Shown here: positions 1 to 64,000 of the stretch, piece by piece
How positions within the stretch are numbered: the first letter of the stretch is position 1
Layout: every line of letters begins with the position of its first letter
Origin: Streptomyces actuosus
GTDB taxonomy: Bacteria; Actinomycetota; Actinomycetes; Streptomycetales; Streptomycetaceae
NCBI RefSeq assembly: GCF_016921115.1
Contig: NZ_JAFFZS010000005.1
Coordinates: 248,001 to 312,000, forward strand
Direction of reading: 5' to 3'
DNA: 64,000 nt
Notes under the pieces: model-generated
Seen by the model: the letters and a program-made list of their open reading frames with translations, nothing else
The model's database searches: none
Told to the model about the DNA's origin: nothing
Program-made: the position numbers and the translations under genes

Positions 1-462
1 GCCGAGTTCGGTGCCGTCCAGCAGGAAGCGGACGTCGTACGTCACGGACCGCGCGGGCGCCGTGGCGTCGGCCGGCCGGTCGGTGGTGACCTCCATGGTC
101 AGCTCGCCCGGGGCGCCGGCGTGCGCGGCGAACAGGCCGGGCAGCCGCATCTCCCAGGACTGCAGGACGAACTTGGTGCCGGAGTCGACGCCGAGGTGGG
201 CGTGGGCGCCGTAGGTCTCGGCCTGCCGCGCGCACTCCAGCAGCAGCACCGGGTCGATCACGGTGCGGCCGGGGTGGTCGGTGAAGCAGGCGTGGGACGA
301 AGGAAGCTGGGCGCCCGCGAGGAAGCGGGAGCCGTCCACCGCCGACGTGTCGGTGAGGAAGACCTCCGACAGCGCCCGGCGGTGCAGCAGGCGCCGGTCG
401 ACGGACCGGAAGAACTCGAGCTCCCGGACCTGCGGGGCGAAGGCATTGGTGGACACCGGCAT
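1..462 (-). CDS. AfsA-like gamma-butyrolactone biosynthesis protein (3' end cut by window edge)
   Basis: Only the first 154 codons are inside the window; AfsA-family proteins are usually about 300 residues. The protein starts MPVSTNAF and then carries the family signature: LLHRRALSEVFLTD (about residues 21-34), AQLPSSHACFTDH, and DPVLLLECARQAETYGAH. These match the first hot-dog-like domain of AfsA/ScbA/MmfL proteins, which condense dihydroxyacetone phosphate with a beta-ketoacyl-ACP to make A-factor type signals. The ATG at 462 has GAGAGGGG about 10 nt upstream. It is divergent from the binding-protein gene at 720 and has inverted repeats upstream at 515-542 and 593-614. No butyrolactone receptor gene is visible in the window, so the partner regulator would lie further left or elsewhere. 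The family call is firm; the exact signal is unknown. Confidence 0.85.
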   Translation of the reverse strand, partial: MPVSTNAFAPQVRELEFFRSVDRRLLHRRALSEVFLTDTSAVDGSRFLAGAQLPSSHACFTDHPGRTVIDPVLLLECARQAETYGAHAHLGVDSGTKFVLQSWEMRLPGLFAAHAGAPGELTMEVTTDRPADATAPARSVTYDVRFLLDGTELG

Positions 463-514
463 CGGTGGGTAACCCCTCTCTCGCAACTGACGGGAACGAC
501 GCTAGGGAGGGGCT

Positions 515-542
515 CTTTCACGCCGCTGTCGCTGCGTGAAAG
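515..542. promoter_or_regulatory. Perfect 9-bp inverted repeat upstream of the afsA-like gene
   Basis: CTTTCACGC (515-523) and GCGTGAAAG (534-542) are perfect inverted arms separated by 10 bp. The repeat lies about 50 bp before the afsA-like ATG, just upstream of a possible -10 element TAGCGT read on the minus strand at 504-499. It could be an operator at the -35 region or a hairpin in a longer leader. No protein can be assigned. Confidence 0.4.
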
Positions 543-592
543 GTGCGGTCTGCGGGGGGTGTTGCCCCGCCGAAACGGTATTTTTTGTTTCA

Positions 593-614
593 ACAGACCT
601 GCTTTCCTGTATGT
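593..614. promoter_or_regulatory. Candidate ARE (gamma-butyrolactone receptor operator)
   Basis: This is a 22-bp pseudo-palindrome with arms ACAGACC (593-599) and TGTATGT (608-614) around an axis at 603.5. Each 11-bp half matches 8 of 11 positions of the half-site known for ArpA/ScbR-type receptors (A/C-C-A/G-A/T-A-C-C-G-A/G-C-C). The site lies between the afsA-like gene and the divergent binding-protein gene, where butyrolactone-controlled operators are usually found. It is a moderate match, not an experimental site. Confidence 0.5.
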
Positions 615-719
615 GAAGGCCGTGTGATTGGGTGAGCCGCGCCACCAGGGGAGGTGGCCGCCACGGGGGAATGGCACGCACGCGGGGGCCCGTTCCGGGC
701 CCGGGGAGGACAACTACTC

Positions 720-2276
720 ATGCGATCGATTCGCATGCGGATCCTGCTGGCGGTACTGGTCCTGACGGCCGCTGCAGTGGGTGGATGGCAACTGCTGCCG
801 TCCGGACAGGACAACGGCAAGAGCATCGTGGTCGGTACGACGGACAGCGTCACCTCGCTCGACCCGGCCGGCGCCTACGACGCCGGCTCATGGGCCCTGT
901 TCAGCAACGTCTACCAGTCGTTGCTGACCTACGAGCCCGGCGGCATCCAGCCGGTCCCGGACGCGGCCACGAGCTGCGCCTTCGACGCCGGCAGCCTGAC
1001 GACGTACCGCTGCACCCTGCGGGAGGGGATGACCTTCCCCAGCGGACGTCACGTGACGGCGCAGGACGTGAAGTTCTCCTTCGACCGGGTCAAGAAGATC
1101 AACTCCGACGTCGGTCCGGCCGCCCTGCTCTCCACCCTCGCCTCGGTGGACGCCCAGGGCCTGAAGGTGACCTTCCACCTGGCGTCGCCGGACGCGACCT
1201 GGCCGTTCAAGGTGGCCACCGGCGCGGGCTCGATCGTGGACTCCGAGCGCTACCCGGCCGACGCGCTCCGCACCGACTCGGGTGTCGACGGCACCGGTCC
1301 CTACACGCTCACGGCGTACGACAAGGGATCCTCTGCGCAGCTGGCGCCCAACTCGCACTACAAGGGCGCCGCCAAGACGGCCGGCGACCCCGTGGAACTG
1401 CGGTACTACGAGGACCCCAAGGCACTGAACGCGGCCTGGGAGGCGAAGGAGGTCCAGGTCGCCACCCGGCAGCTGCCGCCGGACGTTCTCTCCGGTCTCA
1501 ACCCGAGCGACCCGGGCAAGCGGGTCTCCGAGGCCGACAGCTCCGACATCCGCAACCTGTACTTCAACACCCGCAAGGGCTCGCCGCTGCACGACACCCG
1601 CGTCCGCCGGGCCGTCGCCTGGCTGATCGACCGTGAGCGGCTGGCCGGCACCGTGTACGACGGCACGGTGGATCCGCTCTACTCGCTGATCCCGACCGGA
1701 CTGGTCGGCCACACCACGTCGTTCTTCGACGCCTACCCGACACGGGACGCGGACAAGGCGCGCGAGCTGCTCACCGAGGCCGGCGTCGAACTGCCCGTCC
1801 GGTTCACCTACGGCTACGGCACCGGCAGCGGCGCCGTCGCGCAGGAGGCGAAGGAGATCAAGCGCCAGCTGGAGGCGTCCGGCCTGTTCAAGGTGACGGT
1901 CAAGGGCTACGAGTGGACCGACTTCCAGAAGCGCTGGGCCACCGGCAAGCTCGACGCCTACGCAGTCGGCTGGGTCGCGGACTACCCGGACCCCGACACC
2001 TTCGCCGGGCCCCTCGTCGGCAGCGACGGCACGATGAACACCGGCTACAGCAGCAAGGCCGTCGACCATCTGATCAAGACCTCGCAGCAGTACGCCGACC
2101 GCGGCCGGTCCGCCGAGGACTTCCGCTCCCTCCAGGAGGACATCGCCGAGGACGTCCCGGTCATCCCGCTGTGGCAGAGCAAGGAGTACGTCGTCACCAG
2201 CGAGGACGTCGGCGGCGGCCAGTACCTGACGGACGGCAGCGGCGTGTTCCGGCTGTGGAGCCTGAACTGGATCTGA
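720..2276 (+). CDS. Family 5 extracellular solute-binding protein (peptide/nickel ABC transporter type)
   Basis: This is a 518-residue SBP_bac_5 protein, the periplasmic-type receptor of an oligopeptide ABC importer. The N-terminus MRSIRMRILLAVLVLTAAAVGGW is a signal sequence or membrane anchor with no lipobox cysteine, unusual for a Gram-positive binding protein. The mature part shows the family pattern: VVGTTDSVTSLDPAGAYD near the start, FPSGRHVTAQDVKFSFDRV (about residues 120-140), a YFNTRKGSPLHDTRVRRAVAW segment and a GWVADYPDPDTF segment. The ATG at 720 follows GGGGAGGA with 8 nt spacing; upstream in-frame codons lack such a site. No permease or ATPase gene is adjacent, so it is an orphan receptor as seen here. 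A strong hairpin follows the stop. Confidence 0.88.
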   Translation: MRSIRMRILLAVLVLTAAAVGGWQLLPSGQDNGKSIVVGTTDSVTSLDPAGAYDAGSWALFSNVYQSLLTYEPGGIQPVPDAATSCAFDAGSLTTYRCTLREGMTFPSGRHVTAQDVKFSFDRVKKINSDVGPAALLSTLASVDAQGLKVTFHLASPDATWPFKVATGAGSIVDSERYPADALRTDSGVDGTGPYTLTAYDKGSSAQLAPNSHYKGAAKTAGDPVELRYYEDPKALNAAWEAKEVQVATRQLPPDVLSGLNPSDPGKRVSEADSSDIRNLYFNTRKGSPLHDTRVRRAVAWLIDRERLAGTVYDGTVDPLYSLIPTGLVGHTTSFFDAYPTRDADKARELLTEAGVELPVRFTYGYGTGSGAVAQEAKEIKRQLEASGLFKVTVKGYEWTDFQKRWATGKLDAYAVGWVADYPDPDTFAGPLVGSDGTMNTGYSSKAVDHLIKTSQQYADRGRSAEDFRSLQEDIAEDVPVIPLWQSKEYVVTSEDVGGGQYLTDGSGVFRLWSLNWI

Positions 2277-2306
2277 CGGCACCCGCGCCCGGCGCCCCGC
2301 CGGCCA

Positions 2307-2340
2307 CGCCGGTCCCGCACCCCCGGGTGCGGGACCGGCG
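2307..2340 (+). terminator. Strong hairpin after the binding-protein gene
   Basis: A 16-bp perfect stem (2307-2322 with 2325-2340) begins 31 nt after the stop codon of the binding-protein gene. There is no T-run, as is common for Streptomyces terminators. Confidence 0.7.
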
Positions 2341-2702
2341 CGCTCTCGCGGCACCACGGCCCGCGCACCGCGCATCCCGGCCTCGTGGTCCCCGGCACCG
2401 CGCCTCCAGCCACTGCGTGTCCCGGCACTGCGCCTTCCTCCCGGCATCCCCGCGCGGCTGCCGGCACCGAGCTTCCCGGTGCCGGAGTCCCCACCGCCCG
2501 CGCCTCCAGCCATCGCACCCGCGGGACACGCTCCCGCCACCCCGTCCCGCAGACCGCTCCCGCCCGGGCGAAGTTGCTCGGCCGGGCGGCGCAACGCGGT
2601 CCCGCCCGGGATGCCGCTCCTCGGCCACGGTGCTTTTCTGACGGCTGAACCCTCCGGGCCAGGTCCCGGCCGGGCCGGCACGTAGTGGAGGAGCAGGACA
2701 TC
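2341..2702. other. GC-rich spacer without a recognisable gene
   Basis: The stretch between the terminator and the small repeat ORF is very GC- and CG-rich, with loosely repeated CCGGCAC/CACCGCGCC phrases. Open frames here have no recognisable protein pattern. It may hold the antiporter operon promoter, but I see no convincing -35/-10 pair. Confidence 0.4.
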
Positions 2703-2840
2703 GTGAGTTCCACCGAGTGCGCACGGCGCGGAACCGGTCCCGCCCCGGCCTCCCCCGGTCCCGCCCCGGCCTCCCCCGGTCCCGCCCCGGCCTCCCCCGG
2801 TCCCGCCCCGGCCTCCCCCGGTCCCGCCACCGGCGGATGA
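2703..2840 (+). CDS. Possible 45-residue repeat peptide ORF upstream of the antiporter
   Basis: A GTG at 2703 is preceded by GGAGGAG with 9 nt spacing, as good a ribosome site as most in the window. The ORF reads VSSTECARRGT and then about four copies of GPAPASP, ending PATGG. The repeats come from a 21-bp tandem DNA repeat. Its stop (TGA, 2838-2840) overlaps an ATG at 2837 that opens a second 42-codon ORF, whose TGA in turn overlaps the GTG of the antiporter at 2962. This looks like translational coupling but could be chance in GC-rich DNA. No family is recognisable. Confidence 0.3.
   Translation: MSSTECARRGTGPAPASPGPAPASPGPAPASPGPAPASPGPATGG
2736..2828. repeat. 21-bp tandem repeat, 4.4 copies
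   Basis: The unit starting GGTCCCGCCCC and ending GCCTCCCCC is repeated identically at 2736, 2757, 2778 and 2799, plus 9 bp of a fifth copy. The unit length is a multiple of three, so the small ORF through it stays open and copy-number changes would not shift its frame. Confidence 0.95.
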
Positions 2841-2965
2841 CCGGCCCCGCTCACGCCGCCCCCCGGGGAACTCCCCTGGGCTCGGACCCACCGGCGACGA
2901 CGGCGTCCGACCCCGCGACGTGCCCGCGCCGTGCGGGCCTGCGGCGGGAGGCGAGGCAGGGGTGA
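2837..2965 (+). CDS. Possible 42-residue ORF bridging to the antiporter
   Basis: The ATG at 2837 overlaps the stop of the repeat ORF (ATGA). The frame encodes MTGPAHAAPRGTPLG... and ends at a TGA overlapping the antiporter GTG start (GTGA). The composition is Ala/Pro/Arg-rich with no recognisable domain. The main reason to list it is the double overlap; it may only be a leader that couples translation. Confidence 0.2.
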   Translation: MTGPAHAAPRGTPLGSDPPATTASDPATCPRRAGLRREARQG

Positions 2966-4722
2966 GCGACGACGACATCCTGCTGGGCATCGGGCTGACC
3001 GTGGCCCTCGCCGTCGGGTGCCAGATCCTCGCGACCAGGCTCCGCATCCCGGCCCTCATCCTGCTGTTGCCCGCCGGCTTCACCGTCGGCGCTCTCACCG
3101 ACGTCGTCCACCCCGACGAACTGCTGGGGGACACCTTCTCGCCGGTGGTGTCGGTGTCCGTGGCGCTCATCCTCTACGACGCCGCGCTGGGCCTGGACCT
3201 GCGCCACCTCAAGCGCGCGACCCGCAAGGTCGTCGTCCGGCTCATGGTGCTCGGCGTGATCCTCACCTGGGGGACCGTGCTGGGTCTCGGTCCGGTGCTG
3301 TTCGACGTCCCGGTGGCCGTGGCCAGCATGATCGGTGTCATTCTCGTGGTGTCCGGGCCGACCGTCGTCGGACCGCTGCTGGAGCACGTGAGGCCCTCGG
3401 AACGGGTGCGGCGGGTGCTGATGTGGGAGGGCACCCTCATCGACCCCGTCGGGGGCATCCTGGGCGCCGTCGTCTTCCACTCCATCGTCTCCGGCGGGCT
3501 GCGCAGCGGTCACTTCCGGTTCGGTTCGTTCCTCTCCGGCATCGCCGTCGGCCTCGTCGGCGGAGCCGTCGGCGTCGCCCTGCTGTGGCTCGCCCTGCGG
3601 TGGCTGCGGCTCGGGGAGACCCTCGGCACCCTCGCCCAACTCGCCACCGTCGTCGCGGTGGCCGCCGGCTGCGACATCGCCTTCGACGACACCGGACTCA
3701 TCGCCGCGATCGTCACCGGGCTCACCGTCGCGAACCTGCCCCGATTCGACATGCCCGCCCGCAGACCTTTCTTCGAGACCCTCGTCCAGCTGATCATCGG
3801 TCTGCTGTTCGTCACCATCTCGGCGACCGTGACGCCGGAGTCCCTCGTCCCGGTGCTGCTGCCCACGCTCGCTCTCGTCGTCCTGCTCGTCGTCGTGGTC
3901 CGCCCCCTGGTGACCGTGGTCTCCTGCGCCGCCACGGACCTCTCACCGCCCGAACGCGCCTTCGTCGGCTGGATGGCCCCGCGCGGCATCGTCGCCGCGT
4001 CCACCGCCACGACCTTCTCCGCCTCGCTCGCCTCCGCGGGACTGCGCGGCGCCGACAAGATCCTCCCCGTGGTCTTCCTGGTGATCGTCGGAACCGTCGT
4101 CGTCTACGGCCTGACCGCGAAACCCGTGTCCGTCCGGCTCGGCATCGCCCAGCCCGCGCGCGCCCGCCCGCTCCTCGTGGGCGGCGCGCCCTGGTCCGTC
4201 GATCTCGCGCGGACGCTGCGCGGCGCCGGAGTCGACGTGCTGATGTGGGCGGGCCTGGCCGAGGAGCGGGCCAGGGTCGAGGAGGCGGGCATCGAGCCGG
4301 CCGCCGGCGAGCTGATGGCCACCGCCACGGACCCGCAGGCCGTGCTGGAGGGCGTCACCGCCGTCTACCTGCTCACGGACGACGACGACTTCAACGCCCT
4401 CGCCTCCGTCGTCATGGCCGACAGGGTCGAGGGCCCCATCTACCGGGTCGGGCCGCCGCCCGGCAGCCAGGGCGTCGTCGCCCCCTACACCGGCGGCGCC
4501 ACCCTCTTCGGCCCCGAACTGGCCCGTCAGGCGCTGGTGGAACGTCACCGGCGCGGTGCCCGGTTCCACGTGCAGTCCGCCTCGGCACCCCGCCCCCCAG
4601 GGCACGACGCCCTGTTCCTCGTGAGCCGGGACGGTCGGCTGGAGCCCGTCACCGGCACTCCGCCCGACGGCCCGGCACCCGGCGACACACTCGTCCTCCT
4701 CGGCCCCGCCCCGCCCGACTGA
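2962..4722 (+). CDS. CPA-type cation/proton antiporter with a C-terminal TrkA-N-like domain
   Basis: This is a 586-residue protein. About the first 400 residues form a dense series of hydrophobic helices with Na+/H+ exchanger motifs SGPTVVGPLLE and EGTLIDPVGG (near residues 130-165). After the membrane part, about residues 405-500 look like a Rossmann-type TrkA-N regulatory domain: PLLVGGAPWSVDLARTLRGAG, then a YLLTDDDDFN stretch. This layout is typical of K+ or Na+/H+ antiporters that sense nucleotides. The GTG at 2962 gives VSDDDILLG directly before the first helix and overlaps the preceding small ORF. Upstream in-frame starts add only Pro/Ala-rich sequence. Ion specificity cannot be told from sequence. 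Confidence 0.85.
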   Translation: MSDDDILLGIGLTVALAVGCQILATRLRIPALILLLPAGFTVGALTDVVHPDELLGDTFSPVVSVSVALILYDAALGLDLRHLKRATRKVVVRLMVLGVILTWGTVLGLGPVLFDVPVAVASMIGVILVVSGPTVVGPLLEHVRPSERVRRVLMWEGTLIDPVGGILGAVVFHSIVSGGLRSGHFRFGSFLSGIAVGLVGGAVGVALLWLALRWLRLGETLGTLAQLATVVAVAAGCDIAFDDTGLIAAIVTGLTVANLPRFDMPARRPFFETLVQLIIGLLFVTISATVTPESLVPVLLPTLALVVLLVVVVRPLVTVVSCAATDLSPPERAFVGWMAPRGIVAASTATTFSASLASAGLRGADKILPVVFLVIVGTVVVYGLTAKPVSVRLGIAQPARARPLLVGGAPWSVDLARTLRGAGVDVLMWAGLAEERARVEEAGIEPAAGELMATATDPQAVLEGVTAVYLLTDDDDFNALASVVMADRVEGPIYRVGPPPGSQGVVAPYTGGATLFGPELARQALVERHRRGARFHVQSASAPRPPGHDALFLVSRDGRLEPVTGTPPDGPAPGDTLVLLGPAPPD

Positions 4723-4780
4723 CCGGTCCCGTCCAGCCCGCCGGCCGGGCCCGGCGCCGAGGTCCTTCGCGGTGCGGGCG

Positions 4781-4822
4781 GTGCCCCGAAAGGGGCGCGG
4801 GGGACTGCGCGACCGGCCACGA
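4781..4822. repeat. Streptomyces-type intergenic hairpin element (GTGCCCC-GAAA-GGGGCGC)
   Basis: A 7-bp stem (4781-4787 with 4792-4798, one G-T pair) closes a GAAA tetraloop and is followed by GGGGGACTGCGCGACCGGCCACGACG-like sequence. From memory, this hairpin plus tail recurs between genes in many Streptomyces genomes. Here it sits between the convergent antiporter and DUF389 genes, where it could also act as a terminator. Confidence 0.5.
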
Positions 4823-4872
4823 CGGTGCCGCGGACGACCTCCGGCAGGGTCGCGGAACGTCCGGCGGAGCGC

Positions 4873-5823
4873 TCAGCGCCGCGTCCGCCCGGCGACGCGG
4901 CGGGCCGCGCGGTGCCACAGCCCGCGTTGCAGACGCAGCGCGAGAACCCCGACGACCACGAGGATCACCACGTTCAGCACCAGCTGGATCAGCGAGCCCC
5001 GGGCCTCCCGCCAGTCGGCGAACGCGAGCGAGACGGCGACGTCCGAGGCGGCGGGGATCGTGGTCACGGAGATGAACACACCGAGCAGGGTGCTGGCGCG
5101 CGCCTCGGTCACCGACACGATCCCGACGATGCCGGCGAGAACGGCCACGGTCAGGGAGAAGACGTCGGGGGTGTCGATGAGGTGGGACACGGGCCGCAGC
5201 CCCGCGTCGAAGGCCCGGGACTGCAGGCCGATCGCGCGCGCGAGCGCGGCGAAGGCCAGCGTGACCGCGATGGCCAGCAGGAATCCCGCCGCCAGCGCGC
5301 GCGTCCCGTCCCGGATCCGGCGCCGGTCACGGCGGTCCAGACCGAGGGCGATGCTGGTGATCGCGTGGTACTCGGGGCCGACCACCATCGCCGCCACGAC
5401 GAGGATCTGCGAGTTCGTCATGATGCCGACCGAGCCGATCACCCCGGCGATCACCAGGAACAGGTAGAAGGACGGCGGATAGGTCCCCTCCTCCCGGATG
5501 TGGGCCTCGACCGCGGCCCACAGCGGGGTGTGCACGAGCACGCTCGGCCGCCCGGCCTCGATCTCCTCGGCGCGGTGCGAGAACAACAGGTCGACGCCGT
5601 CCACGGCGATCGACCCCGCCCGGTCGACGCCGAGCCGGCGCAGGCCGCCCAGCAGGGTGTTCGCGGCGCCCTTCACCACGTCGCACTCGATCGCGTCGGC
5701 CCCCGAGGCCCCGGCCGCCCTCAGGACCACCAGGTTGAGGACGAGTTCGTGGGGGGCCAGCAGGTCGACGGCCGGCCCGGTGAGCTCGGGCGGCACGACC
5801 ATGCGGAAGTGGACCAGATCCAT
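4873..5823 (-). CDS. DUF389 family membrane protein
   Basis: This is a 316-residue protein. The N-terminal ~135 residues are soluble (MDLVHFRMVVPPELTG start) and include a NTLLGGLRRLGVDRAGSI segment. Then come about six hydrophobic helices starting at YPPSFYLFLVIAGVIGSVGI, with the DUF389 hallmark MTNSQILVVAAMVVGPEYHA. The function of DUF389 proteins is not established. The ATG at 5823 follows AGGAGG by 5 nt, a near-ideal ribosome site. It lies downstream of gluconokinase on the same strand with a 180-bp gap and is convergent with the antiporter. Confidence 0.8.
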   Translation of the reverse strand: MDLVHFRMVVPPELTGPAVDLLAPHELVLNLVVLRAAGASGADAIECDVVKGAANTLLGGLRRLGVDRAGSIAVDGVDLLFSHRAEEIEAGRPSVLVHTPLWAAVEAHIREEGTYPPSFYLFLVIAGVIGSVGIMTNSQILVVAAMVVGPEYHAITSIALGLDRRDRRRIRDGTRALAAGFLLAIAVTLAFAALARAIGLQSRAFDAGLRPVSHLIDTPDVFSLTVAVLAGIVGIVSVTEARASTLLGVFISVTTIPAASDVAVSLAFADWREARGSLIQLVLNVVILVVVGVLALRLQRGLWHRAARRVAGRTRR

Positions 5824-6003
5824 CCGGACCTCCTGTGCCGGGTGTCGTCGCGGTCGCCGTCCGCTCGGGCCCGCCGGTGCGGCGACGGCGGCGGGGGTCT
5901 GCCGCCGTACGGCGGCCAGGCGGTACGGCGGCGGAGCGGCGCCATGGCGGAGCGGCACGGCGGTACGGCGCCGGGCCCGGCCCGTCCGGCCGGGACGGCA
6001 CCG

Positions 6004-6531
6004 TCACCCGTCCGGCCCGAGCACGGCTTCCAGCGCGGCCGACACGACCTGCTCCGGGGTGCCGGACGCGCCGACCGTGACGCCCGGTTCGTCGCGGTCC
6101 AGCGGATCCAGGGCGGCGTACTGGGAGCCGAGCAACTGCGCCGGCATGAAGTGCCCCTTCCTGTGCGCCCTCCGCTCCCCGGCGACCTCGGGGGTGAGCT
6201 CCAGATACACGAACCGCATCTCCGCACCGGTACGGCGGAACGCGTCGCGGTAGGAGTGCTTGAGCGACGAGCAGGCGACGACACCCCCGCGCCCGCTCGA
6301 TGCCGCGGCACGGATCCACTCCGCGAGCGACGCCAGCCACGGTCGCCGGTCGGCGTCGTCGAGCGGGTGACCGGACGCCATCTTGGTGCGGTTGGCGGCG
6401 GGATGGAGGTCGTCGCCCTCCAGGAACGGGACGCCGAGGCGGTGCGCGAGCCGGGACCCGACGGTGGACTTGCCGGCGCCGGACACGCCCATCACGACCA
6501 CCACCCGAGCACCGTCGACCACGTGGGCCAC
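6004..6531 (-). CDS. gntK: Gluconokinase
   Basis: This is a 175-residue small carbohydrate kinase that phosphorylates gluconate to 6-phosphogluconate for the pentose phosphate pathway. The Walker A motif GVSGAGKST is near residue 20, followed by LGVPFLEGDDLHPAANRTKMASG and the PLDDADRRPWL segment, all typical of GntK. The later ACSSLKHSYRD and HRKGHFMP segments also fit the family. The start is a choice between GTG 6531, 4 nt after GGAGG, and GTG 6522. A longer ATG frame from 6579 adds sequence with no ribosome site. No gluconate permease or GntR regulator is next to it. Confidence 0.9.
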   Translation of the reverse strand: MAHVVDGARVVVVMGVSGAGKSTVGSRLAHRLGVPFLEGDDLHPAANRTKMASGHPLDDADRRPWLASLAEWIRAAASSGRGGVVACSSLKHSYRDAFRRTGAEMRFVYLELTPEVAGERRAHRKGHFMPAQLLGSQYAALDPLDRDEPGVTVGASGTPEQVVSAALEAVLGPDG

Positions 6532-6670
6532 CCTTCCTCCCTGAGCTGACGGCGGAACACACGTGCTCCCCACTATCACCCGTCGGGCCGATCCGCGTCG
6601 CCCGTGCGCACCGCACGCCGGGCATGCCGCCCGCCGTGGCCGAGGCGAACGGCCCGGCCGCGGTCGGCGG

Positions 6671-7432
6671 TCACTCGGTGGCAGCCGCCCTGCGCCCGGG
6701 GTCCGGGAGGACCTTCGTCATCCCGGGGAGGAAGTCCGTGAACAGCTCGTGCACCTCCAGCACCAGGGGTCGCAGCACCCGGAACCGGGCCAGCGCCACC
6801 CCTCGCGCGGTCAGCCGCGCCCCCCGCTCGGCGAGCCGGTAGCTGCGCTCCCGTCCCTCCGTGCGGTCGAAGATCCAGTACAGGACGAGCCCCATCTGGG
6901 ACAGCCACATCAGTTCGGGCAGGACGTCCCGCAGTTCCTCGGGGACCTTCGTCCGCCGGGCCCCGGCCAGCACCTCGCGGTGGACGGAGACGGCCTCCAG
7001 CCGCGCGTGCTCCGACTCCTGCGAGAAGGGGCTGAGCGGGCTGTCCGGGTCGGCGGCGTTCTTGAAGAACTGCACGGCGAACTCGTGGTAGGGCGCCGCG
7101 ACGTCCAGCCAGGCCCGCAGCACTCCCGCGAGCCGGCTCTCCAAGTCGGTCTCCCGGTCCAGGATCTCCCGGACCGCTGCCCGGTGCTCGGCTGCGATCC
7201 GGTCGTAGAAGCCCTGGATCAGGTGCTCCTTGCCCGCGAAGTAGTAGTAGGCGTTGCCGACGGAGACCCCCGCCTCCTGGGCGATGGCCCGCATGGTCGT
7301 CCGGTCGTACCCCCGCTCCCGGAACAGCCGCATGGCCGTCTCCAGGATCAGCGCACGGGTCTGCTCGGACTTGCTGGGGCCGGCCGTCTCGTCGGGGCCG
7401 TCGTTCTCTACGGGGAGGGATTTCGCGGGCAC
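6671..7432 (-). CDS. TetR family transcriptional regulator
   Basis: This is a 253-residue regulator with an N-terminal helix-turn-helix at about residues 20-70 (RALILETAMRLFRERGYDR, MRAIAQEAGVSVGNAYYYF, KEHLIQGFY), the classic TetR DNA-binding core. The remaining ~180 residues are a helical ligand-binding domain of unknown effector. The recognition helix differs from that of butyrolactone receptors, so it is not an obvious partner of the afsA-like gene. The GTG at 7432 lacks a clear ribosome site, so the start is uncertain by several codons. Neighbours give no hint of the target. Confidence 0.88.
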   Translation of the reverse strand: MPAKSLPVENDGPDETAGPSKSEQTRALILETAMRLFRERGYDRTTMRAIAQEAGVSVGNAYYYFAGKEHLIQGFYDRIAAEHRAAVREILDRETDLESRLAGVLRAWLDVAAPYHEFAVQFFKNAADPDSPLSPFSQESEHARLEAVSVHREVLAGARRTKVPEELRDVLPELMWLSQMGLVLYWIFDRTEGRERSYRLAERGARLTARGVALARFRVLRPLVLEVHELFTDFLPGMTKVLPDPGRRAAATE

Positions 7433-7982
7433 GGGAAGAGAGCCTAACCAGTCACGCGGCCCCCGCCGGCCCAGCCCGTGGCGGGGCCGGCGTCCGTCCG
7501 TCCGGCGGCCGGGGCGCCGGTCCTTTCGGGCGGACCGTCGACCCACCCGGGGCCGGGGCGTCCGCCTCTTCGGAGGGGGGCGTCCGTCCACCCGTCCCCG
7601 TCCGGGCGGGTGCCCCCTCCGTCCCGCATGTCCCGCCACCGCGCCGCGGCCGGCACGGCCGCCCTGGCGAGTCGTACCCCCGGTCCGCCGGCGAGCCGGT
7701 GCGCCCTTGGGCGGTGCTCCCGCGAGGCCCACGGGACGACGATCCAGGCGGCGGTGTGGTGGACCTGCCCGGCGTCGTCGGCGGAGGTGGCCTTCCCCGG
7801 CGTGGCCCGGTGGTCCAGGTCCGCGAAGCGGTGGGGGCCGCCTCCTGCGCTCCGGCGGGCACCGGCTCCGGCGCACGGACTGCGGCTGCCGGGCCGGCCG
7901 ATCGCCCCGTTGACAGGGCGACTGCGGACCCGTTCTCGAGCGCGTTCGACGCGCCGTCGGCGCAGGGGGTCCGCCCTCCCGC
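7433..7982. other. 550-bp GC-rich gap with nothing recognised
   Basis: Frames stay open on both strands because the base composition is skewed, but none gives a recognisable protein or a start with a good ribosome site. The TetR promoter should lie at the left end. I see no repeat, RNA gene or convincing operator. Confidence 0.4.
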
Positions 7983-8393
7983 TCAGGCCCTGCGGCCCAG
8001 CTCCGGACGCTTGGTGTAGTCGGTGAAGCCGAGGACGTTCCCCCAGGGATCCGCGATCTCGACGGTCCACCCGGTCGCCACGGAGAACGGCTCCTCCAGC
8101 GGCGGGATCCCGGCCGCGGCCAGCCGTCCGGCCGCCGTCCGCGCGTCCGGCACCTCGATCCACATGCGGGGGGAGGGCCACGGCGGTGGCCGGTGGCCCA
8201 GCGCCTCCTCCTGCCGCAGCAGCACGCCGGGTGCCTCCCCGCCGACCCGCAGCAGCGCGATGCCCGCCTCGTCGAACCGGAACCCGACGGTGAACCCGGC
8301 CCGCTCGTAGAACCCCACGGCCTGCCCCAGGTCCCCGACGGGCAGCATCACGTTGTCGAACCCGAGCAGCTCGTACGACTCGTCATCTGACAT
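7983..8393 (-). CDS. VOC superfamily (glyoxalase/bleomycin-resistance fold) protein
   Basis: This is a 136-residue single-domain protein. The first beta-alpha-beta unit reads LGFDNVMLPVGDLGQAVGFYERAGFTVGFR; the second ends with VEIADPWGNVLGFTDYTKRP, the typical C-terminal end of a VOC domain. Such proteins bind metals or small molecules and include isomerases, dioxygenases and drug-binding proteins; the role here is unknown. The ATG at 8393 is the first start before the domain. The region upstream of this gene is full of inverted repeats. Confidence 0.85.
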   Translation of the reverse strand: MSDDESYELLGFDNVMLPVGDLGQAVGFYERAGFTVGFRFDEAGIALLRVGGEAPGVLLRQEEALGHRPPPWPSPRMWIEVPDARTAAGRLAAAGIPPLEEPFSVATGWTVEIADPWGNVLGFTDYTKRPELGRRA

Positions 8394-8429
8394 ACCGTCA
8401 GAATAGAAGCGCACCGGCCCGGAACCGGT

Positions 8430-8586
8430 GATTGCGGGGGTGTTCGGGCCGCGATGTCGGTCGGATGCCGGTGCGCGCACGGGCATCCGACCGCCCACCC
8501 TGCGCGCTCATCGAAAAGGTGCCCCCGCAATCCGCGCGGACACGACGTCAGCAGTCGCGTCCTTGCGGTTCAGGAGCACCTTTTCG
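8430..8586. repeat. Cluster of interlaced inverted repeats upstream of the VOC gene
   Basis: Three perfect inverted pairs lie in 157 bp. GATTGCGGGGG (8430-8440) pairs with CCCCCGCAATC (8522-8532). A near-perfect 36-bp palindrome occupies 8458-8493. CGAAAAGGTGC (8512-8522) pairs with GCACCTTTTCG (8576-8586) and encloses a further 9-bp stem (8538-8546 with 8554-8562, one mismatch). The first and third pairs share base 8522 and cannot both form, so alternative folds are possible. No protein gene is evident here. Confidence 0.75.
8458..8493. repeat. 36-bp palindrome with a single mismatched pair
   Basis: The two 18-bp halves meet at 8475/8476. All positions pair except 8470 with 8481. The outer arm CGGTCGGATGCC (8458-8469) and the inner GTGCG/CGCAC are perfect. 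This is much longer than expected by chance and could be an operator, a cruciform or part of a small mobile or REP-like element. Confidence 0.85.
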
Positions 8587-8859
8587 CACTCTGCGCCAGA
8601 TCGGCTCGCTCGGCTGGCACCCGGAGCCGATCACGGGACCGGTTTCGGCGGGGCATGCATCGAGCGGTCCGGACGGAACCGGGCCCACTCCCGCTCGCGC
8701 CTGAGCGCCACGTGACCGACGGCGACGGGGGTTCGGCGCGTGATGGGGATGGTCCGTCCGGGCGACGGTACGCGATTCCGCGCGTCCTGCTCGGCCGTGG
8801 GCTGCGCGCAGGCATCGGCGGCGGGTACGTCCGTCAGCCGTGGACCTCGGGCGAGGTCC

Positions 8860-9186
8860 TTACTCGCCGCTCTGTGCCTCGGCGTCGGCGACCGCGATCG
8901 TGAAGCCGAGGGCTTTGGCGAGGTTGCCGGCCGCCGCCATGACGCGGGCCGTACCCACGACAGGAGCGATGGCGACAAGGACGTCCTGCACCTGCTCGGC
9001 CGTCAGACCGGCCTGGATGGCGGGGTCGATGTGGGCGACGTACGAGATCGGCGGTGCGTCCGAAGCGGCGAGAGCCGCGATGCGGGTGAGCAGGAGCGTT
9101 TCCGGAGCCAGCCCGCACCGCTCGATCGAGTCGACCGTCATCGCGGCGATGGTGTCCAGTACAGGCGTCTCGGATGCTGTGGCCAT
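8860..9186 (-). CDS. Carboxymuconolactone-decarboxylase-like (AhpD fold) protein without CxxC
   Basis: This is a 108-residue all-helical protein. LAPETLLLTRIAALAA, IDPAIQAGLTAEQVQDVLVAIAPVVGTARV and AAAGNLAKALGF follow the core of the CMD/AhpD family. The redox CxxC of AhpD-type members is absent; the only cysteine is in IERCGL. A peroxidase-partner role is therefore unlikely. The ATG at 9186 follows AGGAG by 9 nt. It precedes the palindrome cluster and the VOC gene on the same strand. Confidence 0.75.
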   Translation of the reverse strand: MATASETPVLDTIAAMTVDSIERCGLAPETLLLTRIAALAASDAPPISYVAHIDPAIQAGLTAEQVQDVLVAIAPVVGTARVMAAAGNLAKALGFTIAVADAEAQSGE

Positions 9187-9718
9187 GGCAGTCGTCTCCT
9201 GTGGGTGTCATGGGGGAATCACGGGGGGGGCGACGCGTGGGGGGTTCCTCACAGGGCGGCCCCACGTTCGACCGTAAGCCCGTTTCCGGCGGTTCGCCCA
9301 TCGAGGGACCGGCCGAGGAGGGAGCCGTACTGTCTCGCCGCCGGGCGGCGTCGTCGTCCGGGCCGTCCGAGGCTGTTCGGCAGCGGCCGGCGACGACCCG
9401 TGACCACCGCTCGGGGCCCGTTCGCGCGGGAGGCCCTCGGGACGCGGTGGCGGGGCGTCCGGGATGTCGAGGCCGGACGGCGAAGCCGACCGCCGCCGGG
9501 CTCGCCTCGTCCGCCGTGGCGACGGGCCCGTGCCCGACGGCTCATCGCGGAGCCCTGTCCTCGGGACCCACGGGCGGGCTTCCGGGCGCGATCGAGGAAC
9601 GTCCGAAGGATCGCGACCGACCTTCCGTGTGAGGCGTCGGTCGCGCATCGGCCGTTCACCCGGGCCGGCGCCCGGACCGGCCCCGCACGACCGCAGCTTC
9701 CACGGCTGAGGCACGCAG
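9187..9718. other. About 530 bp with no recognised gene
   Basis: Long frames are open on both strands but carry Arg/Pro/Ser-rich low-information sequence. It lies between the sdhB terminator and the start of the minus-strand CMD-like gene, so it should hold that gene's promoter. Nothing more specific is visible. Confidence 0.4.
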
Positions 9719-9780
9719 GAGGGCCCCGGTCCGGTGTCGTCCCTCGGGTCCAAGGGGTCGTCCACCGGGCCGGGGCCCTC
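9719..9780 (-). terminator. Terminator of the sdh operon
   Basis: An 18-bp stem (9719-9736 with 9763-9780) has only one G-T pair and closes a 26-nt loop. It lies 18 bp beyond the sdhB stop codon, where the end of the sdhCDAB transcript is expected. Confidence 0.75.
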
Positions 9781-9797
9781 TCGCATGCCGCGGACGG

Positions 9798-10559
9798 TCA
9801 GTAGCGGCGCGTGATCAGCGCGCGCTTGACCTCGGCGATCGCCTTCGTGACCTCGATACCGCGCGGACAGGCGTCCGTGCAGTTGAAGGTCGTGCGGCAG
9901 CGCCAGACGCCGTCGCGGTCGTTGAGGATCTCCAGGCGCTGCTCGGCGGCATCGTCACGCGAGTCGAAGATGAAGCGGTGCGCGTTGACGATGGCGGCCG
10001 GGCCGAAGTACTGGCCGTCGTTCCAGAAGACCGGGCACGAGGACGTGCAGGCGGCGCACAGGATGCACTTCGTGGTGTCGTCGAAGCGCTCCCGGTCCTC
10101 CGCCGTCTGCAGACGCTCGCGCGTCGGCTCGTTGGTGTCCTTCGCGATCAGGAAGGGCATCACGTCGCGGTACGCCTGGAAGAACGGCTCCATGTCGACG
10201 ACCAGGTCCTTCAGGACCGTCAGGCCCTTGATGGGCTCGACCGTGATCGGCTTCTCGGGGTTGATGTCCTTGATCAGCGTCTTGCACGCGAGGCGGTTCT
10301 TGCCGTTGATCCGCATCGCGTCGGATCCGCAGATGCCGTGCGCGCAGGACCGGCGGAAGGTCAGCGTGCCGTCCAGGTCCCACTTGATCTTGTGGAGGCC
10401 GTCGAGGACGCGCTCCTTCGGGTCGATCTCCAGCTGGAAGTCTTCCCAGGCCGCCTCGGCCGAGACCTCCGGGTTGAACCGGCGGATCCGGAAGGTGACC
10501 GTGATGTACGGGGAGGCCGCGGACTCCGCCTCGACCTTGTCCAGAACAGGGGTAGCCAT
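9798..10559 (-). CDS. sdhB: Succinate dehydrogenase iron-sulfur subunit
   Basis: This 253-residue subunit passes electrons from the flavin subunit to quinone in complex II. All three cluster motifs are visible: the [2Fe-2S] ligands in CAHGICGSDA with a later NRLAC, the [4Fe-4S] motif CILCAACTSSCPVF, and the [3Fe-4S] region CRTTFNCTDACPRGI. The length is normal for the family. Its ATG at 10559 overlaps the sdhA stop (TGATG), so translation is coupled. It is the last gene of sdhCDAB, followed by a strong hairpin. Confidence 0.97.
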   Translation of the reverse strand: MATPVLDKVEAESAASPYITVTFRIRRFNPEVSAEAAWEDFQLEIDPKERVLDGLHKIKWDLDGTLTFRRSCAHGICGSDAMRINGKNRLACKTLIKDINPEKPITVEPIKGLTVLKDLVVDMEPFFQAYRDVMPFLIAKDTNEPTRERLQTAEDRERFDDTTKCILCAACTSSCPVFWNDGQYFGPAAIVNAHRFIFDSRDDAAEQRLEILNDRDGVWRCRTTFNCTDACPRGIEVTKAIAEVKRALITRRY

Positions 10560-12313
10560 CAGTACTTACGCTCCATCGGCTGGTAGCGGGTCTGGACGAC
10601 CGGCTTGTAGTCGAGACGGACGGAATCGGACCCGTCGGCGCCGACCTCGCGGTACGCCATGGTGTGGCGCATGAAGTTGACGTCGTCGCGGTTGGGGTGG
10701 TCCTCGCGGTAGTGACCGCCGCGGGACTCCTTGCGGGCCAGTGCCGACACCGCCATGACCTCGGCCAGGTCGAGCAGGTTGCCGAGCTCGATGGCCTCCA
10801 GCAGGTCCGTGTTGAACCGCTTGCCCTTGTCCTGGATCGCCACGTTCTTGAAGCGCGCGCGCAGCTCGGCGATCTTGTCGACGGCCGTCTTGATCGTCTG
10901 CTCGGTGCGGAACACCATGACGTTGGCGTCCATGGTCTCCTGGAGCTCGCGGCGCAGCTGCGCCACCCGCTCGGTGCCCGTGGAGTCGCGCAGCTGCTCG
11001 ATCTGCGCGACGACCTGCTCGGCCGGGTTCTCCGGCAGCTCGACGAAGTCCGCCTTCTGCGCGTACTCCGCCGCCGAGATGCCGGCCCGGCGGCCGAACA
11101 CGTTGATGTCCAGCAGCGAGTTGGTGCCGAGGCGGTTGGCGCCGTGCACGGACACGCAGGCGACCTCGCCGGCCGCGTACAGGCCCGGGACGACGGTGGT
11201 GTTGTCCGCCAGGACCTCACCCTCGACGTTGGTCGGGATGCCGCCCATGGCGTAGTGCGCGGTCGGCTGGATCGGGATCGGGTCCGTGTAGGGCTCGATG
11301 CCGAGGTACGTGCGCGCGAACTCGGTGATGTCGGGCAGCTTGGCGTCCAGCTGCTCCGGCGGCAGGTGGGTCAGGTCGAGGTAGACGTGGTCGCCCTCGG
11401 GACCGCAGCCGCGGCCCTCGCGGATCTCCGTGTAGATGGAGCGGGAGACGACGTCGCGGGAGGCGAGGTCCTTCATGACCGGCGCGTACTTCTCCATGAA
11501 GCGCTCGCCGTCCTTGTTGCGGAGGATGCCGCCCTCACCGCGGGCGCCCTCCGTCAGCAGGATGCCCATGCGCCAGATGCCGGTCGGGTGGAACTGGAAG
11601 AACTCCATGTCCTCCAGCGGGAGGCCCCGCCGGTACACCGCGGCCTGGCCGTCGCCGGTGAGGGTGTGCGCGTTGGACGTCACCTTGAAGAACTTGCCGC
11701 AGCCGCCGGAGGCGTAGATCACGGACTTCGCCTGGAAGACGTGGATCTCGCCGGTCGCCAGCTCGTACGCCACCACGCCGGCGGACTTCCTGACGCCGTC
11801 GACCTCGGTGATCAGCTGGTCGAGGACGTAGAACTCGTTGAAGAACTCCACGCCCTCCTTGACGCAGTTCTGGTACAGCGTCTGGAGGATCATGTGGCCG
11901 GTGCGGTCGGCCGCGTAGCAGGAGCGGCGGACGGGGGCCTCGCCGTGGTTGCGGGAGTGCCCGCCGAAGCGGCGCTGGTCGATCGTCCCGTCGGGCGTCC
12001 GGTTGAACGGCAGGCCCATCTTCTCCAGGTCGAGGACGGAGTCGATGGCCTCCTTCGCCAGGATCTCGGCGGCGTCCTGGTCGACCAGGTAGTCACCGCC
12101 CTTGATCGTGTCGAAGGTGTGCCACTCCCAGTTGTCCTCCTCCACGTTGGCCAGCGCGGCGGCCATGCCGCCCTGCGCGGCGCCCGTGTGGGACCGGGTG
12201 GGGTAGAGCTTCGTGAGCACCGCGGTGCGGCTGCGCTTGGTCGCCTCGATGGCGGCCCGCATACCGGCGCCGCCGGCGCCGACGATGACGGTGTCGTACT
12301 TGTGGATCTTCAT
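10559..12313 (-). CDS. sdhA: Succinate dehydrogenase flavoprotein subunit
   Basis: This 584-residue catalytic subunit oxidises succinate to fumarate in the TCA cycle. The FAD-binding [15 protein letters not shown] motif is at the N-terminus, and [15 protein letters not shown] carries the histidine expected to bind FAD covalently. [27 protein letters not shown] and the C-terminal capping region with R-rich active-site elements are all present. The length and order match complex II proteins. It overlaps sdhB by one base and lies 24 bp after sdhD. Confidence 0.97.
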
Positions 12314-12337
12314 GAGTGGTTTACCTCAGCCCCGTGC

Positions 12338-12820
12338 CTAGCGGATGTTCGGGTCGAAGGTGAAGATCACCAGCGTGCCCAGCAGGATGGTGAAGACCGC
12401 GGCGGTGTAGAGCAGGGCCTTCAGCCACAGGCGGGTGTTCGCCCGCTCCGCGTAGTCGTTGATGACGGTGCGCAGGCCGTTGGTGCCGTGCAGCATCGCC
12501 AGCCACAGCATCAGCAGGTCCCAGACCTGCCAGAACGGCGAGGCCCAGCGGCCGGCCACGAAGGCGAAGCCGATCTTGCTGACGCCGCCGTCGAGGACCA
12601 GCTGGATCAGCAGGTGCCCGATGACGAGGACGACCAGCACCACACCCGACAGGCGCATGAAGAGCCAGGCCGCCAGCTCGAAGTTGCCCCGGGTGGACTT
12701 CGGGGTCTTCTTGGTGCGCTTGCGCGGGGCCTCGATGAGGGGCGCCGGGTTGTCGACGGTGTAGACGGACCCGCCCTCGACCGGGCCGATCCCCGAAGCG
12801 CTGGTTTCAGTCGTGGACAT
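12338..12820 (-). CDS. sdhD: Succinate dehydrogenase membrane anchor subunit
   Basis: This 160-residue subunit has a ~45-residue soluble N-terminus, then three membrane helices starting at AAWLFMRLSGVVLVVLVIGHLL. The GHLLIQ histidine and the LHGTNGLRTVINDY segment are the heme/quinone-site elements expected for an SdhD-type anchor. It ends FTFDPNIR shortly before sdhA and starts 5 bp after the sdhC stop, inside the sdhCDAB operon. Confidence 0.92.
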   Translation of the reverse strand: MSTTETSASGIGPVEGGSVYTVDNPAPLIEAPRKRTKKTPKSTRGNFELAAWLFMRLSGVVLVVLVIGHLLIQLVLDGGVSKIGFAFVAGRWASPFWQVWDLLMLWLAMLHGTNGLRTVINDYAERANTRLWLKALLYTAAVFTILLGTLVIFTFDPNIR

Positions 12821-12825
12821 TGGCG

Positions 12826-13206
12826 TCAGCTCCCGAACAGTTCACGAGCGGCGTGGCCGAGGACGGGGTAGATCGCCCCGAGCATCAGCACGACCCACAG
12901 GCCCACGACGGACCAGAGCATCTGCTTCTGGTAGCGGGGGCCCTTCGACCAGAAGTCGACGGCGATGACACGCAGGCCGTTGAGCGCGTGGAAGAGGATG
13001 GCGGCGACGAGGCCGTACTCGAGTACGGCGACGATCGGCGTCTTGTAGGTGGCTACGACCTTGTCGTAGTCCTCGGGGGAGACACGCACGAGAGCGGTGT
13101 CCAGCACGTGAACGAACAGGAAGAAGAAAATGAGGACGCCGGTGACTCGGTGAGCCACCCAGGACCACATTCCTTCCCGGCCGCGGTACAGCGTTCCAGC
13201 CGGCAC
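12826..13206 (-). CDS. sdhC: Succinate dehydrogenase cytochrome b556 subunit
   Basis: This 126-residue first gene of the operon encodes a membrane anchor with three helices. SWVAHRVTGVLIFFFLFVHVLDTALV and ILFHALNGLRVIAVDF carry the heme-ligand-type histidines of SdhC. The GTG at 13206 (VPAGTLYRGREGMWSW) is chosen because GGAGG lies 8 nt upstream. A longer frame to 13281 adds a Pro/Ala-rich stretch with no ribosome site. Confidence 0.92.
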   Translation of the reverse strand: MPAGTLYRGREGMWSWVAHRVTGVLIFFFLFVHVLDTALVRVSPEDYDKVVATYKTPIVAVLEYGLVAAILFHALNGLRVIAVDFWSKGPRYQKQMLWSVVGLWVVLMLGAIYPVLGHAARELFGS

Positions 13207-13570
13207 GGAAGTTTCCTCCGGGAGCGGGGTGGGGGCCGCGCCGGCGTCGGTGTCGGTCGGGCCCGGCCGGGTACGGTCCACCGGCCCCCAGCATCGTAGC
13301 GACGTGTGCCTGCGGTGCTTACAGCGGGCCTACCTGTGTGATCAAACTGGCACCGGACGGGCTATCCGGCGGCTGCTTCTGGAAGGGGGTGTCCGGTTAT
13401 ACGACGGTTCGCCGCCGTTCGGATGCGGCCGGTGCCGCCGTCCGGGGGCGAAGGTGCCGCCGTCCGGGTGCGCGGGGGCCGCCGGACGGGTGCGCGGGGG
13501 CCGCCGGACGGGGAGGGGCGTGACGCCGGCCCGCTCGTCCCGGGGGTGTCCGGCCGGCGGTCGGATCCGG
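13207..13570. other. Region upstream of sdhC with GC-rich repeats
   Basis: The sdh promoter should lie here on the minus strand. A TACGAT hexamer (minus strand, near 13294-13299) is a possible -10, without a good -35. A 22-bp unit starting GGGTGCGCGGGGG is repeated twice in tandem at 13466-13487 and 13488-13509, and related CCGCCGTCCGG phrases flank it. No gene is recognisable. Confidence 0.35.
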
Positions 13571-14143
13571 CTACCGCCCGGTGCCGCCGAGGCGCCTCAC
13601 CAGGCGTTGTCCCGCCAGGCGGCGCAGCTCCTCCGCCGCGACCACCCGTTCCTCCTCCACGTCGTTGGCCAGCCGTGACCGGATGCCCTCCAGGACGTGG
13701 TCGAGGGCCTCCTGGCGGCTCACTCCGCCCAGGCAGACGACGAACGCATGTCCGAATCGGGCCTCGTAGGCGGCGTGCGCCGCGCTCAGAGCCGTGTGGG
13801 CCGCCCCGTAGGTGTCCGCGGGCAGGGTGGGCATCGACTCGCCCGCCAGCGCCTCGGCCAGGTCGCCGGGGGTCAGGTCGTACGCCGCCTCGTCCGAGGC
13901 CGCGACGAGGGTGCCCACGTCGGGATAGGGGCGGTGGGCGGCGAGCCGGTGGGCCCACCGGTCGCTGTGCAGGCAGGCCAGCAGGGTGCGCCGGGCCTGC
14001 TCGGCGGGCTCCGTGTTGAACACGTCGAGGGGGGTCCGCGATGGTGGGGGGATGACGCGCGGCTGCTCGGGGAGTCCCGGCAGGGCCAGACGGCCCGGAG
14101 GATGGGGAAGACGGTGCGCTGGCAGCGTGGGTCCTCGTGTCAC
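13571..14143 (-). CDS. OHCU-decarboxylase-fold protein (UraD-like), catalytic motif altered
   Basis: This is a 190-residue protein. The core from about residue 42 matches the 2-oxo-4-hydroxy-4-carboxy-5-ureidoimidazoline decarboxylase fold: ARRTLLACLHSDRWAHRLA, the RPYPDVGTLVAASDEA segment, YEARFGHAFVVCLGG, EALDHVLEGIRSRLANDVEEE and ELRRLAGQRLVRRL. In ureide catabolism the enzyme makes S-allantoin from OHCU. The usual HPRxG motif with the catalytic His is replaced here by GESMP, so activity is doubtful. No other urate-pathway gene is nearby. The GTG at 14143 has no clear ribosome site; the first ~35 residues are weakly supported. An inverted repeat lies just upstream. Confidence 0.65.
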   Translation of the reverse strand: MTRGPTLPAHRLPHPPGRLALPGLPEQPRVIPPPSRTPLDVFNTEPAEQARRTLLACLHSDRWAHRLAAHRPYPDVGTLVAASDEAAYDLTPGDLAEALAGESMPTLPADTYGAAHTALSAAHAAYEARFGHAFVVCLGGVSRQEALDHVLEGIRSRLANDVEEERVVAAEELRRLAGQRLVRRLGGTGR

Positions 14144-14165
14144 GTGTGGTGTGGCAGGGGATGGT

Positions 14166-14184
14166 GTGAGACGCGAGGTCTCAC
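14166..14184. promoter_or_regulatory. Operator-like inverted repeat in a divergent promoter region
   Basis: GTGAGAC (14166-14172) and GTCTCAC (14178-14184) form a perfect 7-5-7 inverted repeat. The adjacent TTATAA (14186-14191) is a possible -10 in either direction; on the minus strand the repeat would cover the start of the OHCU-like transcript. The arrangement resembles an operator for a dimeric repressor. The regulator is unknown. Confidence 0.5.
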
Positions 14185-14299
14185 GTTATAAGACCGTGCT
14201 CATGCCGTCTCCGACGGCCGCCCGAATTTCACTCGAACAGGAGAGTTTCGGAACATGTGGTGGACGACCCCTCGAACGCCCGGGACGTAGGTTGACGCC

Positions 14300-15961
14300 G
14301 TGAGCCAGCACAGGCGCCGGGCCCCGGCGAACAAGGTGAAGCAGAGGCGGCTGGTCGTCGCGGCGGTGACCGCCGGGACGATCGCGCTCGGGGTCGGTGT
14401 CGGCGTGTGGGCCGCCGACGGCGGCGGCACCTCCTCGGCGACCGCCACGCGGCAGCCGTCCGACACCGGGTCGGCCGCGTCGTCGGGCGCCACCGGTACG
14501 ACGACTTCCCCGACTCCCAGCCCGACGCGGACCTACCCGCTGTCGAAGACGCCCCGCACGATCCCGGCCGTCCGGTCCCACACCCCGGCCCGCGGGCCCG
14601 GATGGCGGCCCGCGAGCGGGGAGCGGGTGGTCGTCGGCGCCCCGGAGCTCGCCGACGAGGGGCGGCTCGTCGCCGGCGAGCTGGGGCTGGTCTACGCGGG
14701 CGAGTCGGACGACGCGCGCGCCGGGGACGTACGGCTGGAGCTCGGCGGCGACAAGGGCGCGAACCCGGAGTCGTACACCATGACCGTGCGCGACGGGCGG
14801 GTCGTCGTCAGCGGGCCGGGCGAGGCCGGCGTCTTCTACGGGACGCGCACCCTCAAGCAGGAGGTGCACGGCGGCGGCAGCGCCCCGGAGGGCGTGGTGC
14901 GGGACGAGCCCGCGAAGCCGGTGCGCGGGTTCATGCTCGACATCGCCCGCAAGCCCTTCAGCGCCGACTGGATCGAGGACCGGGTGCGCGAGCTGGGCGA
15001 CCTGAAGTTCAACCAGCTGGGGCTGCACTTCTCCGACGACCAGGGCTTCCGGATCGCCTCCGACACCCACCCCGAGGTCGTGTCCAAGGACCATCTGACC
15101 AAGGCGCAGGTCAAGAAGATCGTCGACCTCGCGGCGGCCCGCCACATCGCCGTCGTGCCGGAGATCGACTCCCCGGGGCACCTCGGCGCCGTCCTCGCCG
15201 CCCACCCCGAACTCCAGCTGCGCAACGTGCGGGGCCTGGCCGCGCGCGGCGCCATCGACATATCCAAGGAGAAGTCGGCCTCGATCGTCGACGACCTGCT
15301 GAACGAGTACGCCGGCCTCTTCCCCGGCGCGGACTGGCACCTGGGCGGCGACGAGTACCGGGCGCTGACCGTGTCCGACCCCGCGGCCTCCTATCCGCAG
15401 CTCGCCGCGGCCGCCCGCAAGGCCTACGGCTCCGGTGCGACGGTGGCCGACCTGGCCACCGGGTGGCTCGACGACCGCGCCGACACCGTCCGCGCCCACG
15501 GCCGCACCCCGCGGGCGTGGAACGACGGCTTCTTCCGGGACACCTCCGTGCAGCCGGCCGAGGACATCCAGGTCGCCTACTGGACCGGCAAGGAGATCGG
15601 GGCCCGGCAACCGGTGGAGTACCTGAGGGCCGGGCGGAAGCTGATCAACTACAACGACGAGTTCCTGTACTACGTGCTCGGGGAGCCGCAGACCTTCGTC
15701 TATCCGACGGGGCAGCGGATCTACGAGCAGTGGACGCCCCGGGTGCTGCGGGGCACGACGGCCGTGCCGGCCGCCTACGACGGCCAGATCCTCGGCGGGA
15801 CCTTCGCGGTCTGGTGCGACCTGGCCGGCAGCCAGACCCAGGCCCAGGTCGCGGCCGGTGTCCGGATGCCGCTACGGGCCACCGCGCAGAAGCTGTGGAA
15901 CCCGGACAAACCCTCGCTGAGCTGGGCGGAGTTCCGGGCGCTCGCCGACCGGCTGGGCTGA
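14300..15961 (+). CDS. Secreted beta-N-acetylhexosaminidase (glycoside hydrolase family 20)
   Basis: This is a 553-residue exported enzyme. A basic start (MSQHRRRAPANKVKQRR) and a hydrophobic segment up to about residue 40 form a signal or anchor, followed by a Ser/Thr/Pro linker. The GH20 N-terminal domain spans about 85-195; the catalytic barrel starts at VRGFMLDIARKPFS. The key HLGGDE motif (about residue 350) carries the acid/base Asp-Glu pair. It should release terminal GlcNAc/GalNAc from chitin or glycan fragments. The GTG at 14300 lies 6 nt after a TAGGTT that could be a -10, so it may be leaderless. No DasR-like site was seen upstream. Confidence 0.88.
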   Translation: MSQHRRRAPANKVKQRRLVVAAVTAGTIALGVGVGVWAADGGGTSSATATRQPSDTGSAASSGATGTTTSPTPSPTRTYPLSKTPRTIPAVRSHTPARGPGWRPASGERVVVGAPELADEGRLVAGELGLVYAGESDDARAGDVRLELGGDKGANPESYTMTVRDGRVVVSGPGEAGVFYGTRTLKQEVHGGGSAPEGVVRDEPAKPVRGFMLDIARKPFSADWIEDRVRELGDLKFNQLGLHFSDDQGFRIASDTHPEVVSKDHLTKAQVKKIVDLAAARHIAVVPEIDSPGHLGAVLAAHPELQLRNVRGLAARGAIDISKEKSASIVDDLLNEYAGLFPGADWHLGGDEYRALTVSDPAASYPQLAAAARKAYGSGATVADLATGWLDDRADTVRAHGRTPRAWNDGFFRDTSVQPAEDIQVAYWTGKEIGARQPVEYLRAGRKLINYNDEFLYYVLGEPQTFVYPTGQRIYEQWTPRVLRGTTAVPAAYDGQILGGTFAVWCDLAGSQTQAQVAAGVRMPLRATAQKLWNPDKPSLSWAEFRALADRLG

Positions 15962-16267
15962 GCGCGTCGCCGATCGCGCCCGGCCCGTCCGGTCGGGCGC
16001 CCCGCCACCGGTGACCCTGACGGCTGCGCCTCCCTGCCGTGCCGAGTCGATCCTGCGCGATACGCGCTGATCCGGCGCGCCTCGCGCGCGGGACGGAGTG
16101 CCCTCCGTCGCCGTGCCCGCCCGGCCCGGACGATTGGCCGAAAACACCTTCTTCCGCTGGAACGGCCGACTCGGCGTGGCGGCCGTGTGACACTACGGGA
16201 GCGTTGCACGCAGTAAGGGGAAGTGCGGGCTCCGTATAGGGACGGCGCCCCGTCTAGGGAGGCGTGG
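15962..16267. other. Spacer without gene
   Basis: About 300 bp between the hexosaminidase and the next plus-strand gene. Short GC palindromes such as GGCGCGCC occur near 16075-16095 and could end transcription. The promoter of the following gene should be at the right end. No ORF is convincing. Confidence 0.35.
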
Positions 16268-16825
16268 ATGAGCCTGGTGGACCTCATCTCTCAGGCCGAC
16301 GACCGCGGGCTGGCCGCGAGCGGATTGGCTTGTTTGGATCGGTGCGTGCCGCTGCTGGGTGGCGACGACGAGACACTGCGGCCCCTGTGGGGCAGCCTCG
16401 CGGAGGGCGTCGGCGACGACGTCTGGGGCACTGCCCTGGAACAGGTGCGCGGAAAGCTCGCCGGATCGGAGGAGCCCGGCACGGACGAGCCTGTCCAGCT
16501 GGCCCGGCGGATGCTCTCCGCCGCGCCCGACGCGCCGTCCGCCGAGGGGATGCGGCTGTGGGCCGACGCCTGCTCGGTGGCCTCCCTCCAGATCCACCGG
16601 CTGCTCGACCCCGCCGAGGACGCGGGCAGCGTCGATGCCCGCCGGGAGGGCCGCACGGACGGCATGTCGCCCCTCGTCGCGGCCGAGCTGCGCCGCCAGG
16701 TCACCGTCCTGGAGGTGCTGGCCGGGCACGGGCCGACCGGGCTGCGCCGGGCCCTGGAGGTCTCCACCGAGGGGCGCCGCGTCCTGCGGGCCGTGGTGTC
16801 CCGCAGGGCCCGCGGGCTCGGCTGA
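16268..16825 (+). CDS. Conserved actinobacterial protein of unknown function
   Basis: This is a 185-residue soluble protein, acidic in its N-terminal half and Arg-rich at the end (VVSRRARGLG). It appears mostly helical, with no membrane segment, cysteine cluster or known catalytic motif. The ATG at 16268 follows AGGGAGG by about 5 nt and gives MSLVDLISQADDRG. It is convergent with the DUF1877 gene 14 bp away. I do not recognise the family and assign no function. Confidence 0.65.
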   Translation: MSLVDLISQADDRGLAASGLACLDRCVPLLGGDDETLRPLWGSLAEGVGDDVWGTALEQVRGKLAGSEEPGTDEPVQLARRMLSAAPDAPSAEGMRLWADACSVASLQIHRLLDPAEDAGSVDARREGRTDGMSPLVAAELRRQVTVLEVLAGHGPTGLRRALEVSTEGRRVLRAVVSRRARGLG

Positions 16826-16839
16826 GGACCGCCGGGACC

Positions 16840-17331
16840 CTACGGAAGCACCCACTTCACCACCGCGTCGCCGTACAGCGACGTCTGCTCGTAGAACGCC
16901 CGCAGGTCCCGGTGTGCCGCGGCGAAGGCGCCGCGGGTCCACGGCTCGGCGTCGCTGCCGCCGTAACGGGGGAGCAGCGCCGTGCGCGCCGGGTTCCACA
17001 GCGCGTCGAAGTCCGCGGCCGAGAGGAACGCGGCGACCCGGTGGGCCTGCGCCGCCGTCAGCACCCGGAAGGGCGGTCTGCCCTGGATCGGGTGGGGCAG
17101 GGGCCGCCCGCCGAGGACGACCTGCGCTCCGGGGGAGTCGCCCCGGCCTCGACCGGGTCCGGCATAGAGCAGCGCATGGTCGAGGTAGCGGCCGTCCAGC
17201 ATCTCCTCGCGGTGCCGGCCGATCCGTTCGCGAACCGTCTCCCAGTCGTCCTCGAACAGCCGCTGCATCCAGGTGGTGCTGTTGCGCAGCGCCGACGGCG
17301 GTACCGCACGGAGGTGGAAGTACTCGCTCAT
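16840..17331 (-). CDS. DUF1877 (YfbM-like) protein
   Basis: This is a 163-residue soluble protein starting MSEYFHLRAVPPSAL. FRVLTAAQAHRVAAFLSA, DFDALWNP and DLRAFYEQTSLYGDAVVKWVLP at the C-terminus match the DUF1877 pattern, including the GDAVVKWV end. The function of the family is unknown. The start at 17331 gives the expected N-terminus. Codon periodicity is clear and the frame stays open far upstream only because of base composition. Confidence 0.75.
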   Translation of the reverse strand: MSEYFHLRAVPPSALRNSTTWMQRLFEDDWETVRERIGRHREEMLDGRYLDHALLYAGPGRGRGDSPGAQVVLGGRPLPHPIQGRPPFRVLTAAQAHRVAAFLSAADFDALWNPARTALLPRYGGSDAEPWTRGAFAAAHRDLRAFYEQTSLYGDAVVKWVLP

Positions 17332-17496
17332 CACTCGACAGAGCGTGCGGGCGCCGGGATCCGTCACCCCGGAACGGTCCCCGCAGGTGGCCGTGGGGGC
17401 GGCGCCCGGCCGGTCGGAAGCGGGGGCGGTGCCGCCGCCGGGCGGACCTCCGCGGGCGGCGGTGACGAATGCCCGTGGCCGACCGCTCTTCGACAT

Positions 17497-17898
17497 GTGA
17501 CGACACGGCAGGGGACATTGCAGGAGACCAGGCCCGCGGCCGCGGCGAAGCCCGCGCGCTGGGCGGCGGACGCGGTGGCGGCCATGCGCGAGGGCGCGCG
17601 GCTGCACCTCGACTACTCGGCGCAGAGCCTGTGGCGGGTGGACCGGATGATCGACGAGATACGGCGCGAGGGCGCGCCGTACGCCGCCGTGGAGAGCGTG
17701 CTGCGCGGCTTCGGGGCCTACGCCGGGGAGGTCGTCGCCCGGCAGTCCGGCGCCGAGTGGTGGTCGGCCGGGGGCGACCACTGGATCCGCACCCCGGACG
17801 GCAGGCTCTGGGACCCCGTCGAGGAGGCCCGCCGCTGCTTCGCCGGGCAGGGCTCCCTCCGGCTGCTGTGCCGCGACGCGACGGCGGGGGCCCGCTGA
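17497..17898 (+). CDS. Small conserved protein of unknown function
   Basis: This is a 133-residue soluble protein. The core reads ARLHLDYSAQSLWRVDRMIDEIRREG, then VLRGFGAYAGEVVARQSGAEWW and a WIRTPDGRLWDPVEEARRCF end. This looks like a compact conserved Streptomyces domain, but I cannot name it securely. The start is uncertain: GTG 17497 has no clear ribosome site, and the ATG at 17584 would shorten it by 29 residues. It is divergent from the DUF1877 gene. Confidence 0.6.
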   Translation: MTTRQGTLQETRPAAAAKPARWAADAVAAMREGARLHLDYSAQSLWRVDRMIDEIRREGAPYAAVESVLRGFGAYAGEVVARQSGAEWWSAGGDHWIRTPDGRLWDPVEEARRCFAGQGSLRLLCRDATAGAR

Positions 17899-18321
17899 GA
17901 CCCCGGGACGGCCTCCCGACGCCTCCGGCGACGGCCTCCTGACGGCTCCCCGTCGCTCGGGACGGCCTCGCCAGGGCGCCTGCGGCTCCGCGGCGGGGCC
18001 CTGGGCGGCTCGCGCCCCGGCCGCGGCCTCGCACCCCCGGCGGACGCGGCCCGGGTGGGGGCGGGGCCGCTCTTCGGGGCGCTCCGGTCCGGGGGCGGGC
18101 GGGACCGCGGCGGCCGGGACACGGCCGGGCGCGTGGTGGTCGGGGTGCGGCCGGCAGGCGGTGGCCCGGGTGCGGCGGGGGAAGCGCCGGGTGCGGCTGC
18201 GCGGCGGGGCAAAATCGGCGTAATGATCCCGCGGACAAGAGACGGTGGCGTTCCCTGTGGCCGGATCCCGAGGGACCATGGAGGCCGACCTCGGGACCGA
18301 CAGTCCGATCCGGGAGGCCTC
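17899..18321. other. Gap upstream of the efflux pump
   Basis: About 420 bp of GC-rich DNA. A slightly AT-richer patch near 18207-18228 with TAATGAT could be the -10 of the pump promoter. No gene or operator is convincing. Confidence 0.35.
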
Positions 18322-19794
18322 ATGGCCGACAACCGACGCTGGTGGGCACTGGTCGTCATCGCGCTCGCCCAGCTGATGGTCGTTCTCGACATGACCATCG
18401 TCAACATCGCGCTCCCCTCCGCCCAGGCCGATCTGAACATGTCGGACGCCAACCGCCAGTGGGTGATCACCGCCTACACGCTCGCCTTCGGCGGCCTGCT
18501 GCTCCTCGGCGGACGTGTCTCCGACCTCGTCGGCAGGAAGACCACGTTCCTGATCGGGCTGCTCGGGTTCGCCGCCGCGTCCGCGATCGGCGGCGCCGCC
18601 TCCGGCCAGGGCATGCTCTTCGGCGCCCGCGCCCTCCAAGGCGTCTTCGCCGCGCTGCTCGCGCCCTCGGCGCTGTCGCTGCTCGCCACGACCTTCACCG
18701 ATCCCAAGGACCGCGGACGGGCGTTCGGCGTGTTCGGCGCGATCGTCGGCGCGGGGGCGGCGATCGGACTGCTCGCGGGCGGATTCCTCACCGAGTACCT
18801 GAACTGGCGCTGGTGCCTGTACGTCAACGTGCCCATCGCACTGATCGCCTTCGTGGGCGCCGTGGTGCTGCTCACACCCGGCGAACGGCACCCGAACGCC
18901 CACCTGGACGTGCCGGGCGCACTGCTCGGATCGGCCGGCATGCTGTCGCTGGTCTACGGCTTCTCCGAGGCGGAGCCCCGCGGCTGGGGCGACGGCCTGG
19001 TGCTGGCGCTGCTGATCGGCGGGGTCGTCCTGCTCGCCGCGTTCGGGCTGTGGCAGACCCGGGCGCGGGTACCGCTGCTGCCGATGACCGTGGTGAAGGA
19101 CCGGCAGCGCATCGGGGCGTTCCTGACGACACTGCTCGTCACCGTCGGCATGTTCGGCGTGTTCCTGTTCCTGACCTACTACATGCAGGGCGTGCTCGGG
19201 TACTCGCCGGTCAAGACGGGACTGGCCTACCTGCCGCTCACCGCCGGGATGATCGTCGGGTCCACGCAGGTCGCGGCCCGGCTGCTGAACAGGGTGCCGC
19301 CGCGCGTGCTGCTGGTGCCGGGGCTGCTGCTGGCCGCGGGCGCGCTGGCGCTGATCGCCCAGGTGGGGGTGGAACCGGCCTACGCCTCCCATGTGCTGCC
19401 CGGCATGATCATGCTGGGGCTCGGCATGGGCACGGCCATGATGACGTCGGTGTCCCTCGCCACGGGCAGCGTCGCGCCGCAGGACGCGGGGGCCGCGTCG
19501 GCGACGTTCAACACGGCCCAGCAGGTCGGCGGGTCCATCGGCACGGCCCTGCTCAACACCGTCGCCGCGAGCGTGACCAGCAGCTACCTCGTCGCCCACG
19601 CAGGCCCGGGCGTCGACCGGCAGGCCCTCCGGGCCGAGGCCGCCGTGCACGGGTTCAACGTCGCCACCTGGTGGGCCATGGGGGCGCTGCTGCTGGCCGC
19701 GCTGATCGCCGGCGTGGTCGTGGACGCACCGCGCGCACCGACCCCGCAGCCGGCCCCGGCGGCACCGGAGCCGGTGGAGTCCCCGGCCGGGTGA
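18322..19794 (+). CDS. MFS drug:H+ antiporter, DHA2 (14-TM) family
   Basis: This is a 490-residue integral membrane exporter. Family motifs include LDMTIVNIALPSAQADL in helix 1, GGRVSDLVGRKTTF (motif A) after helix 2 and RALQGVFAALLAPSALSL (motif B/C region). The 14 hydrophobic segments and length fit QacA/EmrB-type pumps that expel hydrophobic drugs. The ATG at 18322 follows GGGAGG by 4 nt. No regulator gene is adjacent, so substrate and control are unknown. Confidence 0.9.
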   Translation: MADNRRWWALVVIALAQLMVVLDMTIVNIALPSAQADLNMSDANRQWVITAYTLAFGGLLLLGGRVSDLVGRKTTFLIGLLGFAAASAIGGAASGQGMLFGARALQGVFAALLAPSALSLLATTFTDPKDRGRAFGVFGAIVGAGAAIGLLAGGFLTEYLNWRWCLYVNVPIALIAFVGAVVLLTPGERHPNAHLDVPGALLGSAGMLSLVYGFSEAEPRGWGDGLVLALLIGGVVLLAAFGLWQTRARVPLLPMTVVKDRQRIGAFLTTLLVTVGMFGVFLFLTYYMQGVLGYSPVKTGLAYLPLTAGMIVGSTQVAARLLNRVPPRVLLVPGLLLAAGALALIAQVGVEPAYASHVLPGMIMLGLGMGTAMMTSVSLATGSVAPQDAGAASATFNTAQQVGGSIGTALLNTVAASVTSSYLVAHAGPGVDRQALRAEAAVHGFNVATWWAMGALLLAALIAGVVVDAPRAPTPQPAPAAPEPVESPAG

Positions 19795-20726
19795 CGGCGG
19801 GAGCGCTCCGGGACCGGGACGACGCCGCGCCGGCACCCGACGAGGCGTCGCCGACGCGGGGCGCCGCCCCGCGCCGTCCGCCCCGGTGGCCGCGGGCGGC
19901 GCGGGGTCGCGTGGGCGGTGCCGGGACCGTGCGGCGGCGGAGCAGCGAGCGGCGGCGCTCCCGCCGCGGGGCCCGGGAGGATGTCGGTGTGCGCCCGCAG
20001 CGGGAGGCCGGCCTCTGTCCCTCGCTCGTGTGCCGCGGAAAAGGGGGCGCGGCACGGTGCGAGGACCGTTTCCCGCCGCGCCGTTCCGGGGGGAGACGAA
20101 GGGCGCGGCGGGAGGTGCGGGGTCTCCCGCCGCGCTCCCCGCGGGAGGGCGGGGCCGGACGGCGGAAGAGGGGGTTCCCACCGCGCCGCCCGTCAGAGGA
20201 GGTGGAGGCGGCACGGTGGGAGACTCGGACAGCACTTCCACAGCGGACGGACACCCGGAAACGTCACTCGGCGGCAGCGAGGCCCCGTCGCGCGGCTCCA
20301 CGCGACCCCGTGCAGCCCCTCCCCCGGCCCTCCAGGCGCCGCACGCCGCATCCATGACCGAGGGGCCTGTGTGGGGCCTGTATGGCGTGAGACACACCTG
20401 TGACCCGTGATGCTCCGGGTGTCCCGCGCGCTGGGAGATGCAGGGGCAGTGAAGGCCCGCCCCGATGCCGAGCGAGAAGGGACGGCCCTGGCGCGCAGTC
20501 GGTGAGGGGTGCGGACGCGCCGCCCGCCGTGCGGCGGAGATGCTGATCGTCGCGGGGGAAGGCCCGAGGAGGAGACCTGACGCCCTGTGACACTTCTGTG
20601 AGAGCGGACGCTGTTGAGCGTGTAGGCGTGGCCGCGGACGGAGCGACGCGGACGGCGGCGGCGCAGGATGCGCCGTACGGCGGCCGTACGGCGGCGGCCA
20701 CAACCCGGTACGAACGAGGACAGTCT
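19795..20726. other. 930-bp non-coding or unrecognised stretch
   Basis: Very GC-rich, with many CCGCCGCG-like phrases at 19850-20230. Frames are open on both strands but give Arg/Pro/Gly-rich sequence with no domain. Near 20587-20602 GTGAC-N6-GTGAG is one base from the known AfsQ1 box (GTNAC-N6-GTNAC), upstream of the ECF sigma gene. Otherwise I see nothing. Confidence 0.35.
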
Positions 20727-21359
20727 TTGGGCCAGGGAGGCAAGCCCCGGCGCGCGCAGGCGTACGACGGGGAACTCGGCGCGGCGGTCGAACGGGCCCA
20801 GGAGGGGGACGAGGCCGCGTTCGCGGCCGCGTACCGGATCGTGCAGCCCGGTCTGCTCGGATATCTGCGGGGCCTGGTCGGAGAGGACGCCGAGGACGTG
20901 GCCTCCGACGCCTGGCTGGAGATCGCCCGCGACCTGGGGCGCTTCAAGGGCGACGGGGCGGGTTTCCGCGGCTGGACGGCGACGATCGCCCGGCATCGGG
21001 CCCTGGACCATCTGCGCCGCCAACGCGTGCGGCCCCGCCCGGCGGTGCTGGAGGCGGACGTCCTGGAACTGCCCGGCACGCACAGCACCCACGAGCAGGC
21101 ACTGGAGTCGATCTCCACGGAACGGGCCCTGGACATGGTGCGCGGGCTGCCGCGCGACCAGGCCGAGGCGGTGCTGCTGCGTGTGGTCGTCGGTCTGGAC
21201 GGCCCGGCCTCCGCGCGCGTCCTCGGCAAGCGCCCCGGCGCGGTGCGCACCGCGGCCTACCGAGGGCTCAAGCGGCTCGCCCGCGAGCTCGGCGTCGCGG
21301 GCGCGGCGGGCGAGGGTGTGACGGATGACGGGTCGCGGACGCTGGGGGAGTCGAAGTGA
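20727..21359 (+). CDS. ECF sigma factor, module 1
   Basis: This is a 210-residue sigma-70 family factor of the extracytoplasmic function class. Region 2 spans about residues 20-90 (DEAAFAAAYRIVQPGLLGYLRGLVGEDAEDVASDAWLEIA, FRGWTATIARHRALDHLRR); region 4 spans about 125-185 (ERALDMVRGLPRDQAEAVLLRVVVGLDGPASARVLGKRPGAVRTAAYRGLKRLA). The TTG at 20727 is chosen because GAGGA lies 7 nt upstream and LGQGGKPRR begins just before the domain. Upstream GTG codons lack a ribosome site. It is followed by an overlapping small ORF and a membrane protein, parallel to the module at 23156. Confidence 0.85.
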   Translation: MGQGGKPRRAQAYDGELGAAVERAQEGDEAAFAAAYRIVQPGLLGYLRGLVGEDAEDVASDAWLEIARDLGRFKGDGAGFRGWTATIARHRALDHLRRQRVRPRPAVLEADVLELPGTHSTHEQALESISTERALDMVRGLPRDQAEAVLLRVVVGLDGPASARVLGKRPGAVRTAAYRGLKRLARELGVAGAAGEGVTDDGSRTLGESK

Positions 21360-21577
21360 GCGGCGTCGGAGACGACTGCGACGCCCGCGGCACGTACGGA
21401 TCGAACCGACCGAACCGGTCGAGCGGATCGTACGCCCGGTACGGCCCGCAGGGCACGAGCCCGAATGGAACGTTCGGCTCCGCTCGGTCGTCCGTGACAC
21501 ATGGACGACACGGATCGCGCAGATCACTTGGATCATTGACACCGCACACGGACAGGGACGGAAACCGACATGGGTGA
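21356..21577 (+). CDS. Possible 73-residue ORF between sigma factor and membrane partner
   Basis: GTG 21356 overlaps the sigma stop codon (GTGA), and the ORF end overlaps the ATG of the membrane protein at 21570. The product would be Gly/Ser/Arg/Asn-rich (VSGVGDDCDARGTYGSN start) with no recognisable domain. The tight overlaps at both ends suggest translation through this stretch, but codon bias is weak. It could be only a spacer. Confidence 0.3.
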   Translation: MSGVGDDCDARGTYGSNRPNRSSGSYARYGPQGTSPNGTFGSARSSVTHGRHGSRRSLGSLTPHTDRDGNRHG

Positions 21578-22424
21578 ACGGCTGAGCGGCGGCGGCACCT
21601 CCGGCCGCCGGCATGCGCACCCTGACGCCGTCTCCGGGCACCCGTACACGGACGGCGACGCCGGGCTGGAGGCGCTGATCGCGGCAGCCGTGCGGCAGGA
21701 CGTCATCGACGCCGAGGCCGAGCAGCGGGCCGTGGCGGCCTTCCGCACCGCCCGGGACACCGGCGCCCACCGCGCCCGCACCAGGCGACGTGACGACTGG
21801 CGTCCCCGGGAGCGGCGCGCGCGGCTGTCGATGCGGGCCACGCTCTCGGTGCTGGCGGCGGGGCTCACCCTGGGCGGGGTCGCCTACGCGGCGATGGGTC
21901 CCGGCGCCTCCCCGGACGGCGACGATGGCACGGGCGGGTCGCGTCCCGGCACCAGTGCCCCCGACCACGCCCAGCAGCCGTCCACCTCCGCGCCCTCGGC
22001 CACCGAGTCCTCGGCCGCGTCTGCCGCCTCCAGCGCCTCCAGCGCCTCCGGTGGACCCTCCCACCCGGAATCCGCCCAGGACGCCGAGGCCCACTGCAGC
22101 GCCTACGAGCAGGTCAAGGCCCAGGGCCGGGTGCTGGACGCGCCGGCGTGGCAGCGCCTGGTGGCCGCCGCGGGCGGCGAGGACGAGGTGGAGGCCTACT
22201 GTGCGAGCGTGACGGCCACGGCCGTACCGTCCGCCGGCCCGGGCACCTCCCTGCCGTCCGCGGGCGCCGACCGGGCCACGGCGAGGCCGGACCGCACGCC
22301 GGCCGACAGCTCAGGCGGCACCGGTGCGGACGACGGAGCCGGCGACGCGGCCGGGAACGGCACGGGCAACGACGGGACGCCGGCCCCCACTGCGACGCGG
22401 GGCGGCACCGGGAGCCGGCCGTGA
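21570..22424 (+). CDS. Single-pass membrane protein with two-Cys outer domain (likely sigma partner, module 1)
   Basis: This is a 284-residue protein. A charged cytoplasmic part (1-88) is followed by one membrane helix at about 90-108 (ATLSVLAAGLTLGGVAYAA), a Ser/Ala/Pro linker, and a small outer domain with Cys176 and Cys211: HCSAYEQVKAQGRVLD then EDEVEAYC. The same layout and pattern recur in the product of 23830, so the two are paralogues. Position after an ECF sigma gene suggests an anti-sigma or co-regulator, but the zinc-binding HxxxCxxC of ZAS anti-sigmas is absent. The ATG at 21570 follows CAGGGACGG by about 8 nt. Confidence 0.7.
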   Translation: MGERLSGGGTSGRRHAHPDAVSGHPYTDGDAGLEALIAAAVRQDVIDAEAEQRAVAAFRTARDTGAHRARTRRRDDWRPRERRARLSMRATLSVLAAGLTLGGVAYAAMGPGASPDGDDGTGGSRPGTSAPDHAQQPSTSAPSATESSAASAASSASSASGGPSHPESAQDAEAHCSAYEQVKAQGRVLDAPAWQRLVAAAGGEDEVEAYCASVTATAVPSAGPGTSLPSAGADRATARPDRTPADSSGGTGADDGAGDAAGNGTGNDGTPAPTATRGGTGSRP

Positions 22425-23155
22425 TCGGCCCCGGGGGCTTCGCCGGACGCGGTCGGCCGTACGGACGGCCGTGATCAGCCGGCCGCACCGGCAGCCGTGA
22501 TCAGCCGTTCTCGGCAGCGAATCCGTCGTTCTCGACGGTGAGCCGGCGGTGAATCGGCACCGGACCGGCACCGAACCGGCGATGGATCAGCCGTGGGCGG
22601 CCGTGCCGGTGTGCCACGGCCTCGCCGGGCGCAGGCCGCCGCCGGAGCGGCGCGGTCCCCCACGCGGGATGTCCGGGCAAGGAGCGACCGGCCCGCGAAC
22701 ACGCGCGCCGAGAGGGCCGAAAGGGCTTGCCCGGGAGCGCCCGGCGCACCCCCTGGAACGGCCCGGGAAGAAGACCCGGCGCCGTGTTCCGCGGGCGGAT
22801 CCAGGCGGCCGGGCGGGCCTGCCGGCCTCCGCCGGGGACGCCCTCCGGTCTGTCGAGCCGGTGGCCGGTACGCACTGCCAAGGCAACGGCCGGGGCCGCC
22901 ACCCCCCACAGGAGAGGCCCCGGCCGTCGCGCGGCACGGGCCGCGCGGCGACCCGTACTCTCTACAGCGCCGAGAGTGCGTTTTCTGTCACACCCCGCGC
23001 GCACGGCTCCTCATCACGAGATAGTTGCATCTTGTACGGACGTGGACGAGCGGGGGTTTCGCGTCGTAACGTGCCTTTCGCGCCGGACCGCGGGGGGCCC
23101 GGATCAGCGCAGACGCCAGCGGTCTTGAAACCGCGACCATCGATCGAGGAACCAG
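22425..23155. other. 730-bp gap between the two sigma modules
   Basis: Contains repeated CCGTGATC/GGCCG phrases at 22425-22560, the hairpin at 22886-22927, and a relatively AT-rich promoter-like patch at 22975-23070 before the second sigma gene. No convincing gene is seen on either strand. Confidence 0.4.
22886..22927. terminator. Hairpin, probably terminator of sigma module 1
   Basis: A perfect 12-bp stem ACGGCCGGGGCC (22886-22897) with GGCCCCGGCCGT (22916-22927) and an 18-nt loop. A second GC-rich hairpin follows at about 22927-22955. It lies far (460 bp) after the membrane-protein stop. Confidence 0.5.
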
Positions 23156-23830
23156 GTGCTGGGGGACGACGCGGAGCTGACCGCCGCGGTGCTTGCGGCA
23201 CAGGACGGGGACGAGACCGCGTTCCGGACTGTGTATCGCGCGGTGCACCCACGGCTGCTCGGATACGTACGGACACTCGTCGGTGAATCCGACGCCGAGG
23301 ACGTGGCTTCCGAGGCCTGGCTCCAGATCGCGCGCGACCTGGCACGGTTCAGCGGGGACGCGGACCGCTTCCGCGGCTGGGCCGCGCGCATCGCCCGCAA
23401 CCGCGCCCTGGACCACGTCCGGATGCGCGGCCGCCGCCCCGCCGTCGGGGGCGACGAGACGGAACTGACCGGCCGGCCCGCCGAGTCCGACACCGCGGGC
23501 GAGGCCATCGAGGCGCTGGCCACGGGCCGCACCCTCTCCCTCATCGCCCGGCTGCCGCAGGATCAGGCCGAGGCCGTCGTGCTGCGCGTGGTCGTGGGCC
23601 TCGATGCCAAGACCGCGGCCGAGACGCTCGGCAAGCGGCCGGGGGCCGTCCGTACGGCCGCCCACCGCGGGCTGAAACGACTCGCCGAACTCCTGGGCAC
23701 CGGCTCGGACGGTGATCCGGAATCGGCCGGCGTGCTCGAGGCACTGCCCACCCCGCGAGAACCGCGCACCCGTGCGGTGACGTCCGCCGGTGTGACGCAT
23801 CGCCGCGCGCGGACGCAGAAGGACATGTGA
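23156..23830 (+). CDS. ECF sigma factor, module 2
   Basis: This is a 224-residue ECF sigma factor closely related to the product of 20727. Region 2: DETAFRTVYRAVHPRLLGYVRTLVGESDAEDVASEAWLQIA, then FRGWAARIARNRALDHVR. Region 4: TLSLIARLPQDQAEAVVLRVVVGLDAKTAAETLGKRPGAVRTAAHRGLKRLAELL. A ~50-residue tail of low complexity follows. GTG 23156 has GAGGA 5 nt upstream. The stop overlaps the next ATG (TGATG), so it is translated together with its membrane partner. Confidence 0.88.
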   Translation: MLGDDAELTAAVLAAQDGDETAFRTVYRAVHPRLLGYVRTLVGESDAEDVASEAWLQIARDLARFSGDADRFRGWAARIARNRALDHVRMRGRRPAVGGDETELTGRPAESDTAGEAIEALATGRTLSLIARLPQDQAEAVVLRVVVGLDAKTAAETLGKRPGAVRTAAHRGLKRLAELLGTGSDGDPESAGVLEALPTPREPRTRAVTSAGVTHRRARTQKDM

Positions 23831-24909
23831 TGGCCGACGAGCAGTACAGGTGGCTGGACCGCGACACAGCAGAGCGCTTGCTGCGCGGAGAGCCGCTCGA
23901 CGCAGTCGACGCCGATGCCCGGGACGAGGCCGAACGCCTCGCCGAGGCTCTGGGTGCCCTGTCCGCCACACCCGCCCCGACCAGCACCGAACTTCCCGGC
24001 GAGGCCGCCGCGCTGGCCGCCTTCCGGGCCGCTCGCGCCGGGTCCGCCGAGCAGCACGCCGGTGCCCCGCGCACCGGCGGCCACCGCTCGGGCGCCTCCC
24101 GCGCCGACGCCGGCCTCATCCGTCTCGGCGGCACCGGACATCCCTCCGGGCGGGTCCGTCGGGGCCGCCACGTGCGCCTGGGTCTGGCCGCCGCGCTGGC
24201 CGTCTGCACGGTCGGCGGAGTGGCGGTCGCGGCCGGAACCGGAGTCCTGCCGTCGCCCTTCGGCGGCCCCGCCGGACCCGGCCCCGCCGTCTCCGTGTCG
24301 GCCGCCGACACCCCCGGGCGCGGTTCTTCCGCGCCGTCGCGGGGCGCCACCACCACGCCCGACGGCGGGGCGACCGGGTCCGCGGGCCCGGACACCGCCC
24401 GCGGCGCGGCCGGCGGTGCCACGCCCGCGCCGAGCGGCTCCGCGGTTCCGGGCGGCACCGGTGCCGCCCCGCCCGGCGCCACCGCGGCGTGCCAGGACCT
24501 GAGCTCGGGCCGGGACCTGGACGACGCGCGCCGCCGCTTCCTGGAGTCGGCGGCCGGGGACGCCCGCCGTGTGTGGACGTACTGCAAGGACGTCCTGAAC
24601 AAGGCGGGCAAGGCGCTCGGCACCGACCGCCGGCCGGACGGCACCGGGAGCACCGGGTCGGGCACCCGCAGCGGCGGCAGGGGCCACGGCACCGGCGGCG
24701 CCGGCAAGAGCGACGACGACGACCGCGACGGCTCAGACCGCCGCCGGCACGGCCACGGCCACGGCGGCATCTCGGGCGCTTCGGGAGGCGGCAGCGGCCG
24801 CGACTCCGGCGGGGGCCACGGGTCCGGCGGTGGCACGTCGAGCGGCGCCGACGGCGGCCGGGGCAGCGGGCACGCCGGCGGCGGCCACAGTGGCGGATAC
24901 TCCGAATAA
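23830..24909 (+). CDS. Single-pass membrane protein with two-Cys outer domain and Gly/His-rich tail (module 2)
   Basis: This is a 359-residue protein starting MADEQYRWLDRDTAERLL. The cytoplasmic part (1-115) is charged; one membrane helix lies at about 118-137. An Ala/Pro/Gly/Thr linker leads to Cys221 and Cys252 (CQDLSSGRDLDDARRRF ... VWTYC), matching the outer domain of the protein at 21570. The last ~90 residues are Gly/Ser/His/Asp-rich (DDDDRDG, RRRHGHGHGG) and could bind metal or simply be flexible. It is translationally coupled to the sigma gene at 23156. Likely a dedicated regulator or sensor of that sigma, but no known anti-sigma motif is present. Confidence 0.7.
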   Translation: MADEQYRWLDRDTAERLLRGEPLDAVDADARDEAERLAEALGALSATPAPTSTELPGEAAALAAFRAARAGSAEQHAGAPRTGGHRSGASRADAGLIRLGGTGHPSGRVRRGRHVRLGLAAALAVCTVGGVAVAAGTGVLPSPFGGPAGPGPAVSVSAADTPGRGSSAPSRGATTTPDGGATGSAGPDTARGAAGGATPAPSGSAVPGGTGAAPPGATAACQDLSSGRDLDDARRRFLESAAGDARRVWTYCKDVLNKAGKALGTDRRPDGTGSTGSGTRSGGRGHGTGGAGKSDDDDRDGSDRRRHGHGHGGISGASGGGSGRDSGGGHGSGGGTSSGADGGRGSGHAGGGHSGGYSE

Positions 24910-25060
24910 GGCGTCTGACCAGCGAAAACGCAACTCGTCGAAATTTTTCCGCGAGGGGTGTGACGTTTTCTGGGCCACGAGCGCAGTAATGAGTGAGCCG
25001 ACTGGTCATCGGCCGTAGCACGGAGCCGGGGTTCCCCCCGTACCTACGGCACGTGCACAT

Positions 25061-25099
25061 GGCGCGGGCGGGACACGTTCCCCCGGTCCCGCCCGCGCC
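25061..25099. terminator. Bidirectional terminator between convergent genes
   Basis: A perfect 14-bp stem (25061-25074 with 25086-25099) with an 11-nt loop sits between the sigma module 2 membrane protein and the convergent L,D-transpeptidase gene. Confidence 0.75.
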
Positions 25100-25135
25100 C
25101 TCAACTTCTCCTCGCCCTCCCGACCCGACGGCGCC

Positions 25136-25993
25136 TCACCAGTACACGACGACCTTGTCGCCGGTGCGCACGTCGCCGAACAGCCGCGCGATCGCCGCCT
25201 CGTCCCGCACGTTGACGCACCCGTGCGAGCCGCCCGCGTATCCGCGCGCCGCGAAGTCGTACGAGTAGTGCACGGCCTGGCCGCCGCTGAAGAACAGCGC
25301 GTACGGCATCGGTGAGTCGTACAGTGTCGAGACGTGGTGCCGGGACTTCCAGTAGACGCGGAACACCCCCTCGCGGGTGGGCGTGTACTGGGCGCCGAAG
25401 CGCACCGGAAGCGTCATGACGGTCCGCCCGTCGATCATCCAGCGCAGCGTCCGGCTCGTCTTGCTGATGCACAGCACCCGCCCGGTCAGGCAGCGCGGGT
25501 CGGGTGCCGCGGCCGGCTGACCGCCCATCAGGTACAGCTCCCAGCGGCCCGGCTCGTGCGTCATGCGCAGCAGCCGCTGCCAGGTGACGGTGTCCACCGT
25601 GCCGGTCCGGGGCAGCCCGCGCTTGCCCTGGAAGCCCCGCACGGCCTGCTCGGTCAGGTCGTCGTACGTTCCCGTGGGTCCGTCGAGGAGCCAGGCCACC
25701 TGCCGCAGCCGCGCCTGTAGTTCGCGCACGTCCAAGCCGCTGTCGCCGGGCGCCCACAGGACGGCGGGCGGCGCCGCGGTGGTGCCGGTCCCGCCGTCGC
25801 CGGGCTTGCCGTCGCCCGAGCCCCGGCCGGGGCCGGGCGAAGGCGGCGCGGGCGGACGGCCGGAGATGTCGATGTGCACCGGTGACCGGTGGCCGCCGTC
25901 CGTCCCGCCGTCTTGGTCCGCCCTCTGCACGGTGCAGCCGCACACCACCGTGAGTGCCGCCACGGCCGCGAGCGCGGCGCCTGCTCTCCCCAT
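25136..25993 (-). CDS. L,D-transpeptidase lipoprotein with peptidoglycan-binding domain
   Basis: This is a 285-residue cell-wall enzyme. The signal peptide ends in a lipobox-like VCGC (about residue 20), so it is probably lipid-anchored. Residues ~80-140 form a PG_binding_1 domain (LDVRELQARLRQVAWLLDGPTGTYDDLTEQAVRGFQ). The C-terminal YkuD domain carries the catalytic SHGCVNV motif preceded by a conserved His in AVHYSYDFA. It should make 3-3 peptidoglycan cross-links or attach wall polymers. The ATG at 25993 has GGGGAA 5 nt upstream. A GTG 15 nt earlier is an alternative start. Confidence 0.9.
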   Translation of the reverse strand: MGRAGAALAAVAALTVVCGCTVQRADQDGGTDGGHRSPVHIDISGRPPAPPSPGPGRGSGDGKPGDGGTGTTAAPPAVLWAPGDSGLDVRELQARLRQVAWLLDGPTGTYDDLTEQAVRGFQGKRGLPRTGTVDTVTWQRLLRMTHEPGRWELYLMGGQPAAAPDPRCLTGRVLCISKTSRTLRWMIDGRTVMTLPVRFGAQYTPTREGVFRVYWKSRHHVSTLYDSPMPYALFFSGGQAVHYSYDFAARGYAGGSHGCVNVRDEAAIARLFGDVRTGDKVVVYW

Positions 25994-26215
25994 GCCCGTT
26001 CCCCGCACTCTCCCGGCCACCGGTGGCTCCGTCGGCGCACGTCCGGCCCGGCCGTCACCCGAGATGTACCCCACGGATGACGCGTTGCGAACGGCACGGC
26101 ATCGTTGTGAGGAAGGTCCCAGCGTGGGGCACTCCACCCGGGCGCACGAGCGCGGCTACAGTCCGTGGCGAGGGTCGGGCCGTACTGACAAGTAGCAAAG
26201 GAGCGGGGAGCGATC

Positions 26216-27796
<1,581 letters not shown>

Positions 27797-27860
27797 GTCG
27801 GCCCCAGCCCTTCCGGGGGGCGATGCCGGGGTGGCCCGTCCCGCCCCGCGGAATCCGGAA

Positions 27861-27892
27861 GAGGAGTGTCGTACCCGCGTGCGACACTCCTC
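27861..27892. promoter_or_regulatory. Perfect 11-bp inverted repeat two bases before the LeuE-like start codon
   Basis: GAGGAGTGTCG (27861-27871) and CGACACTCCTC (27882-27892) pair perfectly around a 10-nt centre. The right arm ends 2 nt before ATG 27895. As DNA it could be an operator at a leaderless promoter; as RNA it would put a hairpin directly against the start codon. There is no separate Shine-Dalgarno sequence. Confidence 0.6.
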
Positions 27893-27894
27893 CC

Positions 27895-28560
27895 ATGCTC
27901 GGCGTCATCGACCTCCCCACGTACCTCGCAGGCCTGATCCTGATCGTCCTGCTGCCCGGCCCCAACTCCCTGTACGTCCTCTCCGTCGCCGCCCGCCGGG
28001 GCGTCCGCGCCGGGTACACGGCCGCGGCGGGCGTGTGGTGCGGGGACACCGTGCTGATGACCCTCTCCGCCGCGGGCGTCGCCTCCCTGCTCCAGGGCAA
28101 CGCCCTGCTGTTCGGGATCGTGAAGTACGCGGGCGCCGGCTACCTGACCTGGCTCGCCGTCGGGATGCTGCGGGCCGCGTGGGGCATGTGGCGGGCGCGC
28201 CGGGAGCAGAGCGCCGCGGCCGGAACCGACGCCGTCCCCGCCGATCCGGCCGCCGCCGACGAACGGCCGTTCCGCCGCGCCCTGGTGATCAGCCTGTTCA
28301 ACCCCAAGGCGATCCTGTTCTTCGTCGCCTTCTTCGTGCAGTTCGTCGACCCGGGCTACGGCTACCCGGCTCTCTCCTTCGTCGTCCTCGGCGCCTTCGC
28401 GCAGCTCGCCAGCGCCCTCTACCTGAGCGCGCTGATAGTCGGCGGCACCCGGCTGGCCGCCGCCTTCCGGCGCCGCCGGCGCCTCGCGGCGGGGGCGACG
28501 TCGGCGGCGGGCGCCCTGTTCCTCGGGTTCGCGGTGAAACTGTCCCTGGCCGCCGCCTGA
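27895..28560 (+). CDS. LeuE/RhtB-type amino-acid exporter
   Basis: This is a 221-residue LysE-superfamily membrane protein with about six helices. The N-terminal motif LILIVLLPGPNSLYVLSVAARRGVRAGYTAAAGVWCGDT is diagnostic of RhtB/LeuE exporters, and ALVISLFNPKAILFF is the second signature. Likely exports leucine or related amino acids; substrate unproven. The ATG at 27895 lacks a ribosome site and lies directly after an 11-bp inverted repeat; an upstream in-frame ATG at 27823 would add 24 residues before the first helix. Confidence 0.85.
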   Translation: MLGVIDLPTYLAGLILIVLLPGPNSLYVLSVAARRGVRAGYTAAAGVWCGDTVLMTLSAAGVASLLQGNALLFGIVKYAGAGYLTWLAVGMLRAAWGMWRARREQSAAAGTDAVPADPAAADERPFRRALVISLFNPKAILFFVAFFVQFVDPGYGYPALSFVVLGAFAQLASALYLSALIVGGTRLAAAFRRRRRLAAGATSAAGALFLGFAVKLSLAAA

Positions 28561-28694
28561 CCCACGGCCCCGCGGGCGCCGGCCCGTCCCGCGCGGACGG
28601 CCGGGCGGCTCTCCGCCCTCGCCCCCGAAGTCGTGACCGACGGCTCGGGCGCACCTGACGTCCCCCGGGGCCGGCCCGGCGGGCCCCGGAGACA

Positions 28695-29849
28695 TCAGGG
28701 GCGCGGCTTGGCGAGCACCGCCCGCAGCTTCGGGGTGAACCGTTCCTCCACGAACCGGTTCAGGAGCCGGGCCAGCACCAGCATGGCGGCGACCGTCAGC
28801 AGGAAGGTGGCGTAGGAGGGCAGGCCCAGTCCCCGGTGCAGGCCCTGGACGACGACCCAGCCGAGATGTTCGTGGACGAGGTAGAACGGGTACGTCAGGG
28901 CGCCCGCGACGGTCAGCCAGCGCCAGTTCGCCCAGTCCAGCCAGCCCAGCCCGATCGCGGCGACGGCGAGGAAGCCGAGCGTGACGACCAGGATGATCCC
29001 GTAGGCGCTGCGGTACGAGAACTGGTCCGGCTGCGGGGGGTGCCAGTGGGTCTGCACCGCGACGTACTGGCCGATGAGCCAGTTGACCGCCACGATGCCC
29101 CACGCGTACGGGTCGGTGCGGTCCCGGTGCACCAGGTACAGCCCTACCCCCCCGATGAAGAACGGCGCGTACTCCGGCATGACCAGTTCGTCGAGCACCG
29201 GCTGGTGCAGCCCGCCCGCCATGGCCACCGCCAGCGTCCAGCAGGCGCAGAACATGACCACCCGGCGGCGGTCGGCGCCGGGCAGCACGATGCACAGCGC
29301 GAACAGGACGTAGAAGCGGACCTCGGCCCACAACGTCCAGCACACGCCGAGCACCCGGTGAGCTCCGAGCGGCAGTTGGAGCATCGAGAAGTTCAGCAGG
29401 GTCTCGGTCGGCGACACCGTCGCGAAGGACAGGAACGGCAGCGCCATCACCACCGTCACCAGTACGATCGCCGCCCAGTAGGCGGGGAGCAGGCGGGCGG
29501 CGCGGGAGGCGAAGAACGAGCGCAGCGGGCGGCCCCAGCCGCTCATGCAGATCACGAACCCGCTGATCACGAAGAAGATCTGCACGCCCAGGCTGCCGTA
29601 GGCGAACAGGCTGTGCAGCGTGGGGAACTGCAGGCGCGGGGAGGTTCCCCAGGCCCGGGTGACCTCGCCGCCCCGGCCGCCGTAGTGGTAGGCCGCCACC
29701 ATCAGCGCCGCCACCAGCCGCAGCCCGTCCAGCGCGCGCAGCCGGGGCGCTCCGGCCCGGCCTCGCCGGGCCGGGCCGTCGGCCGGCGTCGGGGTACGCG
29801 CCACGGTGGCTGTGGGAGCGGTCCGGGTGTCCGCGGACGTGTCGGTCAC
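28695..29849 (-). CDS. Acyltransferase family 3 membrane protein (OafA-like)
   Basis: This is a 384-residue polytopic membrane protein with about ten helices. RLRALDGLRLVAALMVAAYHYGG carries the catalytic-type His of acyltransferase-3 proteins; GVQIFFVISGFVI and FFASRAARLLPAYWAAI are the other signatures. These enzymes O-acylate sugars of surface polymers. The GTG at 29849 follows GAGAGGAA by 4 nt. It lies 130 bp after the polysialyltransferase-like gene on the same strand, so it probably decorates the polymer made by that cluster. Confidence 0.85.
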   Translation of the reverse strand: MTDTSADTRTAPTATVARTPTPADGPARRGRAGAPRLRALDGLRLVAALMVAAYHYGGRGGEVTRAWGTSPRLQFPTLHSLFAYGSLGVQIFFVISGFVICMSGWGRPLRSFFASRAARLLPAYWAAIVLVTVVMALPFLSFATVSPTETLLNFSMLQLPLGAHRVLGVCWTLWAEVRFYVLFALCIVLPGADRRRVVMFCACWTLAVAMAGGLHQPVLDELVMPEYAPFFIGGVGLYLVHRDRTDPYAWGIVAVNWLIGQYVAVQTHWHPPQPDQFSYRSAYGIILVVTLGFLAVAAIGLGWLDWANWRWLTVAGALTYPFYLVHEHLGWVVVQGLHRGLGLPSYATFLLTVAAMLVLARLLNRFVEERFTPKLRAVLAKPRP

Positions 29850-29982
29850 AGCTTCCTCTCGACATGGTTCAGGCGGCGCTCGAAGCAGCGGTTCGATGCA
29901 CGCTGGTCCGATCGCCGGACGGCCCGGGCCGACCGGAGGACTCTTCTCCCGGCCGCCCGGCGGAGTTCACCCGGGCGTCGAC

Positions 29983-31329
29983 TCAGCGTCCGCCCGTCCG
30001 CCGCAGCGACCGCGCACGGCGCGCCACCCGGCGCACCGTCGCGTTGCGCGGGATGAACGCCAGTTGCGCGGGGAGGCCCCCGGGCAGACCCAGCGAGGCG
30101 AGGCGCCGTCGCTTGAAGTACCGCCAGGTGACGTCGTCCAGATCGCGTGTCAGATACCGCTCGGCCGCCGGGCGCAGCTCGGGATAGATCTTCGACTGCA
30201 TGGCGTAGCCGACGGCCCGCAGCAGCTCGGTGAGGCCGCCGGCGTCGAGGCCCCGGCGCTGCTCGCGCACCGCGGCGTGGTCCGCCAGGTCGGGCAGCAG
30301 CGCGTCGACGACGGTCACCGGCACGCGGTTGCTGTTCTCGTACGGCGTCAGCCGCTCCAGCAGCAGCCCGGTGCCGGTGCGGGCGACCGGCAGGCCGTAC
30401 AGCGCCGAGGCGGTGAGCAGGGCGGTGGAGAAGCAGCCGACGACCAGCGCGGGACGCATCCGCTGGTACACGACCTCGGCCAGGACGGGGGTGTCGAGCA
30501 CCGTGAGCTCGGCGCCGAGCCGCTCCGCCTCCTGCTCCAGCGCCCGCGACCAGCGGGCCGGTGCCGAGGGGTGCGGCTTGAACACCACTCGGGTGTGGCC
30601 GAGCCGGACGGCGCCGCGCAGCATCCGCACATGGAGGTCCTCCTCCTCGTCGCCGGTCAGGATGTCCAGCGCGGACAGGTACTGCCCGAGCAGCAGCGCC
30701 GGTTCCTCGACGGCGGGCAACGCGGCACCGGAGTCGCCCAGTTCGTCCAGGACCTTCAGGAACGCGTCCGTCGGCACGATCTCCGGCTCGACGCCGAACT
30801 CGGTGAGCAGCAGCGGCTTCAGCCCCGGCACCAGGTCGAGGTGGAGCACGCGCCGCACCCGGGTGCCGACCAGCGGGTCGATCTTGAAGCGGGTCGGGCC
30901 GTAGCTCATCAGGCCGTCCGCGTAGACGTCGACCGGCGTACCCCCGAAGACCTGGCAGATCGCGAGCGCCGGGTTGACCTGGATGGACTCCACCGCCAGC
31001 TCGACGCGGTCCTCGCCCAGGTCCCACAGCATCCGCAGGTACCGCTCCCACAGGATCTGGTCGTCGGGGCGCGGGCTCCAGCCGCTCGGGTGGAAGGGGG
31101 CGATCGCCTCGTTCCACGACAGCACCCCGTCGAAGCGGTCCCTGAGGTGCTCGAAGGCCGGTGAGGCGTCGAAGGCGGGACTCAGCTCCGGGGCGGTGCC
31201 GTTGTTGCAGACCAGCAGCAGCCGCCGGTCCGCCGGAGCGAAACGGTCGGAGTCGAGCGCGGCGGCCAGCGTGGCGGCACCGTACAGGGTGGAGGCGCAC
31301 AGTATCTGCGTGGTGCGGCGGCCGGTCAT
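29983..31329 (-). CDS. Polysialyltransferase-like (POLYST family) glycosyltransferase
   Basis: This is a 448-residue soluble glycosyltransferase. The N-terminus TTQILCASTLYGAATLAAALDS and the three bacterial sialyltransferase-type motifs are visible: VYADGLMSYG (D/E-D-G type), VVFKPHPS (HP motif) and GCFSTALLT (S/T motif). Alpha-2,8-polysialyltransferase family enzymes use CMP-activated nonulosonic acids. The CMP-sugar synthetase and NeuB-like genes 2.5-5 kb away support this. The ATG at 31329 overlaps the GT2 stop codon (ATGA), so the two are coupled. The actual polymer (Kdn, Neu5Ac or other) is inference. Confidence 0.8.
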   Translation of the reverse strand: MTGRRTTQILCASTLYGAATLAAALDSDRFAPADRRLLLVCNNGTAPELSPAFDASPAFEHLRDRFDGVLSWNEAIAPFHPSGWSPRPDDQILWERYLRMLWDLGEDRVELAVESIQVNPALAICQVFGGTPVDVYADGLMSYGPTRFKIDPLVGTRVRRVLHLDLVPGLKPLLLTEFGVEPEIVPTDAFLKVLDELGDSGAALPAVEEPALLLGQYLSALDILTGDEEEDLHVRMLRGAVRLGHTRVVFKPHPSAPARWSRALEQEAERLGAELTVLDTPVLAEVVYQRMRPALVVGCFSTALLTASALYGLPVARTGTGLLLERLTPYENSNRVPVTVVDALLPDLADHAAVREQRRGLDAGGLTELLRAVGYAMQSKIYPELRPAAERYLTRDLDDVTWRYFKRRRLASLGLPGGLPAQLAFIPRNATVRRVARRARSLRRTGGR

Positions 31330-32303
31330 GCCACGGCCTCCGAGGCCGTCGAGGGCCGGCGGCGCAGCCGACGCAGCTGGGTGGCGCGGGCGATGTCCAT
31401 GGAGTCCAGGGTGTCGTTGAGCAGGTCCTGCGGCATGCGGCGCAGGGCGGAGGCGCTCAGGGAACGGAGTCTGCGGGCCACCTGCGGTTCGAACTTGTCG
31501 ATGGTCGCCAGATGGTGGCTGATGATGGCGCAGTAGGTGCGCACGGCCTTCGGCAGGAACCTGTCCGCGTCCGGGTCCTCGGCGGTCTCCGTGAGCACCC
31601 GGTCGAAGGAGCGGACGAAGTCCAGCTGGCGTGTGTCGCCGATCTGCGTGAGCGAGGAGGTGACCCCGCGCCGGTAGAAGATGCCGAACTCGCTCGGCAC
31701 CGCGAACGAACCGCCCTTGCGGTGCAGCGCCCAGATCCACGGCCGGTCCTCGGCCGTGCGCAGGTCCTCCGGGAAGTGCAGCAACCCCTCGTCGACCAGT
31801 CGGCGGTGATAGGCGCCGGCCCACGAGTACGGGTAGTCGACGGGGGTGGAGCGGTCCTCCGGGAGGATGACCGTGCGCGCGTCGACGACGGTGTCCCGCG
31901 GCCCGAACGGCACCCGGTGCAGGGTGCGCCGGCCCCCGGTGAACCGCACGTGGTCGGTGCGGACGAAATTGCAGCCCAGAGCCTCGATACAGTCGAGCAG
32001 TCGGCCGAAATAGCCCGGGGCGGCGAAGTCGTCGCCGTCCATGAATGTCAGATATTCGCCGCGTGCTGCGTCGATTCCCGTGTTGCGTGCACCGGAAACG
32101 CCGTTCTCGGTGCGCCGGATGAGAACCGCGCCCGGGAGTTCTCGTTCGGCACGGTCGAGGACGTCCCCGGTTCCGTCGGTCGACGCGTCGTCGACGAGGA
32201 CGAACTCCACGTCCTCGCGGGCGTTGGCGCGCAGGGATCTGATGGCGTCCGGGGCGTAGGGCCGCACATTGTGGAACGGCACGATGACGGAGAGCTTGAC
32301 CAC
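31326..32303 (-). CDS. GT2 family glycosyltransferase
   Basis: This is a 325-residue glycosyltransferase of the GT-A fold. The N-terminal domain starts VKLSVIVPFHNVRPY, with EFVLVDDASTDGTGDVLDR and GVSGARNTGIDAARGEYLTFMDGDD containing the metal-binding DGDD. The C-terminal ~100 residues are helical. It should add a neutral sugar or glycerol-type unit to the same surface polymer as its neighbours. GTG 32303 lacks a clear ribosome site and may be leaderless. It is divergent from the gene at 32503. Confidence 0.87.
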   Translation of the reverse strand: MVKLSVIVPFHNVRPYAPDAIRSLRANAREDVEFVLVDDASTDGTGDVLDRAERELPGAVLIRRTENGVSGARNTGIDAARGEYLTFMDGDDFAAPGYFGRLLDCIEALGCNFVRTDHVRFTGGRRTLHRVPFGPRDTVVDARTVILPEDRSTPVDYPYSWAGAYHRRLVDEGLLHFPEDLRTAEDRPWIWALHRKGGSFAVPSEFGIFYRRGVTSSLTQIGDTRQLDFVRSFDRVLTETAEDPDADRFLPKAVRTYCAIISHHLATIDKFEPQVARRLRSLSASALRRMPQDLLNDTLDSMDIARATQLRRLRRRPSTASEAVA

Positions 32304-32452
32304 GCCGTCGACGTTAGACGGCGGGCCCCGGCCGCGTCTTGACCGCCGGCTTGATGAAGGGTGAACGCCACGTGGCGAAGCCGTGAATCAGGCTTTTTCT
32401 CGGCCGATTCGGTGGCCGATTCGCTGTTCGGCGGTGCTCTGTTCACCGTTTG

Positions 32453-32501
32453 TTGGATTCGGGTTGGGCGGAACCTAGAAATGCCTTCCTAGGTTTCTAG
32501 G
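32453..32501 (+). promoter_or_regulatory. Promoter with overlapping inverted repeat for the nonulosonate operon
   Basis: TTGGAT (32453-32458), a 17-bp spacer and TAGAAA (32476-32481) form a plausible -35/-10 pair upstream of GTG 32503. CCTAGAAA (32474-32481) and TTTCTAGG (32494-32501) are perfect inverted arms covering the -10 and the region up to the start codon, which suggests an operator. The regulator is unknown. Confidence 0.45.
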
Positions 32502-32502
32502 C

Positions 32503-33831
32503 GTGCCAGAAAGTGCAACCAAGCCCCTGCGGGCGGTCGTTCTCGCGGATTCCGACACCCGGTGGAAATGGGGCGCGCTCACCGCGCAGCGCCTGACCGC
32601 GGGCGGGGATCTGCGTCTGGACGGCCTCCTTCTGCGCGGCCGAGCCACCCCGACCGCCCGTCAGCTCGGGGAGGTCGGCGTCCGCGCCGACTCCCTGCGC
32701 GAGGTGACCGCCGCCGAGTTCCTGCGCGTGATGAGCGAGGAAGCCTGCGACGTCCTCGTCCTCGCCCTGGTCGGCGGCGGTGTGCAGGCGATGCTGCACG
32801 GGCTGCGGCAGGCCTGGCAGGGCCGTGAACGGCGGCCCGTGGTCGTCACCGGCTACGTCGGCGTCGTGTACGAGAAGCTCGCCGACGGCCTGCTGCTGCG
32901 GCACGGCGCGGACCTCGTCCTCGCCAACTCCCGCCAGGACGCCGAGCGTTTCCGCGGCGTGTACGAAGGGGTGGGCGCCGACGCCTCGGCGGTCACCGAG
33001 GTCGCGCTGCCCTTCCTCGGCGGCAGCCCCTACACCGGCGCGCACGAACCCCGGACCGTGGTCTTCGCCGCCCAGCCCTCGGTGCCCGGGACCCGCACGG
33101 ACCGGGCGTACCTGCTCGACCGGCTGATCCGGCACGCGCGTCTGCACCCGGAGCGGGAGGTCCTGCTCAAGCTGCGCTCCAGGCCCGGTGAGCACACCAC
33201 GCACCTGGAGGAGCTGCCCTACCAGAAGCTCGTCCGGAGGGCCGGCGACCTGCCGCCCAACCTCCGCCTGGTCTACGGGAACATGGGCGAGGTCCTGGAC
33301 CGCACCGACCTGCTGGTGACGGTGAGTTCGACGGCGGCCCTGGAGTCCCTGCACCGCCGCGTCCCGACCGCCGTCCTCACCGACCTCGGCATCCGGGAGA
33401 CGCTCGGCAACCACCACTTCGTCGGCTCCGGCTGCCTCGCCTCCTGGGACCAGCTGGACGCCGGGCACCGGCCCGAGCCGGACCCGCGGTGGGTGGCCCG
33501 CCAGGGCGTCGCGGCCGGGGAACCCGGCACCGGGCCGGGCTCGTACGACGCCGCGTTCGACGCCGCCCGCGCCCGCATCGCCGCACTGCTCGCGGCCGAC
33601 GGCCTGCCGCCCCTGGCCCCCTACTACACGACCGCGACGGCGCCCGGCTATCTGCCCGGCATCCTCGCCCGCCACCACCTCGCCCCCGACGGCACCCCGC
33701 TGCCGGGCGCCCCGGCCGCGGGCGGGGAGCCCGGTCCCGTGCGGCAGATCGTCCGCCGCGCGGCCCGCGGCGCCTACCGGCACGGAGTGCAGCGCGTGGC
33801 GCCCGTCATCCGGCGGATGGGGGAGCTGTGA
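32503..33831 (+). CDS. Putative glycosyltransferase (DUF6716-like) of the surface polymer operon
   Basis: This is a 442-residue soluble protein. The start LRAVVLADSDTRWKWGALTAQRL and the middle GDLPPNLRLVYGNMGEVLDRTDLLVTVSSTAALESLHRR resemble GT-B glycosyltransferases with a Ser-Ser motif; GYVGVVYEKLADGLLLRHGADLVLANS lies between. I believe this matches a DUF6716-type family, but activity is unproven. It is the first gene of the plus-strand operon with the CMP-sugar synthetase, synthase and sialyltransferase-like genes. GTG 32503 sits close to the -10, so leader RNA is short. Confidence 0.65.
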   Translation: MPESATKPLRAVVLADSDTRWKWGALTAQRLTAGGDLRLDGLLLRGRATPTARQLGEVGVRADSLREVTAAEFLRVMSEEACDVLVLALVGGGVQAMLHGLRQAWQGRERRPVVVTGYVGVVYEKLADGLLLRHGADLVLANSRQDAERFRGVYEGVGADASAVTEVALPFLGGSPYTGAHEPRTVVFAAQPSVPGTRTDRAYLLDRLIRHARLHPEREVLLKLRSRPGEHTTHLEELPYQKLVRRAGDLPPNLRLVYGNMGEVLDRTDLLVTVSSTAALESLHRRVPTAVLTDLGIRETLGNHHFVGSGCLASWDQLDAGHRPEPDPRWVARQGVAAGEPGTGPGSYDAAFDAARARIAALLAADGLPPLAPYYTTATAPGYLPGILARHHLAPDGTPLPGAPAAGGEPGPVRQIVRRAARGAYRHGVQRVAPVIRRMGEL

Positions 33832-33863
33832 GCCACCCGAACCCACGTCAAGGAGCTGAGACC

Positions 33864-35231
33864 ATGTCCGATCCCACGACGGGCGGCGGCGCTTCGGTGC
33901 GCCGCGTGCTCGCGGTGATCCCCGCACGCGGAGGCTCCAAGGGCGTACCCGCGAAGAACCTCGCCCCCGTCGGCGGCATCCCGCTGGTGGCCCGGGCGGT
34001 GCGCGAGTGCCGTGCCGCGCGGCTGGTCACCGACGTCGTGGTCTCCACCGACGACCGCGCCGTCGCCGTCGCCGCCCGCGAGGCCGGAGCCGAGGTGGTG
34101 CTGCGGCCCGCCGCGCTCTCCGGCGACACCGCGACCTCCGAGACGGCCGTCCTGCACGCCCTGGACGCCCACGAGGCGCTGCACGGTGCCGCGGTGGACG
34201 TGGTGCTGCTGGTGCAGTGCACCAGCCCCTTCCTCGCCCGTGAGGACGTCGACGGCGTCGCCGCCGCCGTCGTCGACGGCGCGGACAGCGCGGTGACCGT
34301 GGCCCCCTTCCACGGCTTCCTCTGGCGCGACGCGGACGACGCCCTCGCAGCCGCCGGCACGGTCGCCGAGGCCGACGCGGCCGTCGGCGGCGGGTACGGC
34401 GTCAACCACGACCGGTCCGTCCGCCCGCGCCGTCAGGACCGCCCCCAGGACCTGCTGGAGACCGGGGCCGCCTACGCCATGGAGGCCGCCGGCTTCCGCA
34501 AGCACCGGCACCGCTTCTTCGGCCGCACGGAACTGGTCCGCACCGACCCCGCCCGCGTCCTGGAGATCGACGACCCGCACGACCTGGCCCGCGCACGGGC
34601 CCTGGCACCGCTGTACGACGCCGGCCCCGTCGAGGCCCCCGACCCGGCCCCGGTGGGCCGGACCGCCGCCGGCGCCCGGCCCACCGCCGACGACATCGAC
34701 GCGGTCGTCCTCGACTTCGACGGCACCCAGACCGACGACCGGGTGCTGATCGACGCCGACGGGCGGGAGTTCGTCACCGTGCACCGCGGCGACGGCCTCG
34801 GGATCGCGGCCCTGCGCAGGAGCGGGCTGCGGATGCTGATCCTGTCCACGGAGCAGAACCCGGTCGTCGCCGCCCGCGCCCGCAAACTCCGGATCCCCGT
34901 GTTGCACGGCATCGACCGCAAGGACCTGGCACTGAAGCAGTGGTGCGAGGAACAGGGCGTCGCGCCGGAGCGCGTGCTCTACGTCGGCAACGACGTCAAC
35001 GACCTCCCGTGCTTCTCCCTCGCCGGCTGGCCCGTGGCGGTGGCCGGCGCCCACGACGCCGTCACCGACGCCGCCCGCGCGGTCACCACCGTCCGCGGCG
35101 GCGAGGGCGCGATCCGGGAGATCGCCGGCTGGATCCTCGGCCCCCGTCTCGGCGCCCCCGCCGGCCCCACCGAACCCGTCCCGCCCACCCACCCCACCGA
35201 CACGTCCCCCAGCACGTCCCCCAGCACGTAA
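33864..35231 (+). CDS. CMP-nonulosonate synthetase fused to a KdsC-like HAD phosphatase
   Basis: This is a 455-residue bifunctional protein. Residues ~15-240 are a NeuA-type cytidylyltransferase with VLAVIPARGGSKGVPAKNL, which activates a nonulosonic acid (sialic acid or Kdn) with CTP. Residues ~270-420 are a HAD phosphatase: VVLDFDGTQTDD (motif I), LILSTEQNPVVAARA, ALKQWCEEQGV and YVGNDVNDLPCF. The phosphatase could remove the 9-phosphate before activation. A Pro/Thr/Ser tail ends the protein. The ATG at 33864 has AAGGAG 9 nt upstream. It is followed 14 bp later by the NeuB-like gene. Confidence 0.87.
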   Translation: MSDPTTGGGASVRRVLAVIPARGGSKGVPAKNLAPVGGIPLVARAVRECRAARLVTDVVVSTDDRAVAVAAREAGAEVVLRPAALSGDTATSETAVLHALDAHEALHGAAVDVVLLVQCTSPFLAREDVDGVAAAVVDGADSAVTVAPFHGFLWRDADDALAAAGTVAEADAAVGGGYGVNHDRSVRPRRQDRPQDLLETGAAYAMEAAGFRKHRHRFFGRTELVRTDPARVLEIDDPHDLARARALAPLYDAGPVEAPDPAPVGRTAAGARPTADDIDAVVLDFDGTQTDDRVLIDADGREFVTVHRGDGLGIAALRRSGLRMLILSTEQNPVVAARARKLRIPVLHGIDRKDLALKQWCEEQGVAPERVLYVGNDVNDLPCFSLAGWPVAVAGAHDAVTDAARAVTTVRGGEGAIREIAGWILGPRLGAPAGPTEPVPPTHPTDTSPSTSPST

Positions 35232-35245
35232 GGACATCCCCTGCC

Positions 35246-36184
35246 ATGAACACCAACTTCCGTCTGCGCACCCTCGGTCCGCGCGAGGTCGGCCCCGGCG
35301 CCCCCGTCTACATCACGGGTGAGATCGGCATCAACCACAACGGCGACCTCGACAACGCCTTCAAGTTGATCGACGCGGCCGCCGAGGCCGGCTGCGACGC
35401 GGTGAAGTTCCAGAAGCGCACTCCCGAGATCTGCACCCCGCGCGACCAGTGGGACATCGAGCGGGACACCCCCTGGGGCCGGATGACCTACATCGACTAC
35501 CGGCACCGGGTGGAGTTCGGCGAGGACGAGTACCGCCGCATCGACGCGTACTGCAAGGAGAAGGGCGTCGCCTGGTTCGCCTCCCCGTGGGACACCGAGG
35601 CCGTCGCCTTCCTGGAGAAGTTCGACGTCCCCGCCCACAAGGTGGCCTCCGCCTCCCTGACCGACGACGAGCTGCTGCGCGCCCTGCGCGCGACCGGCCG
35701 AACGATCATCCTCTCCACCGGCATGTCGACGCCGAAGCAGATCCGCCACGCGGTCGAGGTCCTGGGCAGCGACAACATCGTCCTCTGCCACGCCACCTCC
35801 ACCTACCCGGCCAAGGCCGACGAGCTGAACCTCCGTGTGATCAACACGCTGGAGAAGGAGTACCCGAACGTCCCGATCGGCTACTCCGGCCACGAGACCG
35901 GCCTGCAGACCACCCTCGCGGCCGTCGCGCTCGGCGCCGCGTTCGTCGAGCGCCACATCACCCTCGACCGCGCGATGTGGGGCTCCGACCAGGCCGCCTC
36001 CGTCGAGCCGCAGGGCCTGGCCCGTCTGGTCCGCGACATCCGCACCATCGAGGCCTCTCTCGGTGACGGCGTCAAGAAGGTCTACGACTCCGAGCTCGCC
36101 CCCATGAAGAAGCTGCGCCGCGTCGCCGGTGTCGTCGCCGAGGCGGAGATCGCCGCGGCGGCCGGCGAGCCGGTCGCGGTCTGA
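35246..36184 (+). CDS. NeuB-like nonulosonic acid synthase lacking the SAF domain
   Basis: This is a 312-residue TIM-barrel synthase that condenses a hexose-type aldehyde with phosphoenolpyruvate to form a nine-carbon keto acid. Signatures: ITGEIGINHNGDL, CDAVKFQKRTPE, WFASPWDTEAVAFLEKF, KVASASLTDDELL, ILSTGMSTPKQI, LCHATSTYPAK and IGYSGHETGL. Typical NeuB proteins (~345 residues) carry a C-terminal antifreeze-like SAF domain; here the protein ends soon after the barrel. Together with the CMP-synthetase/phosphatase it makes the activated sugar for the polymer transferases around it. Kdn as product is inference from what is known of S. coelicolor walls. Confidence 0.9.
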   Translation: MNTNFRLRTLGPREVGPGAPVYITGEIGINHNGDLDNAFKLIDAAAEAGCDAVKFQKRTPEICTPRDQWDIERDTPWGRMTYIDYRHRVEFGEDEYRRIDAYCKEKGVAWFASPWDTEAVAFLEKFDVPAHKVASASLTDDELLRALRATGRTIILSTGMSTPKQIRHAVEVLGSDNIVLCHATSTYPAKADELNLRVINTLEKEYPNVPIGYSGHETGLQTTLAAVALGAAFVERHITLDRAMWGSDQAASVEPQGLARLVRDIRTIEASLGDGVKKVYDSELAPMKKLRRVAGVVAEAEIAAAAGEPVAV

Positions 36185-36229
36185 CGCCGAGCGCTCGCAC
36201 AGAGCCGATCACGGGACGGTCGTACGACG

Positions 36230-37318
36230 ATGAGCCCCCGCGCCGGCACCGCCGGCCACCCCCACACCCTCGCGTTCGTCGAGAGCCCGGTGCAGTTGCT
36301 GAACGTACTGGAGTGGGCGCACGCGCACCCGCCGCGCACGCCCGGGGCCCCCGGCGCGGGGCTCACCCTCGTCGTCCTGTCCCCGACCGACCCGATGACC
36401 CGCGGCCAGTTGCGCCGGATGGCCGAGTTGGCCCGCGAGGAGGGCCACGAGGTCCGCTGGGAGGAGGCCCGCGGCGGTGCCACCGCCCCCTTCCACACGA
36501 TCGGCGGCCTCGCCGGGACCCTCCGGCACGCGCAGCGCGTGGTCCTGGGCGACCCGTTCTCCCGCTACGTCCAGCTGCTGCTGACCATCACCCGCGCCCG
36601 CGAACTGGTCGTCGTCGACGACGGCACGGCCACCATGGAGTTCGTCGCCCAGCTGGCCCGCGGCGAGCGCCTGGTCCGCTGGCACCGCAGGGGCGGCCGT
36701 CCGGGCCCGCGGGACCTCCTCTTCGCCCCCGTCACCTCCTCCGCCCGCCGCCGCCTCACCCCGAACGCGCACCGCAGCGTCGAGGTGTTCTCCGCGATGC
36801 CCGTGCAGGACAGGCCGGAGGGCGTCACCCTCACCCGCAACGACTTCGCCTGGACCCGGGCCCGCTTCGGCCCGCCCCGCATCAGCAGGGGAGCGGACCT
36901 GGTCGGGACGTCCCTGGTGGAGACCGGCGTCGTCGACGGCGACCGCTATCTGACGGCGGTCCGGTCCCTGGCCCGTGCCCACGGCGCCACCCGCTACTTC
37001 GCCCACCGCCGCGAGAGCGCCGACAAGCTCCACCGCCTGGCCGGCGAGACCGGCCTGGAGATCGTCCGCCCCGACCTCCCCCTGGAACTGATCGCACGCC
37101 GCGGTCCCATCGGCCGCACCGTCCTCAGCTTCCCCTCCACGGTCGTCCACACCCTCCCGCTCGCCCTGGCCGGCACCGGGGTCCGCATAGCCGTCTGCGA
37201 CATCGACCCGGCCTGGCTCACCCGGAACGCCTCCCCGCGCGCGCAGGGCTTCCTCTCCGGGGTGACGGGGTCCGCCCGGGACGTCCACCGGCTGGCGGCG
37301 GTGAGCCGGGCCCTGTGA
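36230..37318 (+). CDS. Sialyltransferase-like glycosyltransferase (GT52-like)
   Basis: This is a 362-residue soluble protein. LAFVESPVQLLNVLEWAH at the N-terminus resembles family GT52/polysialyl-type enzymes. VVLGDPFSRYVQLLL, then LVVVDDGTATMEF (D/E-D/E-G motif) and VLSFPSTVVHTLPLAL (S/T motif) fit the bacterial sialyltransferase fold. It lies 46 bp after the NeuB-like gene and likely uses its CMP-activated product. The ATG at 36230 gives the shortest leader before the domain. Identity to a characterised enzyme cannot be judged by eye. Confidence 0.65.
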   Translation: MSPRAGTAGHPHTLAFVESPVQLLNVLEWAHAHPPRTPGAPGAGLTLVVLSPTDPMTRGQLRRMAELAREEGHEVRWEEARGGATAPFHTIGGLAGTLRHAQRVVLGDPFSRYVQLLLTITRARELVVVDDGTATMEFVAQLARGERLVRWHRRGGRPGPRDLLFAPVTSSARRRLTPNAHRSVEVFSAMPVQDRPEGVTLTRNDFAWTRARFGPPRISRGADLVGTSLVETGVVDGDRYLTAVRSLARAHGATRYFAHRRESADKLHRLAGETGLEIVRPDLPLELIARRGPIGRTVLSFPSTVVHTLPLALAGTGVRIAVCDIDPAWLTRNASPRAQGFLSGVTGSARDVHRLAAVSRAL

Positions 37319-37502
37319 GGCCTTGGGCGACCTCCGGCCACCCCGTCTGCCGGCCGCGGAGGAGCCGGGGAAGGCGCCCCGGAACAGGGGGCCCCGGAAA
37401 CACCGGAGACACCGGAAACAAGGGAGGCCCAGGAACAAGCGAGGCCCCGTTCCGGCGAGCCGCCGCCCGGAGAGGCGCCGGTCCCGGCTGCGATCCGCCG
37501 CG

Positions 37503-38150
37503 CTACCCCTCCTTGCGCGCCAGCAGGAACGCCCGGGCCCGTGTCTCCTCCGCGACCGGCTCCCGCACCACCCGGGCCCGGACGGCCAGCCCCGCCGCGG
37601 CCAGCAGGCCGGCCACCGGCTCCGGCGGGCGGAACCAGTAGTCGAGGGCGATCCCGTGGCCGAAGCGCTCGGCCAGGTGCAGGTGCTCGGGCTCGTCACC
37701 GGTCTGGAAGGCGAGCAGGACGTGGCCCCCGGGTACGAGCACGCGGTGGAACTCGGCGAAGACGGCCGGGAGGTGCTCGTCGGGGACGTGGATGGCCGAG
37801 TACAGGGCCGTGATCCCGCCGAGCGTCCCGGCCGGGAGGTCCAGCGCCGTCATCGAGCCGACGTGGAAGCGCAGCCCCGGATGGGCCTCCCGGGCCAGCT
37901 CCACCATCCGCGGGGAGACGTCCACCCCGAAGACGGGCAGGCCGAGGTCGCGCAGTCGCGCCGTGAGTCCTCCGGGGCCGCTGCCCACGTCGGCCACGGG
38001 GGCCGTGCCGCCCGCCCTCACCAGCTCCGCGAAGGCGGTGAGCAGCGCCCGCTCCAGAGGCAGGTCGGTGGACCAGTCGGCGAAGCGGGCGGAGTAGTCG
38101 CGGGCGATGGTGTCGTAGGAGGCGCGCGTCGCGTCGAGGAAGTCCGTCAT
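37503..38150 (-). CDS. SAM-dependent methyltransferase (class I)
   Basis: This is a 215-residue enzyme of the Methyltransf_11 type. Motif I is VADVGSGPGGLTARL, followed by GVDVSPRMVELARE (acidic ribose-binding residue), HVGSMTALDLP and FHRVLVPGGHVLLAFQ. The N-terminus SYDTIARDYSARF is common in this class. Substrate unknown. It is convergent with the polymer operon, and its start at 38150 is a single ATG just before the conserved region. Confidence 0.87.
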   Translation of the reverse strand: MTDFLDATRASYDTIARDYSARFADWSTDLPLERALLTAFAELVRAGGTAPVADVGSGPGGLTARLRDLGLPVFGVDVSPRMVELAREAHPGLRFHVGSMTALDLPAGTLGGITALYSAIHVPDEHLPAVFAEFHRVLVPGGHVLLAFQTGDEPEHLHLAERFGHGIALDYWFRPPEPVAGLLAAAGLAVRARVVREPVAEETRARAFLLARKEG

Positions 38151-38590
38151 GGCCCCGCACCCTAGAGGGCCCTCCCGCGAGCCCGGGCGGGTGCGCGACG
38201 CCGGCTGCGGCACCTCGCCGCCGTCGCGCGAACGGCTGCGCTGGTGCCGCGGCCGGCGGACGGCAGGTCGCGGGGCTCCGGGCGGCGGTCCCGGTCCCGC
38301 CGCCCGCCCGTGGGGCCGCCCGTGGGGCCGCCCGTGGGGCCGCCCGTGGGGCACCGTACGGCCGTCCGGCAGGTGAACGGATCGGCGCGGCCGTTGTGAC
38401 CCGTGGTATCCGTGGAAGAGATGCAGATGATGGGGCGGTCGACCGGCCGGAAGCCGGGCGAGTTTACCCGTCACAGTCGATACCTATGCGTCGTACGGCC
38501 AGGTTTCCTTCCCCTAACGGGCTGAACTTTTGTTGATCGAGGGTCAGTTGGCCGCCCCGGCGTCCTACCCTTCAGAGGGTGAAGCAATTG
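38151..38590. other. Spacer with short tandem repeats
   Basis: A 12-bp tandem repeat lies at 38305-38352. The right part (38400-38590) is less GC-rich and probably contains the peptidase promoter. No gene is recognised. Confidence 0.4.
38305..38352. repeat. 12-bp tandem repeat, four copies
   Basis: CGCCCGTGGGGC is repeated four times without change (38305, 38317, 38329, 38341) in non-coding DNA before the peptidase gene. Confidence 0.95.
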
Positions 38591-39817
38591 ATGTCGCCCA
38601 AGCCCGAGGCCGATCTCCCCGAAGGCAGCGTCCTGCCCGGCATCCTGCCGGAGGACCTGCGTGCCGAACTCGTCGCCTTCCGCCGCGACCTGCACATGCA
38701 CCCGGAGCTCGGCAACCAGGAGTTCCGCACCACCGCGGCGATCAAGGCGCGGCTGGAGCGGGCCGGTCTGTCGCCGCGCGTGCTCGGCATCGGCACCGGC
38801 CTCATCTGCGACATCGGCGCTGACCTCGGTGTACCGCCGGGCGGCATGCTCGCCCTGCGGGCCGACATCGACGCCCTGCCCATCCCGGACACCAAGAACG
38901 ACTGCCCCTACCGGTCGACCGTGCCGGACCGCGCCCACGCCTGCGGCCACGACGTGCATACGACGGTCGTCCTGGGCGCCGGGCTCGTCCTGGCCGAGCT
39001 GCACCGGCAGGGACGGCTGCCGCGTCCGGTGCGGCTGGTGTTCCAGCCCGCCGAGGAGGTGCTCCCCGGCGGCGCCGCCGACGCGATCAAGAGCGGCGCG
39101 CTGGAGGGGGTGCGGCGGATGATCGCCGTGCACTGCGACCCCCGCGTCGACGCCGGCCGGATCGGGCTGCGCACCGGCGCCATCACCTCCGCCTGCGACC
39201 GGCTGGAGATCTCCCTGGACGGCCCCGGTGGGCACACCGCCCGGCCGCACCTGACCACCGACCTGGTCACCGCCGCCGCCCGCGTGGTCACCGACGTGCC
39301 CGCGGTCGTCGCCCGCCGCGTCGACACCCGCGCGGGCCTCGCCGTGACCTGGGGCCGGATCGAGTCCGGGCACGCCCCCAACGTCATCCCGCAGCACGCC
39401 GAGCTGTCCGGCACCGTGCGCTGCCTGGACATCGAGGCCTGGCGGCAGGCGCCGGACGTCGTCGTCGCGGCCATCGACGAGGTCGCCAACCTGCACCGCG
39501 CCAAGTCCGAGATCACCTACGTCCGCGGGGTGCCCCCGGTCGTCAACGACCCGGCCGTCACCGACCTGCTGCGCGACGCGATGACCGTGCGTCTCGGCCC
39601 GGACGCGGTCGAGAGCACCGAGCAGAGCCTCGGCGGCGAGGACTTCTCCTGGTATCTGGAGCACGTGCCCGGCGCCATGGCCCGCCTCGGCGTCCGCACC
39701 CCCGGCGAGCGCACGGTCCGCGATCTGCACCAGGGCGACTTCGACGCCGACGAGTCCGCGATCACCGTCGGTGTCGAGCTGTTCACCGCGGCGGCCCTGC
39801 TGGACGCCGTGAGCTGA
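38591..39817 (+). CDS. M20 family metallopeptidase / amidohydrolase
   Basis: This is a 408-residue zinc hydrolase of the M20D type (hippurate/IAA-amino-acid hydrolase-like). FRRDLHMHPELGNQEF at the start, HACGHDVHTTVVLGA, FQPAEEVLPGGA, AVHCDPRVDAG and GGEDFSWYLEHVPG give the expected metal and catalytic residues. It removes acyl groups from N-acyl amino acids or similar amides; substrate unknown. ATG 38591 follows GAGGGTGA; GTG 38579 is an alternative four codons earlier. A 316-bp gap separates it from the nucleoside transporter gene. Confidence 0.87.
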   Translation: MSPKPEADLPEGSVLPGILPEDLRAELVAFRRDLHMHPELGNQEFRTTAAIKARLERAGLSPRVLGIGTGLICDIGADLGVPPGGMLALRADIDALPIPDTKNDCPYRSTVPDRAHACGHDVHTTVVLGAGLVLAELHRQGRLPRPVRLVFQPAEEVLPGGAADAIKSGALEGVRRMIAVHCDPRVDAGRIGLRTGAITSACDRLEISLDGPGGHTARPHLTTDLVTAAARVVTDVPAVVARRVDTRAGLAVTWGRIESGHAPNVIPQHAELSGTVRCLDIEAWRQAPDVVVAAIDEVANLHRAKSEITYVRGVPPVVNDPAVTDLLRDAMTVRLGPDAVESTEQSLGGEDFSWYLEHVPGAMARLGVRTPGERTVRDLHQGDFDADESAITVGVELFTAAALLDAVS

Positions 39818-39850
39818 CCGTCTCCGCAGGCCGGACGGGTCGGCGGCGGG

Positions 39851-39877
39851 CGGCCCCCCTCGGGTGTGCGGGGGCCG
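39851..39877 (+). terminator. Hairpin after the M20 peptidase
   Basis: CGGCCCCC (39851-39858) pairs with GGGGGCCG (39870-39877) around an 11-nt loop, about 35 nt after the stop codon. Confidence 0.55.
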
Positions 39878-40015
39878 TACCGCCATCCGGTGCAATACGT
39901 TCGTGAGCCATTCGTGCACAGTGCGCGACGGACGGCGAGCGCACCCGATGACCTCAGTTCAGGCGCTGTTTGCCTCGAATCGATAACGGCTTCGGAAGAG
40001 GTCTTTTTCTGACAT

Positions 40016-40031
40016 CTACGCGCGTTACGAT
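40016..40031 (+). promoter_or_regulatory. CTACGCGCGT motif at the nucleoside transporter promoter
   Basis: CTACGCGCGT followed by TACGAT (40026-40031) lies about 100 bp before the lipoprotein gene. TACGAT is a good -10 hexamer. The CTACGCG sequence recurs at 41273 and, as a perfect 12-bp palindrome, at 54390 before adenosine deaminase, each time next to a likely -10. A shared operator is inferred. No strong -35 is seen. Confidence 0.5.
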
Positions 40032-40132
40032 GCCGCGAAGCCGACGCCGCCGGGGCGTCATGGCCCGAGCACTGGCATGGTGCTCACATCAAGCGCCGAC
40101 ATGGCGCTCAGGTCAGGTGAAGGAGCCTTCCC

Positions 40133-41191
40133 GTGCGCCGGGTAGCCAAGCTTTCCGCTGCGTGTATCGCGTCCGCAGCACTCGCACTGACTGCCACAGC
40201 CTGTGGCAGCACTTCGTCCGACAACAACAGCTCGTCCGCCTCCTCCTCGGGCGGCGGCGACGGTGTCAAGATCGGTCTCGCCTTCGACGTCGGCGGCCGT
40301 GGTGACCGCTCCTTCAACGACTCCGCCGCGCGCGGTGCCGACAAGGCCAAGGAGGAGTTCGGCGGCGAGATCAAGGAGCTGACCGCCAAGACCTCGGACA
40401 CCGAGGCCGACCGCGAGCAGCGCCTGAACGACCTCGCCCAGGCCGGTTACAACCCGGTCATCGGTGTCGGCTACGCCTACGCCGCCTCGATGACCAAGGT
40501 CGCCGCCAAGTACCCCAAGACCAGCTTCGGCATCGTCGACTCGGTCGTGGACGCCAAGAACGTCAACAGCATCACCTTCACCGAGGAGCAGGGTTCCTAC
40601 CTCGCGGGTGTCGCTGCGGCGCTGAAGTCCAAGAGCGGTCACATCGGCTTCATCGGTGGTGTCGACGTCCCGCTGATCAAGAAGTTCGAGGCCGGTTACA
40701 TCCAGGGCGCCAAGGACACCAAGCCCGGGATCAAGATCGAGACCCAGTACCTGAGCCACGGCTCGGACACCTCCGGCTTCGCCAGCCCCGACAAGGGCAA
40801 GGCCGCCGCGAAGGGCATGCTCGACAAGGGCGCCGACGTCATCTACTCGGCCGCCGGCTCCTCCGGCAACGGCTCCATCGAGGCCGTGAGCGGCGTCAAG
40901 GGTGCCTGGGCCATCGGCGTGGACTCCGACCAGTACAACATCCCGAGCCTTGCCAAGTACAAGGACTCGATCCTGACCTCGATGGTCAAGAACGTCGACG
41001 TCGGTGTCTACGACTTCATCAAGTCCGTCCACGACGGCAAGCCGCTGACCGGCGTCAACAGCTACTCGCTCGCGAAGAACGGTGTCTCGCTGTCCACCAG
41101 CGGTGGCTTCATCGACGACATCCAGCCGCAGCTGGACGCGGCCAAGAAGAAGATCGTCGACGGCCAGATCCAGGTCAAGACCACCCCGTGA
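40133..41191 (+). CDS. BMP-family nucleoside-binding lipoprotein of an ABC importer
   Basis: This is a 352-residue surface receptor. The signal peptide ends in LTATACGS with an atypical lipobox, then a Ser/Gly linker and the BMP/PnrA domain: KIGLAFDVGGRGDRSFNDSA, NPVIGVGYAYAASMTKVA, GFIGGVDVPLIKKFEAGYI, GADVIYSAAGSSGNG and WAIGVDSDQYN. BMP proteins bind purine and other nucleosides. The ATPase, two permeases, cytidine deaminase and thymidine phosphorylase follow, which supports nucleoside uptake. GTG 40133 has AAGGAG 8 nt upstream. A hairpin after the stop probably lets the receptor be made in excess. Confidence 0.93.
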   Translation: MRRVAKLSAACIASAALALTATACGSTSSDNNSSSASSSGGGDGVKIGLAFDVGGRGDRSFNDSAARGADKAKEEFGGEIKELTAKTSDTEADREQRLNDLAQAGYNPVIGVGYAYAASMTKVAAKYPKTSFGIVDSVVDAKNVNSITFTEEQGSYLAGVAAALKSKSGHIGFIGGVDVPLIKKFEAGYIQGAKDTKPGIKIETQYLSHGSDTSGFASPDKGKAAAKGMLDKGADVIYSAAGSSGNGSIEAVSGVKGAWAIGVDSDQYNIPSLAKYKDSILTSMVKNVDVGVYDFIKSVHDGKPLTGVNSYSLAKNGVSLSTSGGFIDDIQPQLDAAKKKIVDGQIQVKTTP

Positions 41192-41213
41192 CCTGACGGT
41201 CCCGCCGGACCCG

Positions 41214-41255
41214 GGCTCGGCGACGGGGGTGCAACCGACACCCCCTCGCCGAGCC
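41214..41255 (+). terminator. Hairpin between receptor and ATPase genes
   Basis: A 17-bp stem with one bulged C (GGCTCGGCGA-C-GGGGGTG with CACCCCC-TCGCCGAGCC) and a 7-nt loop starts 22 nt after the lipoprotein stop. It can act as an attenuator between the receptor and the rest of the operon. Confidence 0.7.
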
Positions 41256-41272
41256 ATAACGATGTGTCAACT

Positions 41273-41284
41273 CTACGCGTGTAG
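41273..41284 (+). promoter_or_regulatory. CTACGCGTGTAG motif before the ABC ATPase
   Basis: This 12-bp site is a palindrome with one mismatched pair and is nearly identical to those at 40016 and 54390. It lies 74 bp before the ATPase start, directly after the terminator hairpin, suggesting a second regulated promoter inside the operon; TAGCGT (41301-41306) is a possible -10. Confidence 0.45.
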
Positions 41285-41357
41285 CGTCGAGTTGCCGCGC
41301 TAGCGTCGCCGACGCCTGCCCTCCCCTTCAGCCCTTTTTCCCCGAGGAGAGTGCGCC

Positions 41358-42926
41358 ATCAACGCGTCCAGCCCTCCCGCTGCCGTCGAACTGCGCGGCA
41401 TCACGAAGCGTTTCCCCGGTGTAGTCGCCAACAAGGACATCGACATCACCGTCCGTACGGGCACGGTACACGCCCTGTGCGGTGAGAACGGTGCCGGCAA
41501 GTCCACCCTGATGAAGATCCTCTACGGCATGCAGCAGCCGGACGAGGGCACCATCACCGTCAACGGCGAACAGGTCACCTTCAGCAGCCCGGCCGACGCC
41601 ATCGCGCGCGGCATCGGCATGGTGCACCAGCACTTCATGCTCGCCGACAACCTCTCCGTGCTGGAGAACGTCGTCCTCGGCGCGGAGAAGCTCCACGGCA
41701 TCGGCGCGAGGGCGCGTGCGAAGATCACCGAGATCTCCGACGCATACGGCCTGAACGTCCGCCCCGACGTCCTCGTGGAGCAGCTCGGCGTCGCCGACCG
41801 CCAGCGCGTGGAGATCCTCAAGGTCCTCTACCGCGGCGCCAAGACGCTGATCCTCGACGAGCCCACGGCCGTGCTGGTGCCGCAGGAGGTCGAAGCGCTC
41901 TTCGACAACCTGCGCGAGCTGAAGGCCGAAGGCCTCACCGTCATCTTCATCTCCCACAAGCTGGGCGAGGTGCTGTCCGTCGCCGACGAGATCACCGTCA
42001 TCCGGCGCGGCACCACCGTCGGCACCGCCGACCCCCGGCACACCACCACCAAGCAGCTCGCCGAGCTGATGGTCGGCAGCGAACTGCCCACGCCGGAGAC
42101 GGAGGAGTCCACCGTCACCGACACCCCGCTGCTCCGGGTCGAGGGCCTGCACCTGAGCCAGACCGACCTCGACGGCGTCGAGCGCATCATCCTCGACCGG
42201 ATCAACTTCACCATCCACAAGGGCGAGGTCCTCGGCATCGCCGGCGTGGAGGGCAACGGCCAGTCCGAACTGGTCGAGGCGATCATGGGTGTCCGCCACC
42301 CCGACGCGGGTGTCATCACCCTGGGCGACACGGACGTCTCCCACCTGTCCACCCGCCGTCGCCGCGAGGCGGGTGTCGGCTACATCCCCGAGGACCGCCA
42401 CCGCCACGGCCTGCTCCTCGAAGCGCCGCTGTGGGAGAACCGCATCCTCGGCCACGTCTCCGAGCGGCCCAACTCCCGCGGTCCGCTCCTCGACATCAAG
42501 GGCGCCCGTGCCGACACCGAGCGGATCGTCGAGGCCTACGACGTCCGCACGCCCGGTATCGACGTGACCGCCGCCTCGCTGTCCGGCGGCAACCAGCAGA
42601 AGCTGATCGTCGGCCGCGAGATGAGCCACGAGCCCCAGCTGCTCATCGCCGCCCACCCCACCCGCGGTGTGGACGTCGGCGCGCAGGCGGCGATCTGGGA
42701 CCACATCCGTGAGGCCCGCCGCGCGGGCCTGGCCGTACTGCTGATCTCCGCCGACCTGGACGAGCTCATCGGCCTCTCCGACACGCTGCGGGTGATGTAC
42801 CGCGGCCGTCTGGTCGCCGACGCCGACCCCGCCACCATCACTCCCGAGGAGCTGGGCTCCGCCATGACGGGTGCCGCCGCCGGCCACCTGGAGGGCCCGG
42901 AGCAGACAGAGGACGACGCCCGATGA
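41358..42926 (+). CDS. ABC transporter ATPase, two ABC domains (nucleoside importer), apparent ATC start
   Basis: This is a 522-residue protein of the RbsA/NupA type. Domain 1 has Walker A GENGAGKST (about residue 45), then LGVADRQRVEILKVLYRGAKTLILDEPTAV; domain 2 has the degenerate GVEGNGQSELVEAI, LSGGNQQKLIVGRE and HPTRGVDVGAQA. It drives nucleoside uptake with the BMP receptor and the two permeases. The reading frame with conserved sequence AVELRGITKRFPGVVANKDIDI begins at ATC 41358, 8 nt after GAGGAG. There is no in-frame ATG, GTG or TTG between that ribosome site and ATG 41511, which lies beyond Walker A. ATC is therefore the likely start. Its end overlaps the first permease (ATGA). Confidence 0.9.
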   Translation: MNASSPPAAVELRGITKRFPGVVANKDIDITVRTGTVHALCGENGAGKSTLMKILYGMQQPDEGTITVNGEQVTFSSPADAIARGIGMVHQHFMLADNLSVLENVVLGAEKLHGIGARARAKITEISDAYGLNVRPDVLVEQLGVADRQRVEILKVLYRGAKTLILDEPTAVLVPQEVEALFDNLRELKAEGLTVIFISHKLGEVLSVADEITVIRRGTTVGTADPRHTTTKQLAELMVGSELPTPETEESTVTDTPLLRVEGLHLSQTDLDGVERIILDRINFTIHKGEVLGIAGVEGNGQSELVEAIMGVRHPDAGVITLGDTDVSHLSTRRRREAGVGYIPEDRHRHGLLLEAPLWENRILGHVSERPNSRGPLLDIKGARADTERIVEAYDVRTPGIDVTAASLSGGNQQKLIVGREMSHEPQLLIAAHPTRGVDVGAQAAIWDHIREARRAGLAVLLISADLDELIGLSDTLRVMYRGRLVADADPATITPEELGSAMTGAAAGHLEGPEQTEDDAR

Positions 42927-44050
42927 AGAAGCTGACCCAACGCATCGACAAGGAGCGGCTGCTCCTCGGCGTCGCGGCCCCGCTGCTCGCGGTCGTCGCC
43001 GCGGTCGTCGTCACCGCCCTGGTGATCCTCGCCACCGGCAAGAACCCGATCGACGCCTTCAGCGAGATGGGGACCTACGGCATCGCCAGCGACAGCCAGG
43101 TCTACATCCTCAACAAGGCGACGACGTACTACCTGGCAGGTGTCGCGGTGGCCGTCGGCTTCCGCATGAACCTGTTCAACATCGGCGTCGACGGCCAGTA
43201 CCGGCTGGCGGCGTTCATCGCCGCCGTCCTCGGCGGCGCGCTGACCGCGCCCGGCTGGATCGCCATCCCGCTGATCCTGGTGTGCGCCATGGCGACCGGC
43301 GCCCTGTGGGCCGCCATCGCCGGTGTGCTGAAGGTGACCCGCGGCGTCAGCGAGGTCATCTCGACGATCATGCTGAACGCGATCGCCACCTCGATCATCG
43401 CCTACCTGCTCCAGCCCGGGCAGCTCGGCCAGCTCGACCCGGCCGGCACCCTGGTCTCCACCAAGCCGCTGCCGCAGGGCTCGCACCTGTTCAACATCGA
43501 CACCGGCGCCTCGGGCATCCTCGACGGCTTCATCTTCGTCGCCGTCGTCGTCGGCGTCGCGTACTGGTTCACGCTCGGCCGCACCCGCTTCGGCTTCGAC
43601 CTGCGCACGGTCGGCCTGTCCGAGTCGGCCGCTTCCGCGAGCGGCGTCAGCGTCAAGAAGATGGTCGTCACCAGCATGATCATCTCGGGTGGCGTGGCCG
43701 GTCTGATCGGCATGCCGACCCTGCTGAACGAGAGCTACCAGTACGACAACAGCTTCCCGGTGGGCATCGGCTTCACCGGTATCGCCATCGCCCTGCTCGG
43801 CCGCAACAACCCGGTCGGCATCGCGCTCGCCGCCCTGCTGTGGGGCTTCCTCGAGCGGTCCACCAACCACCTGGAGTTCCAGGGCTACGACAAGGAGATC
43901 CTCGGCGTGATCCAGGGCGTCATCGTCCTGTGCGTCGTGATCGCCTACGAGGTCGTGCGCCGCTACGGCCTCAAGCGCCAGCAGCAGCGGGTCGGCGCCG
44001 AACTCGCCGCCCAGGCAGCCGCCACGACCGAGAACCAGGAGGTGGCGTGA
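42923..44050 (+). CDS. Nucleoside ABC transporter permease 1
   Basis: This is a 375-residue membrane subunit of the BPD_transp_2 type. About nine hydrophobic helices; LAGVAVAVGFRMNLFNIGVDGQYRLAAFIAAVLGG and GVLKVTRGVSEVISTIMLNAIATSII are typical of the sugar/nucleoside importer family. It is overlapped by the ATPase stop codon at its start and the second permease start at its end, showing tight coupling within the operon. Confidence 0.92.
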   Translation: MKKLTQRIDKERLLLGVAAPLLAVVAAVVVTALVILATGKNPIDAFSEMGTYGIASDSQVYILNKATTYYLAGVAVAVGFRMNLFNIGVDGQYRLAAFIAAVLGGALTAPGWIAIPLILVCAMATGALWAAIAGVLKVTRGVSEVISTIMLNAIATSIIAYLLQPGQLGQLDPAGTLVSTKPLPQGSHLFNIDTGASGILDGFIFVAVVVGVAYWFTLGRTRFGFDLRTVGLSESAASASGVSVKKMVVTSMIISGGVAGLIGMPTLLNESYQYDNSFPVGIGFTGIAIALLGRNNPVGIALAALLWGFLERSTNHLEFQGYDKEILGVIQGVIVLCVVIAYEVVRRYGLKRQQQRVGAELAAQAAATTENQEVA

Positions 44051-45333
44051 TGACTGCCACGATGACCGACACGCCGCCGCCCGCGGCGCCCAAGGCCGAC
44101 ACGGCCAAGCGTTCGGGCCGGTCCTTCGGCCAGATCCTGATGATCGTGGCCGGCGCGCTGCTGCTCGTCGCAGCGGTCCGCGTCATCACCGGCTCCAACC
44201 AGCTCGACTCCGCCGGCCAGGTCAGCGCCGCGCTCGGCCTCGCCGTGCCGATCGGCCTCGCCGGTCTGGCGGGCCTGTGGTCGGAGCGGGCCGGCGTGAT
44301 CAACATCGGCCTCGAAGGCATGATGATCCTCGGCACCTTCGGCGCCGGCTGGATCGGCTGGCAGTCCAGCCCCTGGCTCGGCCTGCTGTGCGGCGTCGGC
44401 TTCGGCGTCCTCGGCGGCCTCGTGCACGCCATGGCCACCATCACCTTCGGCGTCGACCACATCGTCTCCGGTGTCGCCGTCAACCTGCTCGCGCTCGGCG
44501 CCACCCAGTACCTCGCCAAGCTCTTCTTCTCGGAGGGCTCCGCGGCGGCGGCGGGCGGCAACCCCAAGCAGTCGCCGCCCTCGGACTCGCTGCCCAACTT
44601 CGACGTTCCCGGCCTGTCGAGCAGCCTGCAGTCGATCGAGAAGCACCACTGGTTCTTCGTCTCCGACATCGCCGGAATCGTCGGCGGTCTGGTCACCAAC
44701 CTGTCCGTGGTGACCGTCCTGGCCGCGGCGCTGTTCGCCGCGAGCTGGTGGCTGCTGTGGCGCACCTCCTTCGGGCTCCGGCTGCGCTCCTGCGGTGAGA
44801 ACCCGATCGCCGCGGAGTCGCTCGGCGTCAACGTCTACCGGTACAAGTACGCGGCCGTGGCCGTATCCGGCGGCCTCGCCGGTCTCGGCGGCGCCTTCCT
44901 CGCCCTGGTCACCTCGCACATCTACCTGGAGGGCCAGACCGGCGGGCGCGGCTACATCGGCCTCGCCGCGATGATCTTCGGCAACTGGCGGCCGGGCGGC
45001 GTGGCGATGGGCGCGGGCCTGTTCGGCTTCTCCGACGCGCTCCAGCTGCGCAACGGCGGCGAGACCGTGCACGCGCTGCTGCTCCTGCTGGTCGTGCTGC
45101 TGGCGCTGCTGGCCGGCTGGAAGCTGTACCGCAAGGCGCACTGGCAGGCGGGCATCAGCCTCTTCGTCGGCGGCCTCGTCCTCATCTGGTACCTGTTCAC
45201 CGACGAGGTGCCCAACGACTTCGTCGGCGCCACCCCGTACGTCGTCACCCTGCTGGTGCTGTCGCTGTCCGCGCAGCGCCTGCGGATTCCCAAGGCCGAC
45301 GGCATGCGCTACCGGAAGGGCCAGGGCAAGTGA
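44050..45333 (+). CDS. Nucleoside ABC transporter permease 2
   Basis: This is a 427-residue membrane subunit, the second half of the heterodimeric permease. LWSERAGVINIGLEGMMILGTFGA, ITFGVDHIVSGVAVNLLALGATQYLAKLFF and SCGENPIAAESLGVNVYRYKYAAVAVSGGLAGLGGAFL are family signatures. The C-terminus has extra helices compared with short family members. ATG 44050 overlaps the previous stop (TGATG). Its own stop overlaps the cytidine deaminase GTG. Confidence 0.92.
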   Translation: MTATMTDTPPPAAPKADTAKRSGRSFGQILMIVAGALLLVAAVRVITGSNQLDSAGQVSAALGLAVPIGLAGLAGLWSERAGVINIGLEGMMILGTFGAGWIGWQSSPWLGLLCGVGFGVLGGLVHAMATITFGVDHIVSGVAVNLLALGATQYLAKLFFSEGSAAAAGGNPKQSPPSDSLPNFDVPGLSSSLQSIEKHHWFFVSDIAGIVGGLVTNLSVVTVLAAALFAASWWLLWRTSFGLRLRSCGENPIAAESLGVNVYRYKYAAVAVSGGLAGLGGAFLALVTSHIYLEGQTGGRGYIGLAAMIFGNWRPGGVAMGAGLFGFSDALQLRNGGETVHALLLLLVVLLALLAGWKLYRKAHWQAGISLFVGGLVLIWYLFTDEVPNDFVGATPYVVTLLVLSLSAQRLRIPKADGMRYRKGQGK

Positions 45334-45734
45334 CCCCGGCCGCCGCCGAGTTCGACTGGGAGGCCCTGCGAGAGGTGGCGCGGGAGGCGATGTCGCACGC
45401 GTACGCCCCCTACTCCGGCTTCCCGGTCGGTGTGGCGGCCCGCGTCGACGACGGCCGCACGGTCACCGGCTGCAACGTGGAGAACGCCTCCTACGGCGTC
45501 GGACTGTGCGCCGAGTGCGGGCTGGTGTCGGACCTCCAGCGCACCGGCGGCGGCCGGCTCACCCACTTCACCTGCGTGGACGGCACGGGCGGGCTGCTCG
45601 TGCCGTGCGGCCGGTGCCGCCAGCTGCTGTACGAGTTCGGCGGCGCCGACCTGCTGCTGGACACTCCGGCGGGCATCCTGCCGCTCTCCGAGATGCTGCC
45701 CCAGGCCTTCGGCCCGGACCATCTCGCCAAGTAA
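45330..45734 (+). CDS. cdd: Cytidine deaminase
   Basis: This is a 134-residue zinc enzyme that converts cytidine and deoxycytidine to uridine and deoxyuridine. Substrate and zinc motifs: AYAPYSGFPVGVAARV, CNVENASYG, LCAECGLVSDL and VPCGRCRQLLYEF, with the expected three cysteine ligands of the homotetrameric class. The GTG at 45330 overlaps the permease stop (GTGA). Being in one operon with the importer, it processes imported pyrimidine nucleosides. Confidence 0.95.
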   Translation: MTPAAAEFDWEALREVAREAMSHAYAPYSGFPVGVAARVDDGRTVTGCNVENASYGVGLCAECGLVSDLQRTGGGRLTHFTCVDGTGGLLVPCGRCRQLLYEFGGADLLLDTPAGILPLSEMLPQAFGPDHLAK

Positions 45735-45740
45735 CTCCGC

Positions 45741-45773
45741 CGCGGCCCCTCTGACCTGAGCAGAGGGGCCGCG
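45741..45773 (+). terminator. Intercistronic hairpin between cdd and deoA
   Basis: A perfect 13-bp stem (45741-45753 with 45761-45773) with a 7-nt loop lies 6 bp after the cdd stop and 28 bp before deoA. It may reduce deoA expression or protect the upstream mRNA. Confidence 0.65.
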
Positions 45774-45801
45774 CACTTCCAGGAACTCCGGAAGGAAAGT
45801 C

Positions 45802-47085
45802 ATGGCCATGGACGCCATCTCCGTCATCCGTACCAAGCGGGACCGCGGCGAGCTGACAGACGAGCAGATCGACTGGGTCATCGACGCCTACACGCGCGGT
45901 GCCGTCGCCGACGAGCAGATGTCCGCGCTCGCCATGGCGATCCTGCTGAACGGCATGAACCGCCGCGAGATCGCCCGCTGGACCGCGGCGATGATCGCCT
46001 CCGGCGAGCGGATGGACTTCTCCTCCCTGTCCCGCCCGACGGCGGACAAGCACTCCACGGGCGGCGTCGGCGACAAGATCACCCTCCCGCTCGCCCCGCT
46101 CGTCGCGGCCTGCGGGGCGGCCGTCCCCCAGCTCTCCGGACGCGGCCTCGGCCACACCGGCGGCACCCTCGACAAGCTGGAGTCGATCCCCGGCTGGCGC
46201 GCGCTGCTGTCGAACGAGGAGATGCTGTCGGTGCTGGACGGCGTCGGCGCGGTGATCTGCGCGGCGGGCGACGGTCTGGCCCCCGCGGACAAGAAGCTGT
46301 ACGCCCTGCGCGACGTGACCGCCACGGTCGAGGCGATCCCGCTGATCGCGTCGTCGATCATGTCGAAGAAGATCGCCGAGGGCACGGGCAGCCTGGTGCT
46401 GGACGTGAAGGTCGGCACCGGCGCGTTCATGAAGACCCTCGACGACGCCCGCGAGCTGGCGTCCACGATGGTCGGCCTCGGCACCGACCACGGCGTGCGG
46501 ACGGTCGCGCTGCTCACCGACATGTCCACCCCGCTGGGCCTGACCGCGGGCAACGCCCTGGAGGTCCGCGAGTCCGTGGAGGTCCTGGCCGGCGGCGGCC
46601 CCGCCGACGTGGTGGAGCTGACGGTCGCGCTGGCTCGCGAGATGCTCGACGCGGCCGGTGTCAAGGACGCCGACCCCGCGAAGGCACTGGCCGACGGCTC
46701 GGCGATGGACGTCTGGCGCCGCATGATCGCGGCCCAGGGCGGCGACCCGGACGCGACGCTGCCCACGTCCCGCGAGCAGCACGTGGTGAAGGCGGCGGCC
46801 ACCGGTGTCCTGACCCGCCTGGACGCCTACGACATCGGTATCGCCGCCTGGCGGCTCGGCGCCGGCCGGGCCCGCAAGGAGGACCCGGTGCAGGCGGCGG
46901 CGGGCGTCGAGCTGCACGCCAAGCCCGGCGACACGGTGACCGAGGGCCAGCCGCTGCTGACCCTGCACACGGACACCCCGGAACGCTTCGACTACGCCCT
47001 GGAGGCCGTGGCGGGCTCGTACGACATCGCCGCCCCCGGAACCGCCTCCACGCCGTCGCCCGTCGTGCTGGAGCGCATCGCCTGA
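45802..47085 (+). CDS. deoA: Thymidine phosphorylase
   Basis: This is a 427-residue enzyme that splits thymidine or deoxyuridine with phosphate to the base and deoxyribose-1-phosphate. The N-terminal helical part starts DAISVIRTKRDRGELTDEQI; the family signature SRPTADKHSTGGVGDKITLPLAPLVAACG carries the phosphate-binding loop. SGRGLGHTGGTLDKLESIPG and DVKVGTGAFMKT are further matches. GGAAGGAAAG precedes two possible ATG starts (45802 and 45808). It is the last gene of the nucleoside operon, followed by a terminator. Confidence 0.95.
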   Translation: MAMDAISVIRTKRDRGELTDEQIDWVIDAYTRGAVADEQMSALAMAILLNGMNRREIARWTAAMIASGERMDFSSLSRPTADKHSTGGVGDKITLPLAPLVAACGAAVPQLSGRGLGHTGGTLDKLESIPGWRALLSNEEMLSVLDGVGAVICAAGDGLAPADKKLYALRDVTATVEAIPLIASSIMSKKIAEGTGSLVLDVKVGTGAFMKTLDDARELASTMVGLGTDHGVRTVALLTDMSTPLGLTAGNALEVRESVEVLAGGGPADVVELTVALAREMLDAAGVKDADPAKALADGSAMDVWRRMIAAQGGDPDATLPTSREQHVVKAAATGVLTRLDAYDIGIAAWRLGAGRARKEDPVQAAAGVELHAKPGDTVTEGQPLLTLHTDTPERFDYALEAVAGSYDIAAPGTASTPSPVVLERIA

Positions 47086-47106
47086 CCGCGCCCCCGCAGG
47101 CGGACC

Positions 47107-47138
47107 AACGGGATCGGCGCACCGGCGCCGGTCCCGTT
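47107..47138 (+). terminator. Terminator of the nucleoside operon
   Basis: A 14-bp stem with one G-T pair (47107-47120 with 47125-47138) and a 4-nt loop begins 22 nt after the deoA stop. The remaining ~260 bp up to the AEC gene are GC-rich and show no gene. Confidence 0.7.
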
Positions 47139-47404
47139 CGTCGTGCCGTCCCCGAGCGGCCGGGCGGGCGGCCGGGCGGGCGGAGTGGCCGGACGGGGGA
47201 GCGCCACGGGACGGGGCGGCACAGCCGCCGGGGCCGTCCCGCGGGGGCGTCCGGTGGCGGACGGCGACGGCACGTTCGGTGCCGCCGGGAGACGCGCCCT
47301 GTCGAGGGCAGCGTCCCGGAGACCGCCGTCCGCCTCGGCGCCCGATCCCGGCGCGAGCGGTCCGGGTCCGACGCCGGCGGTGCCCGGGACCGGGTGCGGG
47401 GCCG

Positions 47405-48325
47405 TCAGCCGAGCAGTGCCGCCACGACGACCAGGACCGGCACCGACAGCAGCGTCGACAGCAGGATCGCCTCCCGCGCCAGGGCTTCGCCCACCCGGTA
47501 GCGGCTCGCGTAGGTGAAGAGGTTCTGGGCGGCCGGCAGCGCCGAGGTCACCACGACGTCGAGGAGCGGCGCGCCGCGCAGCCCGAAGACCCCCGTCGCC
47601 AGCGCCCAGGCGGTCAGCGGCTGGACCACCGACTTCAGCGCCACCGACAGCAGCACCGGATGCCGGTCGCGCCCCCGGGCCGGCGCCGTGCTGCCGCGCA
47701 GGGAGATGCCGTAGGCCAGCAGCACCGCCGGCACCGCCATGTTGCCGATCAGCGTCAGCGGATCCAGGACCGGGCCGGGCACCCGCACGCCGGACGCCGA
47801 CACCAGGACACCGGTCAGCGAACCCACCGCGACGGGATTGCGCAGCGGGGTCAGCAGGCGCCGCCACAGCGGCTCCCGCCCGCCCCGCCCGGACAGGTCG
47901 AGGACGGTCAGGGCGACCGGGGTGACCAGTACGACCTGGAAGAGCAGCACCGGCGCGACGAGGGACGCGTCGCCCAGGACGTACACGGCGATCGGGATGC
48001 CGAGGTTGCCGGAGTTGACGTATCCGGAGCACAGCGCACCGATCACGGTGCGGCCCACGCCCCATCCGCGGACCGCGCCGACCACGACGAACACGCCGGC
48101 GACGGCCGCCGCGCTCAGCGCGGTCACCAGCAGCCGGCTGGAGAAGACCACGGACAGGTCGGCCCGTGCCAGCGTGGTGAACAGCAGGGCGGGGGAGGCG
48201 ATCTGGAAGGCCAGCGCGGTCAGCACCTCGCGGCCCTGGCTGCCGAGCGAGCCCAGCCGGCCGATCGCGTAGCCGACGGCGATGACCACCGCGATGACCG
48301 CGAAGCCGTTCAGCACGCCCTGCAC
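47405..48325 (-). CDS. AEC-family (auxin efflux carrier type) transporter
   Basis: This is a 306-residue membrane protein with about ten helices in two halves. The first half starts VLNGFAVIAVVIAVGYAIGRLG; SGYVNSGNLGIPIAVYVLGDASLVAPVLLFQVVL has the conserved asparagine-glycine crossing of the family, and ALPAAQNLFTYASRY lies in the second half. Related bacterial proteins export or import malate and other organic anions. GTG 48325 follows GAGGGGG by 5 nt. The role is not evident from neighbours. Confidence 0.85.
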   Translation of the reverse strand: MQGVLNGFAVIAVVIAVGYAIGRLGSLGSQGREVLTALAFQIASPALLFTTLARADLSVVFSSRLLVTALSAAAVAGVFVVVGAVRGWGVGRTVIGALCSGYVNSGNLGIPIAVYVLGDASLVAPVLLFQVVLVTPVALTVLDLSGRGGREPLWRRLLTPLRNPVAVGSLTGVLVSASGVRVPGPVLDPLTLIGNMAVPAVLLAYGISLRGSTAPARGRDRHPVLLSVALKSVVQPLTAWALATGVFGLRGAPLLDVVVTSALPAAQNLFTYASRYRVGEALAREAILLSTLLSVPVLVVVAALLG

Positions 48326-48657
48326 ACGATCCCCCTCGCCGGCGCCTCCCGCCCCTCGGCCGCCCTCCTGCGCGGCCAGGACACCGGAGGGCTTCCGGGG
48401 CGGCGCTGTCCGCCGGGGCGCAGGCCCCACGCTCGGCGGAAGACGGCGGGCGGGTCAATGTGATCTTCGCCGGACGCGCCCCCGGAGCGGGCCCCGGCAG
48501 CAGCCCCCGGGCCGCGACTCCACGGCCGGCGGCAGAACCCCGGACCGGACTGCGGCTCCCGTCGCGGAACCCGGCTCACCGCACCCCGATCGCTGTCCCC
48601 CGCGGGGCGGAGTGCAGCTCTGCGATGACTTCGACACGTCCGGGGGGTCTACCGCAC
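48326..48657. other. Divergent spacer without gene
   Basis: About 330 bp between the AEC transporter and the STAS-like gene, both promoters expected here. GC-rich, with no clear operator, repeat or ORF. Confidence 0.35.
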
Positions 48658-49011
48658 GTGGACGCCACGACACCCGCCGTACTCACGCTTGCCCGCCCCG
48701 CCACCCCCGACGCGGTGCGGGGGCTGTGCCACGACGTCCGCGCCCTGCTGGAGAGCACCGGCACCGGCGTGGTCGTCTGCGACGTCGGCGCACTGGGGCC
48801 GCCGGGGCTGGCCGTCGTCGATCTGCTCGCCCGGCTCCAGCTCGCCGCCCGCCGGGCCGACGGGCGGATACGCCTGCGCGCCCCCGATCCGGCGCTACCG
48901 CCCCTCCTTGACCTCGTCGGCCTGTGCTTCGAGGTGGAGGGGGAGATCGAAGAGAGGGAACCAGCGCCGGGTGTCCAGGAAGCAGTGGAACCCGGTGATC
49001 CGGCCGTCTGA
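48658..49011 (+). CDS. STAS-like (anti-anti-sigma type) small protein
   Basis: This is a 117-residue protein. AVLTLARPATPDAVRGLCHDVRALLESTGTGVVVCDVGALGPPGLAVVDLLARLQLAARRADGRIRL resembles the beta-alpha pattern of STAS domains in Streptomyces, where the usual phosphorylated Ser is replaced by the GPPG stretch. The last ~38 residues run into the antisense of the ECF sigma gene, so the two overlap tail to tail by 117 bp. The GTG at 48658 is the most likely start (GGGGGG about 10 nt upstream). The call is moderate. Confidence 0.55.
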   Translation: MDATTPAVLTLARPATPDAVRGLCHDVRALLESTGTGVVVCDVGALGPPGLAVVDLLARLQLAARRADGRIRLRAPDPALPPLLDLVGLCFEVEGEIEEREPAPGVQEAVEPGDPAV

Positions 49012-49908
49012 GATCTCCAGGACCTGGACCGCCCAGGCGGTGAAGCCGCCCGTCTCCTCGTCCGGCTTGTAGTGGGCGAAGCCCGGCAGGCCGTTGACCT
49101 GGACGGGACGCAGACGGGAGTCGGCGCAGGCGGAGCCCAGCGTGGTCATGAAGCCGGTGATGTCCGCATGGCCGGTCAGCCACAGGTCGAACGGCGGCAT
49201 CGTCATGATCGCGTCCTCGTGGAGCAGCGCCGTCAGCGCCGCCATGTCGTACCCCTCGAAGGCCGCGACATAGCGTTCCAGCAGCTTCTGCTGCTCCTCG
49301 TTCAGGGGGTCGGAGACCGCCGCGTCCGTGCCGTGCTCCTTCCGCTCCGCCAGTGTCGCGCGCGCCCGCTGCAGGGCGCTGTTGACCGACGCGACCGAGG
49401 TGTCGAGCAGCTCGGCGACCTCGCTCGCCCGCCACGCCAGCACCTCGCGCAGGATCAGCACCGCGCGCTGCCTGGCCGGGAGCCGCTGCAGGGCGGCCAT
49501 GAAGGCGAGGCGCACGGACTCCTTGGCTATCGCCGCCTCCGCCGGGTCCTGCACCGTGGGCAGCACCCGGGCGTCCGGCATCGGCTCCAGCCAGGTGTGG
49601 TCCGGGCGGGGCGAGAGCGCCGCCCGCGCCAGTGGCGCCGACTCCGTCAGATCCATCGGGCGGGCCCGCCTGTTGCCCGCGGACAGCATGTCCAGGCACA
49701 CGTTCGTCGCGATGCGGTACAGCCACGAGCGAAGGCTGGAACGGCCCTCGAAGCGGTCGTGGCTGCGCCAGGCGCGGACCATCGTGTCCTGCACCGCGTC
49801 CTCGGCCTCGAAGGACGAGCCGAGCATCCGGTAGCAGTACCCCGTCAACTCGACGCGGTACCTCTCCAGGCTGGCATCCAGGTCCGTCGTCGCCGTGCCG
49901 TCGCTCAT
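48895..49908 (-). CDS. ECF sigma factor with SnoaL-like C-terminal domain
   Basis: This is a 337-residue sigma factor. Region 2: LTGYCYRMLGSSFEAEDAVQDTMVRAWRSHDRF and LRSWLYRIATNVCLDML; region 4: ALQRLPARQRAVLILREVLAWRASEVAELLDTSVASVNSALQRARATL. Residues ~210-330 are an NTF2/SnoaL-like domain (LLERYVAAFEGYDMAALTALLHEDAIMTMPPFDLW). Such sigmas (the TIGR02960/SigX5-like group, from memory) are thought to be controlled by the fused domain rather than a separate anti-sigma. The ATG at 49908 gives MSDGTATTDLD. Confidence 0.9.
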   Translation of the reverse strand: MSDGTATTDLDASLERYRVELTGYCYRMLGSSFEAEDAVQDTMVRAWRSHDRFEGRSSLRSWLYRIATNVCLDMLSAGNRRARPMDLTESAPLARAALSPRPDHTWLEPMPDARVLPTVQDPAEAAIAKESVRLAFMAALQRLPARQRAVLILREVLAWRASEVAELLDTSVASVNSALQRARATLAERKEHGTDAAVSDPLNEEQQKLLERYVAAFEGYDMAALTALLHEDAIMTMPPFDLWLTGHADITGFMTTLGSACADSRLRPVQVNGLPGFAHYKPDEETGGFTAWAVQVLEISDGRITGFHCFLDTRRWFPLFDLPLHLEAQADEVKEGR

Positions 49909-49996
49909 CGCCTACCCCCTGTGGCGCACTTCTCCGTACCCTCGGAAGCTACCGCAGCGCACTGACAACGGCCCCCCGAGCCGATGAAGCCGCAGC

Positions 49997-51115
49997 TCAC
50001 AGCAGGTTCTTCACCGCCATCAGCAGATGGCGGTGCACCCCGGGCGCGTCCGCGGCGCCCAGCAGCGCCCGCTGCCCCGCCCCCAGCAGCTCCAGCCGCA
50101 GCCGCGGCGCCTCGAAGGACGTCACCGCCTCCAGCAGGTAGGCCGGGTTGAAGGCGACCGTCACCTCCTCGGCGCCCTCCAGCACGGCCGGCAGCCGCTG
50201 GGAGGCCACGTCGTCGCCGTATCCGGCTCGCAGCAGCACCGATCCGCCGGCGGACGAGGAGAAGTCCAGCCGCACCGGGCTGTTCGCCTCCGCCACCACC
50301 GCGACCCGCCGCACCGCCTCCGTCAGGGCCGCGCCGTCCACCTCGGCGACCGCCGCGCCCGCCATGTCGAACAGCGCCCCGTACCCCGGCAGCCGCCCGT
50401 CCAGCTGCCTGACGACCGTCCGCAGCCGCCCGCCGTCGAAGCCGGCGAGGCCCTCGCCCAGGCCGATCCGCACGGTCCCGCAGCGTGCCAGCGACCGCGC
50501 CACGTCCAGCAGCCGCCGCGCGGGCAGCAGCGCCTCCATCACGCTGCCGGCCGCCGGCCCGGCCGGCCGCCACGGAAGCCGCCGCACCGCGTACCGGTAC
50601 CGGTCGGACGCCGACAGGGTCATCTCCGCGCCCTCCAGACGCAGTTGCATGCCGGTGAGCACCGGGAGCGTGTCGTCCCGCCCGGCCGCCCCGGCGACCT
50701 GCCCGACGGCCGCGGCGAAACCGGCCGCGTCGACGGCACCGCACACCGCGGGCGGCGCGGGGGGTTCGGGGTACTCCTCGCACGGCAGCGTCGAGACCCC
50801 GAAGCGGGTGCCGCCCGCCTCGACGGTGAACCGGGTGCCCTCCAGCACGCACACCACCGGCCCCGCCGGGAGCACCTTGCAGATGTCCAGCAGGCGGCGG
50901 CCCGGCACCAGGACCCGGCCGGGTGCCGGGACCTCCGTCTCCGTCTCGACGTGCGCCGACGTCTCGAAGTCGAAGCCCGCCACGCCCAGCCGCCCGCCGC
51001 CCTCCGCCTCCAGGAGCAGTCCGCCCAGCACCGGCACCGGGGTCCGCGCGGGCAGGGCGCGGGCCGCCCAGGCCACCGCCTCGGCGAGATCGGTGCGATC
51101 GATCCGGAACTCCAT
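49997..51115 (-). CDS. DnaN paralogue (sliding-clamp-like protein)
   Basis: This is a 372-residue protein with the three-domain layout of the DNA polymerase III beta clamp. MEFRIDRTDLAEAVAWAARALPARTPVPVLGGLLLEA is the clamp N-terminus; VLPVLTGMQLRLEG-like sequence opens domain 2 and VAFNPAYLLEAV lies in domain 3. The canonical dnaN should be beside dnaA, which is not in this window, so this is probably a second clamp. Its C-terminus AVKNLL lacks the usual MPMRL-type clamp ending. ATG 51115 follows AGGGGG by about 8 nt. Confidence 0.8.
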   Translation of the reverse strand: MEFRIDRTDLAEAVAWAARALPARTPVPVLGGLLLEAEGGGRLGVAGFDFETSAHVETETEVPAPGRVLVPGRRLLDICKVLPAGPVVCVLEGTRFTVEAGGTRFGVSTLPCEEYPEPPAPPAVCGAVDAAGFAAAVGQVAGAAGRDDTLPVLTGMQLRLEGAEMTLSASDRYRYAVRRLPWRPAGPAAGSVMEALLPARRLLDVARSLARCGTVRIGLGEGLAGFDGGRLRTVVRQLDGRLPGYGALFDMAGAAVAEVDGAALTEAVRRVAVVAEANSPVRLDFSSSAGGSVLLRAGYGDDVASQRLPAVLEGAEEVTVAFNPAYLLEAVTSFEAPRLRLELLGAGQRALLGAADAPGVHRHLLMAVKNLL

Positions 51116-51210
51116 CAGGCCAAACCCCCTGCTGTGAACGGTCGTTGCCGCGGACGTTAGCCGCGGCCACCGACAACCGGCCCTGAGCAGGGGAATCGGC
51201 GTGGGAGGGC

Positions 51211-52488
51211 TCAGTGCGAGGGGACCGGTTCCCGTACGGCCGCCAGCCGTGCCGCCCGCGTCCCGCACAGCGTGACGGCCACCACGCCCAGCACCGCGAG
51301 CAGGCCGACGCCCACCGTCCCGGCCCAGCCGCCGGCGTGGAACGCGACGGCACCGACCGTGCTGCCCGCGCTGGAGCCGATGTAGTACGCCGACTGGTAC
51401 AGCGCCGACGCCTGCGCCCGCCCGGTCGCCGCGGTCCGGCTCACCGCGGAGGAGGCCACCGCGTGGCCCGCGAAGAAGCCGGCCGTGATCAGCACCAGGC
51501 CCAGCAGGACCGCGGTCAGCGAACCGGCCAGCGACAGCAGCAGCCCCGTCGCGGTCGTCCCGCCGGCCAGGTACAGGGCGCCCCGGCGACCCAGCCGGCC
51601 CACCAGGCGGCCCGCGGTCGACGCCGACACCGTACCGACCAGGTAGACCAGGAAGACGGAGCCGACGACGCCCTGCGGCAGCCCGAACGGTGCCCCGGAC
51701 AGCCGGTAGCCGATCACCGTGTACACGGCGCCGAAGACCGTCATGAACAGTGCGCCGATCGCGTACAGCCGGCGCAGCAGGGGGTTCGCCAGGTGCCCGC
51801 GGACGGTGCGGGCCAGCACGCGCGGGCGCAGGGAGCCCGCCCGGAAGTGCCGCGGCGCCGGCAGCAGCACCCGGAAGGCCGCCGCGCAGGCCACCGCGAT
51901 CGCGCCGATCACGCCGACGGCGATCCGCCAGCCCCATTCCTGGGCGACCCAGCCGGTGATGATCCGGCCGCTCATCCCGCCGACGCTGTTGCCCGCGACG
52001 AACAGCCCGATCGCCGTGACCAGGGCGGCGGGGCGGACCTCCTCCGCGAGATACGCGGTCGCCGAGGCCGGCAGCCCCGCCAGCGCCGCGCCCTGCAGCG
52101 CCCGCAGCACGACCAGTGCGCCCAGCGACGGCGCGAAGGGCACCAGGAGCCCCAGGGCCACCGCGACGGCCAGTGACGCCGTCATGACCGTACGCCGTCC
52201 GAACCGCTCCGACAGGGCGCTCATCGGCAGGACGAACAGCGCCAGGCCACCGGTCGCCGCCGCCACCGTCCAGCTCGCCCGGCCCGCCGTGACCCCGAGA
52301 TCGCCGGAGATGAGCGGCAGCAGGGCCTGGGTGGAGTACAGCAGGGCGAAGGTGGCGACACCTGCGAGGAACAGCGCGAGGCTCATCCGGCGGTAGCCGG
52401 GGCCGCCGGGGGCCGTACGGGAGTCGGGAGCGGGAAGGGACGGTGCGGCGCCCACGAGTGTGGACGCCCCGGTACTGGCGGGATTCAT
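51211..52488 (-). CDS. MFS transporter (YnfM-like)
   Basis: This is a 425-residue transporter with twelve predicted helices. LFLAGVATFALLYSTQALLPLISGDLGVTAGRASW and SALSERFGRRTVMTASL (motif A) are typical; QGVVGSVFLVYLVG and GRLGRRG follow in the second half. It is divergent from a LysR gene 64 bp away, the usual layout for a LysR-controlled efflux pump. ATG 52488 has no ribosome site and a TAGCGT -10-like hexamer just upstream on the minus strand, suggesting a leaderless mRNA. Confidence 0.88.
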   Translation of the reverse strand: MNPASTGASTLVGAAPSLPAPDSRTAPGGPGYRRMSLALFLAGVATFALLYSTQALLPLISGDLGVTAGRASWTVAAATGGLALFVLPMSALSERFGRRTVMTASLAVAVALGLLVPFAPSLGALVVLRALQGAALAGLPASATAYLAEEVRPAALVTAIGLFVAGNSVGGMSGRIITGWVAQEWGWRIAVGVIGAIAVACAAAFRVLLPAPRHFRAGSLRPRVLARTVRGHLANPLLRRLYAIGALFMTVFGAVYTVIGYRLSGAPFGLPQGVVGSVFLVYLVGTVSASTAGRLVGRLGRRGALYLAGGTTATGLLLSLAGSLTAVLLGLVLITAGFFAGHAVASSAVSRTAATGRAQASALYQSAYYIGSSAGSTVGAVAFHAGGWAGTVGVGLLAVLGVVAVTLCGTRAARLAAVREPVPSH

Positions 52489-52517
52489 GCGTGCGACGCT
52501 ACGGACACCCCGGTTCA

Positions 52518-52530
52518 TGCGTCCAATGCA
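52518..52530. promoter_or_regulatory. Candidate LysR T-N11-A site
   Basis: TGC-N7-GCA (52518-52530) fits the T-N11-A core of LysR-type operators and lies in the 64-bp gap between the divergent MFS and LysR genes. CATAAT (52540-52545) is a possible -10 for lysR. Confidence 0.45.
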
Positions 52531-52552
52531 CGGACTGGCCATAATCGTTCCC

Positions 52553-53515
52553 ATGGTGCATCAGCCGAGGTCGCGGCCCCGCCTGTCACAGTTCAGTGAC
52601 ACAGAAGACACGACGGACATGTCGAGGCTGCTCGCGCCGCGGCTGGCTTGGTTCGCCGGCGTGGCCCGCACCGAGCACGTCACCCGGGCCGCCCAGGAGA
52701 TGCAGGTGCCGCAGTCCACGCTGTCCCGCGCCATGGTCCGCCTGGAGCAGGACCTCGGCGTCGACCTGTTCGCCCGCCGCGGCCGGACCGTCGCCCTCAC
52801 CCCCGCCGGCCGCACCTTCCTCGCCTCCGTCGAACGCGCCCTCGCCGAGATCGAGCGCGCCGCCGACGAGGTCCGCGCCGACGCCGACCCGGCCGGCGGC
52901 AAGGTCGCCTTCGGCTTCCTGCACACCATGGGCGCCGAGACCGTCCCCGGTCTCCTCCAGGCCTTCCGGGCCGACCACCCCCGCGTCCGCTTCAGCCTCG
53001 TGCAGAACTACGGCGAGGCCATGCTGGAGGGCCTGCGGGCGGGAGAGCTCGACCTCTGCCTCACCTCGCCGGTCCCCGACGCCCCCGATCTCGTCGCCCG
53101 CCGCCTGGACGAGCAGAAGCTCCGTCTCGTCGTCCCGGCCGACCACCGCCTCGCCGGCCGCCGCCGCATCCGCCTCGCCGAGGCCGCCGAGGAGACGTTC
53201 GTGACCCTGGAGCCGGGCTACGGCCTCCGCCGCATCACCGACGACCTCTGCGCGGAGGCGGGCTTCCGGCCGCGGGTGGCCTTCGAGGGCGAGGAGGCGG
53301 AGACCTTGCGCGGGCTGGTGGCCGCGGGCCTGGGCGTGGCCCTCCTGCCGCCGCCCGCCGTGCCCCGCCCGGGCGTGGTGGAACTGACGGTCACCGCCCC
53401 GCGCGCGGTGCGCGAGATCGGAGTCGCCTGGCCGGCGGGCCACCCGGACACCCCGCCGGTGGCGGCCTTCAAGAAGTTCCTGCTGTCGCGGCGGGGGCAT
53501 CTGCTGCCCGGCTGA
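52553..53515 (+). CDS. LysR family transcriptional regulator
   Basis: This is a 320-residue regulator. After a ~30-residue extension, the winged helix reads LAWFAGVARTEHVTRAAQEMQVPQSTLSRAMVRLEQDLGVDLFARRGRTVALTPAG. The substrate-binding domain follows (VAFGFLHTMGAETVPGLLQAF; GLVAAGLGVALLPPPAV). It likely controls the divergent MFS pump. ATG 52553 (MVHQPRSRP) gives the extension; ATG 52619 (MSRLLAPRLAWF) would remove it and is a real alternative. Confidence 0.88.
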   Translation: MVHQPRSRPRLSQFSDTEDTTDMSRLLAPRLAWFAGVARTEHVTRAAQEMQVPQSTLSRAMVRLEQDLGVDLFARRGRTVALTPAGRTFLASVERALAEIERAADEVRADADPAGGKVAFGFLHTMGAETVPGLLQAFRADHPRVRFSLVQNYGEAMLEGLRAGELDLCLTSPVPDAPDLVARRLDEQKLRLVVPADHRLAGRRRIRLAEAAEETFVTLEPGYGLRRITDDLCAEAGFRPRVAFEGEEAETLRGLVAAGLGVALLPPPAVPRPGVVELTVTAPRAVREIGVAWPAGHPDTPPVAAFKKFLLSRRGHLLPG

Positions 53516-53542
53516 CGGCCCCACGGGAGGGGCGGCAGCCGG

Positions 53543-54304
53543 CTACCGCCGCAGCGACCTGCCGAACCCCGAGGCCAGCGGCATCCGCAAGCCGATCGGC
53601 GGCGGGGCCGCGAACGCGTCCTCCACGGGACGCGAGAACGCCTGCCCGAACAAGGCCCCCATGACGAAGTCCTCGGCCAGAGCGACGACTTCGTCGCGGT
53701 GCTGCTGCAATCCGTGCCGGTCGGAATGGACTTCGAACCGGCACACGTCCCGGTTGGCCTTCTTCGCCCGTACGGCCAGCCGGAACGACAGCTCGGGGTC
53801 CGTGCGCTCGTCGTTCGTGCCGTGCACCAGCATCACCCGGCGGCCCACCAGCTGCTTCACCGGTTCGGGTGGTGCGGCCACGTCGTCCTCCGGCAGCCAA
53901 GGGGCGATCGCCAGGACGCAGTTGACGGCCTCGTGCCCGCCCGCCCGCAGCGCCGCCCGGGCCCCCATGTCCAGCCCGGCGAGGCAGACGGGGACGTCGC
54001 CGTAGCGGCGCACGACCTCGTCTGCCGCCCAGGTCGCGTCACCGGCCAGGTTGGCGTCGCTGCCGTTCCAGCCGCGGTACCGGTAGTGGACGACGTGGAC
54101 GGCCAGTTGCTCGGTGCGCCCCGCGCGGGCGAGCCGGCGGCCCAACGCCCTGACGGAGGCGGTCGCGAGCATGGGGGAGGGTCTGCGGGCCGACACCGCG
54201 TCGCCGCCGGGGAGCAGCAGCACCACCCCGCTCACCGTCGTCGGTTCCGGACCGAACGCCCGCCCCAGCCGCGCCGTGCGAAGCGGCGTCGCTTGCTGTG
54301 CCAT
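53543..54304 (-). CDS. Alpha/beta hydrolase-fold protein with Asp in the nucleophile elbow
   Basis: This is a 253-residue protein of the dienelactone-hydrolase/alpha-beta type. [13 protein letters not shown] forms the oxyanion-type loop; the nucleophile elbow is [13 protein letters not shown], so GxDxG rather than GxSx[15 protein letters not shown] supplies the acid region and SDRHGL the His. Haloalkane dehalogenases and epoxide hydrolases also use Asp, but the overall sequence is closer to esterase-like proteins, so substrate is unknown. ATG 54304 fits; it is divergent from adenosine deaminase. Confidence 0.78.
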
Positions 54305-54389
54305 GGCAGAACAGTGTCAGAAGTGAGGGTGTACGCCACCCGTCCGTCGGGTCACTGTTACGTATCGACGGATGTGTACAACACGCCGT

Positions 54390-54401
54390 CTACGCGCGTA
54401 G
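54390..54401 (+). promoter_or_regulatory. CTACGCGCGTAG palindrome before adenosine deaminase
   Basis: A perfect 12-bp palindrome 16 bp before the add ATG, followed by a TTACAGT that could be the -10. The same core occurs at 40016 and 41273 in the nucleoside transporter operon. A common regulator of nucleoside uptake and breakdown is the simplest reading. Confidence 0.55.
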
Positions 54402-54417
54402 GCGTTACAGTGCGAAG

Positions 54418-55581
54418 ATGACGAGCCAGACCATTCGGACGGGCACGACTCCGACGCCGGACCAGATCCGCCGGGCGCCCAAGGTTCTGCTGCACGACCA
54501 TCTCGACGGCGGGCTCCGCCCGGGCACGATCGTCGAACTCGCCCGCGACAGCGGGTACACCCGACTCCCCGACACCGACCCCGACAAGCTCGCCCTCTGG
54601 TTCCGCGAGGCCGCCGACTCCGGCTCACTCGAACGGTACCTGGAGACCTTCTCCCACACCGTCGCCGTCATGCAGACCCGCGAGGCCCTCCGGCGCGTCG
54701 CCCGCGAGTGCGCGGAGGACCTGGCCGAGGACGGCGTCGTCTACGCCGAGGTGCGGTACGCCCCCGAGCAGCACCTGGACGGCGGGCTGACCCTGGAGGA
54801 GGTCGTCGAGGCCGTCAACGAGGGCTTCCGGCAGGGTGAGGAGATCGCCCGGGACAACGGCCACCGCATCCGCATCGGCGCCCTGCTGACCGCGATGCGC
54901 CACGCCGCGCGGTCCCTGGAGATCGCCGAACTCGCCAACCGCCACCGGGACCGCGGCGTGGTCGGCTTCGACATCGCGGGCGCGGAAGCCGGCTATCCGC
55001 CCACCCGGCACCTGGACGCCTTCGAGTACCTCAAGCGGGAGAACAACCACTTCACCATCCACGCCGGCGAGGCCTTCGGCCTGCCGTCCATCTGGCAGGC
55101 CCTCCAGTGGTGCGGCGCCGACCGGCTCGGGCACGGCGTGCGCATCATCGACGACATCGAGGTCCACGACGACGGCGGGGTCACCCTCGGACGGCTGGCG
55201 TCCTACGTCCGCGACAAGCGGATCCCGCTGGAGCTGTGCCCGAGCTCCAACCTCCAGACCGGCGCCGCCTCCTCCTATGCCGAGCACCCGATCGGGCTGC
55301 TGCGCCGGATGCACTTCCGTGCGACGGTCAACACCGACAACCGCCTGATGTCCCACACCAGCATGAGCCGGGAATTCGAGCACCTTGTCGAGGCATTCGG
55401 TTACACGCTCGACGACATGCAGTGGTTCTCCGTCAATGCGATGAAATCAGCATTCATTCCTTTCGATGAACGGCTCGCGATGATCAATGACGTCATCAAG
55501 CCCGGATATGCAGAACTGAAATCCGAATGGCTGTTCCAGCAGACGCCCGCCACTAGCGGTTTCCCCGGGTCCGGCGACTGA
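54418..55581 (+). CDS. add: Adenosine deaminase
   Basis: This is a 387-residue zinc enzyme converting adenosine and deoxyadenosine to inosine forms. Motifs: [17 protein letters not shown] (HxH metal ligands), [10 protein letters not shown] (catalytic HAGE), [21 protein letters not shown] and [10 protein letters not shown] (SxD-type Asp region). The length and order fit the family. It lies away from the nucleoside operon but shares its promoter motif. The leader is very short and without a clear ribosome site. Confidence 0.94.
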
Positions 55582-55603
55582 CGGGGACATTTTCCGGGTC
55601 ACG

Positions 55604-55636
55604 AATGCGGGCGGACGTTCACCATCCGTCCGCATT
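55604..55636 (+). terminator. Terminator of add
   Basis: A 12-bp stem with one G-T pair (55604-55615 with 55625-55636) and a 9-nt loop, 22 nt after the add stop, followed by TTTCG. Confidence 0.65.
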
Positions 55637-55719
55637 TCGATGTTTGCGGTGTGTGCCAGGGCGTGTTTACGGTCGTGGACCGCTCGTATCCCCGTCATTC
55701 CATTACGAGGACTCATTTC

Positions 55720-56079
55720 ATGAAGCAGTCTGCTGCCAAGACCCTCGGTGTCGCCGCCCTCGGTGCCGCCTTCGCCGCCGCGGGTGCCGGTGCCGCCAAC
55801 GCCGCCCCCGCCGTCCCGGACGCCGGCCAGGCGCTGGACGGTGTCACCCGCACTCTGCCGGCGGAGAACGCCCCCCAGGCGCTGCCAGGTGCCACCAAGG
55901 CGCTGACCCGGGGCAAGTCCGCGGTCGACGCGGGCCTGACCGCCGCGCAGCCGGCCGCGCAGAAGGTGTTCTCCGACGGTCCGACCGCCCCGGTCGCCGG
56001 CCTGCTCGGCGGGCTTCCGGTGGGGAAGACGCTGCCGACGCAGGGCGTCGGCCTGAACGGCCTCCCGCTGGGCGGCTGA
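55720..56079 (+). CDS. Small secreted protein (LPxxG-rich), paralogue of 62018 product
   Basis: This is a 119-residue exported protein. The signal peptide MKQSAAKTLGVAALGAAFAAAGAGAANAA ends near residue 29. The mature part is Ala/Pro/Leu/Gly-rich with no cysteine and ends GLLGGLPVGKTLPTQGVGLNGLPLGG. A similar secreted protein is encoded at 62018 (GPVAQAQSIGGLPVLGQAAG). Function unknown; it may be a surface or extracellular protein of the mycelium. It stands between terminators and is probably monocistronic. Confidence 0.75.
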   Translation: MKQSAAKTLGVAALGAAFAAAGAGAANAAPAVPDAGQALDGVTRTLPAENAPQALPGATKALTRGKSAVDAGLTAAQPAAQKVFSDGPTAPVAGLLGGLPVGKTLPTQGVGLNGLPLGG

Positions 56080-56097
56080 GCGAACCGCCGGAAACGA

Positions 56098-56144
56098 GCC
56101 GACGGGGCGCACCCCCCTGCCCTGTGGAGGTGCGCCCCGTCGGC
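56098..56144. terminator. Bidirectional terminator between convergent genes
   Basis: A perfect 16-bp stem (56098-56113 with 56129-56144) with a 15-nt loop separates the secreted-protein gene from the convergent PspC gene. Confidence 0.8.
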
Positions 56145-56158
56145 GTGTGCGCGGCCGG

Positions 56159-56359
56159 TCACCAGGCCGTGCGTGTCTTGTCCTCCGAGGGCAGCAGGAT
56201 CCACAGCGCTATGTAGAGCAGGAACTGAGGGCCCGGCAGCAGACACGACAGCAGGAAGATCACCCGCATCGTCGTCGCGGAGGTGCCGAAGCGCCGGGCC
56301 AGGGCGGCGCACACGCCGCCGATCATGCGGCCGTTGGTGGGGCGGGCGAGGGTGGTCAT
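56159..56359 (-). CDS. PspC domain membrane protein
   Basis: This is a 66-residue protein made of a single PspC domain: LARPTNGRMIGGVCAALARRFGTSATTMRVIFLLSCLLPGPQFLLYIALWILLPSE. PspC proteins are membrane components linked to envelope stress. ATG 56359 has AGGAG 6 nt upstream. No PspA is nearby. The length is typical for stand-alone actinobacterial PspC proteins. Confidence 0.87.
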   Translation of the reverse strand: MTTLARPTNGRMIGGVCAALARRFGTSATTMRVIFLLSCLLPGPQFLLYIALWILLPSEDKTRTAW

Positions 56360-56571
56360 GACGGCTCCTGTCGGTGTCCGGTGTCCGGTGGTTGTGTGCG
56401 TGCGCGTGTCGGTGGGGGCGCCGGCCGGGACCGCTCTGTGCCGGGCCGCTCCCGTGGCCGCCCGGTCGGTGCCGGGAGACGCCGGGCCCGGCGCCTGCCG
56501 GCGGCCGGTGCCGATGGGCCGGCTGCCCATCTGTCTCCACCGTACGCACACGCAGGGGGAGCGGCGTCGAT

Positions 56572-57114
56572 CTACGGGGCGACGCCGACCCTGGGAATCG
56601 TCGGGGTCCGACCCTGAGCCGGCTCCTCCCGGTGCAGCGCGGCGCGCGCCGTCCTGCGGCGGAGCAGGCCGCGGCCCGCCGGGACGATCGCGAGGTGGGC
56701 CAGGGCGACACCGACCGTGTTCAGCAGCAGCGAGTCCACGTCCACGACCTGACCGGGCACGCCGGTCTGCAGCAGTTCGATCCCCAGCGACAGCAGCGCC
56801 CCGGCGGTGACGGTACGGGCCAGGGAGCCCAGTCGAGAGCCGCCGAGCCGGCCGTGCACCATCGGCAGCAGCACCCCCAGCGGAGCGAGCAGCGCCAGCC
56901 CCGCACCGATCCGCCGCACCGCCTGCGCCCAGCCGAGGGCCGCGTCGGCGCGGATACCGGCGAAGGGGCGCAGGTTGGGGGGCATCACCCAGGGCACGTC
57001 GAGCGGTCGCAGCGTGAGCCAGGCGACGATGGCGAGGTGCGCGAGGAGGAGGACGCCTCCTGTCACCCGGATGCGGAGAGCGGCGCTGCCGCCGATGGAG
57101 CCTTGACGCTGCAC
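56572..57114 (-). CDS. VanZ-like membrane protein
   Basis: This is a 180-residue protein with four to five helices. VTGGVLLLAHLAIVAWLTLRPLDVPWVMPPNLRPFAGI at the start and LARTVTAGALLSLGIELLQTGVPGQVVDVDSLLLNTVGVALAHLAI match VanZ family proteins (RxxDxxDxxxNxxG-type end, here VVDVDSLLLNTVG). Some VanZ proteins affect glycopeptide tolerance, but most are of unknown role. GTG 57114 is the best available start, with a G-run just before it. Confidence 0.82.
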   Translation of the reverse strand: MQRQGSIGGSAALRIRVTGGVLLLAHLAIVAWLTLRPLDVPWVMPPNLRPFAGIRADAALGWAQAVRRIGAGLALLAPLGVLLPMVHGRLGGSRLGSLARTVTAGALLSLGIELLQTGVPGQVVDVDSLLLNTVGVALAHLAIVPAGRGLLRRRTARAALHREEPAQGRTPTIPRVGVAP

Positions 57115-57212
57115 GCCCCCCTAGACGCCGACCCCGGCAGGATCGGTTCCGGCCTGTGGCCCGATCCGCCCATGAGGTGTCCGCCACACGGGAGGGCCGC
57201 CCCCCGGCCGGG

Positions 57213-57812
57213 TCAGTCTCCCGCGACCTCCGTGGAGGGCGGTTCCTTCGTGCCCGGGCGGGAGCGGACCTCGTCGGTGCACTCGTAGCGGCGCAGCGGT
57301 TCGCCCCCCGGGCCGCCCAGGACGACCGAGCCGTCGCCCTCGGCCGCGGCGGAGTCGGAGAACGTGCACACGATCTGCGCGAGGGCGTAGGAGGTGAGCT
57401 CGTCGGGAGGGGTGCTCAGGCGCAGCGCGTCCTCGGGGTCCTTCTGACCCGGGCCCGACACGGTCGTCCCACCGCGCACGTCGGTGGTGTAACCGGCCTC
57501 CTTCTCGGAGGCCGACGGCGTCTGGGCCAACTGGTCCAGCAGGCCCTGCGCGACCAGCACCCGCCGCCGCGAGTCCGCGGCGCCGTCCGGCACGCGCACC
57601 GTCCGGTCGACGGCCACCAGCGAGGACCCGCACAGCAGGAACACCTGCACCGGCACCCCGAGCGACACCCCGGAGGAGGACCCCGGCCCGAGCGAGCAGT
57701 GCACCCGCGAGGGTGCCGCCCCGAAGTCGGTCGGGACCTCCGTGGCGCGGATCCCGCACCCGGCCAGCAGCACGCCCAGCAGGGGGAGCGCGAGCAGGCG
57801 TTTGACGGTCAC
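57213..57812 (-). CDS. Lipoprotein of the AfsQ cluster
   Basis: This is a 199-residue exported protein. The signal peptide MTVKRLLALPLLGVLLAGC ends in a perfect LAGC lipobox. The mature domain has further cysteines (VHCSLG, FLLCGS, IVCTFS, RYECTD) that could form disulfides. The family resembles GerMN-type lipoproteins found beside Streptomyces two-component systems, but no specific fold is certain. GTG 57812 overlaps the AfsQ2 stop (GTGA), so it is cotranslated with the kinase and probably senses or modulates its signal. Confidence 0.85.
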   Translation of the reverse strand: MTVKRLLALPLLGVLLAGCGIRATEVPTDFGAAPSRVHCSLGPGSSSGVSLGVPVQVFLLCGSSLVAVDRTVRVPDGAADSRRRVLVAQGLLDQLAQTPSASEKEAGYTTDVRGGTTVSGPGQKDPEDALRLSTPPDELTSYALAQIVCTFSDSAAAEGDGSVVLGGPGGEPLRRYECTDEVRSRPGTKEPPSTEVAGD

Positions 57813-59374
57813 TTGGCTTCCCCCTCGGATGTCTCCCCCTCATCGGTGCGCCGCGTCAGTTCCGACGCGTCCCGCGGCAGCCGCAGCGTGAACACCGCGC
57901 CGCCCTCGGAGGAGTTGGCGGCGGTGATCTCGCCGCCGTGGATGTGCGCGTTCTCCAGGGCGATGGACAGGCCGAGCCCGCTGCCCTCGGAGCGCGGGCG
58001 GGACGCGCTGGCCTTGTAGAACCGGTCGAAGACGTGCGGGAGGACGTCCTCGGGGATGCCCGGCCCGTGGTCGCGGACCGCGATCACCACCTCGTCCTGC
58101 GACGCGCGTACCGACACCCGCACCGGCGATCCGCCGTGCTTGAGCGCGTTGCCGATGAGGTTGGCGAGGACGACGTCCAGCCGGCGCGGGTCGAGCCGGG
58201 CGTGGATGCCGCGCTCGGCGTCCAGCTCGACGGCGTCCAGCCAGGCGCGGGCGTCGATGCAGGCGGTGATCTGGTCGGCGACGTCGACGTCGTCCAGCAC
58301 CAGACGGGCGGTGCCCGCGTCGAAGCGGGTGACCTCCATCAGGTTCTCCACCAGGTCGTTCAGCCGCCGCGTCTCGCTCACCACCAGCCGCACCGCGGGC
58401 TCGATCATCGGGTCGATGCCGCCGCTCTCGGAGTCCAGCTCCTCCTCCAGCACCTCGGTCACGGCCGTGATCGCGGTGAGCGGCGTGCGCAGCTCGTGGC
58501 TCATGTCCGCCACGAACCGCCGGGACGAGTCGTCCCGCGCGGCCATGTCCGCCACCCGCTTCTCCAGCGCCTCCGCGGCGTTGTTGAAGGTCCGCGACAG
58601 ATCGGCCAGTTCGTCCGTCCCCGACACCCGCAGCCGGGTGTCCAGCTTGCCCTCGCCGAGCCGGCGCGCGGCGATGCCGAGCCGGTGCACCGGCTTCAGC
58701 ACCGTCGTGGCGGCGGCCTGCGCCAGGAGCGCCGCGCCGATCAACGCCAGGCCGGTGGCGATGCCCAGGGACCAGGCCAGCGAGTTGAGGTCCTTCGCCT
58801 CCGGCTCCAGCGACTTGCGCATGTAGCCGGTCGGCCCGCCGCCGATCACCTTCGTCCCGGCGACCAGGTACGGCGTGCCGTCGTCGACGACCCGCTGCCA
58901 GTACAGGTGATAGGGGTACTTGTTGGCGGAGGTGACCTTCTGCTGCTTGTTCACCGCCGTGCGCAGCGACTCCGGCACGTCCTGGAGGGAGAAGCCGTTC
59001 AGGCCGCCGGAGTTGCCGTACACCGTCCTGCCGCCCGAGTCCTGCGCGACGAGCAGCACGCTGAACCGCTGGCTGCTGTTGGCCATCTGGCCCGCGGTGT
59101 GCTGCAGCTCGTCCTGCGACGGGTGCGCGGGCAGCGCGCCGGCACGGTTCTGCATCTCCTGCTGGAAGTCGCGCAGCACCGCGTCCTGGGTGCGCGTGAG
59201 CACGGCCTCCCGGTTGAGCCAGTAGGCGATCCCGGAGGCCGACACCGCGGCCGTCAGCGCCACCAGGCCGAACACGACGACCAGCCGCAGTCGCAGGCTG
59301 GTGAAGCGCAGCCGCGACAGACCCTTTCCACGATCCGCGGCCCAGCCGCGGACACCCCCTTGCCGTGTCGTCAC
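57809..59374 (-). CDS. afsQ2: Sensor histidine kinase AfsQ2
   Basis: This is a 521-residue membrane kinase. A helix at about 28-50 (LRLVVVFGLVALTAAVSAS) and another near 215-235 enclose an outer sensor domain of ~160 residues. Then come HAMP (LKPVHRLGIAARRLGEGKLDTRL), the phosphorylated His in SHELRTPLTAITAV, and ATPase boxes NLIGNALKHGG, DHGPGIPED and GSGLGLSIALENAH. AfsQ2 phosphorylates AfsQ1, a system that affects antibiotic production and nitrogen-related genes in S. coelicolor. GTG 59374 overlaps the AfsQ1 stop. Confidence 0.93.
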   Translation of the reverse strand: MTTRQGGVRGWAADRGKGLSRLRFTSLRLRLVVVFGLVALTAAVSASGIAYWLNREAVLTRTQDAVLRDFQQEMQNRAGALPAHPSQDELQHTAGQMANSSQRFSVLLVAQDSGGRTVYGNSGGLNGFSLQDVPESLRTAVNKQQKVTSANKYPYHLYWQRVVDDGTPYLVAGTKVIGGGPTGYMRKSLEPEAKDLNSLAWSLGIATGLALIGAALLAQAAATTVLKPVHRLGIAARRLGEGKLDTRLRVSGTDELADLSRTFNNAAEALEKRVADMAARDDSSRRFVADMSHELRTPLTAITAVTEVLEEELDSESGGIDPMIEPAVRLVVSETRRLNDLVENLMEVTRFDAGTARLVLDDVDVADQITACIDARAWLDAVELDAERGIHARLDPRRLDVVLANLIGNALKHGGSPVRVSVRASQDEVVIAVRDHGPGIPEDVLPHVFDRFYKASASRPRSEGSGLGLSIALENAHIHGGEITAANSSEGGAVFTLRLPRDASELTRRTDEGETSEGEAK

Positions 59375-60048
59375 TGAGGCGGGTCCAGGCGGTAGCCGAC
59401 ACCACGCACGGTACGGATCAGCGTCGGGGCCGAGGGCACGTCCTCCACCTTGGCGCGCAGCCTCTGGACGCAGGCGTCCACCAGCCGGGAGTCGCCCAGG
59501 TAGTCGTGCTCCCACACCAGCCGCAGCAACTGCTGCCGGGACAGCGCCTGCCCCGGCCGCCGGCTCAGCTCCAGCAGCAGCCTCAGCTCGGTCGGCGTGA
59601 GCTGGAGGTCCTGCCCGTTCTTCGTCACGGTCATCGCGGCACGGTCGATGACCAGGCTGCCGAAGGCCGCCGCGTCGTTCGACTCCCGCTCGCCGCGGCG
59701 CAGCACGGCCCGGATCCGGGCGTCGAGCACACGCCCCTGGACCGGTTTGACGACGTAGTCGTCGGCCCCGGACTCCAGCCCGACGACGACGTCGATGTCG
59801 TCACTGCGCGCGGTCAGCAGGATGATCGGCAGCTGGTCGGTGCGCCGGATGCGCCGGCACACCTCGAAACCGTCGATGCCGGGCAGCATCACGTCCAGCA
59901 CGATCAGATCCGGCCGCTGCTCGCGCAGCAGCTTCAGACCGTCCTCACCGCTGGCAGCGGTCGCCACCCGGTGTCCCTGGCGCGTCAGTGAGAGCTCCAG
60001 GGCCGTGCGGATGGCGTCGTCGTCCTCGATCAGCAACAGGGAAGGCAC
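59371..60048 (-). CDS. afsQ1: Response regulator AfsQ1
   Basis: This is a 225-residue OmpR/PhoB-type regulator, the same length as S. coelicolor AfsQ1 as I recall it. The receiver domain starts MPSLLLIEDDDAIRTALELSL; Asp52 in LIVLDVMLPGIDGFEVC is the phosphorylation site. The winged helix spans ~130-222 (LTPTELRLLLELSRRPGQALSR, RTVRGVGYRLDPPQ). The start is GTG 60048 after GAGG. It is divergent from sigQ, with an exact AfsQ1 box in between, so it probably regulates sigQ and itself. Confidence 0.96.
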   Translation of the reverse strand: MPSLLLIEDDDAIRTALELSLTRQGHRVATAASGEDGLKLLREQRPDLIVLDVMLPGIDGFEVCRRIRRTDQLPIILLTARSDDIDVVVGLESGADDYVVKPVQGRVLDARIRAVLRRGERESNDAAAFGSLVIDRAAMTVTKNGQDLQLTPTELRLLLELSRRPGQALSRQQLLRLVWEHDYLGDSRLVDACVQRLRAKVEDVPSAPTLIRTVRGVGYRLDPPQ

Positions 60049-60160
60049 GGCCTCATTCTGGCCCATGGAGGGGCCGCTGTTCGACCCACGGGTCCGGGAA
60101 GCGGTGACGCCCGGGCCCGAAGCGGTCCGGTGATCTTGGACGAGGCTGTTCCGGACCCCT

Positions 60161-60176
60161 GTGACAGGTCTGTGAC
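60161..60176. promoter_or_regulatory. AfsQ1 binding box in the afsQ1-sigQ intergenic region
   Basis: GTGAC (60161-60165), 6 bp, GTGAC (60172-60176) fits exactly the published AfsQ1 consensus GTNAC-N6-GTNAC. It lies 113 bp before afsQ1 and 100 bp before sigQ. In S. coelicolor AfsQ1 is known to act on sigQ, so this is the expected site. Confidence 0.8.
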
Positions 60177-60275
60177 AGTCGGCGGACACGGCGATGAAGT
60201 CGCCGCGGCAGTCTTTTCGACAAGCAAGAAGCACAGCACGAACGGACACCGGAACTCCACGACGGGGGGCGCGAG

Positions 60276-61034
60276 ATGAACACGCTGCACAGCACCAGCA
60301 CCAGCGCAGTGGTCACGCGTCTGCACGACGTGAACGCGCACCGGGGTCCGGAGAAGTCCGGTGGGCGCGGATGCGCTCGCGGTACCGGACGTCAGCACAC
60401 CGCCCATGCGCAGCAGGGGTCTCAGCCCTACATGGCGGTGGTCGACACGCACACGGGGCAGACGCACGGGGGAGCCGCGTACAGGGAGGACCAGGGGGAG
60501 CGCCGCTCACGGTCGGAGGCGGAATTCACCGCCTACGTCCAGGAGCGCCGCGCCTCCCTGTACGCCACCGCCTACCACCTGACCGGCGACCGCTTCGAGG
60601 CCGAGGACCTGCTCCAGAGCGCGCTGTTCTCGACGTACCGGGCCTGGGACCGGATCACCGACAAGGCCGCGGTCGGGGGCTACCTGCGCCGCACCATGAC
60701 GAACCTGCACATCAGCGCGTGGCGCCGCCGCAAGCTGAACGAGTACCCGACCGAGGAACTGCCGGAGACGGCCGGCGACACGGACGCGATGCGCGGCACC
60801 GAACTGCGCACGGTCCTGTGGCAGGCCCTGGCCCGGCTGCCGGAACTCCAGCGGACGATGCTGGTCCTGCGCTACTACGAGGGCCGCACCGACCCGGAGA
60901 TCGCCGAGATACTCGACATCAGTGTCGGCACGGTGAAGTCCAGCATCTGGCGGTCGCTGCGCCGGCTGCGCGAGGACGACGTCCTCAGCTTCGGCCGTGA
61001 CGAGTCGGACGCCTTCGGCGAACTCGTCGCCTGA
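60276..61034 (+). CDS. sigQ: ECF sigma factor SigQ
   Basis: This is a 252-residue sigma factor of the SigE-like ECF class. After a ~75-residue N-terminal extension, region 2 reads FTAYVQERRASLYATAYHLTGDRFEAEDLLQSALFSTYRAWDRI and region 4 ARLPELQRTMLVLRYYEGRTDPEIAEILDISVGTVKSSIWRSLRRLRED. Position divergent to afsQ1 and the AfsQ1 box identify it as SigQ. ATG 60276 is the first start; ATG 60432 (MAVVDTHTG) would remove part of the extension. It functions with AfsQ1/AfsQ2 in control of antibiotic production. Confidence 0.92.
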   Translation: MNTLHSTSTSAVVTRLHDVNAHRGPEKSGGRGCARGTGRQHTAHAQQGSQPYMAVVDTHTGQTHGGAAYREDQGERRSRSEAEFTAYVQERRASLYATAYHLTGDRFEAEDLLQSALFSTYRAWDRITDKAAVGGYLRRTMTNLHISAWRRRKLNEYPTEELPETAGDTDAMRGTELRTVLWQALARLPELQRTMLVLRYYEGRTDPEIAEILDISVGTVKSSIWRSLRRLREDDVLSFGRDESDAFGELVA

Positions 61035-61154
61035 CGACGAGAGGCACGGAGGAAGAACGGGGCCCCGACGGGGGAGAACGGGGCTCTGGGGGGGGGCAAC
61101 GGGGGGCACGGGGGAGCGAAGAAAAAAGGGGGGTCACGGGGGACACGGGGAGAA

Positions 61155-61197
61155 GAAGCGGGACTGGAGGGCCGGGGGGTCCGTCCAGTCCCGTTTC
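61155..61197. terminator. Terminator between convergent sigQ and uridine-kinase-like genes
   Basis: A 14-bp stem with one G-T pair (61155-61168 with 61184-61197) and a 15-nt loop. It is preceded by an unusually G-rich stretch (61040-61150), read as runs of GGGG on the plus strand. Confidence 0.65.
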
Positions 61198-61249
61198 GCA
61201 TGTGCGCTGCCCGGCTACCGACCGCGCCGCCCCACCGGCCGCACGGCGG

Positions 61250-61879
61250 TCACGCCGCGGCGGGGGAGGCGGCCGGCCGCGCGGCCGCCGTCAGCCGGGC
61301 CATCGCCTCGTCCCGGTCGCAGGCGTACGCGCCCAGGGCCGTCTGCCGGGCCACGATGCAACGCTCGGCGCGCATCAGCCGCCAGCCGCGGCGCAGCAGC
61401 AGGGGCACCGACTTGCGGCCCTCCTTCAGGTCGCGCAGGAAACGGCGCCGGAAGGTGGTGACGGCCCCGCGGCTCAGACACAGCGCGTCGGCGAGGAGAC
61501 CCAGTTCGCGGCAGCGGCCGACGATCTCGGCGGCGAAGATGCCCTCGGCGATGAACACAGGGGCGCCGCCGGTGCCGACGCTCTCCACGCCGGTGCGGGC
61601 GCTGAGCGAGATGTCGTACACCGGAACCTCGGTGCGGCCGGTGCGGCACAGCTCGGCGATCGCGGCGACGGCCGCGTCCGCGTCCCACGAGAGGGGGTCG
61701 TCCCAGTCGATGTCGGAGCTCCCGGCCACCAGGGGCAGCGTGGGGTCGTCCGCCTCCTTGTAGAAGTCGTCGAGGCGCAGCACCGGAAGGCCGGAGCGGG
61801 CCGCGAGGAGGGACTTGCCGGAGCCGGAGGGGCCGCAGAGCAGCACGACTCGCGCGGGTGCGGGCGGATGGGAACTCAC
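61250..61879 (-). CDS. Uridine kinase-like P-loop protein
   Basis: This is a 209-residue P-loop kinase. Walker A CGPSGSGKSLLA lies near the start; VLRLDDFYKEADDPTLPL and DIDWDDPLSWDADAAV resemble uridine/phosphoribulokinase-like enzymes (substrate Asp in RLDDFY). PVFIAEGIFAAEIV follows as the Walker B region. It would phosphorylate uridine/cytidine or a related substrate. GTG 61879 (VSSHPPAPARVVLLCG) is preferred over upstream starts because it lies just before the P-loop. Confidence 0.83.
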   Translation of the reverse strand: MSSHPPAPARVVLLCGPSGSGKSLLAARSGLPVLRLDDFYKEADDPTLPLVAGSSDIDWDDPLSWDADAAVAAIAELCRTGRTEVPVYDISLSARTGVESVGTGGAPVFIAEGIFAAEIVGRCRELGLLADALCLSRGAVTTFRRRFLRDLKEGRKSVPLLLRRGWRLMRAERCIVARQTALGAYACDRDEAMARLTAAARPAASPAAA

Positions 61880-62017
61880 GGGACACCAGTGTGAGGCATC
61901 GCCCGGCCGCCGAACGACCCCGCGGGTCGGCTTTGAAGCGCGCGTCACACCTCAACTACGCTTCGCGTCGACCCGATTACTTCCCGTAGCAGAACTCCAG
62001 CAGAGGTGGCGGTGGCG

Positions 62018-62434
62018 ATGGCCCAGCACGGCTCTTCCCAGTCTTCCCCGACCCTGAACGGCCGACGTGCCCTGGTCGCCCTCGCGACCGCGGGGGTCGC
62101 TCTCGGCGCGGGCGCGGGCGCGGCGAGCGCCGCCGACGCCGAGCCTGTCGTCGACGTGCTGCGCACCCGGCCGACTTCGCTCGGCGCGATCGACCCGCAG
62201 TCGGGCGTGGCCGCGTTGACGGGGTCGGTGCAGTACGCCACCGGCCCGGTCGCCGGTCTCAAGCCCAACCCTCTCGCGGGGACGGGGGTGGACCCGCTGG
62301 ACAACAGCGTGGGGACCCAGGTAGCGGACTTCCAGCCGCTGACGACCCAGGCGGTGACCGGACCGGTGGCACAGGCGCAGTCGATCGGCGGCCTGCCGGT
62401 GCTGGGGCAGGCGGCGGGCCAGCTGGGCGGCTGA
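62018..62434 (+). CDS. Small secreted protein, paralogue of 55720 product
   Basis: This is a 138-residue exported protein. Signal peptide: charged start, then ALVALATAGVALGAGAGAASAADA with cleavage near residue 38. The mature part has no cysteine and contains repeated GPVAGLK/TGPVAQ and GLPVLGQAAGQLGG phrases, similar to the C-terminus of the product at 55720. Function unknown. ATG 62018 has AGAGGTGG about 9 nt upstream; GTG 62006 is an alternative. Confidence 0.75.
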   Translation: MAQHGSSQSSPTLNGRRALVALATAGVALGAGAGAASAADAEPVVDVLRTRPTSLGAIDPQSGVAALTGSVQYATGPVAGLKPNPLAGTGVDPLDNSVGTQVADFQPLTTQAVTGPVAQAQSIGGLPVLGQAAGQLGG

Positions 62435-62474
62435 GCGCACGATCCGAGCTGCCGGGGAGCACGTTCGCGCGACG

Positions 62475-62716
62475 TCGGTGATGTGCATGAGGGCGACGCC
62501 GCCGTCGGCATCGAACTCCGTGAACACGACCCCGGCAGCCGTCGGGCCGTCGGGGTCGTGGTCCGTGGCCGGCACGAGGTTCGCCGGTACGGCGGTGACG
62601 ATCGGCCGAAGCGGGTGCTCGCGCGTGCCGCCCTCGCGCCCGGTCGCCCCGGCGGTCCGCCCGACGGGCTCGGCCGGCGACGGACCCGGCCCCTGGGCCT
62701 CGGCCGACCCGATCAC
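62475..62716 (-). pseudogene. Possible remnant of a protein gene
   Basis: On the minus strand a coding-like segment (IVTAVPANLVPATDHD, then VVFTEFDADGGVALMHITDV) looks like the middle of a folded domain, possibly SnoaL-like, but the start side is Pro/Gly-rich and the frame then runs antisense into the secreted-protein gene. This would fit a decayed gene fragment. Evidence is weak and rests on sequence character only. Confidence 0.25.
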
Positions 62717-62726
62717 CTTCCGCCGG

Positions 62727-64000
62727 TCAGGCAGCGGCGGGACCGGCGGGACCGGCAGGCGGACGCGGGCCGCCGAAGCCGTGTGCGGAGAGGTCGAACC
62801 AGTTGCCCTCCGGATCCATCGCCCGGTACTCGGCGTAGGGGCGGTCGGTGAAGCGCTCCGCGGGCTTCGGGGTGCCGGCCGCGACCAGGGCGTCGGACAC
62901 GTCGGCCGTGTTCTCGACGTGGAAACCGAAGTGGTTCATCCCGACGGGTGTCTCGCCGTCGAGCCGGTGCTTGATCAGGGCCAGGGTCAGGTACCCGTCG
63001 GAGAGGAAGCAGCTGCCGTCGGGATCGCGGTGGAACAGCTCCATCCCGAAGACCGAGGAGTAGAACGCGGCGAGCTTCTCGGGGGCGCGGGCGACGACGG
63101 CCAGGTGGCGCAGCTTCGGACGGGCGGTGGGTTCGGTCAACGGGGACTCCTCGGGTTCGGGCGCCCGCCGCGCGGGGCGGGGCGCGGGGATCATGTTGTG
63201 GAAGGCCCGGATCAGCCACGTGCGCTGCGGCGTCCGCTCCACGACCGCCAGCGCGTGGGTGCGGGTCGGCGCCGTGCTGCCGGGTGCTCCGACGGTCGAC
63301 TCCACGTCGACGGTGGCGAGGCCGGGACGGAGGAAGCGGACGGCCGTCACGCGGGTGCCGAGCGCGGTGCCCGCGTAGGGCCCGCGGAAGAGGGCCGCGT
63401 GTCCGGCTTCGATGCCGGCCCGGCCCGTCGGCCTGTCGCCTCGTACCGTCGTGAAGTCGCAGTCCTCCGCGAAGCTCGCGGCGAATCGTCCGGCATCACC
63501 TTCGGCCCAGGCACGGCGCATGTCGTCCCACAGGGCGTGGATCGCCCGGACGTCCTCCCGGCGGACGCCTGCCCCGGCATCGGCGTCCGCCGTCGGGTCG
63601 GGTTCGGGCATGCCGGTCACGCCCCCGGGCGGAATGCTGGTGCGGACACGCAGGTCGAGTGCGGCGCACCCGCCGCCGGAGGCGTCCAGCGGGGCGGGTG
63701 CCCAGGCCGCCAGTGCGTGGTAGAAGGCGTCGCCCCGGCGTTCCAGGTAGCAGATGACGTTGAGGGGCCAGCCCGCCTGGTCGAAGAGATGGCGGTCCAT
63801 CGGCGTCGGGCGCTCGCTGAGCACCTGACCGTGCGCCGACGGCGGTCCCAGGTGATGCCAGTCAGGGTGCATGTGGATGGAGCCGAGCAGGTCCAGCCCC
63901 GCGTCCTCCGCCTCACGGGCCGCGCCGAGCAGGTCGGTGGAGTCCATCCACCAGCCGCGGTGCTCGTTCTCGTAGGCCGGCCCGAACCGCGGCACGATCG
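62727..64000 (-). CDS. JAMM-SnoaL-VOC multidomain protein (5' end beyond window edge)
   Basis: One uninterrupted frame of more than 420 codons enters from the right edge. Its first part has a JAMM/MPN metalloprotease-like motif (GSIHMHPDWHHLGPPSAHGQVLSERPTPMD). Then follows a SnoaL/SgcJ-like domain (IHALWDDMRRAWAEGDAGRFAASFAEDCDF ... WLIRAFHNM). The last ~135 residues are a VOC domain (LRHLAVVARAPEKLAAFYSSVFGMELF ... DPEGNWFDLSAHGF). It could be a true fusion or three genes in one frame: a TTG at about 63138 follows GAGGAG by 6 nt and could start the VOC part alone. The substrate is unknown. Confidence 0.7.
   Translation of the reverse strand, partial: IVPRFGPAYENEHRGWWMDSTDLLGAAREAEDAGLDLLGSIHMHPDWHHLGPPSAHGQVLSERPTPMDRHLFDQAGWPLNVICYLERRGDAFYHALAAWAPAPLDASGGGCAALDLRVRTSIPPGGVTGMPEPDPTADADAGAGVRREDVRAIHALWDDMRRAWAEGDAGRFAASFAEDCDFTTVRGDRPTGRAGIEAGHAALFRGPYAGTALGTRVTAVRFLRPGLATVDVESTVGAPGSTAPTRTHALAVVERTPQRTWLIRAFHNMIPAPRPARRAPEPEESPLTEPTARPKLRHLAVVARAPEKLAAFYSSVFGMELFHRDPDGSCFLSDGYLTLALIKHRLDGETPVGMNHFGFHVENTADVSDALVAAGTPKPAERFTDRPYAEYRAMDPEGNWFDLSAHGFGGPRPPAGPAGPAAA

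Follow-up and report, generated by a model that had tools for sequence, protein, structure and literature searches.

In Escherichia coli, the ECF sigma factor sigma-E drives the small RNAs MicA and RybB. The signals and targets of most Streptomyces sigma factors are not known: in S. coelicolor 59 sigma factors contain region 2 as well as region 4, and according to a paper from 2022, 26 sigma factors have been characterised and a target gene is known for 12 (PMC9205884). Among anti-sigma factors, about 44% of class I domains are without the zinc motif (PMC7406223), and RsbN defines class III (PMC8103513). ECF52 has a zinc finger (PMC8999054, PMC5826349), and work on three ECF genes of S. venezuelae describes, next to other ECF genes, membrane partners whose family is not known (PMC11256431). 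Finally, scr4677 of S. coelicolor is a conserved Streptomyces small RNA adjoining an anti-sigma gene (PMC3896431, PMC8388888).

We analysed a window of 64,000 nucleotides from Streptomyces actuosus. Our favoured reading, which we consider probable, is that it holds two paralogous pairs of an ECF sigma factor and a membrane anti-sigma factor, with sigma driving its own anti-sigma genes and two small RNAs. The features are as follows; 'element' denotes the promoter-like sequence GT[AG]AC-N17-CGC[AT]G, which occurs at six places in the locus.

16186..16213, plus strand: element 5' of the 185-aa gene (same site in 21 loci)
16268..16825, plus strand: conserved 185-aa gene (29 of 80 loci, within the flank examined)
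20586..20613, plus strand: element TGTGAC-N17-CGCTG 5' of sig1 (54 of 63 loci)
20727..21359, plus strand: sig1, ECF sigma factor with regions 2 and 4 (TTG start)
21317..21344, plus strand: element in the sig1 3' end, 5' of as1 (58 of 63 loci)
21570..22424, plus strand: as1, membrane partner of sig1, 284 aa
22095..22202, plus strand: as1 two-Cys domain, Cys176-Cys211
22875..22960, minus strand: RNA candidate 1, with two hairpins and the loop CCTCTCCTGTGGGGGGTGG (approximate ends)
22965..22992, minus strand: element 5' of sig2, heading RNA candidate 1 (79 of 80 loci; 20 of 22 sampled Streptomyces genomes)
23156..23830, plus strand: sig2, ECF sigma factor (GTG start)
23791..23818, plus strand: element in the sig2 3' end, its last base 11 nt ahead of the as2 ATG (78 of 80 loci)
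23830..24909, plus strand: as2, membrane partner of sig2, 359 aa
24490..24585, plus strand: as2 two-Cys domain, Cys221-Cys252 (mean pLDDT of blocks 90-97)
24959..24986, plus strand: element TGTGAC-N17-CGCAG heading RNA candidate 2 (59 of 79 loci; 17 of 22 sampled genomes, exact pattern)
24986..25103, plus strand: RNA candidate 2, three hairpins, the last terminator-like (ends approximate)
25136..26137, minus strand: L,D-transpeptidase (YkuD and peptidoglycan-binding), convergent (70 of the 72 loci with sufficient sequence)

The sequence-only reading had described tandem modules at 20727-24909. The modules are real, but these limits leave out the element and RNA at 24959-25103 and the element at 16186. 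The product of the 185-aa gene has no Pfam match above cut-off; we predict that it is a member of the sigma circuit. The L,D-transpeptidase gene is a conserved neighbour that we keep apart from the proposed circuit.

Both sigma genes match Pfam regions 2 and 4 (Sigma70_r2 at 7.4e-13 and Sigma70_r4_2 at 1.4e-8 for sig1; 7.2e-16 and 1.1e-11 for sig2), and Pfam lists no region 3 in either, the arrangement that defines an ECF sigma factor. They are paralogues, 59% identical across sig2 residues 5-189. Orthologues of sig1 (identity about 78% or more) lie within the flank examined in 64 of 80 Streptomyces loci; for sig2, 80 Streptomyces orthologues were kept, at 84-92% identity. From gene order, sig1 and sig2 may correspond to SCO4864 and SCO4866 of S. 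coelicolor. SCO4866 is upregulated and SCO4864 downregulated in acid shock (PMC2631018), and SCO4866 is upregulated in early germination (PMC4367926); these data apply to sig1 and sig2 only if that identification is right. The literature searched yielded no binding or transcription data on sig1, sig2, as1 or as2.

The two RNA candidates are conserved throughout the genus. Candidate 1 was found in 22 of 22 Streptomyces genomes, and candidate 2 in 22 of 22 Streptomyces genomes, 74 of 80 loci and 0 of 224 other genomes (E 1e-5). Both have base pairs changed on both sides, 5 pairs in 8 cells for candidate 1 and 8 pairs in 15 cells for candidate 2 (0 of 500 shuffles each). The two alignments used part of the distinct rows found, 55 out of 85 in one case and 34 out of 86 in the other. 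Neither matches an Rfam family above the gathering score; matches to miRNA, Atu_C4 and P6 all fell below cut-offs and were treated as chance, and 31 genomes of other genera gave short matches to candidate 1 (E from 9e-7 to 1e-3), which were likewise put down to GC-rich chance. In the 6C RNAs of actinomycetes the hairpin loops contain at least six C; candidate 2 has CCCCCC in one loop, and Rfam returned no 6C family for it at E up to 10. The candidates seem to be sigma-driven small RNAs, with no record in the libraries and literature searched.

A serious alternative, although on balance an unlikely one, is that these hairpins are terminators or leader elements and not independent small RNAs. 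Both finish in a long GC-rich hairpin, and their positions, between as1 and sig2 for the first and between as2 and the convergent gene for the second, would suit such a role. However, a promoter-like element heads each at a near-fixed distance, and the loops are conserved as well as the stems. At the variable pairs of the first, G.U exceeds A.C by 78 cells to 5 in a hand count that is biased in that direction by a structure predicted for the minus strand; the excess fits minus-strand transcription, away from sig2.

The membrane partners each have a single hydrophobic segment (residues 92-110 of as1 and 117-135 of as2), bearing out the earlier description of a one-helix membrane protein after each sigma factor. 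The layout of as1 is cytoplasmic helices, one transmembrane segment, a stalk and the two-Cys domain. AF2 models, which have low pTM (0.28, and 0.42 for a sig1-as1 read-through chain), place cytoplasmic helices at as2 residues 11-19, 28-45 and 58-78 and outer helices at 217-225, 232-242 and 245-259, and show two helices in the cytoplasmic part of as1 and three in its two-Cys unit. The cytoplasmic parts contain no Cys, and the third Cys of as2, residue 126, is within the membrane segment.

The outer cysteines were as the sequence-only reading gave them. Among complete orthologues with an assigned start (a restriction that leaves out 13 for as1 and 5 for as2), the pair is found 35-36 residues apart in 45 of 49 for as1, the other 4 being without Cys, and 30-33 apart in 68 of 69 for as2; in these sets, 37 as1 and 59 as2 orthologues contain exactly two Cys. 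The pairs are thus not a product of chance, being kept so widely. The GR-LD pattern reported between them is also present, but conservation is strongest in the core CRAY ... L..AAGG...V..YC, as seen in an alignment of 27 hand-chosen rows (A5).

The same reading took the two-Cys domain for an extracytoplasmic thiol/disulfide redox sensor, which we think rather improbable. The invariance of the pair in A5 and its retention among orthologues, commonly as the only cysteines, are what such a sensor would lead one to expect. Against this, the AAGG core is conserved about as well as the cysteines. These lie in helices one and three of a compact unit, where a structural staple would be expected to sit. 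One as1-like partner (L229, in G173) has lost the two-Cys domain while keeping the cytoplasmic domain. Invariant Cys pairs in secreted proteins are usually structural. A structural disulfide would account for the two outer cysteines at least as well as redox sensing.

The two-Cys partners are a real family of actinomycetes. Of 22 Streptomyces genomes, 21 have it according to profiles built from partners only, and these profiles also give weak matches in other families of actinomycetes. Co-occurrence with ECF genes had been named in advance as the test that could refute the proposal; a search that used no profile but that of the two-Cys domain found 50 proteins. For 43 of them the gene immediately upstream, in the same orientation, encodes an ECF sigma factor like sig1 and sig2; 2 are fused to such a sigma factor, 4 are without one and 1 lies at a contig end. 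Of 23 such proteins from other genera, 17 have the sigma gene directly 5' and 2 are fused. Relatives were counted at E 1e-5 or better, weaker rows such as G069 (1.1e-5) being dropped, and several pieces of one protein (G074) were counted once. The fusions, L214 and L223, carry sigma, transmembrane segment and two-Cys domain in one reading frame. The four without a nearby sigma gene are L224, a fragment; L215, which has both the cytoplasmic and two-Cys domains; and L213 and L216, which are also without a recognised cytoplasmic domain.

No Pfam family scored above cut-off for as1, as2 or ten relatives, nor any NCBIfam family for as1 or as2, and no description of the family was found in the family libraries or in the main text of the literature searched. 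To this extent the suggestion of a new regulator class stands. The argument offered for it, from the lack of a zinc motif, does not. HxxxCxxC is indeed absent from as1, as2, all 49 as1 orthologues and all 73 as2 orthologues, as had been noted, but to go from this to a new class is a weak inference, because so many class I domains are zinc-free and RsbN already represents class III.

From linkage, fusion and layout, we infer that as1 and as2 are anti-sigma factors. It is improbable, in our judgement, that the partner is instead a protein of the membrane or wall, transcribed together with the sigma gene as one of the targets of that sigma factor. That view draws on the failure of sequence and profile comparisons to find similarity to known anti-sigma domains, on the partner gene having its own promoter-like element, and on L213 and L216, where no cytoplasmic domain is recognised. 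Yet a cytoplasmic helical domain is common to as1, as2 and the distant partners, whose profiles for it match one another at 95-99% in hhalign, with an EL.GE.AA.AAFR.AR motif in its last helix in as2 and distant relatives. The as2 ATG overlaps the sig2 stop, and the two fusions join sigma and partner outright. Shared domain, overlap and fusions fit direct sigma contact. In the model of the sig1-as1 read-through chain (pTM 0.42, without PAE) no interface could be read.

We infer that the element is used as a sigma promoter. Its strict form has 10 matches in the S. actuosus genome, 6 of them within 8.8 kb, against 4 for a reversed control pattern. Over the 80 Streptomyces loci, which are from one genus and not independent, the 17-nt spacing yields sites in 79 (sig2), 54 (sig1), and 58 and 59 (two other places), and spacings of 12-16 and 18-22 yield at most 1 locus in any site class. 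The distance from element end to as2 start is 11 nt in 67 of 73 Streptomyces genes; for as1 it varies widely. In other genera, 20 partner genes were compared, and at 12 the element ends 10-11 nt before the start; one of the 12 is an orphan that lacks such a sigma gene in the 6 kb examined. The pattern search does not find it at the other 8 (families f8, f12, f23, f31 and f37), for five of which first Met codons alone were taken as starts. The looser GT[AG]AC-N17-CG[CT][AT]G occurs 16 times in 21 locus records of other genera, two of which are the same locus, and other spacings occur 0-4 times. Variants of the element include AGTAAC, CGTAAC and GGTAAC, which are typical ECF -35 boxes. That the element is another regulator's site, or in part a coding constraint at the sigma C-terminus, is quite improbable: two of the six sites do overlap the conserved sig1 and sig2 ends (VT....RT), but four are non-coding, the 17-nt and 11-nt spacings hold in L130 (family f18), where the element lies past the sigma open frame, and in L215, where no such sigma precedes it, the codons GTG ACG are used at 75 of 76 sig2 and 50 of 52 sig1 sites although GTC is a frequent Val codon in both genes (385 of 1287 for sig2, 478 of 1025 for sig1), and the variants are of ECF -35 type.

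In the circuit that we propose, the cytoplasmic helical domain of the partner, for which three helices are predicted in as2 and two in as1, would hold sigma at the membrane. Outside, a disordered stalk would bear the small three-helix domain, its two invariant cysteines most likely disulfide-linked, and this domain may receive an envelope signal. Freed sigma would then initiate transcription at GT[AG]AC-N17-CGC[AT]G promoters, its targets being sig1, both anti-sigma genes, the two flanking small RNAs and the 185-aa protein. Driving the anti-sigma genes would provide negative feedback, and the small RNAs could form a post-transcriptional arm, by analogy with MicA and RybB.

More tentatively, we suggest as a possibility a private-promoter circuit of actinomycete-wide extent, with undescribed anti-sigma and two-Cys sensor domains, to which the Streptomyces small RNAs add the post-transcriptional arm of an envelope response. 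If true, this would add an anti-sigma domain and a sensor domain missing from the family libraries searched; the promoter rule would help to spot members in other actinomycete genomes, even partners that have moved away from their sigma gene; and two genus-wide small RNAs would make post-transcriptional control in Streptomyces directly testable. Sequence alone here yields a testable wiring of sigma, anti-sigma, promoter and RNAs.

Of the described systems, RsbN with sigma-BldN (ASDIII, PDB 6dxo) is similar in being a one-transmembrane anti-sigma factor beside a Streptomyces ECF sigma factor, with N-terminal helices, then the membrane segment, then an outer domain; as1 and as2 differ in having another outer domain and another motif. 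We took the gene following bldN (identified by TIGR02952) as the S. actuosus RsbN. It matches the 91-residue chain 6dxo_D at 3e-30, a chain labelled BldN in the table that we presume to be RsbN. Comparison of the partner cytoplasmic profiles with RsbN gave no convincing signal of homology (hhalign 1.9% for as1, 44.9% for as2 in the transmembrane segment alone, and 23.6% over 11 columns for the distant partners). The predicted arrangement of helices is similar.

The class I anti-sigma domains (RsrA, RseA, RskA and RsiW) are likewise encoded together with their sigma factors and mostly membrane-bound, whereas as1 and as2 are without HxxxCxxC and without a Pfam or convincing PDB sequence match. 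A fold search with the as2 model was uninformative, with nothing above chance level (best Foldseek E 3.1, VIA-align Z 2.9), the matches being mostly ribosomal or other unrelated helices. ECF52 (the SCO4117 type) and other sigma factors fused to a membrane part at the C-terminus resemble L214 and L223, which carry sigma, transmembrane segment and outer part in one chain; ECF52 has its zinc finger, but L214 and L223 have the two-Cys domain as their outer part, and Pfam lists no zinc-finger family in them. As with E. coli sigma-E, we propose for the locus that an ECF sigma factor drives small RNAs in addition to its own operon; the targets and neighbours are different, and transcription of the RNAs is here a proposal. 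A parallel for the RNA candidates, scr4677, belongs to another locus and another anti-sigma gene (SCO4677), lying between SCO4677 and SCO4676; like it, the candidates are conserved in Streptomyces and adjoin a putative anti-sigma gene.

The window belongs to an 8.45-Mb genome in 305 contigs (G000:C252:248001-312000). The sequence-only reading had described tandem paralogous modules of an ECF sigma factor and a two-cysteine membrane protein, and this description holds: sig1 and sig2 both encode ECF sigma factors (Pfam) with a mutual identity of 59%, and each has a membrane partner next on the strand. The genes are:

20727-21359, plus strand: sig1, ECF sigma factor
21570-22424, plus strand: as1, membrane partner, outer two-Cys domain with Cys176 and Cys211
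23156-23830, plus strand: sig2, ECF sigma factor
23830-24909, plus strand: as2, membrane partner, outer two-Cys domain with Cys221 and Cys252

The first partner gene begins 210 nt after sig1, and the start of as2 overlaps the stop of sig2. Neither as1 nor as2 matches a Pfam or NCBIfam family above its cut-off, and ten distant relatives, compared with Pfam only, gave nothing above cut-off.

We used sig2 alone to select the best 80 named Streptomyces loci, which show 84-92% identity. By tblastn, as2 is present in 79 of these loci, sig1 (about 78% identity or more) in at least 64 and as1 in at least 62, the latter two counts being lower bounds because the flanks extend 5 kb or less. Among orthologues with an assigned start, the cysteine pair is retained in 45 of 49 as1 and 68 of 69 as2 proteins. 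Invariant residues include R72 and R74-R78 (RDDWR) of as1, N-terminal to the membrane segment (24 aligned rows), and W8, E15, L18, G20 and G57-E58 of as2 (alignments of 22 and 70 rows). Two as2 orthologues, L043 (5657-7033, plus strand) and L075 (5657-7138, plus strand), carry tandem repeats of a cytoplasmic GE.AALAAFR.AR helix, in 3 and at least 4 copies, respectively. In an unrooted tree of 41 sigma factors, for which the bootstrap had not settled, Streptomyces sig1 (9 rows) and sig2 (10 rows) form separate, well-supported groups. The pair is therefore no younger than the Streptomyces species sampled; the remaining families are placed away from both groups, on long, poorly resolved branches. 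At locus L069, sig1-as1 has the opposite orientation and is found 3' of the sig2 module, so the two modules are able to move separately.

Partner-only profiles were searched against 246 actinomycete genomes (22 Streptomyces and 224 others). The as2 profile identified as2-like proteins in 21 of the 22 Streptomyces genomes, and 20 of the 224 others gave weak matches (E 2e-8 to 0.01). With the as1 profile, 11 of the 22 Streptomyces genomes have hits of 1e-15 or better. A profile of the two-Cys domain only (27 rows) gave matches in 81 of the 246 genomes at E 0.05, of which many are chance hits, and linkage was counted over the 50 two-Cys proteins with E 1e-5 or better. A sig1/sig2-like ECF gene lies immediately upstream on the same strand for 43 of these; 2 are fused to such a sigma factor, 4 lack a gene of this kind and the remaining 1 sits at the end of a contig. 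The profile search thus bears out the expectation that the domain co-occurs with ECF genes. For the 23 two-Cys proteins from other genera alone, the sigma gene is upstream for 17 and fused for 2. Each fusion is a single open frame: L214 (550 aa), the sigma part of which scores above the Pfam region 4 cut-off, and L223 (520 aa), in which it falls under that cut-off and is called from a phmmer score of 40.7 bits. These fusions of sigma factor, membrane helix and two-Cys domain, from two families, are the strongest evidence available from sequence that the partner may act on the sigma factor.

Other domain arrangements also occur. Two proteins with a two-Cys domain and a membrane segment, L213 (2945-3832, plus strand, G048) and L216 (1320-2225, minus strand, G022), have no sig1/sig2-like sigma gene nearby and no recognised cytoplasmic anti-sigma domain. 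The as1-like L229 (5689-6453, minus strand, G173) retains the cytoplasmic domain but has no two-Cys domain, and its C-terminal end is a charged, repetitive tail. In G074, a partner with three successive two-Cys repeats (L228, 2233-3834, minus strand; identical to L152, 1093-2694, minus strand) adjoins a second sigma-partner module, giving family f31 a further tandem pair.

When compared as profiles, the cytoplasmic parts of as1, as2 and the distant partners match one another at 95-99% probability. The AlphaFold2 model of as2 (70 rows) places helices at 11-19, 28-45 and 58-78 ahead of the membrane and a confident three-helix unit at 217-259 (block pLDDT 90-97), with the two cysteines in its first and third helices; confidence is low between the cytoplasmic helices and this unit. 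In the as1 model, two helices lie on the cytoplasmic side and the outer part forms a comparable three-helix unit. Structure searches with the as2 model returned no informative match.

A promoter-like element, TGTGAC-N17-CGCTG, occurs both 5' of sig1 and, in reverse orientation, 5' of sig2. Counted as a CGC[AT]G box at spacing 17 over the best 80 Streptomyces loci, it occupies these positions:

5' of sig2, reverse strand: 79 of the best 80 loci
within the sig2 3' end, before as2: 78 of the best 80 loci
within the sig1 3' end, before as1: 58 of 63 loci
5' of sig1: 54 of 63 loci
just 3' of as2: 59 of 79 loci
at the head of a 185-aa gene of no assigned function at 16268 (sixth site): the same site in 21 loci

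Spacings of 12-16 and 18-22 occur in at most 1 locus in every position class, and variants of the -35 box include AGTAAC, CGTAAC and GGTAAC. Genome-wide, TGTGAC-N16-RCGCWG has 10 sites, 6 of them inside this 8.8 kb; the 4 outside are at chance level, because a reversed control pattern also gives 4. Within the sigma genes the GTG ACG codons of the element are retained almost without exception, so the DNA there is constrained beyond the protein alone. For 67 of 73 Streptomyces as2 genes, 11 nt separate the end of the element from the start codon; the gap is 8 nt in 3, and 3 lack the element. At as1 the distance spans 48-282 nt. Outside Streptomyces, 21 locus records (97.5 kb, one locus being represented twice) contain GT[AG]AC-N17-CG[CT][AT]G 16 times and other spacings 0-4 times. 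On this recurrence of the N17 pattern, the element predates the genus Streptomyces. It ends 10-11 nt 5' of the start in 12 of 20 partner genes from other genera, including that of L215, where the 6 kb fetched contain no sig1/sig2-like sigma gene. The pattern was not found at the remaining 8 (f8, f12, f23, f31 and f37), for five of which the starts tried were first Met codons only. A second block 5' of sig2, at about 23010-23085 (around GTTGCATCTTGTACGGAC...GTCGTAACGTGCCTTTCGCG), shows strong conservation across the 76 loci aligned and may be a sig2 promoter or leader element.

Two conserved hairpin stretches flank sig2-as2:

22960-22875, minus strand: RNA candidate 1, about 85 nt, highly conserved, two predicted hairpins
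24986-25103, plus strand: RNA candidate 2, three predicted hairpins

Candidate 1 lies directly behind the reverse-strand element 5' of sig2. It is matched (E 2e-11 or better), and adjoined by sig2, in all 22 sampled Streptomyces genomes, with the element 74-77 nt ahead of its loop in 20; in genome G234 a 43-nt core only is found. Candidate 2, behind the element 3' of as2, occurs as a single copy in each of the 22 genomes and in 74 of the best 80 loci, and none was found at E 1e-5 in the 224 other actinomycete genomes. Predicted pairs hold in 98.9% of pair cells for candidate 1 (55 rows out of 85 distinct sequences; slid controls 38-61%) and 98.6% for candidate 2 (34 rows out of 86; slid controls 35-47%). 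Both-side changes occur at 5 pairs and 8 cells in candidate 1 and at 8 pairs and 15 cells in candidate 2, each with 0/500 shuffles, counts that are not probabilities. Neither candidate matches an Rfam family above its cut-off. Their conserved loops contain GGGGGG in candidate 1 and CCCCCC in candidate 2, so the two candidates could pair together.

The partner family, its linkage and fusions, the fixed-spacing element with its positions and the conservation of the RNAs, all established at the sequence level, provide the basis for a proposed circuit. Each partner would sequester its own sigma factor, with the two-Cys domain as a putative sensor outside the membrane. The element would be the promoter that the sigma factors use, making both anti-sigma genes sigma targets in a feedback loop, and both candidate RNAs would be transcribed from it. 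The two-Cys domain may sense thiols, but a structural disulfide is at least as likely. Downstream of as2, 70 of 72 loci have a convergent L,D-transpeptidase gene, which hints at the cell wall but is not evidence of control.

For the anti-sigma domain, the sensor domain, the promoter rule and the RNAs, we found no description in the libraries and literature searched, the ECF classification aside, in which part of the protein side may already be catalogued. Profile comparison gave no convincing link between the partner cytoplasmic parts and RsbN, the class III anti-sigma factor of sigma-BldN, for which the reference was the gene following bldN in the same genome, a match to PDB 6dxo_D. We count the overall kind as already known, because by analogy the modules would work like known membrane anti-sigma systems.
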